Source: Phycisphaerae bacterium
GTDB lineage: Bacteria > Planctomycetota > Phycisphaerae > UBA1845 > PWPN01
Direction: 5' to 3'
Assembly (NCBI GenBank): GCA_030372985.1
Contig: JAUCQB010000100.1
Location: 1 to 53,617 of the forward strand
Length of the DNA: 53,617 nt
Position numbers and translations under genes: made by a program. Each line of letters starts with the position of its first letter. Position 1 is the first letter of the stretch. Positions 1 to 53,617 of the stretch are shown here, piece after piece. Under the pieces are notes generated by a model, which saw only the letters and a program-made list of their open reading frames with translations, was not told where the DNA came from and made no database searches.

Positions 1-11
1 TACACAGCGCT

Positions 12-45
12 GTCTCGTGGGCTCGGAGATGTGTATAAGAGACAG
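12..45 (+). other. Nextera read-2 transposase adapter (sequencing artefact)
   Basis: These 34 bases match the complete Illumina Nextera read-2 adapter: GTCTCGTGGG at the start and the 19-bp Tn5 mosaic end (AGATGTGTATAAGAGACAG) at 27-45. The eleven bases before it are of unknown origin. This is untrimmed library sequence at the contig end, not genomic DNA. True genomic sequence begins at about 46, which explains why the first gene is cut there. Confidence 0.97.
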
Positions 46-1219
46 GAATAAACGTGAACGGTTCCGGAATGGGACTTGAGTAGCTCTCCGTGGACTCCGA
101 GAGCTGGCACAAGGCGTCGATCAGCACTTCCGCATCCAGGCGGCGCACCGGGTAGCACGCAAACAGGGCCTCGGCCTCCGGATGATCGCCGCGTGGAATC
201 GATGACTGCTGGTAGGTGCGGGAATTGAGGATCAGCCGGTAGATGTGCTTCAGATCGTACCGGGCTTGCACCAGCTCCTTTTCCAGACGGGCCAGCAATT
301 CGGGATTCACTGCCGGGTTGTCCGGCCGGATGTCGCCGGGTTCGTGGATGATCCCCCGGCCCATCAGCCAGGACCAGACGCGATTGACGATGTTGCGTGT
401 AAACCACGGGTTACCCGGCCGGATCAGCCAGTCGGCGAACGCCAGCCGCGGATCCTGGTCTTCCGGAATTCGCATCCGCGTGTCGTCTGGGAAGACCACC
501 GCCAGGGGCCCGGCCGGCGCGGGGTTCAGGCAGACGATCTCTTCCTTCCACTCGGCCGTCTGCTTGTACGTGATGCGCGAGAAGAAGGCGGCCATGTCGG
601 CACGGCGGGCGTCGGGCCAACTGTCCAATCGCGTCCCCATGAAAGTCAAGGCTACCGCCGCGGCGATGGCCGGGGGCTCACGACCCTGGACCGCGCGATA
701 GAAGTTGACCGGGGGCACGCGAAAGTTGCTGCCGCTTGAGGTCAGCAACTCGCGGACGAATTGATCGTAGGGTTTGTTGTCGCGAATGGAGTCACGAATC
801 CACCGATGATAGGCCTGCACCGCGTTGGGCCACAGGTTAATCGGGAATTCCGCCTTGACCCGAAGCAGGTCGCACCACTTCAACGACCAGTAGTCGGCGA
901 ACTCATCTCGGTTGAGCAAGGCGTCGATCAGGATCGCCCGCTTGTCCGGGCGGCGGTCCTGCAGAAACTCGTTGACCTCAACGGGGTCGGGAAGCGTCCC
1001 GATAACATCCAGGTACACCCGTCGGACAAAAACCTCGTCGGAACAGGGGTTCGCAGGTCTGATGTCTCGCTTTCTCAGGGCACGCAGGACGAGGTCATCC
1101 AGCGCGTTGGCCGATACGGCCGGTCGATCGGCCTCAAAAGGGACGATGATTCGCGGCTCCTCGCCAGACGCGAGGCCGCAAGCCATACAGACAGCAATAG
1201 CGAGCAGGGCCTTCTTCAT
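46..1219 (-). CDS. DUF1549/DUF1553 planctomycete surface protein (3' truncated)
   Basis: Reading leftwards from ATG at 1219 gives an open frame of 391 codons that runs into the adapter without a stop. It begins MKKALLAIAVCMACGLASG, a typical signal peptide. A DUF1549-like region follows (about residues 45-150, with VRRVYLDVIGTLP and FADYWSLKWCDLLRVK). A DUF1553-like part comes next (about 260-390, with NPWFTRNIVNRVWSWLMGRG, HIYRLILNSRTYQQSS and YPVRRLDAEVLIDALC). Both families are expanded in Planctomycetota and often occur with PSCyt cytochrome domains; their biochemical role is not established. The known family order is DUF1549 then DUF1553, as here. Complete members are longer, so part of the C-terminus is missing at the contig end. 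Confidence 0.9.
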
Positions 1220-1610
1220 GACGCGGCCTTCCACTTGGTTGCGAACCACATCTTACCAGGATGGGCATGGCCTTTGACGACCGTCGTCGCTCCGATAAGT
1301 ATCGGCGCGCAAGTCTTTTGTCCACAACGCCTAACGCCGGAGAAACGAAAGTATTTCCGCAGAACGCCATCCGGATGTGAGACGCGCCCGGCTGGGCGCC
1401 TGGTTGGCGGGTGTGCTTCCCATAGCTATCAGCAATCAGCGTTCAGCTATCAGCCATTCATGCGCGACCAGCCAGACTGCCCAGTAAGGGCATGTCTTTG
1501 CTGACCGCGGACTGCGGATCGCTGACCGCTTCCCATGATGCCTTGACCGCCGGCCCCTCGGCTCCGTATGCTGTCCGGTTGTGGATTCCTGCCGGGGAGG
1601 ACTTCGCGGG
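1220..1610. other. Intergenic gap with a short patterned repeat
   Basis: The gap is 391 bases between the leftward DUF1549/1553 gene and the rightward small lipoprotein-like gene, so both promoters should lie here. No open frame looks protein-like. A patterned repeat (AGCTATCAGCAATCAGC type) occupies about 1424-1455. No clear terminator or RNA gene was seen. Confidence 0.5.
1424..1455. repeat. Short imperfect direct repeat (AGCTATCAGC type)
   Basis: The sequence contains near-repeated units AGCTATCAGC, AATCAGC, GTTCAGCTATCAGC. The same style of low-complexity repeat (AGCTAAGAGCTAATAGC) appears at 26807-26845. Such patterned intergenic repeats are familiar in planctomycete genomes; the function is unknown. 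Confidence 0.6.
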
Positions 1611-1949
1611 ATGATTCGGAACGCATTGATATTACTGTGCTTGAGCGGGCTTATGGCGGGGTTGGGGTGTGGGCGCGATTCCGACCCGCCGCCTCGAAAC
1701 ATGGGCAGCGAGGGACCGGCGCTGGCTCCGGTGCCGATCCGGGGGCAGGCCCTCGACAGTTCCATCAAAGCCTCGGCCCAACCATTGCCAGACCTGGAGG
1801 GCAAGGAGGCGGCAGGGACAGAGAGTGCCCCGGGTGCCGAGGACAACAACGGGGCCAAGAAACCGGCGAACCCAGCCGCGGACTCCGCTGACAACCCTGA
1901 GCCTGCGGCAGACGAGCCCGCTTCCGAGGCGGCGGAGCCGTCCCCATAG
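1611..1949 (+). CDS. Small secreted or lipoprotein-like protein with acidic, disordered tail
   Basis: The 112-residue product starts MIRNALILLCLSGLMAGLGC, a short basic n-region and hydrophobic core ending in Cys20. This resembles a lipoprotein signal, although the residues before the Cys are not an ideal lipobox. The remainder is low-complexity, rich in Pro, Ala, Glu and Asp, and probably disordered. ATG 1611 is chosen because GGGGAGG lies ten bases upstream and translation then begins directly at the signal peptide. The frame stays open for about 50 codons after the TAG stop (1947-1949), ending at TGA 2102-2104. I do not recognise a family. Confidence 0.6.
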   Translation: MIRNALILLCLSGLMAGLGCGRDSDPPPRNMGSEGPALAPVPIRGQALDSSIKASAQPLPDLEGKEAAGTESAPGAEDNNGAKKPANPAADSADNPEPAADEPASEAAEPSP

Positions 1950-2121
1950 CCCGCGGATAGCACCGCCGTTGGGCCACGGGTGCAACTTCGGGCCGTGGAT
2001 GAGGTACTCGGGTTTGGGCACGTTGCGCGGCGGGTGGAGAAGTGGCCTCCCGAGCGGCTGATGGCTCGGGGTCACATGCGGTCATCAGCGCGGCCGGCCG
2101 GCTGACAAAATGGTCATCGGT

Positions 2122-2155
2122 ACCCCCGGGAGCGGTGTGTCTTCCGGGGTTTTTG
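2122..2155 (+). terminator. Possible rho-independent terminator
   Basis: An imperfect GC-rich stem (ACCCCCGG paired with CCGGGGT, with a mismatch and G-T pairs) is followed by TTTTTG. It sits between the small lipoprotein-like gene and the MATE gene and would end transcription of the former. The T-run is short and the stem imperfect. Confidence 0.4.
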
Positions 2156-2170
2156 TTTCGGGTTTGAGTG

Positions 2171-3655
2171 ATGTCTTCTGACGAAACGGTCTCCTCAGTC
2201 GCGTGCGCCCCGACCGGTGGTGGTGATCCGGCGCTGCTCGGCCGCGATTGGCGGCACGACACGGCCGTCTTGTTCAAGCTGGCCGTGCCAAACGTCGCCA
2301 GCACCGTGGCCCAGACGCTGATGAGCTTTACCGACTTCGTCATCGTCTCGCGAATGCCGGCCGCCTCTGCGGCCCAGGCGGCCATTTCTTCCGCGAGCCT
2401 GACCTTCATCACCCTGCTGGCAATGCCGATGGGAACGATGACCTGCGTCACCACGATGGTCAGCCAATCGCTCGGCGCGGGGCGTCAACGCGACTGCGCC
2501 GCCTACGCCTGGCAGGGAATCTGGATGTCGCTGCTGTACGGGATGGGCATTCTGCTGCTTTGGCCTTTTGTGCCCGGGTTCTACCAGATGTTTGGTCACG
2601 AGCCGGTCGTCATTGCCATGGAGGTGCAATACCTCCAGATTCGCCTGCTGAGTCTCGGAATCGCCGCCGCGACCATCTCCCTGGACAACTTCTTCAACGG
2701 CATCCACCGGCCGGGGGTCAATACCGTTTCCGCTTGTCTCAGCGTCTCGGTGAACATCGTTCTGACTTACGTCTGGGTTCTGGGCAAGCTGGGCTTTCCG
2801 GCCATGGGCGTCGCGGGGGCGGCCTGGGCTACGGTCGTGGCGACGGCGATCCGCGCGGTGTTCCAGTTCTCCGTCATGTACTTCGGCTCAGCGGCGTCAA
2901 GATTCGAGCCGCGAAAGGCATGGCGGTGGAACCGCGAGAAGATGCGCCGGCTATGCTGGGTGGGCTGGCCGGCCGGTGCGGCGTTTCTTACCGACATCGC
3001 GGCCTGGACAGTCTTCCAGTTGGCGATCATCGGCCGGTTCGGGACGACGGATCTCGCGGCCACGGGCGGCGTTTTTCGGTACCTGGAGGTCTCATTCATG
3101 CCGGCCGTCGGCATCGGCATGGCGGTGAGCACGGCGGTGGGCAAGGCCATCGGGCAGGGACGCCCCGCGCTGGCTCGAAGAATCACCTGGATTGGCGCAG
3201 GCTTCAATGCCGTTTACATGAGCCTGATGGCGCTGCTGTTTGTTCTGGACGGCCAATGGCTGATGCGATTCATCAGCCCTGATCCGGCCGTGATTCAGTT
3301 GGGCGCGACACTTTTCGTCTATGCGGCGGTGTTCCAGTTCTTCGATGCGATGGCTATCACGCACAATTGCGCTCTCCGCGGCGCAGGCGATACCATGTGG
3401 TCCTCCATCGTCGGCGCTGCGGAGGTGTGGATCATCCTGATCGGTGGCGGCGTGCTGGTGGCCCGGCTGCGGCCGGACCTCGGGTCGGTCGGGCCGTGGG
3501 CCTTTGCCGCTGCAGCCGTGATCTGCATCGGAATCACCTTGTTTGCAAGGTGGCGATGGGGCCCGTGGGAAAGACTCGATGTGATCGGGCGAAACGAGCC
3601 GGCGCGAGGATACCTCGCAACGGCTCCGATCGAGTCGCCCACCTTGCCAAAGTGA
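2171..3655 (+). CDS. MATE-family multidrug/organic cation exporter
   Basis: The 494-residue polytopic membrane protein has about twelve hydrophobic segments arranged as two MatE repeats (roughly residues 25-240 and 265-475). Family-like sequences are FKLAVPNVASTVAQTLMSF near the start, LDNFFNGIHRPG in the first half and LRGAGDTMWSSIVGA in the second. MATE transporters use Na+ or H+ gradients to export drugs and organic cations across the inner membrane; the substrate here cannot be inferred. The length fits the family (440-500). A GTG at 2168 immediately precedes the ATG chosen; no strong ribosome site distinguishes them. It stands alone, upstream of the ImmA/DUF4411 pair and on the same strand. 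Confidence 0.92.
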   Translation: MSSDETVSSVACAPTGGGDPALLGRDWRHDTAVLFKLAVPNVASTVAQTLMSFTDFVIVSRMPAASAAQAAISSASLTFITLLAMPMGTMTCVTTMVSQSLGAGRQRDCAAYAWQGIWMSLLYGMGILLLWPFVPGFYQMFGHEPVVIAMEVQYLQIRLLSLGIAAATISLDNFFNGIHRPGVNTVSACLSVSVNIVLTYVWVLGKLGFPAMGVAGAAWATVVATAIRAVFQFSVMYFGSAASRFEPRKAWRWNREKMRRLCWVGWPAGAAFLTDIAAWTVFQLAIIGRFGTTDLAATGGVFRYLEVSFMPAVGIGMAVSTAVGKAIGQGRPALARRITWIGAGFNAVYMSLMALLFVLDGQWLMRFISPDPAVIQLGATLFVYAAVFQFFDAMAITHNCALRGAGDTMWSSIVGAAEVWIILIGGGVLVARLRPDLGSVGPWAFAAAAVICIGITLFARWRWGPWERLDVIGRNEPARGYLATAPIESPTLPK

Positions 3656-3709
3656 TTGGCCAGGCAAAGATGAAGGCGGAACGATGAATTCAGAACCCCG
3701 AGGGCAAAG

Positions 3710-3737
3710 TTGTCGGCTTGGCGGACATGACGATAAT
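3710..3737 (+). promoter_or_regulatory. Candidate sigma-70-type promoter of the ImmA/DUF4411 operon
   Basis: TTGTCG at 3710-3715 and GATAAT at 3732-3737 are separated by 16 bases, close to the TTGACA-N17-TATAAT consensus. They lie 34 bases before the ATG of the ImmA-like gene. Confidence 0.4.
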
Positions 3738-3770
3738 GGGGACGGTTGACGCCCAGCGCGAGGCAGAGTG

Positions 3771-4910
3771 ATGGTTCGTGTTTCCGTCAGCAAGGCAATT
3801 CTCGAATGGGCGCTGGATCGCTCCGGGAATCGGTCCGCGCTGGAGGCCCGGTTCCCGAAACTGCCGGATTGGCTCAACCGGGAAGAGCAGCCCACGTTGA
3901 AGCAGCTCGAGGCTTTCGCCAGGGCCGCGCGCGTAGCGATCGGTTACCTTTTCCTGTCTGAACCGCCGGATGAGAAGCTTCCGATCCCCGATCTTCGCAC
4001 CATGGGCGGACGGGGCGTGCGGCGCCCAAGCCCCGATCTGCTCGACACGGTTTATCTATGCCAGCGGCGCCAGGCGTGGTACCAGGACTACGCGGAGAGC
4101 GTGCACGAAGACCGCCGCGCATTCGTCGGTTCGGCAAAGGTCTCGGATCGCCCCGAAGAGATCGCATCCAAGATTCGCCGACATGTCGCGTTTGAGATCA
4201 AGGAGCGGCTTGGCCGCCCAACCTGGACCGATGCCTTGCGATTGTTCATCCAGAGGGCTGAGGACGCCGGCGTATTGGTGATGGTCAGCGGCGTCGTCAG
4301 CAGCAACAATCAGAGGCCTCTTGATCCCGATGAGTTTCGTGGCTTCGCCTTGGCCGACCCGTTTGCACCGCTCGTATTCATCAACGGGGCTGATACCAAG
4401 GCCGCCCAGATCTTCACCCTGGCCCACGAGCTGGCTCATATCTGGTTAGGTGAATCCGCCCTGTCCAACGTAGGGCCGGCTTCTTCGCCGACACAGCGAA
4501 TTGAAGCATGGTGCAACCGTGTGGCTGCCGAAGTGCTCGCTCCGCTCGATGAACTCCGCCGCGAACTGGGCCAGGACGATGCGTTGACGTCTGTGCCCAC
4601 TCTGGCCCGCACGTTCAAAGTCAGTACGCTCGTCATTTTGCGTCGGCTCCTGGATGCACGCCGGATATCTCGGGATCAGTTTGAGCGCGCCTACGAAGAC
4701 GAGTTGGGGCGGGTTGCACAACGGCCGCGATCCGGCGGCGGCGATTTCTACTTGACGCAGGCCGTGCGGCTGAGTAGACGATTCGCCCGCGCGATCATCG
4801 CCGACACCTTGGAAGGAAACACGCTCTTCCGCGATGCGTTTCAGTTGTTGGGGGTCAAGAAGGAGCAGACGTTCCGCGAACTCGGACGATCGCTGGAGGT
4901 ATTGCAGTGA
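3771..4910 (+). CDS. ImmA/IrrE-family metallo-endopeptidase with N-terminal HTH-like region (putative antitoxin)
   Basis: The 379-residue protein has an N-terminal helical region (about 1-65) resembling the XRE-like helix-turn-helix usual in this subfamily. Its ImmA/IrrE zinc-peptidase domain carries HELAHIW at about residues 219-225 and a downstream acidic segment (IEAWCNRVAAEVLAP). Such proteins either cleave repressors or act as antitoxins. The next gene encodes a DUF4411 PIN-like protein and overlaps this stop codon by one base, the standard arrangement of ImmA/IrrE-DUF4411 modules predicted as toxin-antitoxin systems. ATG 3771 is preferred over GTG 3768. The antitoxin role is inferred from pairing, not visible in the protein itself. 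Confidence 0.88.
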   Translation: MVRVSVSKAILEWALDRSGNRSALEARFPKLPDWLNREEQPTLKQLEAFARAARVAIGYLFLSEPPDEKLPIPDLRTMGGRGVRRPSPDLLDTVYLCQRRQAWYQDYAESVHEDRRAFVGSAKVSDRPEEIASKIRRHVAFEIKERLGRPTWTDALRLFIQRAEDAGVLVMVSGVVSSNNQRPLDPDEFRGFALADPFAPLVFINGADTKAAQIFTLAHELAHIWLGESALSNVGPASSPTQRIEAWCNRVAAEVLAPLDELRRELGQDDALTSVPTLARTFKVSTLVILRRLLDARRISRDQFERAYEDELGRVAQRPRSGGGDFYLTQAVRLSRRFARAIIADTLEGNTLFRDAFQLLGVKKEQTFRELGRSLEVLQ

Positions 4911-5413
4911 TGCCATACCTCCTCGACAGCAATGTCTTCATCCAAGCCAAGCAGTTGCATTACGCGATGGACTTTTGTCCCGCGTTCTGGGATTGGCTGA
5001 TCCAGCAGAATGCTCAGAAGCGCGTCTTCAGCATCGAGAAAGTGGGGGACGAACTGAAAGCGGGCACCGATGCGCTCTCGAAGTGGGCACATGATCGCGA
5101 TGACAAGTTCTTCCTTCCGCCCGATGAGAAAGTGTTGAAGGCCCTGACGGCCGTAAGCACCTGGGTCAGGAACCAGAAGTACAGGGTCGCGGCCACGACC
5201 ACATTCTTCCAGGATGCTGATTATTACCTGGTTGCGCACGCGCTGGCTCATGGTTACACGGTCGTCACCCACGAAATTGTTGGGGATGGCATCAAGAGAG
5301 TGAAGATCCCGGAAGTCTGCATCGGGCTGAAGGTAAAGACCGTGAGTCCTTTTCAGATGCTCCGCTCGGAACGTGCGCGGTTTGTGCTGGGGCCGGTAGG
5401 GTCAAGGGAATGA
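4910..5413 (+). CDS. DUF4411-family PIN-like protein (putative toxin RNase)
   Basis: The 167-residue product opens with MPYLLDSNVFIQAK, whose LLDSN matches the first acidic strand of PIN nucleases. Further candidate metal ligands occur in EKVGDEL and in FFQDADYYLVAHAL near the C-terminus, followed by VVTHE. DUF4411 proteins belong to the PIN-like fold and are predicted RNases. ATG 4910 overlaps the upstream TGA (4908-4910) by one base, indicating translational coupling to the ImmA-like gene. Length is normal for the family and no inactivating change is apparent. Confidence 0.88.
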   Translation: MPYLLDSNVFIQAKQLHYAMDFCPAFWDWLIQQNAQKRVFSIEKVGDELKAGTDALSKWAHDRDDKFFLPPDEKVLKALTAVSTWVRNQKYRVAATTTFFQDADYYLVAHALAHGYTVVTHEIVGDGIKRVKIPEVCIGLKVKTVSPFQMLRSERARFVLGPVGSRE

Positions 5414-5423
5414 GACCGGCGAG

Positions 5424-5639
5424 ATGCCGTCCAAGGTGACATCGGTGTACACGTTCAAGGTTGCGCTGGCCGGCCGCAAGAGCATCTGGCGCCGGATCGC
5501 GGTGCGCGGCAATCAGACGCTCGATCAACCGCTGTTCATCGAGGCCTTCTTGCTTTGGCTGGATAACCCTCGGGCAGCGAGCGGCTTGTGTCTGCCCGCC
5601 GGCCGTCGCTCCGTTGGCAGTCGGGAGCATTCTGTCTAA
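5424..5639 (+). pseudogene. Fragment of a plasmid pRiA4b ORF-3-like protein
   Basis: The first 40 residues (VYTFKVALAGRKSIWRRIAVRGNQTLDQ) resemble the start of the pRiA4b ORF-3 domain, whose signature is a KxxIWRRxxVxGxxTLxxLH pattern. The frame then becomes unlike the family and stops after 71 residues. Full members are about 150-200 residues. This appears to be a decayed remnant between the toxin-antitoxin pair and ileS, consistent with mobile-gene traffic here. It could also be a short functional relative, but the domain core is missing. Confidence 0.5.
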
Positions 5640-5752
5640 CATACTCCCTTTCCGAATCTGTCGACCCCGGCCGGGTGCAGGTGTGGCGTTGCCAGCCTTG
5701 GCCATGGCCGCCGTGGGTGAACGACTTGGAACTGATGAAGGCATAAGCACTT

Positions 5753-8700
5753 ATGTTCAAGGAAGTACCGACACAATTCGATTTTCCCAAGGCCGAGGCA
5801 GAGGTAACGCGGTTCTGGGCTGAGGCGGGCATCTACGAGAAATCGCTGAAGCAGCGCGAAGGTCGTCCGTCGTTCGTATTTTACGAAGGGCCGCCCACGG
5901 CCAACGGGTTGCCGCACCCGGGGCACTGCCTGACGCGGATCATCAAGGACGTTTTCCCGCGCTACAAGACGATGACCGGCCACTACTGCCACCGCAAGGC
6001 CGGCTGGGACACGCATGGTCTGCCGGTCGAGGCCGAAGTGTGCAAGGAACTCGGCATCCACACCAAGCAGGACATCGAGGCCTACGGCGTCGAGAAGTTC
6101 ATCCACCTCTGTCAGCAGAGTGTTTTCCGCTACACCAAGGAGTGGGAGGATCTGACTCGGCGGTTGGGTTTCTGGATCAACCTTGAGGAGGCCTACGTCA
6201 CCTACCATCAGTCCTATGTCGAGAGTGTCTGGTGGGCGCTCAAGACGCTGTTTGACAGGGGCCTGCTCTACCAGGGCCACAAGATCGTCTGGTGGTGGCC
6301 TCAGGGCGGAACAGCCTTGTCGTCGGCCGAGGTCGGCCAGGGCTACCGCGCGGTCGACGATCCTTCGATCACCGTGCGGTTCCGGGTGAAAGGTCAACCG
6401 AAGACCAGCCTGCTGGCCTGGACGACCACGCCCTGGACGCTGCCGAGCAACGTCGGGCTGGCCGTGCATCCCGAAGTGGAATACGCCCAGATTGCGGTCG
6501 AGGATGAGGAATTCATCCTCGCCAAGGCGCTCATTCCGGCAGTCTTCAAGGGCCTGCCGGTCGACATTGAGAAGGATGTGCGCACCATCAGGATCGTGAA
6601 GGGCTCCGAGTTGGTCGGCATGGAGTACGAACCGCTATTCGCCTATGCGAGGCCGGAAGGCGGCAAGGCTTACGAGGTGATCACGGCCGACTTTGTGACG
6701 CTCGATACCGGTACGGGCATCGTGCACATGGCCCCCGCGTTTGGCGAAGGCGACTACCGCATCGCTCGCGAGAAAGGCCTGGGGTTCCTGCAATTGATCA
6801 CCCCAGAGGGTAAGTTCTCGCCCGAGGCAACCGATTTCGCTGGACGATTCTGCAAGGAAGCCGACGCAGATATCATCCGCTGGCTCAAGGATAAGGGGCT
6901 GCTGCTGAAGCGCGAGCAGTATCGCCACGACTACCCGTTCTGCTGGCGGGCGGAAGACGACCCGCTCATCCAATACGCCCGCAAAAGCTGGTTCATCCGC
7001 ACGACCGAGTTCCGCGACGCCTTCCTGGCCAACAACCGGGAGATCAATTGGCTGCCCGAGCACATTCGCGACGGGCGGTTCGGGAACTTCCTGGAGAACA
7101 ATGTCGATTGGGCGTTGTCGCGGGAACGTTTCTGGGGCACACCGCTGCCGATCTGGGAATGTGAGAAGACCGGCAAACAGGAGGCGGTCGCGTCATATGC
7201 CGAATTGACCGCCAAGACAGGCGTCAGTGGCATGGATGTCTGGGAGAAGGCCAAGGCCGCCAATCCGGCTCTGATCGACGATCTCAAGGTCCACAAGCCG
7301 TACATCGACGCGATCACCTACGAGTCGCCTTTTGCCGAGGGTGCTCGGATGAGGCGAGTGCCGGAAGTGATCGACTGCTGGTTCGACAGCGGGGCGATGC
7401 CGTTTGCCCAGTGGGGCTATCCGCACAAGCCGGGCAGCGTCGAGTTGTTCAAGCGGCGGTTCCCGGCCGACTTCATCAGCGAGGCCATCGACCAGACCCG
7501 CGGGTGGTTCTACACCCTGCTGGCAATCAGCACGATGTTGTTTGGCGAGAAATCGGACCGCACCGGTGAGATGGGTAGGGCATGGTCGGAGCCGCCAAAG
7601 GCGGCGGAGACCTGCCGCTCCCAGCCGAATAACGCGGCAGGTCTCGGTCGTCGCGGCGACCTCGACGCTGCCCTACCTCCGCAATCTCCAATCTCGCATC
7701 TGCGATTCGAGGAGCCCTATCCCCACCCCTTCCGCAACTGCATCGTGCTCGGTCTGGTGTGCGGCGAGGACGGCAAGAAGCTCTCCAAGAGCAAGCGGAA
7801 CTACAAGGAGCCGACGTACATCTTCGACCGCGAAGGCGCGGACGCGATGCGCTGGTCGATGCTCAGCGGTCAGGCGCCGTGGACTGGGGCCCGCTTCAAG
7901 GAGGACTCCATCGCGACCGATCAGCGCGAGTTCCTGATCAAGCTGTACAACGTCTACAGCTTCTTTGTGATCTATGCGAACATTGACCAGTGGTCACCAG
8001 CCGGGTCCAGGCAGTCGGCCGGCGAGCTGAGTGAGCTGGATCATTGGATTCTCGCAGAGTTGAACCAGACGATCGCCGACATCCGGGCCTCGATGGACCG
8101 CTACGAGAACTACCCGGCCTGCCGGCGACTGGTGGATTTCGTCGACGGCCTGAGCAACTGGTACGTCCGCCGGTCGCGCGACCGGTTCTGGCGAAGCGGG
8201 ATGGACGCCGACAAGTACGCCGCGCATCAAACCCTGTGGACGTGCCTGAGCGAACTGAGCAAGGTGATTGCCCCGTTCGTGCCCTTTTTTGCCGAGTCTC
8301 TCTATCAGAATCTCGTTCGGTCGCAGTTCGCGGATGCCCCCGAGAGCGTTCACCTGTGCGATTACCCGGCGCCCGATGAGGGGGCGATCGACAAGCCGTT
8401 GTTGGAGGAGATGGCGGTTGTGCGCGAGATCGCCTCGCTCGGCCGATCCGCGCGGATGGACGCCAAAATCAAGGTCCGCCAGCCGCTGGCCGTGGTCGAG
8501 GTGGTGCTGGCCGATGCGTCGCATCGACAGTGGCTCGAAGGTCACCTGCCGCTCATCGCCGACGAGCTGAACGTCAAGCGGATCGAGTTCGCCACGAACG
8601 CCGACCAGTATGTGACTTACGAGGTCAAGGCGAACTTCAAGTCGATCGGTCCGAAGTTCGGCAAGCTGGCCCCGCAAATCCAGAAAACGCTGGCCACGGC

Positions 8701-9145
8701 GGACGCGGCCGGCTTGCGGCGGACGCTCGACGAGGCAGGCAAGGTGTCGCTCGACGTTGCCGGCCAAGCGGTCGAACTGACACCGGACGATGTGCAGGTG
8801 GCCCTCAAAGCCAAGCCCGGCTGGGCGGCCGCCCAGGGACGCACAACGGTGGTGGTACTCAGCATCGAGCTGACAGAGGACCTCAAGGCCGAGGGCCTGG
8901 CCCGCGACGTGGTTCACCTGATCCAGACCGCCCGCAAAGCCGAGAACCTGGACTACCAGGCCCGCATCCGGCTGCGAATCAACGCGGGCGGCCCGCTGGC
9001 AGAGGCCATCAAGGCCAACGCGGACTACATTCGCGGCGAGACCCTGGCGACCGAGCTGAAACTGGATGCCGGCCTAGCCGATGCTCCGCACACCGGCGAA
9101 GTCGAGGGAATGACGGTCGGGTTTACGGTTGAGGTGGTGGGATGA
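5753..9145 (+). CDS. ileS: Isoleucine--tRNA ligase with an in-frame repeat insertion
   Basis: IleRS charges tRNA-Ile in the cytoplasm. The 1130-residue protein has the class I signature as HPGH (about residue 54, in GLPHPGHC), the editing domain (TTTPWTLPSN, about 225; GTGIVHMAPAFGEGDY, about 325), the DCWFDSG motif (about 540) and KLSKS (about 676), followed by the anticodon-binding domain. The overall pattern resembles the eukaryote-like, mupirocin-resistant type 2 enzymes, which is an inference. Between FYTLLAISTMLFG and NCIVLGLVCGEDG, where other IleRS have only a few residues, about 45 extra residues appear. They are encoded by a palindromic repeat (7574-7677) and adjoining repeat-like sequence. 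The frame is kept. Confidence 0.97.
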   Translation: MFKEVPTQFDFPKAEAEVTRFWAEAGIYEKSLKQREGRPSFVFYEGPPTANGLPHPGHCLTRIIKDVFPRYKTMTGHYCHRKAGWDTHGLPVEAEVCKELGIHTKQDIEAYGVEKFIHLCQQSVFRYTKEWEDLTRRLGFWINLEEAYVTYHQSYVESVWWALKTLFDRGLLYQGHKIVWWWPQGGTALSSAEVGQGYRAVDDPSITVRFRVKGQPKTSLLAWTTTPWTLPSNVGLAVHPEVEYAQIAVEDEEFILAKALIPAVFKGLPVDIEKDVRTIRIVKGSELVGMEYEPLFAYARPEGGKAYEVITADFVTLDTGTGIVHMAPAFGEGDYRIAREKGLGFLQLITPEGKFSPEATDFAGRFCKEADADIIRWLKDKGLLLKREQYRHDYPFCWRAEDDPLIQYARKSWFIRTTEFRDAFLANNREINWLPEHIRDGRFGNFLENNVDWALSRERFWGTPLPIWECEKTGKQEAVASYAELTAKTGVSGMDVWEKAKAANPALIDDLKVHKPYIDAITYESPFAEGARMRRVPEVIDCWFDSGAMPFAQWGYPHKPGSVELFKRRFPADFISEAIDQTRGWFYTLLAISTMLFGEKSDRTGEMGRAWSEPPKAAETCRSQPNNAAGLGRRGDLDAALPPQSPISHLRFEEPYPHPFRNCIVLGLVCGEDGKKLSKSKRNYKEPTYIFDREGADAMRWSMLSGQAPWTGARFKEDSIATDQREFLIKLYNVYSFFVIYANIDQWSPAGSRQSAGELSELDHWILAELNQTIADIRASMDRYENYPACRRLVDFVDGLSNWYVRRSRDRFWRSGMDADKYAAHQTLWTCLSELSKVIAPFVPFFAESLYQNLVRSQFADAPESVHLCDYPAPDEGAIDKPLLEEMAVVREIASLGRSARMDAKIKVRQPLAVVEVVLADASHRQWLEGHLPLIADELNVKRIEFATNADQYVTYEVKANFKSIGPKFGKLAPQIQKTLATADAAGLRRTLDEAGKVSLDVAGQAVELTPDDVQVALKAKPGWAAAQGRTTVVVLSIELTEDLKAEGLARDVVHLIQTARKAENLDYQARIRLRINAGGPLAEAIKANADYIRGETLATELKLDAGLADAPHTGEVEGMTVGFTVEVVG
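7574..7677 (+). repeat. Palindromic element inserted in frame within ileS
   Basis: Outer arms GGTAGGGCA (7574-7582) and TGCCCTACC (7669-7677) are perfect inverted repeats. Inner arms GAGACCTGCCGC (7607-7618) and GCGGCAGGTCTC (7634-7645) form a second perfect 12-bp stem. Two smaller hairpins (GCCGCCAAAGGCGGC at 7591-7605; GGTCG...CGACC at 7646-7661) are nested. A related segment at 29637-29697 (opposite orientation) and a shorter relative near 10788-10860 indicate a dispersed family. No transposase is encoded. Confidence 0.85.
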
Positions 9146-9202
9146 GTGTGAGCACCCTGTCGACGGGTTCAGGCTTCTGATCTCTTGGCGAGAGAGACTC
9201 AT

Positions 9203-9394
9203 ATGGGCAGTTTCTTGCTGCGAGGTATTCCCGAATCGTTGTTTGCGAGACTGAAGGTCCGCGCCGCCCGGAACGGTCGCAGCCCGGATGAAGAGGCGAT
9301 GGCAATTCTGTCCGAGGCCATACTGCTGGAACAAGCTGGAGCATCTTCTTCGATCAGAAAGCCGCATCGGGCGAGGACGAAGCGGAAGACCTGA
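9203..9394 (+). CDS. FitA-like ribbon-helix-helix antitoxin, without a toxin partner
   Basis: The 63-residue product begins MGSFLLRGIPESLFARLKVR and continues with AARNGRSPDEEAMAILSEAI, the pattern of the FitA-like Arc/MetJ ribbon-helix-helix domain; a basic tail follows. These are DNA-binding antitoxins that normally precede a PIN-domain VapC/FitB toxin. Here the next gene is purN, starting two bases after the stop codon, and no PIN gene is present. ATG 9203 is chosen over an upstream TTG because the domain begins there. It may be a relic, a solitary regulator or may act on a distant toxin. Confidence 0.75.
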   Translation: MGSFLLRGIPESLFARLKVRAARNGRSPDEEAMAILSEAILLEQAGASSSIRKPHRARTKRKT

Positions 9395-9395
9395 C

Positions 9396-10025
9396 ATGGG
9401 CAATACGAATCAACAACTGAGGCTCGGCGTTCTGATCTCCGGCGGCGGGCGGACGCTGCAGAACTTCGTCGAGTTGATTAAACGCGGCGAGCTTGATGCC
9501 GAAGTGCGGGTGGTGATTTCGTCGCTGCCGGACGTCAAGGGTGTCGCGCGGGCACGGGCCGCCGGCCTGCCGGTGGTGATCGTCCGCAAGAAAGACCACC
9601 CCGACGAGGCCGAGTTCAGCCGGTTGATCACCGAGGCCCTGGAGGCCCACGACGTGCAGCTGGCCTGCCTGGCCGGCTGGACGTGCTTCTGGCAGATTCC
9701 CGACCGCTGGATCGGGCGGGTGATGAACATCCACCCGGCTCTGCTGCCCAAGTACGGCGGCCAGGGTTTCTACGGCCACCACGTCCACGAGGCTGTGCTG
9801 GCCGCCGGTGATAAGGAAAGCGGCTGCACCGTCCACTTTGCCAACAACGAATATGACGCCGGGCCGATTATCCTCCAACGCAAGATCCCAGTTCTTCCCG
9901 GCGACGATGCCGATACGCTCGCCGCCCGCGTCTTTGAGCAGGAAACGCTGGCGTATCCGGAGGCGATACGACTGTTTGCCGAAGGGCGGGTCAAGCTGCT
10001 TGGCGATCGGGTCGAGATCTGGTAA
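9396..10025 (+). CDS. purN: Phosphoribosylglycinamide formyltransferase
   Basis: The 209-residue enzyme transfers a formyl group from 10-formyl-THF to GAR in de novo purine synthesis. Catalytic residues correspond to N111 and H113 in MNIHPALLPKYGG and D154 in ANNEYDAGPII; the N-terminal GVLISGGGRTLQNF is the phosphate-binding loop of the fold. ATG 9396 starts the protein a few residues before the first strand. It follows the FitA-like antitoxin gene by one base, suggesting co-transcription. No other purine gene is adjacent. Confidence 0.94.
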   Translation: MGNTNQQLRLGVLISGGGRTLQNFVELIKRGELDAEVRVVISSLPDVKGVARARAAGLPVVIVRKKDHPDEAEFSRLITEALEAHDVQLACLAGWTCFWQIPDRWIGRVMNIHPALLPKYGGQGFYGHHVHEAVLAAGDKESGCTVHFANNEYDAGPIILQRKIPVLPGDDADTLAARVFEQETLAYPEAIRLFAEGRVKLLGDRVEIW

Positions 10026-10051
10026 GCCGGGTTGTGCCGGATGGGTGGCCC

Positions 10052-10068
10052 AGGTTCTTCGTGAACCT
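10052..10068. repeat. Short hairpin downstream of purN
   Basis: AGGTTC/GAACCT forms a perfect 6-bp stem within the 99-base gap after purN, extended by GCC/GGC across a mismatch. There is no T-run, so it is a weak terminator candidate or a repeat remnant. Confidence 0.35.
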
Positions 10069-10124
10069 CGGCTGGCGGTTCATTGTCGTGACGCTGTCAG
10101 AAGCTGGACAGTCGGATTGAGCCC

Positions 10125-10706
10125 ATGACGAGACCGGAGCCCGTTTTCATTGGTTACTTTCCCAAGAGGACCACCGGGCATACTCATTGGATCAATAACC
10201 CTGTCGTTGAGGAGGTGTGTAGCGTCAGCGAGTGTCTTTCTGAGGGACCACCGAACTGGATAGACAAGTGGAAACACAACGACCGATGGGTGTACGACAC
10301 CGAAGAAATGGCGTGGTCTGTCATTGATGATGACCGGAAGGCGTACGACATGTATGCCTACAAGATGTTCCCAATCGTGTTTGACGGGGCGAAGGAAGAA
10401 CCATGGGCGATCGGGTCCACAGCCCGAGGTGATCTTTCTGGTTATCAGTTCCTCGGGTTCGACATCGTCAATCGGACCTGCGATTCGACATTCGAGTGCT
10501 CGCCGCTTTCATGCAACGGCGGATTCAATCAGTATCCTGTTAATCGCCACTGCCTGATCGATGACCTGGAGGACGCCTGGCGCATATGCCGAGAGATCGC
10601 CACCGAGGCCGAGGAACAGGGGTCCTGGGAACCCGGACCGTACTATCTGGTCGCGGTTCACCGCAAAAAGAAGAAAGCACCTGTCAGCCCAGCCGACGGG
10701 GCGTGA
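10125..10706 (+). CDS. Hypothetical protein of unknown family
   Basis: The 193-residue product starts at ATG 10125. It is soluble-looking, rich in aromatic and acidic residues (WIDKWKHNDRWVYDTEEMAW), with several cysteines (CDSTFECSPLSC) and no signal peptide or membrane segment. The C-terminus is lysine-rich. Composition is less GC-biased than neighbours, which with its position between purN and repeat-rich sequence might indicate acquisition. I recognise no family. It looks genuinely coding because aromatic residues and codon usage are protein-like across the whole length. Confidence 0.6.
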   Translation: MTRPEPVFIGYFPKRTTGHTHWINNPVVEEVCSVSECLSEGPPNWIDKWKHNDRWVYDTEEMAWSVIDDDRKAYDMYAYKMFPIVFDGAKEEPWAIGSTARGDLSGYQFLGFDIVNRTCDSTFECSPLSCNGGFNQYPVNRHCLIDDLEDAWRICREIATEAEEQGSWEPGPYYLVAVHRKKKKAPVSPADGA

Positions 10707-10787
10707 ACAGGTCCTTCGCTCATCGCTCGCACGACCAAGAGCCCGCGTTCAAGAAAGACCTGTGCTGCCCATCCAGCGGCACCGAAT

Positions 10788-10860
10788 GCGGAATGGATTC
10801 CGCGAAGAGTGCGACCGAGAAGGGATTCTCGGTCGAGCGGACCTCGATACTGCCCTACCT
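10788..10860 (+). repeat. Hairpin-rich element related to the ileS insertion
   Basis: Two perfect hairpins (GCGGAATGGATTCCGC at 10788-10803; ACCGAGAA...TTCTCGGT at 10814-10833) are followed by a tail, CGGACCTCGATACTGCCCTACCT. The tail closely resembles the end of the ileS element (GCGACCTCGACGCTGCCCTACCT). It lies in the 208-base gap between two genes. Confidence 0.55.
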
Positions 10861-10914
10861 TGCGGCCCCGTCGATTCCCGCCCATCCGGCGCAGACCATC
10901 GTTTGACTCCCGAA

Positions 10915-11952
10915 CTACCTCATCTTCGCCACTTGAACCCGTTTCCCGGTCCGCGAGGATTCGTAGGCGGCCAAGGCCACCGCCAGGGCCGAGCCGCCGG
11001 CGTCGATGCCGCTGCCGAGGTTGCTGTTTCGCCGGAAAGCCTTGACCACCTCCTGGATTTCGACCGACCAGCCGCCGCTTTTCGGGGCCTTGTCGATGAT
11101 GTGGGTCCTGAGGTTGAGCCGGGCCTTGGTGTCGGGGGTGACCTTGCCCGTGGTCAGGCGCATGACGCCGGTGTAATCCTCGATGATGCAGCCCTGGTCG
11201 CCCATCACCTCGATGCCGTTGAAGCCCGACGGGCTGGTCCAGCCGACCTCGATGTAGCCGAGGGCCTTGCCGTCGGCAAATTCAAGTAGGAGGATCGCGT
11301 TGTCATCCACCTTGATCTTCTTCCGCAGCGTGGCGGTGTGGGCCTGGACGCTCCTCACCGGTCCGATGTGCCACTGAGCCTGGTCGATCGCATGAATGCC
11401 CATGTCCAGCAGGGCCCCGCCGCCGGCCTTGACCGGGCTGTAGAACCAGGGGTCCTTGGCCCAGCCGGGATATGGGCCGGAGTGGGCGAAACGAATACGG
11501 ATCATGTACGGCTCGCCGATGGCACCGCTTTGGACCAGGGCGTTGAGCTTGCGGTTGCCGCGATTGAACCGCTGCGAGAAGCCCACGATCAACTGCCGGT
11601 CGCTCCTGGCCTGGGCTTTCTTGATGGCCGCGATCTCCTTCATGCTCAGGGCCGCCGGCTTCTCCAGCAGCACGTGGGCACCGTGTTCGAGGCCCGCGAT
11701 GGCGTGCTCGGCATGAAACCTGTTCGGGCTGGCCACCGAGATGACGTCCAGTCGCTCGCGAGCGAGCATCTCCTTGTAGTCACGATAAACGTGCAGGTCT
11801 TTTCTGATCTGCCGTGCTTCCTTGTGTCGAGCGGGCTCCGGGTCGCACGCGGCAACCAGTTCGACGCCCGGCGTCCGCGTGTATCCGGGCAGGTGGAGAT
11901 GTTGGGCGACTGATCCACAACCGATAACGCCGGCTTTCCAGGTTCTGGCCAC
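10915..11952 (-). CDS. Gfo/Idh/MocA-family NAD(P)-dependent oxidoreductase
   Basis: The roughly 345-residue protein has an N-terminal Rossmann fold with GVIGCGSVA, then the conserved EKP motif in LLEKPAALSM, and a C-terminal GFO_IDH_MocA domain including GGGALLDMGIHAIDQAQW. Family members oxidise or reduce sugars and inositols or epimerise them; the substrate is not predictable. Two GTG codons compete as start: 11958 has AAGGAG only one base away, while 11952 has it seven bases away and is chosen. No sugar-transport or catabolic neighbours are present. Confidence 0.9.
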   Translation of the reverse strand: MARTWKAGVIGCGSVAQHLHLPGYTRTPGVELVAACDPEPARHKEARQIRKDLHVYRDYKEMLARERLDVISVASPNRFHAEHAIAGLEHGAHVLLEKPAALSMKEIAAIKKAQARSDRQLIVGFSQRFNRGNRKLNALVQSGAIGEPYMIRIRFAHSGPYPGWAKDPWFYSPVKAGGGALLDMGIHAIDQAQWHIGPVRSVQAHTATLRKKIKVDDNAILLLEFADGKALGYIEVGWTSPSGFNGIEVMGDQGCIIEDYTGVMRLTTGKVTPDTKARLNLRTHIIDKAPKSGGWSVEIQEVVKAFRRNSNLGSGIDAGGSALAVALAAYESSRTGKRVQVAKMR

Positions 11953-12100
11953 GTTCACTCTCCTTCAGTTCATCGGACTCCTTCTCATGGCCCGTATCCT
12001 ATCCGGATTTGGGTCGATCATCACGTGGTTGACGGATCATTGCCGACCGATGCCGGAGGGGCTACGATTCCCTATCGGTGATCGGGCGGATGGAGCAAGT

Positions 12101-15571
<3,471 letters not shown>

Positions 15572-15574
15572 TTG

Positions 15575-15615
15575 AGGGTTCAGGGTTCAGAAAAGGATGA
15601 GGGATGAGGGATGAA
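15575..15615. repeat. Short direct repeats (GGGTTCA, GAGGGATGA)
   Basis: GGGTTCAGGGTTCAG followed by GGATGAGGGATGAGGGATGA, just after the metH stop codon. It is a low-complexity patterned repeat of the kind also seen at 25266-25325. Confidence 0.6.
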
Positions 15616-15701
15616 ACAAGCCAAGAGCCCGTCACTGAAGGTTTGTCTCCCCAATCTCATCTGTTGGCTTGCCCAGACCCACGGCCACACAAACTGGAAT
15701 A

Positions 15702-15880
15702 TGAGATGTGAGATCTCAAATCGAATTCTTCAATCTGAAATATGAAATCTGAGATTTCAAATCCGATTCCCCAATCTGTAATATGAGCTCTGAGATTTCA
15801 AATCGGCTTCTCCAATCTGCGACCCAACCAAGATGTGAGACTTGAGATTTCAGACCGGACTCGCCGATCGGCAACTCGAG
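15702..15880. repeat. 41-bp tandem repeats, about four copies
   Basis: Units beginning TGAGATGTGAGATCTCAAAT recur at 15702, 15743 and 15784, exactly 41 bp apart, and a diverged copy begins near 15834. Each carries a GAGATTTCAAATC core and a CAATCTG end. The minus strand could read out repeating LKSQIS-like peptides, a familiar spurious annotation in planctomycete genomes. A similar CAATCTCCAATCT motif follows the palindrome in ileS (7683-7696). Confidence 0.8.
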
Positions 15881-15883
15881 ATC

Positions 15884-16010
15884 GGCAGCTTGCCCGCGCG
15901 GCAACCCCTCGCCTTACGTGCAGGTCACCGCCCCAATCACCTTCCGGCAGCTCGCCCGCGCCGCAATCCCCCCCGACGTGTCAGTCACCGCCCCGGTCCC
16001 CTTCCGGCAA
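15884..16010. repeat. 60-62 bp tandem duplication
   Basis: The unit CTTCCGGCAGCTCGCCCGCG...GTCACCGCCCC occurs at 15941-16000. A diverged copy lies about 60-62 bases to its left, and a partial third copy starts at exactly +60 (16001). Confidence 0.7.
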
Positions 16011-16041
16011 CGCGCTCAAGCGGAGGGCTCTCTCTGCCCAT

Positions 16042-17766
16042 TCACTCCGGGAACGCCATGTCGATGACTTGCAGCTTGACCGACGTGCGGCCGTTGTAGG
16101 TGTCGAGGATGGGTTCGAAGGCCACGCGGCAGCGGCGGTGGTCGAGCAGAGGCTGGAGGGCTTCTTTCTGGTTGAAGGCGATGACCTTGCGGGTGATCCG
16201 GCCATCGGTGAGAGCAAACTGAAGATGCTGGCCGTTCTTGCCCACCACACGCGGCTCGCCGGCAAGGCCCAGCACGCCCGAGGCGAACTTCGGTTTCGGG
16301 TTGCCCACGCCGAAGGGTTGCAGCTTCTGCAGCTCGTACACCAGCGCATCCGGCAGGTCATTCAGTCCGATTTCGGCATCAAGTCTCAGCGATGGCTCGA
16401 GGTCCTTGCACGTCAATGTCCGGTTGGCCAACTCGACGAAGCTCTCGGTAAACGATTCGATCTTTTCGTGCCGGATGCGCAAACCGGCGGCCATCGCGTG
16501 TCCGCCGAAAGCCTCCAGGTGATCCGAGCACTCGGCCAGCGCCTGATGCATTCTGAAGTTTCGGATGCTGCGGGCCGAGCCCTGTCCCTGACCGTTTTCC
16601 AGCGAGATCAGCACCGTCGGCCGGCAATACCGGTCCACGATCCGCGAGGCGACGATCCCGATCACGCCGGCGTGCCATTTCTCGCAGGCCAGCACAATCG
16701 CCCGACGGGCGTCGCCGGCCAGGTTGCCCGCGTCGATCATCTCGCAGGCTTCCTTGAGGATCTGCCGTTCGACGGATTGTCGGCCGCGGTTCTGGCTTTC
16801 CAGGTAAGCGGCGATTTCCCTGGCCCGCGGGGCGTCGGCCAAGGTCAACAGCTCGACGGCCAGTCGAGCGTGCCCCATGCGCCCGGCGGCATTGAGTCGC
16901 GGTGCCAGCCAGAAGCCCACGTGTTCGCTGTCGATCTTCTGGTCCGACAGTCGGGCCGATTCGATCAGGGCCCGCAGGCCAATGAGCCTGGTGTCGTTCA
17001 CGCCGAGCAGACCAAAGCGGGCCAGCACGCGGTTCTCGCCGCTGAGCGGCACCACGTCGGCGATCGTCCCCAAAGCCGCAAGACTTGTCGCGTCGATCAG
17101 AAACTTGCGGAACTCGGGTTTGACTCGTTCGGAGTGGGAGAGCGTGCGGGCAACGGCCCATGCCAGTTTGAACGCCACACCCGCGCCGCAGATGTCCGGG
17201 TTCGCGTAAGCCCCGGCGACACTGGGGTGGACGATGGCGTCAGCCTCGGGCAGCGTCGGGCCGGGCGAGTGGTGGTCGGTGATGATCAGCGTCAGGCCGA
17301 CCTCACGGGCAACCTTCGCTTCTTTTACTGCGGTTATGCCGCAGTCCACAGTGATGACCGTATCAGCCCCGTCCTGTCGGATCTGTCGCAGTGCCTCGGC
17401 GTTGACTCCGTATCCTTCCTCCAGTCGGTTGGGCACATAGAAGGACACCCGAGCCCCCGCCAGTGTCAGCAGGTGCCACAAAATGGCCGTCGCCGTGATG
17501 CCGTCGACGTCATAGTCGCCGTAGATGACGATGGGTTGCCGCTCGCAGACTTTATGGGCGATGATGTCAGCGGCTTCGACTGTCCCGGGAAGAGTCTCCG
17601 GCGCCAGCAAGGACTTCAATTCCGGATTCAGGAAGACCCGCGCGGAATCGGGATCGGCCACGCCGCGGTTGTGCAGTACCTGGGCCAGTAAGGGATGGAT
17701 TCCCAGCCGCCTTGCAGTCGCGGCACACTCTGGCCATGCCGGGGTGATCGTCCAGTGCTTGGGCAT
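16042..17766 (-). CDS. recJ: Single-stranded-DNA-specific 5'-3' exonuclease RecJ
   Basis: RecJ degrades single-stranded DNA 5'-3' in recombination and repair. The 574-residue protein has the DHH phosphoesterase core, with YGDYDVDG (residues 82-89), VDCG (140-143), DHH (164-166) and a LNAAGRMGHA motif (about 291-300). The DHHA1 region has GGHAMAAGL (421-429), followed by the OB-fold. Length matches the usual 560-580. The frame is open far upstream to 18105, but that part lacks family sequence and overlaps the glgP start on the other strand. ATG 17766, which begins MPKHWTITPA, has GAGG about eleven bases ahead. Confidence 0.95.
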   Translation of the reverse strand: MPKHWTITPAWPECAATARRLGIHPLLAQVLHNRGVADPDSARVFLNPELKSLLAPETLPGTVEAADIIAHKVCERQPIVIYGDYDVDGITATAILWHLLTLAGARVSFYVPNRLEEGYGVNAEALRQIRQDGADTVITVDCGITAVKEAKVAREVGLTLIITDHHSPGPTLPEADAIVHPSVAGAYANPDICGAGVAFKLAWAVARTLSHSERVKPEFRKFLIDATSLAALGTIADVVPLSGENRVLARFGLLGVNDTRLIGLRALIESARLSDQKIDSEHVGFWLAPRLNAAGRMGHARLAVELLTLADAPRAREIAAYLESQNRGRQSVERQILKEACEMIDAGNLAGDARRAIVLACEKWHAGVIGIVASRIVDRYCRPTVLISLENGQGQGSARSIRNFRMHQALAECSDHLEAFGGHAMAAGLRIRHEKIESFTESFVELANRTLTCKDLEPSLRLDAEIGLNDLPDALVYELQKLQPFGVGNPKPKFASGVLGLAGEPRVVGKNGQHLQFALTDGRITRKVIAFNQKEALQPLLDHRRCRVAFEPILDTYNGRTSVKLQVIDMAFPE

Positions 17767-18067
17767 CCGTGCCGGTTCCTCCACTCGCTGATGCGCCAGC
17801 TCAGTCAGCCGGCCAATATACGCCCCCGGCACGGTGGATACAATCGTTTTGTCGAGCCATGTGCAGCTCCTCTCAGCCTTGTTTCGACGTGGCGATGATC
17901 CGTCACAAGGGGGCACGCCCAGCCTGCGAGCAGCTTTCCACACCCGATGGATTCCTGTAAACTGATGTTCCGGGTTGCTCATCCCAGCCCACGGTAGCCG
18001 CAGCCTCAAGACCCGAGGCATGCCTTCGTTTGGAGAGCCCGGGACACCGGGTCGGGGGTGCATATCC

Positions 18068-20635
18068 ATGGGGCAGCAAGTCTCCACGCGACCACTGAAA
18101 GTCAAAGTTGCAGCGGCCGTTCAACACGGCCAAGAGCGAATCGCCGGCCGCAGCAAGCTGATCGACCAGGCCTTGCAGCACCTCAGGCTGAGCCAGGGCA
18201 AGCACTGGGAAGGGGCGACGCCCTACGACAAGTACGCCAGCTTGGCGCTGGCGGTCCGCGATCTGGTCGTCGAACGGATGATCCAGACGCAGGCCGCATA
18301 CGCTGACCAGGACGTGAAGCGCGTGTACTACCTCTCGCTCGAGTTTCTTCTCGGTCGGCTGCTGCGGAACAACCTGGTCAATTTGGGCCTTTACAGCGAG
18401 TGCTGCAGCGTCGTTTCCGCGGACAGCGATTTTGACCACATCTTCGACGTCGAGCCGGATGCCGGTCTCGGCAACGGCGGTCTCGGGCGTCTGGCCGCCT
18501 GCTACATGGATTCGGCCGCGTCACAGGGTTACCCGGTGTACGGCTACAGCATTCGCTACGAGCACGGGATGTTCCACCAGGAGATCGAGAACGGCTGGCA
18601 GCTTGAAAGGCCGGAGTACTGGTTGCGCTTCGGCACTCCGTGGGAACTCGTGCGTCCCGAGTTCGCGACCGTCGTGCGACTTCGGGGACACGTCGAGCAC
18701 CGCACGGATTCGCAGGGGCGATATCGGCCGGCCTGGGTGGGCTACCACACCGTCGTCGGCGTACCGTACGACATTCCCATGGTCGGCTATGGCGGGCGGG
18801 CCGTGAACATCCTGCGGCTGTGGGCCTCAAGCGCGTCCGAAATGCTTAACCTCGAAGCCTTCAATCAAGGCGGGTATCTCGAGGCGGTTCGCGAGAAAGT
18901 CCTGAACGAAACGATCTCGAAGGTACTCTACCCGGCTGACCAGACGCAGAGAGGTCGGCACCTGCGACTGGTCCAGCAGTACTTTTTCGTGGCCTGTACT
19001 CTGGCCGACATCCTGCGGCGGTACGACCGCGATCATGACACCATTGATGACCTGCCCAACAAGGTGGCTATCCACCTGAACGACACGCACCCGTCCATCG
19101 CGGTCGCAGAGATGATGCGCATTCTGGTCGATGATCGGGGCCTCGGTTGGGACCGGGCGTGGGAGATGACCCAGGCCATCTTTGCTTACACCAACCACAC
19201 GCTGTTGCCCGAGGCCCTGGAAACCTGGCCGGTGTGGATGTTTGAGCAGTGGCTGCCTCGCCACCTCCAGATCATCTACGAGATCAACAAGCGGTTCCTC
19301 GAGCAGGTCGAGTGGCGCTGGCCGGGTGATGACGGCCGCAAGCGGCGGATGTCGCTGATCCAGGAGGATGAGCCACGCTCCATCCGCATGGCCCATCTGG
19401 CGATCGTCGGCAGCCATACCATCAACGGCGTGGCCGAGCTGCACAGCCATCTGATTCGCCAGAGGCTCGTGCCGGATTTCGCCGAGCTGTGGCCTGACCG
19501 GTTCACCAATGTCACCAACGGCATCACGCCGCGCCGGTGGCTGAAGGCGGCCAATCCGGGCCTGGCAGCGGCCATCACCCGCCGTCTGGGCGAGGACTGG
19601 GTCTGCGATCTCAATCAGCTCAAGGGGCTGATACGATATGCCGACGACCCCGAATTCCAGGACGAGTTCCGCCGGATCAAACAGGCAAACAAACGCAGGC
19701 TTTGCGAGCACGTCTTGCGGACGGCGGGCGTGATCCTGCCGGCCGATTCGCTCTTCGACGTCCAGTCCAAACGACTGCACGAGTACAAGCGACAACTGCT
19801 CAACATCCTGCACGTCGTGATGCTCTATCACGAGATGCTGGCCAGGCCGCAGGAGCGGGTTCCGCGTGTTTTCATCTTCGCGGCCAAGGCCGCACCGTCT
19901 TATCACCGCGCCAAGCTGATTATCAAGCTGATCCACGACGTGGCCCGGACGGTCAACTCGGACAAGCGGCTCGACGGCCGGCTGCGCGTGGCCTTCGTGC
20001 CCGACTACTGCGTATCCGTCGCAGAAATCATGGTTCCGGCGGCCGACCTGTCGGAGCAGATCTCGACCGCAGGAATGGAAGCCTCGGGCACCGGGAACAT
20101 GAAGTTCGCCCTCAACGGCGCCCTGACCATCGGCACGCTGGATGGAGCCAATATCGAAATTCGCGAGGCCGTTGGGGCCGAGAACTTCTTCCTCTTCGGG
20201 CTGACGGCCGAACAGGTGGCCGAACGTCGTTCCCGCTACAACCCGTGGGAGGTGTACCACGCCAACCCGATCGTTCGGCAAGCCCTGGACGCCATCGCCG
20301 ACGGTGCGTTCAGTCCCCAGGAGCCCCATCTTTTCAAACAAGTCCGCGACTGGCTGACGTCCGAAGGCGACCGGTACATGTTGCTGGCCGACATCGAGTC
20401 TTATGCTGAGACCCAGCGGCGGGTGGATGCCCTGTGGCGCGATCCGGTGGCGTGGACCCGGACGGCCATTCTCAACGTGGCGAGGATGGGCAAGTTCTCC
20501 AGCGATCGATCGGTCAGCGAATACGCACAGCGCATCTGGAACACCAGCCCCGTTCGTATCGACCGGATTCCCATTCAGGGTGAGTCGAACAGCCTTGTTG
20601 CCGAGTCCAAGGCCTCTCGGCAGCCTCACGCGTGA
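18068..20635 (+). CDS. glgP: Glycogen/alpha-glucan phosphorylase
   Basis: The 855-residue enzyme releases glucose-1-phosphate from alpha-1,4-glucans. The pyridoxal-phosphate site is clear near residue 680 (EASGTGNMKFALNGALTIG, Lys as Schiff base), and other family motifs include LGNGGLGRLAACYMDS, NDTHPSIAVAEMMR, TNGITPRRWL and SKRLHEYKRQ. Length is slightly above the 810-850 typical of bacterial enzymes. ATG 18068 is chosen with GGGGGTG just upstream; an in-frame upstream ATG at 17975 would add 31 residues unlike the family. Its 3' end overlaps the convergent GTPase gene by ten bases. No other glycogen gene is in the window. Confidence 0.96.
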   Translation: MGQQVSTRPLKVKVAAAVQHGQERIAGRSKLIDQALQHLRLSQGKHWEGATPYDKYASLALAVRDLVVERMIQTQAAYADQDVKRVYYLSLEFLLGRLLRNNLVNLGLYSECCSVVSADSDFDHIFDVEPDAGLGNGGLGRLAACYMDSAASQGYPVYGYSIRYEHGMFHQEIENGWQLERPEYWLRFGTPWELVRPEFATVVRLRGHVEHRTDSQGRYRPAWVGYHTVVGVPYDIPMVGYGGRAVNILRLWASSASEMLNLEAFNQGGYLEAVREKVLNETISKVLYPADQTQRGRHLRLVQQYFFVACTLADILRRYDRDHDTIDDLPNKVAIHLNDTHPSIAVAEMMRILVDDRGLGWDRAWEMTQAIFAYTNHTLLPEALETWPVWMFEQWLPRHLQIIYEINKRFLEQVEWRWPGDDGRKRRMSLIQEDEPRSIRMAHLAIVGSHTINGVAELHSHLIRQRLVPDFAELWPDRFTNVTNGITPRRWLKAANPGLAAAITRRLGEDWVCDLNQLKGLIRYADDPEFQDEFRRIKQANKRRLCEHVLRTAGVILPADSLFDVQSKRLHEYKRQLLNILHVVMLYHEMLARPQERVPRVFIFAAKAAPSYHRAKLIIKLIHDVARTVNSDKRLDGRLRVAFVPDYCVSVAEIMVPAADLSEQISTAGMEASGTGNMKFALNGALTIGTLDGANIEIREAVGAENFFLFGLTAEQVAERRSRYNPWEVYHANPIVRQALDAIADGAFSPQEPHLFKQVRDWLTSEGDRYMLLADIESYAETQRRVDALWRDPVAWTRTAILNVARMGKFSSDRSVSEYAQRIWNTSPVRIDRIPIQGESNSLVAESKASRQPHA

Positions 20636-21612
20636 ATCTCGACAACGTCCCGGTCGTGTAAGGTGTAGTGACCGTGAACCTGCTGGCCGTCGTAGGTCTT
20701 CTCGCCCCAGACCCGGGCGTACTTGAGGTTGGCGGCCAAGTCCTTGTGAATGTGTTTGGCAAGCTCTTGCACGGTGCTGCCGGCCGGAAGAATGAAGGGC
20801 TTGTCGCGGTCCGCCGGTCGTCCGGGCTCCTTCGAGTAGACTCGAATCACGTCCAACAGACCGAAGAGGTTCCGCATCAGGAGGTCAAGGTTTTCCCCCG
20901 TTCGGCCTGAAACCATCATCATCTCCGGCTCGGCCGGACGGAGTTCCTTGAGCATCTGAAACGTGTCCACGGCCCCCGGCATGTCCATCTTGTTACACAG
21001 GATGATGCCGTGCGGACCGACGCGCATTTCCTCCTCGCCATCGGCCTCTGAGCGCCCGAACTCGATATTCTTGGCGGCCAGCGCGGCCAACAGGCCGTCG
21101 ATATCTTCCAGAACGCTTTCGGCGGTCAGATCGACCACCGTCAGCACCGTATCAGCGTTGCGGATGGCGTTGACCAGCCCGCCCGGAAGGTGATCGGGCG
21201 TCACCGGCGGCATGTCCACCAGCTCGATGGGCACATCCTCAAAGTGGGCCATGCCGGGGACCGGTGTCGGCGTGCCATAAGGAAAGTCGGTGATCTTCAC
21301 CGGTGCCTTGGTCAGGGTTCCGACAATCGAGGATTTGCCGCTGTTGGGTGGGCCGATGAGAATCGCCTGGCCGGCGCCCTGCCGCTCGATGTGGTAAGGG
21401 TCGAGCCCGGTGCTCTTCTTGGTTTTCTGTAACTCGCCCTGGCGAAGCTCGCTGATGCGCCGCTTCAGGTCGGACTGCTTCTTTTCGCTGGCCTTGTGCT
21501 TGGGGATGGTGCGGAGCATCTCCTCCAGAGCGGCCAGCTTCTCGGCCGGCGTCCGCGCCTGGCGGTACTTGCGATCTGCCTCGAAGTAGTCCGGCGTCAG
21601 GTTCAGAGCCAT
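20626..21612 (-). CDS. DRG/Obg-like GTPase with C-terminal TGS domain
   Basis: The 328-residue protein begins with a basic coiled-coil-like region (about 10-70). A G domain follows, with P-loop GPPNSGKSS (about 88), switch II DMPP and NKMD base-recognition motif, then a C-terminal TGS domain (about 265-328, ending HYTLHDRDVVEIHA). Family proteins associate with ribosomes or RNA; a precise role is not known. ATG 21612 is chosen because residues upstream lack homology. The gene ends inside the glgP 3' end (ten-base convergent overlap), so neither transcript has a terminator between them. Confidence 0.9.
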   Translation of the reverse strand: MALNLTPDYFEADRKYRQARTPAEKLAALEEMLRTIPKHKASEKKQSDLKRRISELRQGELQKTKKSTGLDPYHIERQGAGQAILIGPPNSGKSSIVGTLTKAPVKITDFPYGTPTPVPGMAHFEDVPIELVDMPPVTPDHLPGGLVNAIRNADTVLTVVDLTAESVLEDIDGLLAALAAKNIEFGRSEADGEEEMRVGPHGIILCNKMDMPGAVDTFQMLKELRPAEPEMMMVSGRTGENLDLLMRNLFGLLDVIRVYSKEPGRPADRDKPFILPAGSTVQELAKHIHKDLAANLKYARVWGEKTYDGQQVHGHYTLHDRDVVEIHA

Positions 21613-21964
21613 GGGCGGCATTATAGCACGGCCGGCCGCTGCGTTGAGCCCTGCGGGTGGGTGGCACCAACAGCCCCGGAGCCGGGCCTTGCGGAGGGGC
21701 CGGGCTGCCGACGTAGTTATGGGATTGCGGCGCATCCGTCCTGTTTGGCGGGGACTACCACCCCTTGCTGCCGTTCTGGTATAATAGGGTTGTCCCGTGG
21801 TCGGCGTGATCTCGATCGAGGTCCTGACGGGAAACAGAGAGCAACATCTGCCCGCAAGACGGATAAGTGGTACAAACACGTGATTCGATGGGCCCCGGAC
21901 AGACAGCCCGGTCAGCGTACCCTGCGCGTCCCTGCAAGCCCGACTCGTGCGAAAGGAGGAAGCA
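21613..21964. other. Gap with promoter-like site, divergent genes
   Basis: The gap separates the leftward GTPase gene from the rightward secreted-protein gene. A GC-rich imperfect hairpin (about 21671-21701) and an extended -10 element are present. No open frame looks coding. Confidence 0.5.
21777..21785 (+). promoter_or_regulatory. Extended -10 promoter element (TGGTATAAT)
   Basis: TGGTATAAT is a perfect extended -10 hexamer (TGnTATAAT) in a GC-rich setting. No good -35 lies 17 bases upstream, as expected for extended -10 promoters. It would drive the secreted dockerin-like protein gene, with a leader of about 170 bases. Confidence 0.45.
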
Positions 21965-24900
21965 ATGGAATCCGTTCGACTGGAGATCAGCGTCCACTTT
22001 GTCCTGGGCATGGTGCTCATGGCTGCCGGCACTGCCTCCGGTTTCGACTACGTGATCGAAACCAGGACCGGCGGCCAGCATACGAGTCAGTATTCAGAGA
22101 ACGCCATGGAATGGATGGATACGACCGCCCACAGCGACGGCTTGACCCCGGCGGGAGTCACTCCTCTGTTGCCGCCGCCGACGCCCGGTATCGGGGGCCG
22201 ATTCTCCACCGACACCGCGGCGGTCGGAACCTTCACGTTCACGCCCGTCGAGAGCGGCCAGTATGAAGTGTTCGTTACGTGGGGTACCAGCCCATACGGC
22301 GACACCGACGTGACCTACACCCTGAACTATGAGGGTGGCACGCAGGTACAGACCTACAACATGGCCTCCGGCAGTGGCAACGGGACTTGGCAACCGGTCG
22401 GCCCATTGGGTTCGAAGTACCAGATGAATGCCGGAACTCCCTGCACCCTCGTCGCGACGAATCCCGTTGCCGACGGCGGTGGCCGCCTGATGTGTGATGC
22501 AGTCGTGTTTCGCGGCTTGAACTGCTGCGATGTACCCCCCGTCTTTGTCAGTGCTCCTGTCATCGTGGGCGATACGATTGTCAGGGTCCTCCCGCCCATC
22601 GACATCAACGCATCGAAGTTGTCCGTGTATGCCAACGGCGTGAAGATCGGCGAGAAGCTCCTTCCTGGTGATCCCGATGTGGTGGTACCGCCCCTTGTTC
22701 CGGGCATGCACATTAATGCAACCCAGACCGTGTGCGGCATCGAGGGATGCATTCTGCAGGATGGCCCGATTCCCAGTGATCGGAGCTACCTCCCCGGCGT
22801 GACCGTTGTGGGGACTTATCTCTCGCCCGATAACACCGTCTTTTCGCCGGTGTTGCTGACCGGTGATACCAGGATTCGCGTCAGTGGCGCGAGATCCGAT
22901 GCGACGGCGGTGACCGTTTATGCGAATGGCGTCGCGATTGGAACGAACGCTGCGCCGGGTGGCGCCGTAAATGTTGACGTGGATGTCGCTTCCCTGGTGG
23001 CTGGCCACGCCGTCAGTGCGACGCAGACGCTGCCCAGCTTCAGCCAGCCCGGTGTCGGGCTTGAGAGTGCCGTCCCCACGTCAGGACCGGTCGTCGACGA
23101 TCCCGGCCAGGTGCCGGTTGTCCGAGCGGTCGGTATGGTGGATGCCAGTCGGACCGTGGTTCGCGTGGCTGGTGTGAGCAGCTATGCCACGCTCGTCACT
23201 GTATACGATGAGACCGCCGGTGCTGACATCGGGACAAACAGTCCGCCGACGGCCGGCACAACCCTCGTCACGGTGCCAGGACTGGTTGAGGGCCGCATCA
23301 TCAAGGCCAGGCAGACCATCCGTATCGATGGCCCTTGGAGCGCCGGCCGCCGAGTCAGAGCCGGCGGCATCATTGAGGACTTCACAGATCCCCCGGCGAT
23401 CGCGGACCATCCGCCGATCACCGGCGGGGCCTATGAGACGTGGTACCAGGTCAGTAGCTCCGGGTACAGCACCATCAGCGCTTCGACCTTGTTCGGCAGC
23501 CAGTGCCTGCGGATCGAGGACAACGGCTGGACCAACGGCGCATACGCAATCTACGAACAGATTGTGCCCGAGCCGCGGCCTATGGAATCGTATCACCTGA
23601 GGATCGAGATGTTGGTGGATGAAGTGGGTTGTGGTGACCCCGACTGGATGCAGACGTATCAGGTCGGCGTGATCGTGAACGGTACCCACCGTCCGACGAC
23701 AGGCACGATTATGCCGTGTACTCTGATTGGCGAGTACACCGGGCCGCTGACGCCTGGTGTCGACAGCGCCGACGCGACGCAAGCCGTGCTCGTCTACGGG
23801 GCGGCATTACCCGCCGAGCCGGGTGATGATCTGCTCATCGCGTTCTCAACCGACGTTTCGACCTATTCCCGCAGCAAGGCCAATACTCCTCCGCTCTCCG
23901 GCATGAAGATCGATAATATCAGGATGGGCGGCGGCGACTGCAACCCATGGTGGGTTCCGCCGGTTGCCGTGGATGCCGCATCGCCCGGCAGTCTGCTGGT
24001 TGTCGGTGGGACGGAGGTCATGGTGAAGGGAGTGGATGCGACCGCATCGATTGTCAAGATTTATGAATACACCCCGTCACCCGAGGCTTGGGAGCTCATC
24101 GGTTGGTACCCGGGCGGCTTGCCGATCAGGCCTTTGCGGCCTCATACAACCATCGTGGCCACGCAGACGATGATCGTGCCGGGCTGCGCCGAGCCGATCG
24201 AGGGTGAGAAGCCCCGGACCGGTCCCGTGGTCGGCACCAACAGGAATTCGCCGATCAGGATGACCTTGGGTGTGCGCGAGACAAATGCTCTCGCCCCCTG
24301 TGAGATCGGAAGCGATGGCGGCACAAGCGGCGCCATCGAGTGGATCGGCAGCACCACGGCCGGGGCCGCACCGACCGGCAAACTGGTGAACCCGAGCATG
24401 AGCTGGCAGACGATCACCTTCGACCCGACCTCCGATCCGATCCGGAATTACAGTGGCGGCGATGGCGTTCTGAACGGCGCCTGCGGTGTGTTGGAGTGTT
24501 TGGGCATCACAACGACGGGTGGCAACACCGGCAAGTACACGTTGTATATCGATAACGTCTACAGCGGAACCATGCTGGTCGAGGACTTTGAGGATCCGGC
24601 GTATGTTGCCGGCAGCACGCAGGCCCTTTTCCGTTCACCGAGCGCGGGCTGGACCGGTCGGCCAGACAACCTGTTGAGCTATCCTGACGTGTCGGTGGTT
24701 TCCCATGAGAGGTCCGACACGGGCACCCGGTCGGCCAAGATCCAGTTCCAATTCTACGACGAGTCGACGTGGCGGTGGCTGCGTCTGACCACTGCTGGCC
24801 TGACGGCCCCGGCGGTCATGCCGAAGCAGAACCCGATCGTTGACTTGACCCAACCGATCACCCTGCGGGTCCTCCTGACTGGTGCGGACTGTGGCGACCT

Positions 24901-25123
24901 GTTTGCCGATGCGGACGCCGATGGAGACGTCGACCAGTCTGACTTCGCCGCGCTGCAGGCATGCTTCACCGGCCCCGACGTCACAGTCTCCGAGGTTTGC
25001 GGCTGCTTCGATCGGGACGACGATCACGACGTTGATTCTGAGGACGCCGGCAGCTTTGAAGCCTGTGCCAGCGGTCCGGGTGTCGCGGCTCTCCCTGCCG
25101 TCAATCCCTATTGCGTGCCCTGA
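21965..25123 (+). CDS. Large secreted protein with golvesin-like and dockerin-like domains
   Basis: The 1052-residue protein begins MESVRLEISVHFVLGMVLMAAG, a probable signal peptide, at ATG 21965 with AGGAGG close upstream. Residues about 40-200 resemble a golvesin C-terminal-like beta domain (GQYEVFVTWG, TYTLNYEGG). Several repeats of about 90 residues follow (VxVYANGVxIGxxxxxG, then a VSATQTL-like strand). Two regions containing EDFxDP may be carbohydrate-binding-like. The last 80 residues have paired calcium loops, DADADGDVDQSDF and DDDHDVDSEDAG, as in planctomycete dockerin-like tails. It is presumably exported and anchored or assembled through this tail; the function is unknown and no catalytic motif is visible. 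Confidence 0.85.
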   Translation: MESVRLEISVHFVLGMVLMAAGTASGFDYVIETRTGGQHTSQYSENAMEWMDTTAHSDGLTPAGVTPLLPPPTPGIGGRFSTDTAAVGTFTFTPVESGQYEVFVTWGTSPYGDTDVTYTLNYEGGTQVQTYNMASGSGNGTWQPVGPLGSKYQMNAGTPCTLVATNPVADGGGRLMCDAVVFRGLNCCDVPPVFVSAPVIVGDTIVRVLPPIDINASKLSVYANGVKIGEKLLPGDPDVVVPPLVPGMHINATQTVCGIEGCILQDGPIPSDRSYLPGVTVVGTYLSPDNTVFSPVLLTGDTRIRVSGARSDATAVTVYANGVAIGTNAAPGGAVNVDVDVASLVAGHAVSATQTLPSFSQPGVGLESAVPTSGPVVDDPGQVPVVRAVGMVDASRTVVRVAGVSSYATLVTVYDETAGADIGTNSPPTAGTTLVTVPGLVEGRIIKARQTIRIDGPWSAGRRVRAGGIIEDFTDPPAIADHPPITGGAYETWYQVSSSGYSTISASTLFGSQCLRIEDNGWTNGAYAIYEQIVPEPRPMESYHLRIEMLVDEVGCGDPDWMQTYQVGVIVNGTHRPTTGTIMPCTLIGEYTGPLTPGVDSADATQAVLVYGAALPAEPGDDLLIAFSTDVSTYSRSKANTPPLSGMKIDNIRMGGGDCNPWWVPPVAVDAASPGSLLVVGGTEVMVKGVDATASIVKIYEYTPSPEAWELIGWYPGGLPIRPLRPHTTIVATQTMIVPGCAEPIEGEKPRTGPVVGTNRNSPIRMTLGVRETNALAPCEIGSDGGTSGAIEWIGSTTAGAAPTGKLVNPSMSWQTITFDPTSDPIRNYSGGDGVLNGACGVLECLGITTTGGNTGKYTLYIDNVYSGTMLVEDFEDPAYVAGSTQALFRSPSAGWTGRPDNLLSYPDVSVVSHERSDTGTRSAKIQFQFYDESTWRWLRLTTAGLTAPAVMPKQNPIVDLTQPITLRVLLTGADCGDLFADADADGDVDQSDFAALQACFTGPDVTVSEVCGCFDRDDDHDVDSEDAGSFEACASGPGVAALPAVNPYCVP

Positions 25124-25265
25124 TCGGTGGGACAGTCCTGTCTGCGGCCGTGATCTGACCAACTGGGTGGAACTGGCGGCTTGTCCGCCGGCAAGCCTTC
25201 CGCGTCGGCATACGCGGACCATGTCGCAGGCTCGGTCACCGATGAGGAAGTTGTCCGTTCTCACC

Positions 25266-25325
25266 GGTCAGTTGTCAGTCGGGGGGGGCCTTGAACTGAC
25301 CACTGAAAACTGATCACTGAGAACT
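25266..25325. repeat. Patterned repeat (ACTGAAAACTGATCACTG type)
   Basis: Near-repeated CAGTTGTCAGTC / CTGACCACTGAAAACTGATCACTGAGAAC occupies the gap between the secreted protein and bioA, which converge. A run of eight or nine G residues lies inside. The class is the same as the repeats at 1424, 15575 and 26807. Confidence 0.6.
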
Positions 25326-25335
25326 CCAATCGCCC

Positions 25336-26751
25336 TCACTCCAGCCCGTCGCAAGTCCCCGCGCCGAGCCGCGGCACAGTCTCTTCGATGCAGCGTTCGA
25401 CCGTATTCATCAGGTGGTCGATGCTCTCAGGGGAGATGATCAGCGGGGGCATGATGACGATCACATCGGCCAGCGGACGGATGATGACTCCGTATTGGCG
25501 GGCGTGGGCGCAGACCTGGGCGCCGACCTGCAGACCGTAGGGATACGCCTCGCGGGTGGCCTTGTCCTTGACCAGCTCGATGCCCGCGATCATGCCGCAT
25601 TGCCGCACATTGCCGACATGCGGGTTGTCGGCCAGGTGCCTGAGATGCCCCGTCAGCCGCTCGATCTTGGCGGGTAGTTGTTCCAGCGTCCGGTCGGACT
25701 CAAAGATATCGAGGTTCGCCAAGGCGGCCACACAGCCGAGCGGGTTGCCGGTAAAGGTGTGGCCGTGGTAGAAGGTCCGGCCGCTGTCGATCGGCCCCAG
25801 AAACGCCTCGTAGATTCGCTCGGTCGCCAGTGTCGCCGCCAGCGGCAGGTAACCGCCCGTAAGCCCCTTGGAAACGCACATCAGGTCGGGCACCACGTTC
25901 TCATGCTCACAAGCAAACATGCGTCCCGTCCGGCCCATGCCGGTGGCGACCTCATCGGCGATCAAGAGCACGTCATACCGATCGCACAACTCGCGGACCC
26001 GACGCAGGTGGCCCGGGGGAGCAGTGATCATCCCGGCGGCACATTGGATCAGCGGCTCGACGACCACCGCCGCAACCTGCCCGCGATGCTCGTTCAGCAG
26101 CCGACCGACCTCGTCGGCACACGCCAGGCTGCAGGTGTCACGGCACTTACCCAGCGGGCAGCGGTAACAGTAAGGCGAAGGGGCAAACTGGACCTTGAAC
26201 AACAGCGGAGCATAGACGCCATGGAACAGATCGATACCGCCGAGACTGACCGCCCCGATGGTGTCACCGTGGTAGGCGTTCCGCAGGGCGACACAGCGGC
26301 TGCGCTGCGGCTGGCCGACGTGGTGCCAGTAGCCGTAGGCCATTTTCACTGCGACTTCGACGCTGGTGGAGCCGTCGTCGGAGTAGAAGACCTTGGTCAG
26401 TCCAGGCGGAGCGAGATCGACCAGACGCTTGGCCAGCCGGATGGCCGAGGGCGAGGCCAGGCCGAGCTGCGTCGAGTGGGCGATGCGATCCAATTGCTTA
26501 ATGATCGCGCTGTTGATCTCCGGGCGGCGGTGCCCATGGATGTTGCACCACAGGCTGGAATGCCCGTCGATGTACCGGTTGCCGTCTGCGTCGAACAGGT
26601 ACTCGCCATCACCGCCGACAATGATCAGCGGATCGACTGCGTTCCACAACGAATGCTGCGTGAACGGATGCCACACATGGCTGCGGTCCCAGTCGATCAA
26701 CTGACGCTTCTGATTCGCCGGCAGGGTCTCCCGATCCGGTTGTACTGGCAT
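25336..26751 (-). CDS. bioA: Adenosylmethionine-8-amino-7-oxononanoate aminotransferase
   Basis: BioA makes 7,8-diaminopelargonate from KAPA using AdoMet as amino donor, in biotin synthesis. The 471-residue class III PLP aminotransferase has HVWHPFTQ (26-33), which is typical of BioA, and NAYHGDT (158-164). The PLP aspartate is in LLIADEVATGMGRTG and Lys295 is in SKGLTGGYLP. A cysteine-rich segment (YCYRCPLGKC... about 195-211) is present. ATG 26751 gives a normal length. No other biotin gene lies in the window, so it is apparently a stand-alone gene. Confidence 0.94.
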   Translation of the reverse strand: MPVQPDRETLPANQKRQLIDWDRSHVWHPFTQHSLWNAVDPLIIVGGDGEYLFDADGNRYIDGHSSLWCNIHGHRRPEINSAIIKQLDRIAHSTQLGLASPSAIRLAKRLVDLAPPGLTKVFYSDDGSTSVEVAVKMAYGYWHHVGQPQRSRCVALRNAYHGDTIGAVSLGGIDLFHGVYAPLLFKVQFAPSPYCYRCPLGKCRDTCSLACADEVGRLLNEHRGQVAAVVVEPLIQCAAGMITAPPGHLRRVRELCDRYDVLLIADEVATGMGRTGRMFACEHENVVPDLMCVSKGLTGGYLPLAATLATERIYEAFLGPIDSGRTFYHGHTFTGNPLGCVAALANLDIFESDRTLEQLPAKIERLTGHLRHLADNPHVGNVRQCGMIAGIELVKDKATREAYPYGLQVGAQVCAHARQYGVIIRPLADVIVIMPPLIISPESIDHLMNTVERCIEETVPRLGAGTCDGLE

Positions 26752-26806
26752 ACCTCAGCATCCTTGTTGTGAGTGCCGAAAAGAAATCCTCGGCACAGCG
26801 ACCGAA

Positions 26807-26845
26807 AGCTGAGAGCTAACAGCTAAGAGCTAATAGCTAAGAGCT
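26807..26845. repeat. Short direct repeats (AGCTAA type)
   Basis: AGCTGAGAGCTAACAGCTAAGAGCTAATAGCTAAGAGCT, units of about ten bases, lies between the divergent bioA and lipoprotein genes, so it overlaps their promoter region. Confidence 0.7.
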
Positions 26846-26894
26846 CCCTCTTGTTCTGTTGTCCCTCACTGGTCGGCCGATTATCTTACCAGCC

Positions 26895-29636
26895 ATGAGC
26901 AACGCGAAAAGCATTCTAACATCGGCCCTGGCGGTTTGCCTTGCCTTGGCCTTTTCAACGGGTTGTGCGCCGCAGCGGTTCCGCAAACCCGCTCCGGCGG
27001 AAGACGGCGTTTCATTGATCGCCGAGCCGGTTCTGGGCAAGTGCGCCGGGCAGGAGGACGGAGCCAGGCAGCTTCACGTCATGGAGTGGGTCGCCAAGCG
27101 GGCATGGTACATTCTAGGCCAGCCCTATGAACGAGCGGACTTCAAGGGCCCGCCGGAGATGAAGGTCCAGGCCGGCGATGACTGCACCGTGGTCACCAAC
27201 ACGGTGGCCTGCGGCGGCGTTCCGCTCCGCAACCAGATCGTCACCTTCGAGATCGAGCAGCGGGACAAACCGATCATCGTCGTGCTGCGGTCCACGGACG
27301 CATTCGGCGAGGTGATGCTCGAATTGGATCTGCACAAGGGCACGGCCCGGGTCAGGTCCGTCACCGTCAGCCGTTCCATGATCGGCGGGCAGTCGCATTC
27401 ATCGCCGATGCCGGAGGAATCATCCAACCGCATCATAAAGTCGGCCCGGTTCACGCCCGTGGCCGCCGGTTGGCATTCACTCAAGATCGAAGCGCGCGGC
27501 GTGGCGATGACTCTATGGGCCGATGGCGCCGAGATTCTTCGTTTCAATGATCCCGACCCGGCCGGCGGCAAATACGGCTTCGGATCGACCGGCGCCGTGG
27601 CGGTTCGCAATGTCAATCAGTGGGAGTTGATCTCCAACGCCGAGAAAGCTCGACGCGAGTCATGCCTGCGGGACATGCACAAGTTCTGCAAGGGGCTCGA
27701 CGCCGAATACGAGAGCGACGTCAGCAAGGCTAACCAGGTCGAGGTGACCGCCGGCGGCGTGAAGTGGACCTGGCCGCCGACAGGGGCAACGGCCGTGGTC
27801 GCTGCCGAAAAGGGCGTGCCGCGAGGCGTGGTCAAGGCCGGGCTCTACGGCAATGACACCCTGATCGACGGCGCTCTTCCCGAGATTGCGGTCACCGCGT
27901 CGAATGGCGACGTTTTCCGCGCCGATCCTGATGGGCAAGTCGCTTTCCAAGCCGATCCGCTCGGTCTGCGCATGTCCCTGCCCCTGCTCAGCGGCAGCGG
28001 GCAGAAGGCGACCGCGCATGTGGCCGCCCAATTCACGGTGCTGACGGTCTGGTGGTGGACGGTGACGGTGGAGGGCGTCGAGCCGAAGCAGATCCGGGCA
28101 TTCGTCGGTGTTGCCCCGCAGTTCGCCGAGCCAACCGATCAGAAAGCCTCATCCGAGGACGGAATGGCCGTAGCCATCGCCTCCGGGAAGAAGGGGAACA
28201 CGTACTACAAGCACAACGCCAAGGCCGGTGTGCTGCTGAAGTCGCTGATGCCCGAGGTGGCGCTCGGTTCGCGATCTGGCGGCAAGGGCGAAGTGGTTCT
28301 CGTGGCCGACGGCGGCAAACTGCGATTCGCGACGCTCTGGCTTCCGGCCCAGCCGCTCAATCGCATCGGCTTCACCACCCGGATGGTTCACTACATCAAA
28401 TACCCCGAAGGCCCGATCCAGCACTGGCGCCGCATGCCCAGCTTCCAGGAGTACCCCGACAACGTCGACCTGGCCCGATTCAAGGCCAACGGCACAGAGG
28501 CGATGGTCTGGCACCACACCTGGGTCAGCAACGATTACCGGGATCGCGAGGGTTTTCTGACGAATCATCGAGAGATGAAGCGGGCAATGCGAGAGACGCA
28601 TCGGTTGGGTATGGCCGCGATCGGCTACATCGGCATCGTGCCGGGGCGAAGCTCGCTGCTGCGCTTCGATGATGCGCTCGATGACTATCAGAAGAACTGG
28701 GACCTGCAAGACTTCACTTTCTACGCCACGCCAGGCCGCTGGCAGGAGTTCCTGCCCTGGATGACCGACTACTGGTGCCGCGAGTACGGCCTGGACGGCT
28801 TCTACGCCGACGGCGGGCTGGGCGGGGCGACATGGGGACGGCTGAGGCCGGAAAAGGGGACAGGCCCGATTTGCCGGGACGGCCCGGAGGGTGCTTCGCA
28901 CATAGCGGGCCTGTCCCCTTTTCCCCCGGAAGATGCGAACCTCTCGCTTGACGAGATCCAGCACCGTTTTTACTACCGGATCAAGAAGGTCCTGCAGCGG
29001 CACAACGCGAGATTCGGGCTCGAGCAGTGGGGCGGCAGCCACGACATGCTGATCACCGGCTTCTACGACTGCCGCATGATCGGCGAGTCGTTTCAGGAGG
29101 CCCCGCCCGAGGACTACCGCAACAGCTACAACGCCCTGCTGACCGGCACGCCCTTCAAGATGTACGGCATGCGCGAGACGTCGCAGAACCCATACAACAT
29201 CGCCATGGCGGCAGTCTGCATGAGCGACATCCAAGTGTGCAGCGGCAACGGGGCGTGGGGTGACGTGGCCGACACCGCCGAGACCTGGAAACGCGTCCGG
29301 CCGTTGTGGGACCTGCTCGAATCGGTCGATTTCGACAATCTGATCGAGGCCCGGCCGTGGTACGCCCAGGAACTGGTCAGCGGCGAAGGCTTCTACGCCG
29401 GCAACTATACGATGCCCAATCGCGTGCTTGTGTTCCTGGCCAACAAATCAGAGACGCCCGGACCATTCGAGGTGCGAATCGACGTGGATCACCTGCCCGA
29501 GATCAACGGCCAATGGCACGTCCGCTATGTGCTTGGGCGCAAGGGCGAACTGGGTCCGCTCGGCGACGGCAGGATGAAGCTTACCCTACCGGGCCTGCAC
29601 GGCGGGCCGATTGGCCTGGGACTGATCCCCCGGTAA
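26895..29636 (+). CDS. Lipoprotein with glycoside-hydrolase-like C-terminal half and repeat insertion
   Basis: The 913-residue protein starts MSNAKSILTSALAVCLALAF and reaches STGC, a lipobox with Cys24. The N-terminal half looks beta-rich: residues about 60-260 resemble a concanavalin-like jelly roll with SARFTPVAAGWHSLKIEARG, then a second beta region. The C-terminal half has TIM-barrel-like stretches (WHHTWVSNDYRDREG, MAAIGYIGIVPG, YGLDGFYADGG, ARFGLEQWGG), similar in style to glycosidases of the GH36/66-like superfamily. D in DGFYADG could be catalytic, which is inferred. After GGATWGRL about 25 residues are encoded by a palindrome (28851-28923), then family-like sequence resumes. It is presumably an outer-membrane enzyme acting on a polysaccharide. 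ATG 26895 is chosen over a TTG at 26859. Confidence 0.8.
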   Translation: MSNAKSILTSALAVCLALAFSTGCAPQRFRKPAPAEDGVSLIAEPVLGKCAGQEDGARQLHVMEWVAKRAWYILGQPYERADFKGPPEMKVQAGDDCTVVTNTVACGGVPLRNQIVTFEIEQRDKPIIVVLRSTDAFGEVMLELDLHKGTARVRSVTVSRSMIGGQSHSSPMPEESSNRIIKSARFTPVAAGWHSLKIEARGVAMTLWADGAEILRFNDPDPAGGKYGFGSTGAVAVRNVNQWELISNAEKARRESCLRDMHKFCKGLDAEYESDVSKANQVEVTAGGVKWTWPPTGATAVVAAEKGVPRGVVKAGLYGNDTLIDGALPEIAVTASNGDVFRADPDGQVAFQADPLGLRMSLPLLSGSGQKATAHVAAQFTVLTVWWWTVTVEGVEPKQIRAFVGVAPQFAEPTDQKASSEDGMAVAIASGKKGNTYYKHNAKAGVLLKSLMPEVALGSRSGGKGEVVLVADGGKLRFATLWLPAQPLNRIGFTTRMVHYIKYPEGPIQHWRRMPSFQEYPDNVDLARFKANGTEAMVWHHTWVSNDYRDREGFLTNHREMKRAMRETHRLGMAAIGYIGIVPGRSSLLRFDDALDDYQKNWDLQDFTFYATPGRWQEFLPWMTDYWCREYGLDGFYADGGLGGATWGRLRPEKGTGPICRDGPEGASHIAGLSPFPPEDANLSLDEIQHRFYYRIKKVLQRHNARFGLEQWGGSHDMLITGFYDCRMIGESFQEAPPEDYRNSYNALLTGTPFKMYGMRETSQNPYNIAMAAVCMSDIQVCSGNGAWGDVADTAETWKRVRPLWDLLESVDFDNLIEARPWYAQELVSGEGFYAGNYTMPNRVLVFLANKSETPGPFEVRIDVDHLPEINGQWHVRYVLGRKGELGPLGDGRMKLTLPGLHGGPIGLGLIPR
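28851..28923 (+). repeat. Palindromic REP-like element inserted in frame in a coding gene
   Basis: Perfect 18-bp inverted arms GAAAAGGGGACAGGCCCG (28851-28868) and its complement (28906-28923) enclose a 37-base centre. The centre carries two further hairpins (CCGGG-ACGG-CCCGG and GTGC-TTC-GCAC). AAAAGGGGACAGGC ends are known from REP-like elements mobilised by RAYT (IS200-like) transposases in many genomes. No such transposase is in the window. Confidence 0.88.
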
Positions 29637-29697
29637 GTAGGGCATCGAGCCTGCCTCGCCGCAGGTGAGGTCGCCCCGGCGACCGAGACCTGCCGCT
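29637..29697 (-). repeat. Copy of the ileS palindromic element, inverted
   Basis: Read on the minus strand, the segment GCGGCAGGTCTCGGTCGCCG...GCGACCTC...GATGCCCTAC matches the right half of the ileS element, with a short extra hairpin (CCTGCGGCGAGG). It starts directly after the TAA of the lipoprotein gene, in the gap before the convergent proline-rich membrane protein gene. Confidence 0.8.
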
Positions 29698-29715
29698 CTG
29701 ATCTGATCACACGGG

Positions 29716-30381
29716 TCAGAAGAGCTTCTGTTCCTCACGCAATGCCAGCGGAGGGGCGAATATCTCGCTGAAAATGAACGCCCGCTGAAGGTCTGGCGGA
29801 CTCAGCCCGAGCAGGTGCGCGATGGGTCGCCTGACTTCGGCCGCGGGAGGCGACGGCGGGACATCGAGCTTGCCGGCCGCTGGAGCGGCCCCCACCTTGT
29901 CTTTCGGCGCCGCCGCGATTGGTGAAGGTTTCGAAGCAATTCGAGCGAGCTCCTTGGCTGCCGGTTCGCCGTGGTCTGGTATCGGAGCCGTAGTAACACG
30001 TCGATCCTGCGGCGGACGCGCGGTAGGCGCCGCCGGTCGCTGAGCAGATGGCTGCGGTCTGGCGACCGGCTGAGGACGCTCGGGCCGGCGAGGTGCCGGT
30101 GCCTCCCAGACAACAGGTGGGCGAGGCACCTGGCGCTGTGGTTGCGGTGGGCGCAGGGGAGCACGTGGCCTGGGCGGCAACCGGCGGCCGGGTTCCTCGA
30201 CCTCGATCTCGCTTTGCGGGACTTCGGGGCGAACCGGCCGCCTCGGACCGGCCTTGCGCTGCTCGCCTGCGACCTGCTCCATTTTCATGCGCACATAGCC
30301 CATGACGATCAGCACGACCACCAGGACGACATAGAAGAAGCAGCTACTGCCCCCCGCCGCCATCGTCACATGCTCCCACAT
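29716..30381 (-). CDS. Proline-rich single-pass membrane protein of the FloA locus
   Basis: The 221-residue protein has one N-terminal transmembrane helix (about 10-30, SSCFFYVVLVVVLIVMGYV) and a long Pro/Arg-rich disordered middle (about 45-180). A short conserved-looking hydrophobic C-terminus follows (LGLSPPDLQRAFIFSEIFAP). It is the last gene of a minus-strand group with FloA, half-FloA and two NfeD proteins, 26 bases after floA, so it is probably co-transcribed. ATG 30381 has AAGGA nine bases upstream. It may tether partners to the flotillin domain, an inference from context; no family was recognised. Confidence 0.75.
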   Translation of the reverse strand: MWEHVTMAAGGSSCFFYVVLVVVLIVMGYVRMKMEQVAGEQRKAGPRRPVRPEVPQSEIEVEEPGRRLPPRPRAPLRPPQPQRQVPRPPVVWEAPAPRRPERPQPVARPQPSAQRPAAPTARPPQDRRVTTAPIPDHGEPAAKELARIASKPSPIAAAPKDKVGAAPAAGKLDVPPSPPAAEVRRPIAHLLGLSPPDLQRAFIFSEIFAPPLALREEQKLF

Positions 30382-30407
30382 CGCTCAGTTCCTTCTGCTC
30401 AGGATGT

Positions 30408-31481
30408 TCACGGCTTCTTCTGCTCCGAGGGCTTGCCCTCCCCGCCAATGGCGCTGCGCATCGAAGTGTCCGCCTGGATGTTCTTGATGCGGTAGTAGTC
30501 CATGATGCCCAGGTTGCCATTGCGGAAGGCTTCGGCAATCGCCAATGGCACGGTCGCCTCGGCCTCGACCACCTTGGCCCTGTTTTCTTCAACGAGAGCC
30601 GTCATCTCCGCCTCGCGGGCGCGGGCCATGGCCGCCCGTTTCTCGGCCTCCGCCTGGAAACGTCGCTTGTCGGCCTCGGCCTGGTCAGCCTGGAGCTGAG
30701 CCCCGACGTTGATCCCGACGTCCACGTCGGCAATGTCGATCGAGAGGATCTCGAACGCCGTCCCGGCGTCAAGACCTTTTTCGAGCACGCGCTTGGAGAT
30801 CACGTCCGGGTTTTCGAGCACCACCTTGTAGGTTTCGGCCGAGCCGATGCTGGTCACGATGCCCTCGCCGACACGGGCGATGATCGTTTCTTCCGTGGCC
30901 CCGCCAACCAGCCGCTCGATGTTCGTCCGCACCGTCACGCGAGCCTTTGCCTTGAGCTGAATACCGTCTTTGGCCACCGCCTCGATGGCATGCTTGCCGC
31001 TGGCCGGGTTCGGACAATCGATCACCTTCGGGTTGACCGAGGTGTGCACGGCTTCAAGCACATCGCGGCCGGCCAGGTCGATCGCACAAGCCGTCTTGAA
31101 AGTCATGTCGATGCGCGCACGGTCCGCGGCGATCAGCGAAGAAATGACGTTCTGAACGCGACCGCCGGCCAGGTAGTGCGTCTCCAGGTCGTTCGTCGTG
31201 ATGTCCAACAAACCGGCCTTCACCGCCCGGATCTTGCTCAGCACGATCGCTCGGGCATCCACTTTGCGAAACCACATGCCGATCAGGTCGTGCATCTTCA
31301 CGCCCGCCCGGCTCCAGAAAGCCTGCAGCCACAGGTTGAAAACCTTGCCGATCAGGGCGAGCAGGAGCAGGCACACAATACCGACGATGATGAGAACGAT
31401 CGTCCCCACAGGAATGTTCAACTCGCCGCTTTTCGGCGCCCTTTGGGCCAGCATGTTCAAGGCAAGCATCGGATCTACCAT
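30408..31481 (-). CDS. floA: Flotillin-like protein FloA
   Basis: The 357-residue protein has an N-terminal hydrophobic hairpin or anchor (about 27-45, [18 protein letters not shown]), a PHB/SPFH-like domain and a basic coiled coil (about 240-320, rich in Ala, Glu and Arg: [15 protein letters not shown]). Length (357) is slightly above the usual 330. FloA organises membrane microdomains in bacteria and is usually encoded with NfeD. Upstream on the same strand lie a half-length FloA paralogue and two NfeD genes. Motifs [10 protein letters not shown] and [20 protein letters not shown] are family-typical. Confidence 0.95.
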
Positions 31482-31571
31482 GTGAAGCCCTTTCGTTTTG
31501 TTCGGGAACTGACACGATCAGTCACAGGGGCCCGCGTCCGAAGATCGCTGCAGGACCCCTTTGCCGGTTTA

Positions 31572-32036
31572 TTATAGTGATGCGACGCCGGATGTCATCT
31601 GTTGCACCGTCTTAACCACGTCGTGACCGGCCAGGTCGACGTCGCATGCCTTCTGAAAGCTCATCTCGACACCGGCTCGCCGGGCGGCGATTGAGGCTGA
31701 AACCGCAGCCTCCACGTTGCCGCCGGCAAGGCAGTGCCTGACCAGATCCTCTGTTGTGATCGGAATGCCCGCGCTCACTGCACGGATCTTCTGCAGCACG
31801 ATCATCCGCGCGTCGACCTTCCGGAAATACATGCCGATCAGCTCGTGCATGCTCACGTCGGCCTGACTCCAGAATGCGTGCAACCACAGGTTGAAGACCC
31901 TGCCGACTGATGCCAGCACGAGCAAGCACAAAAGTGCGATAATGACGAGAATGATCGTTCCAAAGGGGATACCGCTCCCGTCGGCTCTCGGCTCCCTCAG
32001 GGCCAGCATCCCCAACGCAAGGATCCGGTCTGTCAT
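31572..32036 (-). CDS. Half-length FloA paralogue
   Basis: The 154-residue product aligns by eye with the first part of the adjacent FloA: MLALREPRADG, a membrane segment, VFNLWLHAFWSQADVSMHEL, GMYFRKVDAR, IRAVSAGIPITTEDLVRHCLAGGNV and CDVDLAGHDVVKTV. It stops shortly after the start of the SPFH core, so it lacks most of that domain and the coiled coil. GGTGGAG upstream of ATG 32036 and intact codon structure suggest a functional gene rather than a decaying one. It may be an anchor or modulator of FloA assemblies, but a fixed truncated duplicate is equally possible. Confidence 0.85.
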   Translation of the reverse strand: MTDRILALGMLALREPRADGSGIPFGTIILVIIALLCLLVLASVGRVFNLWLHAFWSQADVSMHELIGMYFRKVDARMIVLQKIRAVSAGIPITTEDLVRHCLAGGNVEAAVSASIAARRAGVEMSFQKACDVDLAGHDVVKTVQQMTSGVASL

Positions 32037-32087
32037 GAGCAGATCTCCACCGGGTGTGGCTGATGCTGCGTTTCCTCCGCCTGCCGA

Positions 32088-32573
32088 TCAACTCGACACC
32101 GGCCGGACAACGAGCGTCCGATCGACCAACCCGATCGCCTCCACCTCCACCTCCTTTTGAATCACGCCCTGCTCGGCTTTGCACTCATATCGCCGGCCCT
32201 GGAATTCGCAGGTGCCCACCGGCCGCAGCAGCGTCACCGTTCGGCCTCGCTGCCCAATGAGGGTTCTCAGCGGCTCGACCGGCAGACGATCTTTCTCACC
32301 GAGTTCCGGGTTTGGCGGGCAGACGCGCTTGCCGATCGGCGTGCGATACCAGGTCTTAACCGCCGTCAGCACGGCCGCGGGGATCAGGACCACGAGAATG
32401 CACAGGCCGACCAGACCCCACACGCCACTGATCAGGAACGTTTCGTAAACAGCGAACCCGAGCGTGGCGATGGCGATCACGCTGAGCACACCGTGCGAAG
32501 GGATGAATACCTCCGCCACCAGAATGGCCGTGCCGACCAGGTAGAGCAGAACGATCCCGAGCCAATGGGGCAT
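32088..32573 (-). CDS. Short NfeD-family membrane protein
   Basis: The 161-residue protein has two or three transmembrane segments (about 5-70) followed by a soluble NfeD-like OB-fold domain (about 95-158: LIGQRGRTVTLLRPVGTCEFQGRRYEC). ATG 32573 follows GAGG by nine bases. It lies between the ClpP-class NfeD gene and the FloA genes. Proteins of this kind are thought to partner flotillins in membrane quality control; the exact function is not known. Confidence 0.85.
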   Translation of the reverse strand: MPHWLGIVLLYLVGTAILVAEVFIPSHGVLSVIAIATLGFAVYETFLISGVWGLVGLCILVVLIPAAVLTAVKTWYRTPIGKRVCPPNPELGEKDRLPVEPLRTLIGQRGRTVTLLRPVGTCEFQGRRYECKAEQGVIQKEVEVEAIGLVDRTLVVRPVSS

Positions 32574-32602
32574 ACATCAGACCCTCGGTGTAGGGGTATC
32601 GC

Positions 32603-34318
32603 TCATCCGACGCGCCGCACCACCACTCGATTGCCTTGCCTTTCCACGACCACGACGCGGGAACCGCTTTCGATGTACTCGCTCTGCGAGACGACGTCAA
32701 CCAGCGTCTGGCCGAATCGGGCCTTGCCCGCCGGCCGCAGCAGCGTCTCAGCCGTTCCGGTGTCGCCCACCAGGGCAACCCCCTGGTAGGGATCATCGAT
32801 CTGGACGGCCTCGTGATCGGGGTTTGGCGCGATCAGAGTGCCGGCCACGGGCATATTCGGCAGGTAACGGGCGATCAGGTACATGCCAACCAGCGAACCG
32901 ACCAGGCCGCTCGTCAAGGCATACAACCCGTGTTTCAGGGCGTCATAGGTCATCTGGAGCGTCGGGATCGAGGGCACCCACTCCCGCTCGAAACCCGGTT
33001 CGCCTGGAGCAAACGAGAAGAGCAGCCCCACACCCAGCAGGACGATGCCCAGGATGCCAATTACCCCGAAGCCCGGGATGACGAAGAGCTCGACCAGCAG
33101 CAGGATCACTCCAAGGACAACGGCGGCGATCTCCCACTTGACCGCCACGCCGGTCAGGTAAGGCGCACCGAGGAACAAAACGAGGCACACCAGGGCGACC
33201 CCTCCCGCCAGACCCAGGCCCGGCGTGTGAAGCTCTGCGTAGGCCGCCAGCAGCATGACCAGGAACAGCACGCCCCGCACCATCGGTGAAGCCAGCCATT
33301 CGATGCACGACTCGATCCAATTGCTCTCGAGACGGGTGACCGGCCAACTCACGTTGAGAAAGTCACGGAGTTCGGCGTCGTTGCTGACCGTCGCCTGGCA
33401 GAAACCGAAGGCCTTGGCTTTGTCGGTTCGCATGGTCAACAACTGGTTCGGACCATCCACCGGCTGCGAGATCCGCCCGAGCACCGCGTCGTCTTCAATG
33501 TACTTCCACGTGAGACTCCTGGAATCGGACACGAGCCCGTCCGACTCTTTTGTGTCTTTCTCGACGTCTGAGCCCAGTATCTTGAGCAGGCCGCTGACAC
33601 CGGCGGTGCTCTCTTTTCGATCCAGGTTGAACAGCCTGTCACGACCCTTGGTGTCCACCAGCCGCTTTTCGCCGGTCTGTGTGTTCTTCAGCCAGAACAA
33701 GCTGACTTGAGGATCGATAAGAGCCAGGAGCGTTTCGTATTCGTACTTGTTGCGTCTTGCCGAGTCCTCCAACTCCTCCAGCAACGGACTTGTGGCCTTG
33801 GGCTTGATGCTCTCCGGAATCGCTGAGACTCCCTCCTGGGTAATCTGGATGGGCTGGCAGTCGCCGATGGTCGCATTCCGGGCCATGACGATCTCGTCGG
33901 CCGCCAGGGCGATGATGGTGCCGCCACTGTAAGCCTCATGGTTGACCCAGGCGACAACGCGCACACCGTCATCCCGCAGGGTTTTGAGCAGGTGGCAGAC
34001 GTCGATGGTTGCATGTAGCCCGCCGCCTGGCGTATCGAGTTCGATGACGAGCACCTGAGGGTTCGCGTCCTTGATCGTGCCCAGCCGTCGCTTGAGACTG
34101 TCATGAGTGACGTTGGTGATCTCGCCCCGAATCGGCAGGACATAGATCTGGCCCGACTGTTCGGACGGCGAAGACGAAGACGGTTGCGTGGAGTTGGCTT
34201 CCTGGGCCTGTGCATCTCGCAACGGCGCTGCCGCCAGCCCGGCCGCTGCCAGGAGCATCGCCAGACGAGCGCCGAACCAAAGGATTTTCAAGTCTCTCGC
34301 TGGTAATGTCGGGGACAT
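32603..34318 (-). CDS. ClpP-class NfeD serine protease
   Basis: The 571-residue protein has an N-terminal signal peptide (about 10-38, ending AQA) and a ClpP/crotonase-like protease domain. ELDTPGGGLHAT (93-104) and the nucleophile Ser131 in EAYSGGTII are visible. Lys172 in SIKPK is 41 residues later, the spacing of the Ser-Lys dyad reported for the archaeal 1510-N protease. Four or five transmembrane helices (about 340-470) and a C-terminal NfeD OB-fold (about 510-571, DTGTAETLLRPAGKARF) follow. It begins the minus-strand FloA/NfeD group. ATG 34318 is preferred over GTG 34342. It probably cleaves membrane or periplasmic substrates, with flotillin as partner. Confidence 0.92.
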   Translation of the reverse strand: MSPTLPARDLKILWFGARLAMLLAAAGLAAAPLRDAQAQEANSTQPSSSSPSEQSGQIYVLPIRGEITNVTHDSLKRRLGTIKDANPQVLVIELDTPGGGLHATIDVCHLLKTLRDDGVRVVAWVNHEAYSGGTIIALAADEIVMARNATIGDCQPIQITQEGVSAIPESIKPKATSPLLEELEDSARRNKYEYETLLALIDPQVSLFWLKNTQTGEKRLVDTKGRDRLFNLDRKESTAGVSGLLKILGSDVEKDTKESDGLVSDSRSLTWKYIEDDAVLGRISQPVDGPNQLLTMRTDKAKAFGFCQATVSNDAELRDFLNVSWPVTRLESNWIESCIEWLASPMVRGVLFLVMLLAAYAELHTPGLGLAGGVALVCLVLFLGAPYLTGVAVKWEIAAVVLGVILLLVELFVIPGFGVIGILGIVLLGVGLLFSFAPGEPGFEREWVPSIPTLQMTYDALKHGLYALTSGLVGSLVGMYLIARYLPNMPVAGTLIAPNPDHEAVQIDDPYQGVALVGDTGTAETLLRPAGKARFGQTLVDVVSQSEYIESGSRVVVVERQGNRVVVRRVG

Positions 34319-34407
34319 TGTCGCACCGCCCGCAGAAGACACACCGAATCATTGCACAGGCCGCACACCGACCTGCCTCCCAGGGCATAGTCACAGGTAT
34401 CATTCAT

Positions 34408-34436
34408 ATGTTACGACCGGCCGACGATAGCTGCAA
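34408..34436 (-). promoter_or_regulatory. Candidate sigma-70-type promoter of the NfeD/FloA group
   Basis: On the minus strand TTGCAG (34436-34431) is followed, 17 bases later, by TAACAT (34413-34408). It lies about 90 bases upstream of the ClpP-class NfeD start in an AT-richer gap. Matches to consensus are moderate. Confidence 0.35.
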
Positions 34437-34484
34437 GTTGAATCAAACACGATATTTATAATCGAGCGCCTGGCCAGACCGGTT

Positions 34485-35588
34485 TTACTCGCCCCGGTTG
34501 CAGAGCTCCCCGTAAACGGCTGCGACGCTGGCGACCATCGCACTGGCTTGGTGGTGGGCTCGAATGTAGTCCAGCGCCCCTTGGGCAAGCTGTCGGGCGG
34601 CCGCTTTGTCGGCCAGCAGAGCCGACAGCCGCTCGCTGATCTGGCGCGGTTTCTGGGGGTCGAACAGCGAAGCGGTCACGCCATCGATCAAGTAGTCGCC
34701 GATCGTGCCGGCCGGGGCGAGGATTGCCAGGCCGGTGGCCATGGCCATCAGCGTGCTGATGGTGAACCGTCGCCGCTCGCCCGGGAGAATATAGAAGTCC
34801 GCGTCGCGCATCGCTGCCTGCATGGCCGTCCAGTCGTGCAGCTCGCCCGCGAAAGTCACCCGCGAACGCAACCTGAGCTGCCGAACCACTCTCCGAAACA
34901 CGTATTCGCCGGGGCCCGAGGAAAGCACGAACAGGTGCATGTCCTGCCCGGCCGCGACCACCGCCTCCATCGCCTTGAGAACCAGGTGCAGCCCGCAATC
35001 GTGGGTCAGCGGCGCCGTCACCAGGACGGCGGGCACGCGGTCCGGATGGGCGAAACAGGCAGGTTCAGGGTTCGCCGGGATCCCCAGAGGAATCACTCGG
35101 ATGCGATCGGCCAGTTTCGGCCGCTTTCTCGCGAGGAATCGTTGCAGCGTCGGCGTCGAGACGATGACGATGGCCTCCGGCGGCAGCCTCAATCTGAGAC
35201 ATCGGCGGACGTCGGGCAGGTCGGTCAGTTGCACGACGAGCGGACTGCCCCACTCCATGACCCAATTTTGTACCAGACGGAAGAGATCCGCCGACATGCA
35301 GTGAATCACATCGGGCTTCTCATCGCCGATCAGCGCCAAAGCCTGATCCGAGCTCAACCGTTGCCAATGCCACGGCCAGCAGCGTCGGGGCATATAGAGC
35401 AACTGGGACGGGCCCACCGACTCCTCAATGTGTTGCGTCGAACGAGCGAGCACGATGACCCGCACGACCTCGTCAATCATTCCCACACAGAGTTGACGGG
35501 CCGTGCTGCCCAACCGATCGAGGACGTCGTCGTCGATGACCAGCAGGGTGTTGATCGGAGAAACGATCTGTTCTGCTTCATCTGCCAT
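34485..35588 (-). CDS. Glycosyltransferase family 1/4-type (GT-B) protein
   Basis: The 367-residue product has a GT-B layout: an N-terminal Rossmann-like half (TLLVIDDDVLDRLG, KPDVIHCMSADLFRLVQNW) and a C-terminal half with RIRVIPLGI, FILPGERRRFTISTLMAMATG (equivalent of the EX7E region) and ILAPAGTIGDYLIDG. The usual second glutamate is replaced by Ser in this loop. Donor and acceptor are unknown. Its neighbours are a lipopolysaccharide-kinase-like protein and a small unknown protein on the same strand, which suggests surface-glycan work. ATG 35588 begins just before the first strand; an upstream ATG at 35624 is equally plausible. Confidence 0.75.
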   Translation of the reverse strand: MADEAEQIVSPINTLLVIDDDVLDRLGSTARQLCVGMIDEVVRVIVLARSTQHIEESVGPSQLLYMPRRCWPWHWQRLSSDQALALIGDEKPDVIHCMSADLFRLVQNWVMEWGSPLVVQLTDLPDVRRCLRLRLPPEAIVIVSTPTLQRFLARKRPKLADRIRVIPLGIPANPEPACFAHPDRVPAVLVTAPLTHDCGLHLVLKAMEAVVAAGQDMHLFVLSSGPGEYVFRRVVRQLRLRSRVTFAGELHDWTAMQAAMRDADFYILPGERRRFTISTLMAMATGLAILAPAGTIGDYLIDGVTASLFDPQKPRQISERLSALLADKAAARQLAQGALDYIRAHHQASAMVASVAAVYGELCNRGE

Positions 35589-35642
35589 TGGGCCAACCCG
35601 GCGGGGAGGAACCCGCACATCCATCTATCGGCAATCGCGGCG

Positions 35643-36167
35643 TTATTCCACGATCTGCCCGGTCAAACACCGATGATACCCGTCCAGCATCTTCAGCACC
35701 TTGTCGCGAATCGCTTCGCCGGCAAGCTCATCCAGCGACACGAGGTCCAGCGGCGTCGCGAAGCAGAACCGATCCGCGCTCTCTCGATAATGCTCCACGG
35801 GCGGCTCGGGCCAGATCAGCCCGGCATTTTTGAATGCCAGCCCGATGAATTCCCGCGACGTCAAGCTCGATTCCGAGATCATGGCCTCCGCATCGCGGCT
35901 GCGCATCGGGTCGTCGGTCACCACGGCCACGCGGATCTGCGGCACCGTCGGACGAACGGCCAGTTCGAGCCACCAGCGGCGGTCGATCGGCCAGCGCGTG
36001 GACATGATCCAGTGATCGCGGCGATCGTGCCTTTCGAGCCGGGCCAGGCCGAGCCGCGTGCCCGCGAGTGTTTCAACGCCGGAGCGAAATACCTCGATGA
36101 GGTCGAGCTCGGGTTGGGTCAGCGATGAGATCATGAAACACCTGCCGCATGCGGTGCTGTCAGTCAT
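35643..36167 (-). CDS. Small hypothetical protein coupled to a lipopolysaccharide-kinase-like gene
   Basis: The 174-residue protein has mixed alpha/beta character (TQPELDLIEVF, WWLELAVRP, IRVAVVTDDPMRS) and is cytoplasmic-looking, with no signal. ATG 36167 overlaps the upstream kinase-like gene by four bases (ATGA), so translational coupling decides this start. I do not recognise a family. Its position between a kinase-like and a glycosyltransferase gene suggests a part in the same surface-glycan pathway. Confidence 0.65.
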   Translation of the reverse strand: MTDSTACGRCFMISSLTQPELDLIEVFRSGVETLAGTRLGLARLERHDRRDHWIMSTRWPIDRRWWLELAVRPTVPQIRVAVVTDDPMRSRDAEAMISESSLTSREFIGLAFKNAGLIWPEPPVEHYRESADRFCFATPLDLVSLDELAGEAIRDKVLKMLDGYHRCLTGQIVE

Positions 36168-37087
36168 CCATCGTGCCGATTCTGCGCCGTCGGTTGCCGC
36201 TGCGCTCCTCCGCCCGAGTGGTTCATGAATTCCGGTCCATCCTGCTTGAGCGACCTCCATCGACCGGTGAGCATTTTGAGAACCGACCTGCGCAACAGCG
36301 TCAGCGGCCGCGAGACCCGCCCATGCACCCGATGCCAGAACCCACGCCGATACGATGCCTCGATCTGACCGGGCGTCAACGTGTCAGGCCGGTGGCGTCG
36401 GCGATGCTTGAGCAGGTGGTAGTGATCGCCTTCCTGGAAACGTTTCAAGAAGTATCGGCCCAGCTCGTCGGGGATCAGACGCTTGAGTCCCCGCCGGCCA
36501 CCGGCGTTGCCCGAAGGCCACCGCCAGGAGATCTGGAAATCGATCAGCGACGGACGGCCCTCGACGTCGACCAGGATGTTCTCTCGTTTTTCGAGGTCAA
36601 CGTACGCGATGTCGCGGCGATGTAACTCTTCAATGAGCCGCTCCAGGCGGGGAAAGAACTCGTCGTTTACCCGTTCTTGCCTCTGGAGCGGGTGGCCTTC
36701 GACGAAGGCGTGGACCAGGCCCGTTTCACCCCATGTGCCGAAGCACCTGGGCACGCCGGGCAGGTCGCCAACGGCACGATAGACGTCCAGCTCGCGATCG
36801 CACAACAGCCGTCCGATCCACGATGCCGGTATTCCCAGCAGTCCGGCCGTCCGACCGAGCTTAAGCACCACCCGGCCCGACGGTCCCTCGTACAGGCCGG
36901 TGGCGGCGAAGAAATCGTGCTTCCAGGTGCGCAGATGGACATAATCGCCGTCGTGGAGGGTGATCCGCTCCGGCATCTCCGCCCGTCCTAACGCCCGCAG
37001 CCAGCCATGTCGCAGTCTCTTGTCCGGCATGACAAGGTCAAGATACCTGCGCGGTGAAAGAGACACAACGCGCGCCGTTATTCCCAT
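36164..37087 (-). CDS. Lipopolysaccharide-kinase-like (RIO/InaA-type) protein
   Basis: The roughly 307-residue product shows the protein-kinase-like fold of LPS/Kdo kinases. It has a lysine in a beta strand (GRVVLKLG), a helical glutamate region, the catalytic loop YVDLEKRENILV (Asp in place of the HRD aspartate) and IDFQIS as the metal-binding DFG equivalent. Such proteins phosphorylate heptose or Kdo in lipid A-core, or act on protein or lipid substrates. The substrate here is inferred only from context: two downstream genes, one a glycosyltransferase. ATG 37087 starts MGITARVVSLSP; the frame is open upstream to 37171. Confidence 0.75.
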   Translation of the reverse strand: MGITARVVSLSPRRYLDLVMPDKRLRHGWLRALGRAEMPERITLHDGDYVHLRTWKHDFFAATGLYEGPSGRVVLKLGRTAGLLGIPASWIGRLLCDRELDVYRAVGDLPGVPRCFGTWGETGLVHAFVEGHPLQRQERVNDEFFPRLERLIEELHRRDIAYVDLEKRENILVDVEGRPSLIDFQISWRWPSGNAGGRRGLKRLIPDELGRYFLKRFQEGDHYHLLKHRRRHRPDTLTPGQIEASYRRGFWHRVHGRVSRPLTLLRRSVLKMLTGRWRSLKQDGPEFMNHSGGGAQRQPTAQNRHDG

Positions 37088-37412
37088 CGATAAGCCGTTC
37101 AGATTCTCTCCTTCTGTCTCGTGAGGGTGAAGCAGGCACAAGGTCCGGTACATCCGCATGTCGAAACCCAAGGATGGTCCCTTTTCACCACGCGTCGTCC
37201 GGAAACGAGATTTGCATCTGCTGCCCGTATTTCGTACATATTATTCAAGGCAAACGAGATGCTCACGGGGCACACGCCAGCGGCCGGTATTTCGCCGGGC
37301 CGAGGTCTGATGGCGAAGTCCCCCAATACCTCTTCTTCCCATCTGTCGGCCACAGGTCACACAGCTCTCCCGATCGTGAATGCGAAGTCCGTTCAGCGAT
37401 AGGAGGTTGCAC

Positions 37413-39149
37413 ATGTGGCGATATCCGACAGTCACTGCAATAGCCGTGGTGCTGTTGAGTGCCAACGCTGCCGAAGCGGTGGAGGAATGCACTCCAGACT
37501 GGCTGGCGAGCGAAAACTCGGGCGGGATCAACAATACCGTCTATGCGGTCACCGCTTTTGATCCTGACGGGGCCGGCGGCAAAGCCGCCCAGCCTGTGGC
37601 AGGTGGCGATTTTACCCAAGCTGGAGGGGTCAGCGCTAATCGCGTGGCCGCCTGGGACGGCTCACAATGGCTGGCCCTGGGCACCGGGATGAACGGCTCC
37701 GTGCGGGCCTTGGCCGTTCTGGACGGCAAGCTGTATGCCGGAGGTGCCTTCTCCAGCTCGGGCGGCGTGGCTGCAGCCCGGATCGCATGTTGGGACCCGA
37801 CGACTGAAACCTGGTCGGGCCTGGGAACCGGTGTAAACGGCTCCGTCTACGCGCTGGCCGTGATGGACGGCACATTGTACGCAGGTGGGTCCTTCACGAC
37901 CGCTGGCGGTGTGAGCGCCCCCCGCGTTGCCTGCTGGGACCCGGCCGCGCAAACCTGGTCGGCCCTGGACTCCGGTGTGAACGACGTGGTATCGGCACTG
38001 GCCGTTCTGAACGGGTTGCTTTACATCGGAGGCGGATTCACGACTGCCGGCCCTCTGGCCGCGGCATACATCGCATCCTGGGATCCCGTCACGCACACAT
38101 GGTCGAATGTCGACTCGACGCTGAGCGCGTCGGTCCATGCCTTGGCCGTTCAGGATGGAAAACTCTACGTGGGTGGTAATTTTACCATTCCCGAGCCCGT
38201 CGCGGCCCTGCGGGTCGCCCGCTGGGACCCGGTGGCACAAGCCTGGTCAGCCCTCGGCCGGGGAATGGACTACCGCGTCAATGCCTTGGCGTTTCTGGAC
38301 GGCACACTGTACGCCGGCGGCGGTTTTGCCCGCGCCGATTGGCTCGCCGCGAAGAATATCGCTTCCTATGATTCCGCCTCGAACGCATGGTCGGCCGTCG
38401 GGCCGGGAGCCAACGCGGAGGTTTTTGCGATGATGGCTCTCAAGAGCCAGTTGATCATCGGCGGCAGGTTCACCGAAGCGGGAGGACTGCCTTCGCCTTA
38501 CCTGGCTCGCTGGGGCTGTGTCGACGACAACACGATTGAGCTCGCGGATGTGGACGGGGATACCGTGCCGGATGAACAGGATAACTGCCCTGAGGTGGCT
38601 AATCCGACACAGGATGATCTCGATGGCGATGGTGTCGGCGATGCCTGCGACAATTGCCCGGCCGTGCCCAACCCAGATCAGGCCGACGCCGACGGCGACG
38701 GATTGGGCGACGCCTGCAGCACCCCGCCGGATTGCAGCAACGCTCAACCGAGTATCGCTGCGATCTGGCCCCCGAATCACCGCTGGGTCAACGTCGACAT
38801 CCTCAACGTGGTCGATCCGGACGGTGACCTGGTAACCATTACGATCACCGGCATCACGCAAGATGAACCGGTGGCGTCCGGCCGTAACGACAGACACGCG
38901 CCCGATGCCCAAGGTGTGGGCACATCCGTGGCCACCCTGCGGGCCGAGCGCCTGGGTAAGGGTAACGGCCGTGTGTACGTGATCAGCTTCGACGCCGCCA
39001 ACGACAAAGGCGAACGGTGCCAGGGCAGCGTCTCCGTCTGTGTCCCACATGACATGCGCACGAGAGGACGCTGCGTGGACGACGGCCAGAATTACGACTC
39101 GACTGAGTCTCCGGAACACAAGCCACATCCGTGGTGGCGCGGTCGGTGA
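37413..39149 (+). CDS. Secreted beta-propeller protein with thrombospondin type 3 repeats
   Basis: The 578-residue protein begins MWRYPTVTAIAVVLLSANAAEA, a signal peptide, with AGGAGG upstream of ATG 37413. Residues about 50-385 are seven or so repeats of about 48 residues, each with ALAVxDGxLYAGGxF followed by RxAxWDPxxxTWSxLG, characteristic of a beta-propeller. Two thrombospondin type 3 calcium repeats follow (about 390-440, DxDxDGxxDxxDNCP). The C-terminal region (DGDLVTITITGITQDEPV) resembles a domain seen in other planctomycete secreted proteins. It is presumably extracellular, calcium-stabilised and structural or adhesive; no catalytic site is visible. Confidence 0.85.
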   Translation: MWRYPTVTAIAVVLLSANAAEAVEECTPDWLASENSGGINNTVYAVTAFDPDGAGGKAAQPVAGGDFTQAGGVSANRVAAWDGSQWLALGTGMNGSVRALAVLDGKLYAGGAFSSSGGVAAARIACWDPTTETWSGLGTGVNGSVYALAVMDGTLYAGGSFTTAGGVSAPRVACWDPAAQTWSALDSGVNDVVSALAVLNGLLYIGGGFTTAGPLAAAYIASWDPVTHTWSNVDSTLSASVHALAVQDGKLYVGGNFTIPEPVAALRVARWDPVAQAWSALGRGMDYRVNALAFLDGTLYAGGGFARADWLAAKNIASYDSASNAWSAVGPGANAEVFAMMALKSQLIIGGRFTEAGGLPSPYLARWGCVDDNTIELADVDGDTVPDEQDNCPEVANPTQDDLDGDGVGDACDNCPAVPNPDQADADGDGLGDACSTPPDCSNAQPSIAAIWPPNHRWVNVDILNVVDPDGDLVTITITGITQDEPVASGRNDRHAPDAQGVGTSVATLRAERLGKGNGRVYVISFDAANDKGERCQGSVSVCVPHDMRTRGRCVDDGQNYDSTESPEHKPHPWWRGR

Positions 39150-39209
39150 TGCCCGAGAGCCGTTCGGTGCGAGACCGTGGCACGATGATGCGGAAAACGG
39201 CTTGAAAGA

Positions 39210-39243
39210 AATGACCCCCGAGAATCACTTCTCGGGGGTCATT
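39210..39243 (-). terminator. Intrinsic terminator, 15-bp perfect stem
   Basis: AATGACCCCCGAGAA-TCAC-TTCTCGGGGGTCATT forms a perfect stem with a 4-base loop between convergent genes. On the minus strand it is followed by TTCTTTC, so it best serves the HU-like gene, but it may work in both directions. Confidence 0.7.
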
Positions 39244-39276
39244 GCATGGTTGTCCGAATGCCGCCCCGAACCAGAC

Positions 39277-39639
39277 TTAAGCTCGCGAACCGTCGTTGCC
39301 CGAACTGGGCTTGCGAGCGGCCACGCCGCTGAGAGGCGAGGGTGATTCGCCGCTGGCCGCGACCAGCCGGTCCTTCATGAGACGCCCCACTTTGAACTTC
39401 ACCGTGCGCTTCGACGGAACCGCCACCCGCTCGAGAGTCTTCGGATTCTGCGCCGTTCTGGCAGCACGCACCTTGCTCTCGAAAACGCCGAAGTCCCGAA
39501 ATTCCAGCCGGTTACCGCGCCCCAGCTCGTCGATGATCTCGTCGAGAAAGGTCTGAATGATCCTCTTGACCACAACGCGCTTGTGGTTGCAGGTTTCAGC
39601 TATCCGGTCGATCAACTCTTTCTTCGTGATGGTCTGCAT
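39277..39639 (-). CDS. HU/IHF-family DNA-binding protein
   Basis: The 120-residue protein is small and basic. It has the HU fold: helices near TKKELIDRIAETC, then FLDEIIDELGRGNRLEFRDFGVFE and a beta-arm stretch AARTAQNPKTLERVAVPSKRTVKFK. It is about 30 residues longer than HU (90), the extra being a Ser/Pro/Lys-rich C-terminal tail (ASGESPSPLSGVAARKPSSG), like HU variants in Planctomycetota. ATG 39639 has GAGGT seven bases upstream. It is an architectural DNA-binding protein of the nucleoid. Confidence 0.92.
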   Translation of the reverse strand: MQTITKKELIDRIAETCNHKRVVVKRIIQTFLDEIIDELGRGNRLEFRDFGVFESKVRAARTAQNPKTLERVAVPSKRTVKFKVGRLMKDRLVAASGESPSPLSGVAARKPSSGNDGSRA

Positions 39640-40126
39640 GACTGACCTCGACGCAAGTCCTTGAAATCCGTTTTGGCTTTCGTTTGCCCGGGCAACTACC
39701 CCTGGATTCCTCCGGCTCTCGCCTTCGGCAACGAGGATTACGCGACCACAGGAATGCCGCTTCCAGGTACCGGCCGGTTCGCAGATCTCCTTCCGGTCGA
39801 AGCACGCAAGTTAGTCTACAGCAACGAGTTTCGGCAATCAAGCACTTTTATATCGGCAAGTTTCACAGGCTTCCTGGCGACAAACACGGCTTTGCCTCCA
39901 AGCGCCCCAGGAACTACAACATCTTGCCAATACGTATCTTAGCGGCCAGAGGCGGCCGAGTCGACAGTCCTGAGGGTCGTCAGGTGATGTAAGTTCATTT
40001 TTAATAAAGACTTGCGGAAAAACAAACCATCGGGCCTGATTCAGCCCCCTTCGCAAGCCGGGAGCCGACGCAGGGGCATCTGAGGCCAGGTTTCGCCGCT
40101 CATGGGCTGCGCGTTGAGGTCCGCGC

Positions 40127-40169
40127 AAAAAAACCCAGGCAAGGGCTTCGAGACGAAACCCAAGCCTGG
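40127..40169 (-). terminator. Strong intrinsic terminator on the minus strand
   Basis: On the minus strand CCAGGC pairs with GCCTGG, then GGGTTTCG pairs with CGAAGCCC around a TCT loop, with a TT/TT bulge between the stems. A G and seven T residues (40133-40127) follow. This is a textbook rho-independent terminator. Confidence 0.8.
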
Positions 40170-40617
40170 TAGGGAGAGAGAGATCCGTTGTCGCCCGCCC
40201 TGCGGTTTCTCGCCGGGTCAGGCACCCCTTCCGAAGGTTCCGTGGCCGGCCACGTGATCAATCCTTCGGGAGGATCGTAACCTTCTGTTGGGGTCGCCCG
40301 ATTCACATCGGGGTCGTCTGCCTTTTCTTTGCCTTCTGCCTCGCTCCTGCGGAATGAGGCCGTCACTTCGTTGACCGTGAACCTGATCTGACTTCGTCAG
40401 TCTAACCGGTTCGCCGGATGCCTTCAATCACCAGGCGGGAGCAATCTGCGATAACTCCTCGCCTGGGAGAGAGAACCAAGTCCGTCTTCGACCTGCTTTT
40501 CCCACTGAGGCCTCGGACGGACGCCGCCCCAGTTGAATGAGGCGACTGACTTTTCCTCCTCCTTCTGGCAGGCCTTGCGGCCATCAGAGTTCCAACGTCG
40601 GACGGTTTCAGGGCATT
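40170..40617 (-). ncRNA. Candidate structured RNA or long 3' trailer
   Basis: Minus-strand hairpins stand in series: CTGAC-GAA-GTCAG (40388-40400), TCAC...GTGA (40363-40380), GCCTC...GAGGC (40338-40360), ATCCT-CCCGA-AGGAT (40261-40275) and CCTTCGGAAGG (40227-40237), ending at the terminator. No known RNA family was recognised (RNase P, tmRNA and 6S signatures are missing). Coding here is unlikely because the longest frames run through the terminator or are low-complexity. It could simply be untranslated trailer. Confidence 0.25.
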
Positions 40618-40848
40618 TCAGCCCCGCAAGTTCTCCGTCCGCACGATCAGTGGCGACAGTATTCCCTCCACGTTCACTATCGCGAAGCGATCCGGTTGCT
40701 GACCCTGATCGCTCATGAACACCACTTCCCCGCTGACCTCAAGTTCCGGAGTCAATTGCACGAGAACTTGTCGTGGTTCAGGACACAGCACATCTGCCAG
40801 CCTGAAGCTGCACGGTCTTCGCGTTTTCGTTCCAGAACCGGTCATCAT
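40618..40848 (-). CDS. Small hypothetical protein behind a sigma-54-like promoter
   Basis: The 76-residue product has a beta-strand-rich C-terminal part (VLVQLTPELEVSGEVVFMSD, then DRFAIVNVEGILSPLIVRTE) resembling a small barrel-like domain; no family was assigned. ATG 40848 has GAGG about seven bases upstream, with a second in-frame ATG directly after it. A sigma-54-like -24/-12 element (40877-40892) stands at the correct distance for a start of transcription near 40866. The amino-acid pattern and signals argue that it is real despite its small size. Confidence 0.55.
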   Translation of the reverse strand: MMTGSGTKTRRPCSFRLADVLCPEPRQVLVQLTPELEVSGEVVFMSDQGQQPDRFAIVNVEGILSPLIVRTENLRG

Positions 40849-41159
40849 GCTTTTCCTCAGCCTCCGCTCTTATCAATGCACATGCTGTGCCAGACGCGGC
40901 GAGAAATCGACACGCATGAGCCGGCGATCTGTAACTCATTGCGGCAAATGGGCTTTGGGACGCCGTGCTTTTCGAAGCCATCCGGCGCAGTCAGACTCGA
41001 TTGGGGGCGGAGTGAGCAGAGAGTTGCACACGGCGGCATTGCACCTGCCGAATCCGGAGCGGTTGCTGCCCTCTTTCATGCCCTTTGCAGGCTCGACAGC
41101 CGGGGCAGAGCCGTGTGCGCAAACAATGTCGCACATGCGCAACGAGTCGCGCAGTGGTC
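40849..41159. other. Gap upstream of the small gene
   Basis: The gap holds the sigma-54-like element and no believable gene. The minus-strand LexA-like gene ends at 41160, so the small gene appears to have its own promoter. Confidence 0.5.
40877..40892 (-). promoter_or_regulatory. Sigma-54 (RpoN) -24/-12-like promoter
   Basis: On the minus strand TGGCACAGCATGTGCA matches the TGGCAC-N5-TTGCW pattern: TGGCAC complete and GG-N10-GC spacing exact, with T replaced by G at the first base of the second element. It lies 29 bases upstream of the small gene's ATG. Confidence 0.5.
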
Positions 41160-41819
41160 TCACAGATCCCGGCTGACCAGATGGGTGACGATCCCTTGAA
41201 TGAGGAAATCCTGGGTCTCGTCAACCAGAAGAGGAGGAACCGCGGGATTGTCCCCTCGGAGAATCACGATTCGGCCGTTCCTTTGCTGCTCGACGGAGAC
41301 TCGCTTGAGGGTTGGCGTGCCGTCGACGAGGCACGCGCAGATTCGCCCCTGGACATGCTCAGGATTAACGTCGGGCCGGTACTCCACAAGCACCAGGTCT
41401 CCGGGCTTGAGCGTCGGTTCCATCGAGTCGAAGGTCAGTCGGAGAATGTACCGGTCGCGGGTCCATAAGTGGCGCAGCACGGGGAACATCTCGGCTTGTT
41501 CCTGAGTATCGGCAGGCGGGCCTGCTGGTATGGCGCCGAAAAGAGGCAGGTCGCGGGTCTCAAGCGGCTGGGGAGTGTCATGTTCGAGGCCGTCGCCGAT
41601 CAGCACCGCCGGGGCCACGTCCAGCGCCACCGCGATAGCGTGCAGCGACGAGGGCGAAGGCTTGCGCTTGCCCCGCTCGATCTCGCTGAGAAAACCCTGG
41701 TTGACGTTGGCCCGCCGGGAAAGCTGCGTCTGGTTCAGACCGAGACGCTGCCGGTAGTAGCGAATACGCTGACCGATATGGCCGCGGAAAACCGGAGATT
41801 CGGAGTACGCCCCGGACAT
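41160..41819 (-). CDS. LexA-like XRE regulator with S24 peptidase domain
   Basis: The 219-residue protein has an N-terminal XRE helix-turn-helix (about 12-66: IRYYRQRLGLNQTQLSRRANVNQGFLSEIERG), a hinge and a C-terminal S24 serine peptidase domain. The autocleavage dyad is Ser132 (TFDSMEPT) and Lys172 (PTLKRV), and an Ala-Gly bond sits at 99-100 (GAIPAG), as in LexA/UmuD-type self-cleaving repressors. Its HTH differs from classical LexA, being XRE-type as in phage CI-like repressors. It probably responds to DNA damage through RecA filaments; target genes are not evident. ATG 41819 is chosen; residues upstream look unrelated. Confidence 0.9.
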   Translation of the reverse strand: MSGAYSESPVFRGHIGQRIRYYRQRLGLNQTQLSRRANVNQGFLSEIERGKRKPSPSSLHAIAVALDVAPAVLIGDGLEHDTPQPLETRDLPLFGAIPAGPPADTQEQAEMFPVLRHLWTRDRYILRLTFDSMEPTLKPGDLVLVEYRPDVNPEHVQGRICACLVDGTPTLKRVSVEQQRNGRIVILRGDNPAVPPLLVDETQDFLIQGIVTHLVSRDL

Positions 41820-41916
41820 GGCTTCACTATCCAAGCCGGCCGCGGCTGCGTCAAGAGCAAAATGAAAACGAGGTGATGCCCGTGAACCGATAAGCACCGG
41901 GGCGCGACGACCGCGG

Positions 41917-42402
41917 TCAGGCCGCGTTCATCGCGTCGACCCGGCTGGTAACCGAGCCGACCACGGTGACGCGGAGTCCGAAGTTTTCGCCCACCTTGAC
42001 GGCCTGCCCGCGGCCGACGGGCCGATTGTTGATCATCAGGTCGAGCAGTTCGTCGGAGGGCTTGTCGAACTCGATGATGGAACCGGGGCTGAGCGTCAGT
42101 ATCTTCGAAAGCGGCATCGTGCACTCCGCGAGCGTGACGATCACCGGGACTTCGAGCGGCAGGATGCGGTGGGGGTCCTCGGGCCGTTGCGGAGAAGCGT
42201 GGGCCACGGTCGGCACGCTTGAGGGCATCTGGGTTCTCTTGGGGACGCCCTCGCCATGACCCGGATGAGCCGATGTGGGCGAGACCGTTGCCGCGCCGGC
42301 CGGACTTGAACCGCCGTCGCCGACGATGTCCGCTGCCGTCTCGGCCGCCAGTTGGCTGACGTCGGCCAGGAGGGCATCGATTTCTTCTTGAGACTGGCTC
42401 AT
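41917..42402 (-). CDS. fliN: FliN/FliY-like flagellar switch protein (SpoA domain)
   Basis: The 161-residue protein has a C-terminal SpoA (C-ring) domain from about 82 (PLEVPVIVTLAECTMPLSKILTLSPGSII), ending with a beta strand, LRVTVVGSVTSR. The N-terminal MSQSQEEIDALLADV resembles the LSQxEIDALL segment that binds CheY-P in FliM and FliY, joined by a Pro/Ser-rich linker. FliN forms the switch complex at the base of the flagellum. No other flagellar or chemotaxis gene is in the window. It lies between the LexA-like gene and fabF. ATG 42402 is preceded by GGAAAG. Confidence 0.88.
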   Translation of the reverse strand: MSQSQEEIDALLADVSQLAAETAADIVGDGGSSPAGAATVSPTSAHPGHGEGVPKRTQMPSSVPTVAHASPQRPEDPHRILPLEVPVIVTLAECTMPLSKILTLSPGSIIEFDKPSDELLDLMINNRPVGRGQAVKVGENFGLRVTVVGSVTSRVDAMNAA

Positions 42403-42583
42403 ATTGACTTTCCGGCCCGCGCGATCCCGCGCACCGCGGGCGCACGATTCCCACTGGACTTATCGGATGACACAAGGGCCGACTTGACGCCCAGAGGTGG
42501 CCGGGCGAAGAGTCCTGAAAAACGCGCAACTTTCTCCCTGAGTCCCGGCAGAATCTGCCGTTGACGGCGGCGCCGGCGGAGGC

Positions 42584-43825
42584 TTATTCCAGTCCGGAGA
42601 CGAGGATACAGGCGTTGTGGCCGCCGAAGCCGAAGGAGTTGCTCATGGCCCGGCGCACGACGGCCTGGCGGGCGACGTTGGGCACGTAATCCAGGTCGCA
42701 CTGCGGATCGGGGTTGTCGAGATTGATCGTAGGGGGCAGAATGCCGAGGTGAATGGCCAGCACGGCCGCCACGAGTTCGACGCCGCCGCTGGCGCCCAGA
42801 AGATGTCCCGTCGCCGACTTGGTGCTGCTGATCGCCACCTTGCGGCTGTGGTCGCCGAGGACCGTCTTGATGGCCAGCGTTTCGGCCGTGTCGCCGAGCT
42901 GCGTGCTCGTGCCGTGTGCGTTGATGTAGTCGAGATCATCCGGGTTGACGCCCGCGTCGGTGAGGCAGTCGCGCATCGCGATCGCGGCGTAGTCGCCGTT
43001 CTCGTTCGGCTGGGTCAGGTGCGAGCCGTCAGCGCTGCACCCAAAGCCCTTCACTTCGGCGTAGATTCTTGCGCCGCGTTTCTTTGCGTGTTCATACTCC
43101 TCGAAGATAAGAATGCCGGCGCCTTCGGCCATGACGAAGCCGTCGCGATCTCTGTCAAACGGGCGGCTGGCTCGCGAGGGATCGTCGTTGCGGGTGCTGA
43201 GCGCTTTCATGGCGTTGAAGGCGCTCAGTCCCAGCGTGGTCACGGCGGCTTCGCTGCCACCGGTGAAGATCACGTCGCACACGCCGTGCTGGATCAGCCG
43301 GAGGGCGTCGCCCATCGCGTTGGTGGCCGAGGCGCAGGCCGTGGCCACCGCCGTGCTGGGGCCGCGGGTGCCGAAGCGGATGGATATGTTTCCGCTGGCG
43401 GCGTTGACCATCAGTTTCGGAATCGTGAAGGCCGATACCTTCGACGGCCCCTTATCCATCAGCCTCCGGTGCTGCTCCTCGAGTTCGTGCAGACCGCCGA
43501 TGCCCGAGCCGGTGATCACGCCCACGCGATGCGGGTCGATCCTGGGAAAGTCGAGTCCGCTGTCCTGGGCCGCGTCGATCGCCGCGGCGACCGCGAATTG
43601 GGCGAACCGATCCATGCGTTTAGCGGCCTTCGGCTCGATCCACCGTTCCGGATTGAAGGAGTTGCACTCGCCCGCGAAATGGGTGTCGAATGCGCTCGCG
43701 TCGAACCGCCGAATCGGCGATATTCCGCTCCGACCTGCGAGCAGCCCGTCCCAGTACTCCTGGACCGAACAGCCGAGGGGCGTCACCACGCCCATGCCCG
43801 TAATCACAACCCGCCGCTTTGCCAT
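42584..43825 (-). CDS. fabF: Beta-ketoacyl-ACP synthase II
   Basis: FabF elongates acyl-ACP with malonyl-ACP. The 413-residue protein has Cys164 in VATACASATNA, and His residues in NAHGTSTQLGD and TGHLLGASGG, completing the Cys-His-His triad. ATG 43825 (MAKRRVVITG) is chosen over an ATG three codons upstream, since GGTGAG lies close ahead of it. It is the last gene of the minus-strand fatty-acid operon, after acpP, separated by 179 bases. Confidence 0.97.
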   Translation of the reverse strand: MAKRRVVITGMGVVTPLGCSVQEYWDGLLAGRSGISPIRRFDASAFDTHFAGECNSFNPERWIEPKAAKRMDRFAQFAVAAAIDAAQDSGLDFPRIDPHRVGVITGSGIGGLHELEEQHRRLMDKGPSKVSAFTIPKLMVNAASGNISIRFGTRGPSTAVATACASATNAMGDALRLIQHGVCDVIFTGGSEAAVTTLGLSAFNAMKALSTRNDDPSRASRPFDRDRDGFVMAEGAGILIFEEYEHAKKRGARIYAEVKGFGCSADGSHLTQPNENGDYAAIAMRDCLTDAGVNPDDLDYINAHGTSTQLGDTAETLAIKTVLGDHSRKVAISSTKSATGHLLGASGGVELVAAVLAIHLGILPPTINLDNPDPQCDLDYVPNVARQAVVRRAMSNSFGFGGHNACILVSGLE

Positions 43826-44004
43826 GCTCACCATTCCAGGAACCGCGTGCCGGGATCAGCCCGACGTCGTCGCCAGACGCTGACCGGACAGCGGGAGATC
43901 AGAGCCGCTCCGTCCGAACTGCCGCGTGTGCCGACCCGGGGGCGCAGACCCACGTGCCCGGCCTAACCGTCTGACCAACCCAGCCGCGGGCCCGTTCCAC
44001 CAAC

Positions 44005-44262
44005 TCACTGCTGCTGTTGCTGACCCTGGTGGGCGGCGATGTAGTCAATCGCTTGGCCGACGGTCTTGATCTTCTCGGCTTCCTCGTCCGGAATCTGCGT
44101 CTCGAAGCTGTCCTCCAACTCCATGACCAGCTCGACGATGTCCAGCGAGTCGGCGTTCAGATCGTTGATGAAGGAGACCTCTCGGGTGATCTCAGCCTTA
44201 TTGATCCCCATCTGCTCGCTTACGATCGATATGACTTTGTCTTCGATTTCCTGAACCGTCAC
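44005..44262 (-). CDS. acpP: Acyl carrier protein
   Basis: The 85-residue acidic protein carries the phosphopantetheine attachment motif DSLD with Ser39. A Gln-rich tail (QGQQQQQ) ends it. The start is GTG 44262, with GGAGG seven bases upstream. It lies between fabG and fabF, as usual. ACP shuttles acyl intermediates in fatty-acid synthesis. Confidence 0.97.
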
Positions 44263-44378
44263 TCCGGGATCCTCCGTACCTTAGCAGATCCTCTGTCGAA
44301 ACAAGGGCCTTTGACAAGCCACTCCTCAACTTCACGAAGCCCCCCCTGCGGTTTTCCGCCGGGAAGGCCATTAGTAGA

Positions 44379-45125
44379 CTACATATTCAGCCCGCCGTCC
44401 ACCACCAGCACCTGTCCGGTAATGTACTTGGCCTGTGGGGACGCCAGGAAGATGACCCCGGCCGCCACGTCGGCCGGCTCGCCCATCCTCTGGCACGGGA
44501 TCAACTGCTTGACCATGTCCTTCACCTTGTCCGGCAGCACCTTGGTCATCTCGGTGTCAATAAAGCCGGGGGCCACCGCGTTGGCCGTGATGTTGCGCCG
44601 GGCCAGTTCCTTGGCGACCGTCTTGGTGAAACCGATGACCCCCGCCTTGCTGGCGGCGTAGTTCGCCTGGCCGGCGTTACCCATCATCCCCGAGACGCTG
44701 GCGATATTGACGATCCGGCCGTAACGGGCCTGCATCATGTGCCGACACACCGTTCGGGTCATCAGAAACACAGATCGCAGATTGACATTGATGACCGTGT
44801 CAAACTGCTCGTCCTCCATGTTCAGCAGAAGACCGTCACGGGTGATGCCGGCGTTGTTCACCAGAATGCTGATCTTTTTGAATTCCTGGATCACTTCCTC
44901 CACGAAGGCCTCGACCGCCGTACGGTCGGTCACGTTGAGTGACTTCGGCACGATCTTGCCGGGCAATCCGTTGGCCTTGGCTTCCTCGGCGACCGCTTTG
45001 GCGCCCTCGATGTTCAGGTCGGCAGCGACAACGGTGGCTCCCTGCTGAGCCAGCCCGAGGCAGATGGCCCGCCCGATGCCTCGTGCTCCGCCGGTCACAA
45101 CCGCCACTTGCTCTGTCCACGACAT
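44379..45125 (-). CDS. fabG: 3-oxoacyl-ACP reductase
   Basis: The 248-residue short-chain dehydrogenase has the NADP-binding TGGARGIG (11-18), NNAG (90-93) and catalytic triad Ser143-Tyr156-Lys160 (NYAASK). It reduces 3-ketoacyl-ACP. Its ATG 45125 has GGGGAGG upstream and MSWTEQVAVVTGG starts the fold directly. It lies 95 bases after fabD and 116 before acpP on the minus strand. Confidence 0.97.
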   Translation of the reverse strand: MSWTEQVAVVTGGARGIGRAICLGLAQQGATVVAADLNIEGAKAVAEEAKANGLPGKIVPKSLNVTDRTAVEAFVEEVIQEFKKISILVNNAGITRDGLLLNMEDEQFDTVINVNLRSVFLMTRTVCRHMMQARYGRIVNIASVSGMMGNAGQANYAASKAGVIGFTKTVAKELARRNITANAVAPGFIDTEMTKVLPDKVKDMVKQLIPCQRMGEPADVAAGVIFLASPQAKYITGQVLVVDGGLNM

Positions 45126-45220
45126 TCCGATGTCCTCCCCGCTGCGTTGCCCGTGGCCGCGCTCGAGCCGGACCCGGCTGCCCGCAGGCTCTCTGATCCC
45201 TTGCCGGGCCGAGGTCCGCG

Positions 45221-46150
45221 CTATGCGGCCTTCAGAGCCAGATCCGCCACAGTGCTGATGTTCACGATCGCGGTCTTCCTCGATATCTTCTTCATGAGGC
45301 CGGTCAGCACACGGCCCGGTCCGATCTCGATAAACCGCTCCACGCCCTCGGCCAGGAGCTTCTCCATGGATTCCTGCCATCGCACCGGCTGGGTCAACTG
45401 GTCCGTCAGCCGGTGACGAATGGTAGCGGCGTCGCCATGGGGTTGGCAATCCACGTTGGCAACGACCGGCACCCGTGGAGCCGCAAAGGGCGTCGCCGCA
45501 AGCATCGCGGCCAGCCCATCGGCAGCCGGCTTCATCAGGGGCGAGTGGAAGGCTCCCGCCACCTTGAGGGGAATCGCCCGCCCGCCCGCCTGCTCGATCA
45601 GCATGGCCGCCTTCTCGCACGCTGCCTTGGCCCCTGAGAGCACGATCTGGCCAGGCGCGTTGAAGTTCGCGGCCTGAATCACGCCCGCATCCGACGCCTG
45701 GCTGCAGATGGCCTCCACTTGGCCGGGTTCGAGACCGATCGCTGAAACCATGCCGCTGGGAACTGCCGTTGCAGCAGCCTGCATCAGCTCCCCTCGGCGT
45801 TTGACCAGCCGGAGCGCATCCTCGAACGAGACCGACCCGGCGGCGAACAGGGCGGTGTACTCGCCCAGACTCAACCCGGCCATGGCCGCGACGGGCCCGG
45901 CTAAGGCCGCCCGTTCCTGCAGTGCCTGCCAGATGGCCGCGCTGGTCGTGAAGATCGCTGGCTGCTGGAAGTCGGTTCGTTCCAGCCTCTCGGCGGGACC
46001 TTCGAAGCACAGGGTGCGAAGGTCATAGCCGACCACCTGGTTGGCTTGCTCGAAGACGGCGGCCGCAGCAGCAGATGCCTCGGCAATATCTCTGCCCATG
46101 CCCACTGATTGAGCACCCTGCCCCGTGAATAAGACGGCCGTCTTGGCCAT
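45221..46150 (-). CDS. fabD: Malonyl-CoA--ACP transacylase
   Basis: The 309-residue enzyme loads malonyl groups on ACP. It has QGAQSVGMG near the N-terminus, the catalytic Ser94 in GLSLGEY, and the catalytic His in GAFHSPLM (about 203). ATG 46150 is chosen over an upstream TTG, with GAGG near by. It lies 12 bases after fabH, probably co-translated. Confidence 0.97.
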   Translation of the reverse strand: MAKTAVLFTGQGAQSVGMGRDIAEASAAAAAVFEQANQVVGYDLRTLCFEGPAERLERTDFQQPAIFTTSAAIWQALQERAALAGPVAAMAGLSLGEYTALFAAGSVSFEDALRLVKRRGELMQAAATAVPSGMVSAIGLEPGQVEAICSQASDAGVIQAANFNAPGQIVLSGAKAACEKAAMLIEQAGGRAIPLKVAGAFHSPLMKPAADGLAAMLAATPFAAPRVPVVANVDCQPHGDAATIRHRLTDQLTQPVRWQESMEKLLAEGVERFIEIGPGRVLTGLMKKISRKTAIVNISTVADLALKAA

Positions 46151-46162
46151 GCTCAAGCAACC

Positions 46163-47155
46163 TCACAACCTGATCAACGCCGAGCCCCACGTGAGGCCCG
46201 CGCCAAACCCTGCCATCAGCACCCAGTCGCCCGCCTTGACCTTGCCGGCCCGCCATGCCTCCTCAAGCGCCATCGGGATCGAGGCGGCCGAGGTGTTGCC
46301 GTAGCGATCGATGTTCACCGCGATCTTGTCCATCGGAAGTCCCATCTTCTGTGCCGCCGACTCGATGATCCGCAGGTTCGACTGATGCGGAACCACGTAG
46401 GCGAGGTCTTCGACCCGCAGGCCTGCGCGCCGCGTTGTCTCGATCAGGATCTCCTGCATCTTGGTGACCGCGAACTTGTAGACCTCGCGGCCCCGCATCT
46501 TCATGTAGTGCTGGCGTTCCTCCACCGTCTTGGCAGTGGCGGGCTTTGCCGAGCCGCCGGCCGGCACAATGATCAGTTCCGCCCCGCTGCCGTCGGCTCC
46601 GAGCATATGCTCATACAGTCCGCTGAGCTCGTTGTCGGGCGGGCCGATGATTGCGGCGCCCGCTCCATCCGCCAGAATCACGCAGGTCGCCCGGTCCTGA
46701 AAATCGGTGACCGCCGACATCTTCTCGGACCCGACCACCAACGCGTGGCTGTACCCCCCGATGTGCGTCAGGCCCGCCCCGATCACGAACGCATACACGA
46801 AACCCGCGCAAGCCGCGGAAATATCAAACGCCGGAATGTGCCGGCAGCCCAGAGCGTGCTGCAGGAAGCACGCTGTCGCCGGCAAGGGATACGCGGGCGT
46901 CGACGTCGCGAAGACGATCAGGTCGATGTCCGCCGGCGTCAAACCGGCATCCTCGATCGCGCGTGTTGCGGCGGTCGTTGCCAGCGTCAGCGAATCCTCG
47001 TCGTCGTTGGCGAACCGGCGTTCGCGGATGCCCGTCCGCGTACGAATCCACTCGTCCGACGTGTCGAGAATCCTGGCAAAGTCGTCATTTGTCATCACGC
47101 GATCCGGCAGGGCACTGCCCATACCCCGAATCGCCAGCGGAATTCGATCACCCAT
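46163..47155 (-). CDS. fabH: Beta-ketoacyl-ACP synthase III
   Basis: FabH condenses acetyl-CoA with malonyl-ACP, starting fatty-acid chains. The 330-residue protein has catalytic Cys116 in SAACAGFV, His in VPHQSNLRI and Asn in RYGNTSAAS. Start is ATG 47155, just after the plsX stop (47163); the frame is open upstream but overlaps plsX. The final GFGAGLTWGSALIRL is typical. Confidence 0.96.
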   Translation of the reverse strand: MGDRIPLAIRGMGSALPDRVMTNDDFARILDTSDEWIRTRTGIRERRFANDDEDSLTLATTAATRAIEDAGLTPADIDLIVFATSTPAYPLPATACFLQHALGCRHIPAFDISAACAGFVYAFVIGAGLTHIGGYSHALVVGSEKMSAVTDFQDRATCVILADGAGAAIIGPPDNELSGLYEHMLGADGSGAELIIVPAGGSAKPATAKTVEERQHYMKMRGREVYKFAVTKMQEILIETTRRAGLRVEDLAYVVPHQSNLRIIESAAQKMGLPMDKIAVNIDRYGNTSAASIPMALEEAWRAGKVKAGDWVLMAGFGAGLTWGSALIRL

Positions 47156-47162
47156 CAGTACT

Positions 47163-48179
47163 TCACTTATCGTTGAGCCGCTGCGTGGCGGGTTCCTCGA
47201 CCAGTTCAGCGGCAATGATTGAATTCAGGTCGTTTTCATAATACTCCGCCGCAACCCGGACCGCGTTTCGGATGGCGACGTGATCGCTGGAACCATGGCA
47301 GATAATGCAGGCTCCGTCAACGCCCAGCAGCGGCGCGCCGCCGTACTCGGCGTAGTCATGGTTGGCCCAGACGCGCTTGACCACGGGCTCAAAATGTCGG
47401 GCCAGATCAGGACTGGCCAGGGCGATTTCCTTGGAGATCGTCTTGAACAGGCCTTCCGCCAGCCCCTCGATGAGCTTGAGGGCGATGTTGCCCACAAACC
47501 CGTCGCAAATGACCACGTCACAGCCGCCGCGAAACAGGTCCCGTCCTTCGATGTTGCCGACGAAGCTCACTCGCGGGCACGAGTCGAGCAGCTCGTGGGC
47601 CTGCTTGACCAGAGAAGTTCCCTTGACGTCCTCCTCGCCAACCGACAGCAAGGCCACCCGCGGGCGGGCAATCTTGAGCACGTACTTGGCATAGGCCCCG
47701 GCCATAACGGCATACTGCACCAGGTGGTGCGCCTTGGGCGTCAGGTTTGACCCGGCATCGCACATCACGATGGGACCGGCAAACGAGGGCAGCACGACCG
47801 CGATGCCTGCTCGGGCGACCTTCGGCAGCAGCTTCATGCGGAGTTGGCTGGCCGCCGCAAAGGCACCGGTGTTGCCCGCGCTGATGATCGCGTCCAGCTC
47901 CCCCTTCGAGGCCATCTGGGTCATGCGACAGATCGAGGAATTGGGCTTGTGACGGACGGCCTCGACCGGCGACTCATCCATGCCGATGACCTGGGAGGTG
48001 TGCAAGACCGAAATACCGGGCCAGGAACCGCCCGCGAGCTCCAACTCCTTGCGGATGGCATTCTCGTCGCCGATGAGGACGATCTGGTGGCCGTTCAGCT
48101 TGGCGGCCGCCTCGACCGCACCTCGGACGATCTCGCGAGGCGCGTAATCCCCCCCCATGGCATCGATGCCGATCCGCAT
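47163..48179 (-). CDS. plsX: Phosphate acyltransferase PlsX
   Basis: PlsX makes acyl-phosphate from acyl-ACP for phospholipid synthesis. The 338-residue protein starts MRIGIDAMGGDYAP, and has GNTGAF, DAGSN and CDGFVGNIALK, which are all family hallmarks. The start ATG 48179 is five bases after the rpmF stop. This is the standard rpmF-plsX-fab arrangement. Confidence 0.96.
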   Translation of the reverse strand: MRIGIDAMGGDYAPREIVRGAVEAAAKLNGHQIVLIGDENAIRKELELAGGSWPGISVLHTSQVIGMDESPVEAVRHKPNSSICRMTQMASKGELDAIISAGNTGAFAAASQLRMKLLPKVARAGIAVVLPSFAGPIVMCDAGSNLTPKAHHLVQYAVMAGAYAKYVLKIARPRVALLSVGEEDVKGTSLVKQAHELLDSCPRVSFVGNIEGRDLFRGGCDVVICDGFVGNIALKLIEGLAEGLFKTISKEIALASPDLARHFEPVVKRVWANHDYAEYGGAPLLGVDGACIICHGSSDHVAIRNAVRVAAEYYENDLNSIIAAELVEEPATQRLNDK

Positions 48180-48184
48180 GAGGT

Positions 48185-48370
48185 TTAAGACTCCTCTTCC
48201 TCAACGGACAGAGCCACGTCTCCGCTCACGTAGCCGCAATTCTCACACGACACATGAGGCAGCTTGGCCACGCCACACTTCGGGCAGGCCACGAGGTTCG
48301 GTCGTCTCAGCGCGTGGTGGGCGCGCCGCTTGCGCTTGCGGGCCTTGGATACTTTTCTTGCAGGTAGCAT
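48185..48370 (-). CDS. rpmF: Large ribosomal subunit protein bL32
   Basis: The 61-residue protein has the basic N-terminal segment (RKVSKARKRKRRAHHAL) and a zinc ribbon with CPKC and CENC. It is the first gene of the fatty-acid operon. Length is usual (56-65). Confidence 0.96.
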   Translation of the reverse strand: MLPARKVSKARKRKRRAHHALRRPNLVACPKCGVAKLPHVSCENCGYVSGDVALSVEEEES

Positions 48371-48798
48371 GTCTTTTTCCGGTAAGCTCTTACAGTTCCA
48401 ACGCGATCATACCGTCGCCGGCGAGGCATCATCCGCCGTCGCCGGGCCATCCGCTGATTACCAAAGAGAGGCTTGCACCCCCGGCCAACGATCTGTGCGG
48501 CCGCTGCTGCAAGCCTCTCACGCGAGCAAAGAGCAATGCAAGGTACCCGGCCCGGCGGGGGCTGTCAAGGCGGCCACCCGCCTTGGCAGAGGGCAGGGGC
48601 CGTCGTGTGTCAGCAGTGGCTGCCCCCAGACACTGCTCACGGAGCAGTGGCACACGGCCGGCCCCACACAGAGCTGTAGCACACGGATGAGACCGGTGCC
48701 CGCAGAGCAATGGCACACGGCCGGGGCCGTTCGGGAGCCTTGCGGCATCTGGGTTCCCAGACCCAATTGGTCCTATAAAAACCGTTTTGATATCTTTT
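48371..48798. other. Repeat-containing gap upstream of rpmF
   Basis: The gap of 428 bases holds a promoter region for the leftward rpmF operon and degenerate direct repeats at 48642-48727. No open frame appears coding. Near 48770-48800 an AT-rich stretch follows the end of the response-regulator gene. Confidence 0.5.
48642..48727. repeat. Degenerate direct repeats (GAGCAGTGGCACACGG type)
   Basis: GAGCAGTGGCACACGGCCGG (48642), GAGCTGTAGCACACGG (48671) and GAGCAATGGCACACGGCCGG (48705) are related, spaced 29 and 34 bases apart. A perfect inverted repeat CACTGCT-CACGG-AGCAGTG precedes them. Confidence 0.6.
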
Positions 48799-49464
48799 CT
48801 AGGCCGATTCGCGCGCCAACTGGAAGCCGTAGTAGGCTTCGCACTTATTCGGGTCGCCGCAGCAGACGTCACGAATGAACTCGTAGTAGACATTGGCCGG
48901 CAGGCCATAATCCGGCCGGAGCGGGCACTTGAGACATATCCGGGGGCGCGACGTGCTGCCGATCTGCGACAGGATGAAGACCTTGTTGGTCCCGGCAAAG
49001 CACTTCATGGTGCTGTTGAGACGGTTCTCCAATTGGGAAAGATTCGCCCGCAATTCCTCCACCGTCAGGGGGGGCGGCCCGGCCTGGCGGGATTTGTGGA
49101 ATCGAACAGCGGCGTTGATCGCGTCCTGCACCCGCTGCTGAGTGATGGGGTGCTCCACAAATGCCCGAACACCCAGCTTGAGCAGCTTGGGCTGGACCGG
49201 ATCGGTCTTGGGCCCAAGAACCGCCACCACCGGCAACTGAACACCATTGTCCCGCATCCAGGTTGCCAGACGGACGGCATCCTCTCCTCTGGCCTCCTGT
49301 CCGACCACCACCAGATCGGGCCGGCTCTTAGTCAGGAGCGAGGCTCCGGCGGTCACTTCGCTGGTTTTCTTGACCTCGAAGCTCGGCCGGAACATGGATT
49401 CCAGAAGCCCCAGCGTGGCTTTATCCCGGTTTATCAAAAGAACTTTTGGCACAAACGCCTCCAT
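48799..49464 (-). CDS. Degenerate receiver domain protein with C-terminal cysteine cluster
   Basis: The 221-residue protein has an N-terminal response-regulator-like fold (about 5-120: KVLLINRDKATLGLLESMF, RPDLVVVGQEARG, LPVVAVLGPKTDP). The phosphoacceptor position after strand 3 is Gly (about 55) instead of Asp, so it is probably not phosphorylated. A coiled-coil-like linker (about 135-155) leads to a cysteine-rich end: Cys155, then CLKC (177-180) and CCGDPNKC (201-208), which could bind zinc or an Fe-S cluster. ATG 49464 is chosen; the frame is open to 49548. The next upstream gene is a hydrogenase maturation protease. Confidence 0.8.
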   Translation of the reverse strand: MEAFVPKVLLINRDKATLGLLESMFRPSFEVKKTSEVTAGASLLTKSRPDLVVVGQEARGEDAVRLATWMRDNGVQLPVVAVLGPKTDPVQPKLLKLGVRAFVEHPITQQRVQDAINAAVRFHKSRQAGPPPLTVEELRANLSQLENRLNSTMKCFAGTNKVFILSQIGSTSRPRICLKCPLRPDYGLPANVYYEFIRDVCCGDPNKCEAYYGFQLARESA

Positions 49465-49760
49465 GGGAGGTACTGTTTGTTCGGTCGGTCGTCCAACCTC
49501 GTGCGGCTGCTCGGACAAGCCGGGGGGCAGGAACTCCTGACGGCCCATCGCGAAGTATCTACTCGTCAGTGAATTATATCATAGCAACAAGTGTCTTGTC
49601 ATTTCAATGATCGCTGATAGTAAAGTCATTCCGCGGTCTTTCACTGCGGCACGCCTCCACCAGGTTGCATGGTGACCTGGTACCCAACCGGTTGGTGGCA
49701 GGGCCAAGGCTACCCGCGTCGGCCCGGAAAACCGCGGTAGAAGCACTGAAAACGCCATTT

Positions 49761-50231
49761 CTACAGGCCCGCCTCGACGAGGACCCGTTCGATGAGCCGA
49801 GGAACAGCGGAGACGACTTCGGCGCTCAATATGTCGCCCGGGCTGAGGTCCTTGGGTTGAATGCCCCAGATTATTACTTCATCAGGCATTGAACCAATGA
49901 TCCGGGCGGCGGCGAGTGTTTCGGTCAACGCGATTTCATGAAGCGAGACGAGTGGACGCCCGGCATCGGCAAGATCTTCAACGTGCAGTCGGAGAATCGT
50001 TCCCGGCTCCAGACCTGCATCCACTGCGTCGATGACGATGACCTTGCGCCGGTCGCTGATGATGTCCAGCAGATCCGCCCCGGCCGTGCCTCCGTCGACC
50101 AGCTCGACTCCGGGCGGCAGGTCCATCCCCCGCATGGCCTCGATCACCCGGACGCCCACCCCCTCGTCGCGCAGAAGAATGTTGCCGATGCCCAGGATCA
50201 GGATGGGGGCTTGATTCTCAAGGTTGCCCAT
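49761..50231 (-). CDS. Hydrogenase maturation protease (HycI/HybD family)
   Basis: The 156-residue protein has the family signatures GIGNILLRDEGVG, DGGTAG, VIDAVDAG and SLHE. The acidic residues in RDEGVG, DAVD and the LHE histidine are the known nickel-binding positions. It cleaves the C-terminal peptide of [NiFe]-hydrogenase large subunits after nickel insertion. No hydrogenase subunit is in the window. It lies between the degenerate receiver and the M1 peptidase genes on the same strand, with gaps of 296 and 71 bases. Confidence 0.92.
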   Translation of the reverse strand: MGNLENQAPILILGIGNILLRDEGVGVRVIEAMRGMDLPPGVELVDGGTAGADLLDIISDRRKVIVIDAVDAGLEPGTILRLHVEDLADAGRPLVSLHEIALTETLAAARIIGSMPDEVIIWGIQPKDLSPGDILSAEVVSAVPRLIERVLVEAGL

Positions 50232-50302
50232 GCGTCCAGGGTCGCGGAAACGGCCCGTCCGTCAAGTGTGAGGCGGGTCAGACATCACCAGCCCAGAGGC
50301 GG

Positions 50303-53300
50303 TCATGGGGCGGAGGCTGTGACCGTGACGTTGTCGTAAATGATGAAGGTATCCTCGGGGGGAACGGAGATCGACGAGAACAGGTCCATGTAGCCAAGCA
50401 TCACGTTGCCGGCGGTGTAGGCCGCGCCGGTCAGGTTGACGATCGGCGTCTCGTTCAGCTTCCAGGTAACGGTGCCGGCGTTCTGAGCGATCTCGACTCG
50501 GACCCACTGCTTGCCGGGCGATCCCTGTGTCTCGAACGGCGGCGAGGGGAACAGGCTTGGATAATACGGGTCGGTGTTGTCCCGGGCGGTGCTCTGCGTA
50601 CCGGCCGCGTAAGCACCCGATGACGGAGCCAGAAGCGTCGAGCCGACGTCGCAGCGATAGTCGATGGTGTCGTCGCCGTCGCCGGTCACGGCCATGAAGA
50701 CGCCGTTGCCAGGGTTGCTGGGCCAGATGACCTGCGTATCAACCGCGTTGATGCCGGCGTTCATCATTTCCGTGGTGCCGACCCCGTTGCCGGTGCCGGC
50801 ATAATTCATCCACATATCGAAAGCCAGCGTGTAGTTGCCGCTGAAAGTCCGGCCGGAGGGGAAGAGGCTGACGGCAGCGGTTTCCGGCGTCGAGTCGTTG
50901 TTGTTGACCGTCAGATGCAGGCCGATCGTGGTTCCGCCGGTCGAGTTGGGGGCCGACGGGATCCCACGCGTCGAGTAGTCGAAGGCAAAGTCGGCGGTGT
51001 AGTCGGCCGACGACGCAAACACGGTCCAGTTGCCGGCCGAGGTGCCGGCGTCGAAATCGTCGGCCAGCAGCGTCCACTGATCATCGCAAGCCTCATCGGC
51101 CATGATGCCCGGGCCGCTCATGCACGCCAGCATCAGCGAAAGCTCGATCTCGTCAACGTCCCAGTCGTCATCGTGATCGAAGCACCGGCAACCGACGCCG
51201 TCGAAGGTTTCCTGGGGATCGCCGTCGCCGGTCAGGCAGCGTTGAAAAGCTCCGAAATCCGCCTGGTCCACGTCGCCGTCGCTGTCGGCGTCAGCGAAGG
51301 GATCCGAGCAGGGCGGCGGTGACTGGCCGAGGGTGAAGGAGAACACCGCGTTGCCGCCGGGCACGCCGTCGCCCGAGGGGAACCCGCTGACGAGTTCGCC
51401 ATCGAGGGCCTTGGCACCCGCCGATGAGGTGAGCGTGCCGGCGACCTGGACGGTCCAGACCTGATCGGCGGCCAGCGGCGCCGCCGGCGACAACGTAATC
51501 TTGTAGGAGGCGGCGTCCCAGTTGACGCTGAACGCCTGCGGTCCGCTCACGCTGCCGGTGACCGAGAAATCGCCGGCCGTGTAGCTGATCGGCTCGCTGA
51601 ACCACAACTCAATGGCGGTGATCTCGGGGGCGGGGTCAAACACAGTGCCGGGCGCCGGCGACGTCGCAAGCAGCTTGGGCGGCCCTTCAATGTAGCTCAC
51701 TGCGGTCCCCGCGCCCCTCAGAATCCAAGTGTCCTTGTCGAACTGGACGCTGGTGACCGCACCGCTCGCCGGCAGCAGATACCATTGGGTATCGGCCTGC
51801 TGCTCGACGACGTGCGTGACGGGAGTGCCGCCGCCGGTTACCGTGATGTCGATCGGCATTTTGAAGTTCGGATAGGAAGTCTGGTACTGCTCGACGCAAA
51901 CGCGGGCCCAGTGCTGCGTGCCGATCTGCTCGGTCTCCCAGCCGAAACGGTAGTAGGGAGCGCCGTTGGCATAGACCCACTGGTTGAAAAACCAGTCGAT
52001 GGGCCGGCCGCTGACGGCGGCGACCACGGCCGCAAACTCATCGGTGTCGGCCGCTCTGCCGGTATACATTTGGCGATAGCTTGCCAGGACGTTGAAGAAC
52101 GTCGTGTCGCCGAGAACGTGACGCAGCATGTGCAGCACCCACGCCCCCTTGTTGTAGGAGTAGGTCGAGCTGAAGATGAGGTCGGGTGTGCTGATGTCGT
52201 ACCGGTAGACGGTTCCGTACTGGCCGTTGGAGCTCGGGCGGTAATCCTGCAAGTGCTGAAGATACGCCGCGTAGCTGCCTCCCGGCCCGCGCTCGTACCA
52301 CAGCGCCTCGGCGTAGCGGGCGAAGCCCTCGTTAAGCCAGATGTCGTGCCAGCTCTTGCAGGTCAAGTTGTTGCCCCACCAGGAATGGGCCAATTCGTGT
52401 ACCGTGCGGCGTTCTGGAAAGGAACCCTGGCTGGTGATCGTCTGGTGCTCCATGCCGCAACACCACTCGAACTGGGCGATGCCGTACTTCTCGTTGATGA
52501 AGGGGTACTCGCCGAACGTGGCCGGTGCGCTGAGCGTCTCAATCATGGTGACGACGTCGACCAGCAGCGGCTGGACCGAGGCGAGCTCCTCCGGGTAGAT
52601 GTAGAACTCGACCGGCATCGACCCGCCCGGGTGGTTGTACCATTCAGTCCACTTGGTGTAGTTGGTCATCGCCACCGACACCAGGTACACCGAGATGGGA
52701 TAGCTCTCGCGCCAGCGGAATCGTTTGCGGCTGCCGGTAAGCGTGTCGGTGCCCTGGAGGGCGCCGTTGGACGCGACGATCATCCAGTTCGGGACAGTGA
52801 CCCAGGTATCCATCGTAAACTTGTCGTGGATGTCCTCCTTGCAGGGCCACCAGGTGTGGGCGTACCACGGCTCGCTCAGCGAGGCGACGACGGCGGTGCC
52901 GGCGTGCGCGCCGAAATCGAACGAGCCCCAGTTCAGGTTTTCAGGTGTGCCCGAGTAGTCGATCTTCACCTGGAAGCTCTCGCCGGTGTTGTAGGACCGA
53001 TCGAGAGTCATCGTCACCTGGTGGCCCGGGCGCGTGAAGCCCATCGAAGCCCCACCGATCGTCACGTTGCTGACGGTCATGTTGTCGCGAAGATCGAGTG
53101 TGATCGCGGTCAATCCATCGATTCGGCTGGCGATGCTCAACGTGTTCGACCCGGAAACGATCTTGGTGACCGGGTTAACTTCGATGTCCAGAAGGCAGTG
53201 GGTGATGTCGGTGTCGTCAGTGCTTTCGGTGGTTGCGCCGGCAGCCTCAGGCAGTTCGCCCCGTTCGCTGAAGTAGGCTTCGGCAAGCGCCGCGCGCCCG

Positions 53301-53443
53301 CAGAGGCCGTCTTTTCCTTCGCCGTGAAGCTCACACCAGGAATCCGAGAGATCCTGTCCGACGGCCACAGGCACGATCGCCAGCAACGACGCCGCCGCGA
53401 TAACGCCGCTGAGGCCCGAGGGGCAAAGTCGATGTGTAAGCAC
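50303..53443 (-). CDS. Secreted M1-family metallopeptidase with central dockerin-like domain
   Basis: The 1046-residue protein starts at GTG 53443 (GGAGG about eight bases upstream) with a signal peptide ending near AVGQ. Residues about 75-620 form the M1 aminopeptidase-like region: GMEHQT (near the GAMEN motif), HELAHSW (349-355) with its third zinc ligand in NEGFA, 19 residues after the second His. A bacterial Ig-like domain lies at about 625-705. Two calcium loops, DADSDGDVDQADF and DHDDDWDVDEIEL (about 715-775), form a dockerin-like module. The C-terminal 270 residues look like a concanavalin-type lectin domain. The dockerin-like module is thus central, not terminal. Substrate is unknown; it is presumably extracellular. 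Confidence 0.9.
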   Translation of the reverse strand: MLTHRLCPSGLSGVIAAASLLAIVPVAVGQDLSDSWCELHGEGKDGLCGRAALAEAYFSERGELPEAAGATTESTDDTDITHCLLDIEVNPVTKIVSGSNTLSIASRIDGLTAITLDLRDNMTVSNVTIGGASMGFTRPGHQVTMTLDRSYNTGESFQVKIDYSGTPENLNWGSFDFGAHAGTAVVASLSEPWYAHTWWPCKEDIHDKFTMDTWVTVPNWMIVASNGALQGTDTLTGSRKRFRWRESYPISVYLVSVAMTNYTKWTEWYNHPGGSMPVEFYIYPEELASVQPLLVDVVTMIETLSAPATFGEYPFINEKYGIAQFEWCCGMEHQTITSQGSFPERRTVHELAHSWWGNNLTCKSWHDIWLNEGFARYAEALWYERGPGGSYAAYLQHLQDYRPSSNGQYGTVYRYDISTPDLIFSSTYSYNKGAWVLHMLRHVLGDTTFFNVLASYRQMYTGRAADTDEFAAVVAAVSGRPIDWFFNQWVYANGAPYYRFGWETEQIGTQHWARVCVEQYQTSYPNFKMPIDITVTGGGTPVTHVVEQQADTQWYLLPASGAVTSVQFDKDTWILRGAGTAVSYIEGPPKLLATSPAPGTVFDPAPEITAIELWFSEPISYTAGDFSVTGSVSGPQAFSVNWDAASYKITLSPAAPLAADQVWTVQVAGTLTSSAGAKALDGELVSGFPSGDGVPGGNAVFSFTLGQSPPPCSDPFADADSDGDVDQADFGAFQRCLTGDGDPQETFDGVGCRCFDHDDDWDVDEIELSLMLACMSGPGIMADEACDDQWTLLADDFDAGTSAGNWTVFASSADYTADFAFDYSTRGIPSAPNSTGGTTIGLHLTVNNNDSTPETAAVSLFPSGRTFSGNYTLAFDMWMNYAGTGNGVGTTEMMNAGINAVDTQVIWPSNPGNGVFMAVTGDGDDTIDYRCDVGSTLLAPSSGAYAAGTQSTARDNTDPYYPSLFPSPPFETQGSPGKQWVRVEIAQNAGTVTWKLNETPIVNLTGAAYTAGNVMLGYMDLFSSISVPPEDTFIIYDNVTVTASAP

Positions 53444-53617
53444 TCTTCCGTCCTCCGCGATTCGATTGCGACATGCGAACCGGATTCAACCGGTCGAACG
53501 CGATCGACAAACCGTGCAAGCTGATATTTCCCACACCCTCTGGCCTGCCGCACCGGAGGGTCGGCCAGTGAGCCTTCATTCTACCTCATGGAGGCCCCGC
53601 ACCGATAGCCATATTCT
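53444..53617. other. Right end of the contig
   Basis: The last 174 bases contain the upstream region of the M1 peptidase gene. No gene, repeat or adapter could be recognised at this end. Confidence 0.5.

Follow-up and report, generated by a model that had tools for sequence, protein, structure and literature searches.

The isoleucyl-tRNA synthetase (IleRS) gene ileS of the window, i.e., of the whole stretch of 53,617 nucleotides of DNA that was analyzed, contains a REPIN that is read through in frame. With a probability of roughly 0.7, we regard this REPIN as mobile DNA that likely landed by single-strand transposition of the RAYT (REP-associated tyrosine transposase) type, in an enzyme that probably still works and in a loop that would serve as a shelter. 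In relatives and in the protein database, complete RAYTs were found in frame inside host enzymes, in the relative G037 in the same loop. The ileS locus of the window comprises the following features:

5753..9145, forward strand: ileS, IleRS, an uninterrupted ORF of 1130 aa
7559..7699, forward strand: IleRS residues 603-649, a predicted flexible loop (pLDDT <50 in the AlphaFold model)
7574..7677, forward strand: REPIN of 104 bp, two convergent GTAG-tagged REPs, in frame as IleRS residues 608-642
7575..7616, forward strand: REP-A unit (GTAG plus imperfect hairpin), 42 nt, 68.9 bits
7617..7635, no strand: variable spacer separating REP-A and REP-B
7636..7676, reverse strand: REP-B unit, 41 nt, inverted, a variant of REP-A, 54.4 bits
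7678..7715, forward strand: adjoining sequence, the remainder of the extra loop, outside the REPIN unit
7778..7792, forward strand: KLSKS catalytic motif

The initial annotation had described a foldable 104-bp inverted-repeat element in frame in ileS, and this was confirmed, with 7574-7677 lying within the ORF 5753-9145. As single-stranded DNA, positions 7560-7715 folded better than 200 of 200 shuffles (z -4.4). The REPIN-coded peptide reads GRAWSEPPKAAETC...LGRRGDLDAALP. While the repeat itself encodes about 35 residues, the window loop exceeds the shortest loops in relatives by about 44 residues; approximately 45 added residues had been proposed initially. The insert had also been placed directly before KLSKS; it does lie upstream of the motif, but this wording was loose, as 33 residues separate the end of the REPIN from it.

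By sequence, 8c8v (IleRS2, the type 2 enzyme of Priestia megaterium) was the best solved relative of the window IleRS. At the loop, window residues 599 and 659 align to residues 571 and 573 of 8c8v, with one residue between them. In the AlphaFold model of the window IleRS (mean pLDDT of 86.4; 44 sequences), residues 603-649 were the sole segment of at least three residues with a pLDDT <50. The insert, residues 608-642, thus falls in a predicted flexible loop, the outcome for which the initial annotation had suggested a structure model as a check. An alignment with relatives had been suggested as well, and it confirmed the insertion: measured from LF to YPHP, the loop comprises 58 residues in the window and 14 in the relatives G006 and G008. 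Relatives having the same residues and no repeat elsewhere, which the initial annotation had named as contrary evidence, were not encountered. The relatives compared are without these residues and the repeat is absent from them or nearly so, which supports the earlier proposal that a multi-copy non-coding repeat is now part of IleRS.

The loop could be extracted from 27 of the 30 IleRS loci that were fetched (L075-L077 did not match the pattern). In G002, it holds a different inverted repeat of 88 bp with at least 91 matches in that genome (both strands counted; 40 of 94 candidates scored), and in G011 a third, shorter repeat with 7 matches including itself. Eighty named IleRS loci were also compared, 44 from Bacillota and 28 from Planctomycetota; five, one of them planctomycete, gave no value for the distance from GWF[YH] to K[LM]SK. 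This distance was 30 in 44/44 Bacillota, while it ranged from 34 to 129 in 27 of the 28 planctomycete loci. Because the loop is short in some relatives, has 58 residues in the window and holds other repeats in further relatives, and because of the spread from 34 to 129 in planctomycetes, the ileS loop appears to be a permissive site that different repeats have entered independently. Inserts of about 100 residues that are not obviously repeat-derived were seen in the same loop at L236 (ileS of G044), L102 and L105. As a separate observation, the IleRS of L135, from a record titled as a Klebsiella pneumoniae metagenome-assembled genome (MAG), is 47% identical to that of the window and stood among distant phyla; this record is probably mislabelled.

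The REP family was characterized in the window's own genome (6.45 Mb in 272 contigs, with an estimated contamination of 6.4%). Reading 30 loci side by side gave the REP-A unit consensus GTAG-GGCA-n-GGTC-nnn-GCCGCC-nnn-GGCGGC-nnn-GACC-TGCC. Many copies consist of two such units face to face, and singlets are also present; the solo REP-A copies L026, L028 and L029 stop at the identical base, which defines the unit ends. A reading of the 104 bp as a cloverleaf or cruciform RNA or as an attC-like site was excluded, since a single REP constitutes the unit, as the solo copies demonstrate. No Rfam family at the gathering score and no tRNA was found in the window. The GTAG foot was present in 17/17 aligned REP units, which had been picked by a pattern starting with GTAG. 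The hairpin cells were 94.3% paired, compared with at most 49.6% when slid, and hairpin pair 18-30 covaries (C-G in 7 and U-A in 8 of the 17 units).

A search of the own genome with the whole element gave at least 72 matches (both strands counted; 40 of 146 candidates scored). At E<=0.01, and with scoring of 150 among 11,710 first-look candidates, the covariance model of the REP unit detected at least 122 units, which provides the genome-wide copy count that the initial annotation had recommended. Applied to relatives, with up to 150 candidates scored in each genome, the same model gave at least 2 units in G006 and none in 11 others. Related copies had also been noted at 10788 and 29637 of the window. 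They are real, but weak: with 18-19 bits (E of 0.06-0.10), as compared to 68.9 and 54.4 bits for the ileS units, they represent a half unit and a remnant:

10822..10858, reverse strand: decayed single REP-B (half unit)
29637..29693, forward strand: rearranged REP remnant, beginning on the base after the TAA of the ORF 26859-29636

To what extent the family resides in genes was examined at 39 distinct REP loci (40 loci, one site twice), with a Pfam scan of 20 REP-spanning frames from 17 loci; the frames spanning L022, L025, L026 and L090 and the second frames of L005, L014 and L095 were left out of the scan. At 3 of the 39 loci, namely ileS, queG and waaA, the REPs were shown to lie inside genes. 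The queG frame (L005) matched TIGR00276 with 311 bits (cut-off of 200), split in two stretches and better at 138-363 after the REPIN. In the waaA frame (L008), Kdo-transferase models matched around the REPIN, the best with 337 bits under its cut-off of 438, and one model spans the insert. All three genes read the REPIN in one common frame and orientation, and the peptides are near copies of each other. Since 66 of 108 frames over 18 full-length REPINs were open, compared with a fraction of 0.51 in shuffled sequence, the REPIN is only mildly friendly to being read through. A translated search of the own genome gave 93 matches, and seven further candidates were inspected. In six of these, the stop-to-stop frame enters the REP at residue 4-25, so that the REP probably lies ahead of the true start; the seventh frame has 26 aa. 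According to the Pfam scan, the REP precedes the domain in L006, L017, L024, L003 (RtcB) and the S1-domain frame of L092. Apart from queG and waaA, the remaining REP-spanning frames among the 20 scanned showed no domain or none surrounding the REP.

The own genome was also searched for the transposase of the window REP. It contains 17 Y1_Tnp matches (L031-L047), 15 of them over the cut-off and in frames of 177-323 aa. No window REP was found beside these 17 loci beyond chance (flanks of at most 1.5 kb); the single match, in the flank of L045, was at chance level (E of 0.71). Thus, since no RAYT with this REP alongside was found in the genome, the window element is named a REPIN from its structure and copy number and not as a proven RAYT substrate. 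Three properties of REPs and REPINs are present: a GTAG foot with an imperfect palindrome, inverted doublets with a short spacer along with singlets, and a high copy number mostly outside genes (at least 122 units; 3/39 examined loci shown to be inside genes). The fourth, a RAYT gene flanked by the same REP, was not seen among L031-L047 within flanks of at most 1.5 kb. The element had been called active or recently active. This is no more than plausible: among the 122 units listed for the own genome, the ileS REP-A has the second-highest covariance-model score, but no transposase gene adjoining this REP was found. L045 itself, on contig C55, is a free RAYT flanked by another family of GTAG-tagged REPs (GTAGGGCGGGCTGTGCCCGCC). 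At L034, L036, L037 and L043, Y1 transposase genes lie between short inverted repeats (e.g., AAAGGGGACATTC at L034), like the TIR-flanked relatives of RAYTs described in PMC3733652.

At the site of the window REPIN, the ileS loop of G037 holds a complete RAYT in frame between inverted REPs and without a stop. In the ileS of G025, another RAYT occupies a second site, located between the motifs F(V/I)KFPL and LLVWTTTPWT. Ahead of this RAYT, fourteen tandem 42-bp units that are GSIGVPPVPSAQSP-like occupy approximately residues 228-425 (L079); they look like a coding minisatellite inside IleRS, REP-derived in appearance. The query of a protein search was restricted to residues 690-885 of the G037 protein, and candidates of 0.55 to 1.75 times its length were considered. 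It yielded 134 long proteins at E<=0.001 among 395 candidates; 120 were listed, and all 120 carry a RAYT domain. The number of domains is 121, since P0002 has two; this 1682-aa IleRS has one RAYT at each of the two IleRS sites. Hosts were called by flanking motifs, with P0026 and P0060 assigned after a second look. The domains reside in ValRS (59), DUF1156-type DNA methylases (21), IleRS before KMSKS (17), IleRS at the second site (12), PurH (4), AlaRS (3), LeuRS (2) and three others, i.e., Hsp70 (P0082), an N6-methylase (P0063) and one further DUF1156 protein (P0114). The largest contigs with embedded RAYTs measure 4.85 Mb (P0023) and 4.62 Mb (P0032), and therefore assembly error is no general explanation of embedded RAYTs. 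The AlphaFold model of an IleRS with a RAYT (P0014; 27 sequences) was poor, with a mean pLDDT of 65.6, and its RAYT part (690-810) was better than the linkers. A Foldseek search with this model gave tRNA synthetases alone in the best 50 of 984 rows.

Because protein databases list open frames only, the protein search is biased toward uninterrupted RAYT hosts; as a control at the DNA level, genomes were searched by six-frame translation, with stops read through and counted. Among 114 genomes of the window's order, 38 gave a match at E<=1e-20, of which 28 were of RAYT type and 10 arose via the IleRS flank of the query alone. The 27 RAYT loci L178-L204 comprise 13 in PurH, 7 at the second IleRS site (L186 assigned by hand), 3 at the first IleRS site, L202 (RarA/MgsA), L203 (MmeI-like methylase), L200, and L204, for which no family was found. 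In 397 genomes of the class, the RAYT of P0032 gave at least 68 matches in 55 genomes at E<=1e-25; no more than 9 candidates were scored in each genome, and the search answers the open-frame bias in part. None of these 68 matches contained a stop codon in the six-frame translation. Frames of at least 395 aa surrounded 62 of them, and frames of 176-233 aa the other 6. A long frame alone is no proof of a host, because the 395-aa frame of L204 showed no Pfam domain. In the one-contig genome G324, the RAYT lies in a 1396-aa frame. RdgB/HAM1 was found as a further host at L210 by NCBIfam, in two stretches under the cut-offs; by flanking motifs, L210, L223, L227, L232 and L234 were all assigned to RdgB/HAM1.

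None of the 80 named IleRS loci (44 Bacillota, 28 Planctomycetota) contained a RAYT, so that a RAYT in IleRS is rare outside the clades with embedded RAYTs at a sampling of 80 loci. The in-gene RAYT subfamily was also absent from the window's own family (0/13 members at E<=1e-20; 0/10 listed in the 397-genome search). Thus, judged by these searches, the window REPIN appears to share the site and the layout with the embedded REPtrons, i.e., RAYT genes flanked by REPs, and not a RAYT family or descent.

The embedded domains have the characteristics of RAYTs. Regarding the HuH motif and catalytic Tyr, both HuH His, the Tyr and a Trp were present in 147/147 domains (141 different; mean column consensus of 65%), and the stricter motif YxxxNP in 111 of 121 database domains. 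The RAYT family model NF047646 (REP_Tyr_transpos; cut-off of 80) was exceeded by 3 of 5 proteins tried (80.7, 86.5 and 87.3), with P0001 (78.4) and P0023 (69) staying under it. Flanking REPs were seen in the 11 loci viewed as DNA: hairpins with a stem of at least 6 flanked the RAYT on both sides in 7 loci and on a single side in 1; the other 3 had no such hairpin, and there imperfect inverted REP sequence was read by eye.

The history of these domains was followed by comparison with their hosts. In the RAYT tree, which was built from few columns and left 71 of 138 inner branches open, RAYTs grouped by host and site with 15 changes, compared to an average of 80.7 in shuffles, none of which (0/200) gave so few; near-copies add to this clustering. 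Host and RAYT distances agreed for ValRS (Mantel r of 0.39; 0/999), while the Mantel test was not significant for IleRS (0.26, 64/999, and -0.07, 713/999) and the methylases (0.22, 105/999). P0015 and P0029, with RAYTs at one site, have hosts that are 89% identical and RAYTs that are 58% identical. For the DUF1156-type methylases P0047-P0049, host identities of 77-87% contrast with 100% identical RAYTs, a pattern for which recent homing or gene conversion is possible. Within one genus, G037 has a RAYT at the window loop and G044 has none. Taken together, the host clustering, the partial Mantel agreement and these three comparisons fit embedded RAYTs that reside at fixed sites and are repeatedly gained, lost and replaced there.

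These data suggest the following course of events. REPINs and REPtrons would land by single-strand transposition; an insertion in a surface loop that keeps the frame and brings no stop would presumably be tolerated, and such hits would survive. Once within a gene that the cell cannot lose, an element would be transcribed and translated with its host, and we infer that only a precise, frame-keeping deletion could remove it. Over time, REPs would find shelter in such loops, as would the transposase itself in other families of the class; this lifestyle would resemble that of inteins without splicing. The window REPIN would be the passenger form, REP-spacer-REP, and the in-frame REPtron would have the form REP-RAYT-REP, with the transposase gene replacing the spacer. 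Accordingly worded for the window, its REPIN was likely moved by a transposase, for which a RAYT-type enzyme is the candidate, and loops in enzymes of this kind, which are probably essential, likely offer mobile DNA a safe place to stay. The wider form of this proposal is tentative. It holds that there is a class of REPtrons with an intein-like, non-splicing life, in which catalytically intact HUH transposases at fixed sites of essential enzymes would be kept and expressed with the host gene, and REPINs would be non-autonomous passengers of the same loops.

A simpler account, rather unlikely in our estimate, is that REPs and REPtrons insert everywhere and that hits keeping the frame in loops merely survive, with no gain to the element. 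Survival of harmless insertions alone would indeed yield much of the same pattern; the low share of examined REP loci shown inside genes (3/39, with 20 frames from 17 loci scanned and a few more possibly missed) agrees with it, as does a loop that varies freely in planctomycetes (34-129 to K[LM]SK) but measures 30 in 44/44 Bacillota. However, members of the in-gene RAYT subfamily almost always occupy a long frame (62/68) instead of lying mostly outside genes, and their recurrence at few fixed sites and proteins together with the host clustering (15 versus 80.7 changes, 0/200), to which near-copies contribute, exceeds what would be expected from random survival. Domestication, by which the embedded RAYT or the REPIN peptide would by now contribute to the function of the host enzyme, in nucleic-acid binding or regulation, is improbable. 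The retention of the catalytic residues in 147/147 domains and the partial congruence of host and RAYT in ValRS speak for it, yet a structural role would need no catalytic Tyr, and the hosts (tRNA synthetases, PurH, RdgB, RarA, Hsp70, DNA methylases) have no common function. Moreover, hosts of the same genus differ in the presence of the RAYT (G037 and G044), and close hosts carry unlike RAYTs at one site (P0015 and P0029).

Removal of the insert from the mRNA or the protein, in the manner of an intron or intein and leaving a mature enzyme without it, is very improbable. Splicing is known from IStrons of the related IS200/IS605 group, but the DNA-level matches keep both the frame and the absence of stops, neither of which an intron would need. 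No intein (Hint) splicing domain was found in the Pfam lists of the 120 proteins or among the families named for 9 proteins scanned, and no Rfam match at the gathering score was obtained in the window or in 8 loci with embedded RAYTs. An error of assembly or binning is hardly credible, even though the own genome is a metagenome assembly in 272 contigs with an estimated contamination of 6.4%: the ileS frame is intact, three genes have the element in frame, and comparable inserts occur on the contigs of 4.85 and 4.62 Mb and in the 1396-aa frame of the one-contig genome G324.

To our knowledge, the persistence of RAYTs in bacterial lineages is an open question in the REPIN-RAYT literature. For at least one subfamily, residence in genes that cannot be lost would answer it directly and in a way that can be tested. 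The embedded elements also supply natural examples of core translation enzymes that contain an entire transposase domain or a loop encoded by a repeat and whose activity can be assayed. In inteins with a homing endonuclease, a DNA-moving enzyme is likewise encoded in frame within essential genes, at fixed positions, a trait that the embedded RAYTs share. In contrast to inteins, no splicing domain was seen in the latter, a single-strand HUH transposase takes the place of the homing endonuclease, and the insert is predicted to be retained. In the literature searched at the level of titles and abstract openings, outside most subscription journals and bioRxiv, no RAYT inside an aminoacyl-tRNA synthetase or other essential enzyme was described. 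One survey (PMC6006769) discarded unexpectedly long RAYT proteins as fusions or annotation errors; surveys of this kind may lose exactly the embedded cases.

Regarding the repeat itself, the initial annotation had pointed to Rickettsia palindromic elements (RPE). The likeness lies in the way they work, as both are palindromic repeats in frame in housekeeping genes, but the window element is not a member and is instead a pair of GTAG-tagged REPs. In PMC3733652, intragenic R. conorii repeats are grouped with the CGTC-tagged REPs, which are reported there without associated transposase genes; the window element, with a GTAG foot in 17/17 units, does not have the CGTC-type end. Its layout corresponds to that of the GTAG-tagged REPs and REPINs/BIMEs, as outlined in PMC3116915 (Bertels and Rainey 2011) and PMC3733652 (Di Nocera 2013): a GTAG foot, an imperfect hairpin, an inverted doublet, a high copy number and some singlets. 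It differs from known REPINs in being a lineage-own sequence family (absent or nearly so in 12 relatives) and in that no adjoining cognate RAYT was found. Intragenic REPs, including those in tRNA synthetases, are on record in PMC3733652, whose passages on REPs, as far as consulted, describe no in-frame REPtron inside an essential enzyme. The embedded RAYTs share the HuH and Tyr motifs, the match to NF047646 and the inverted REPs with known REPtrons, i.e., RAYT/TnpA_REP genes flanked by REPs. Unlike in these, the reading frame of an essential enzyme continues across the whole embedded unit, which has no stop codon of its own, forms an internal domain of that enzyme and is found repeatedly at fixed sites. 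Taken alone, the window element adds a new family to a known kind of repeat, and the embedded REPtrons represent a new form.
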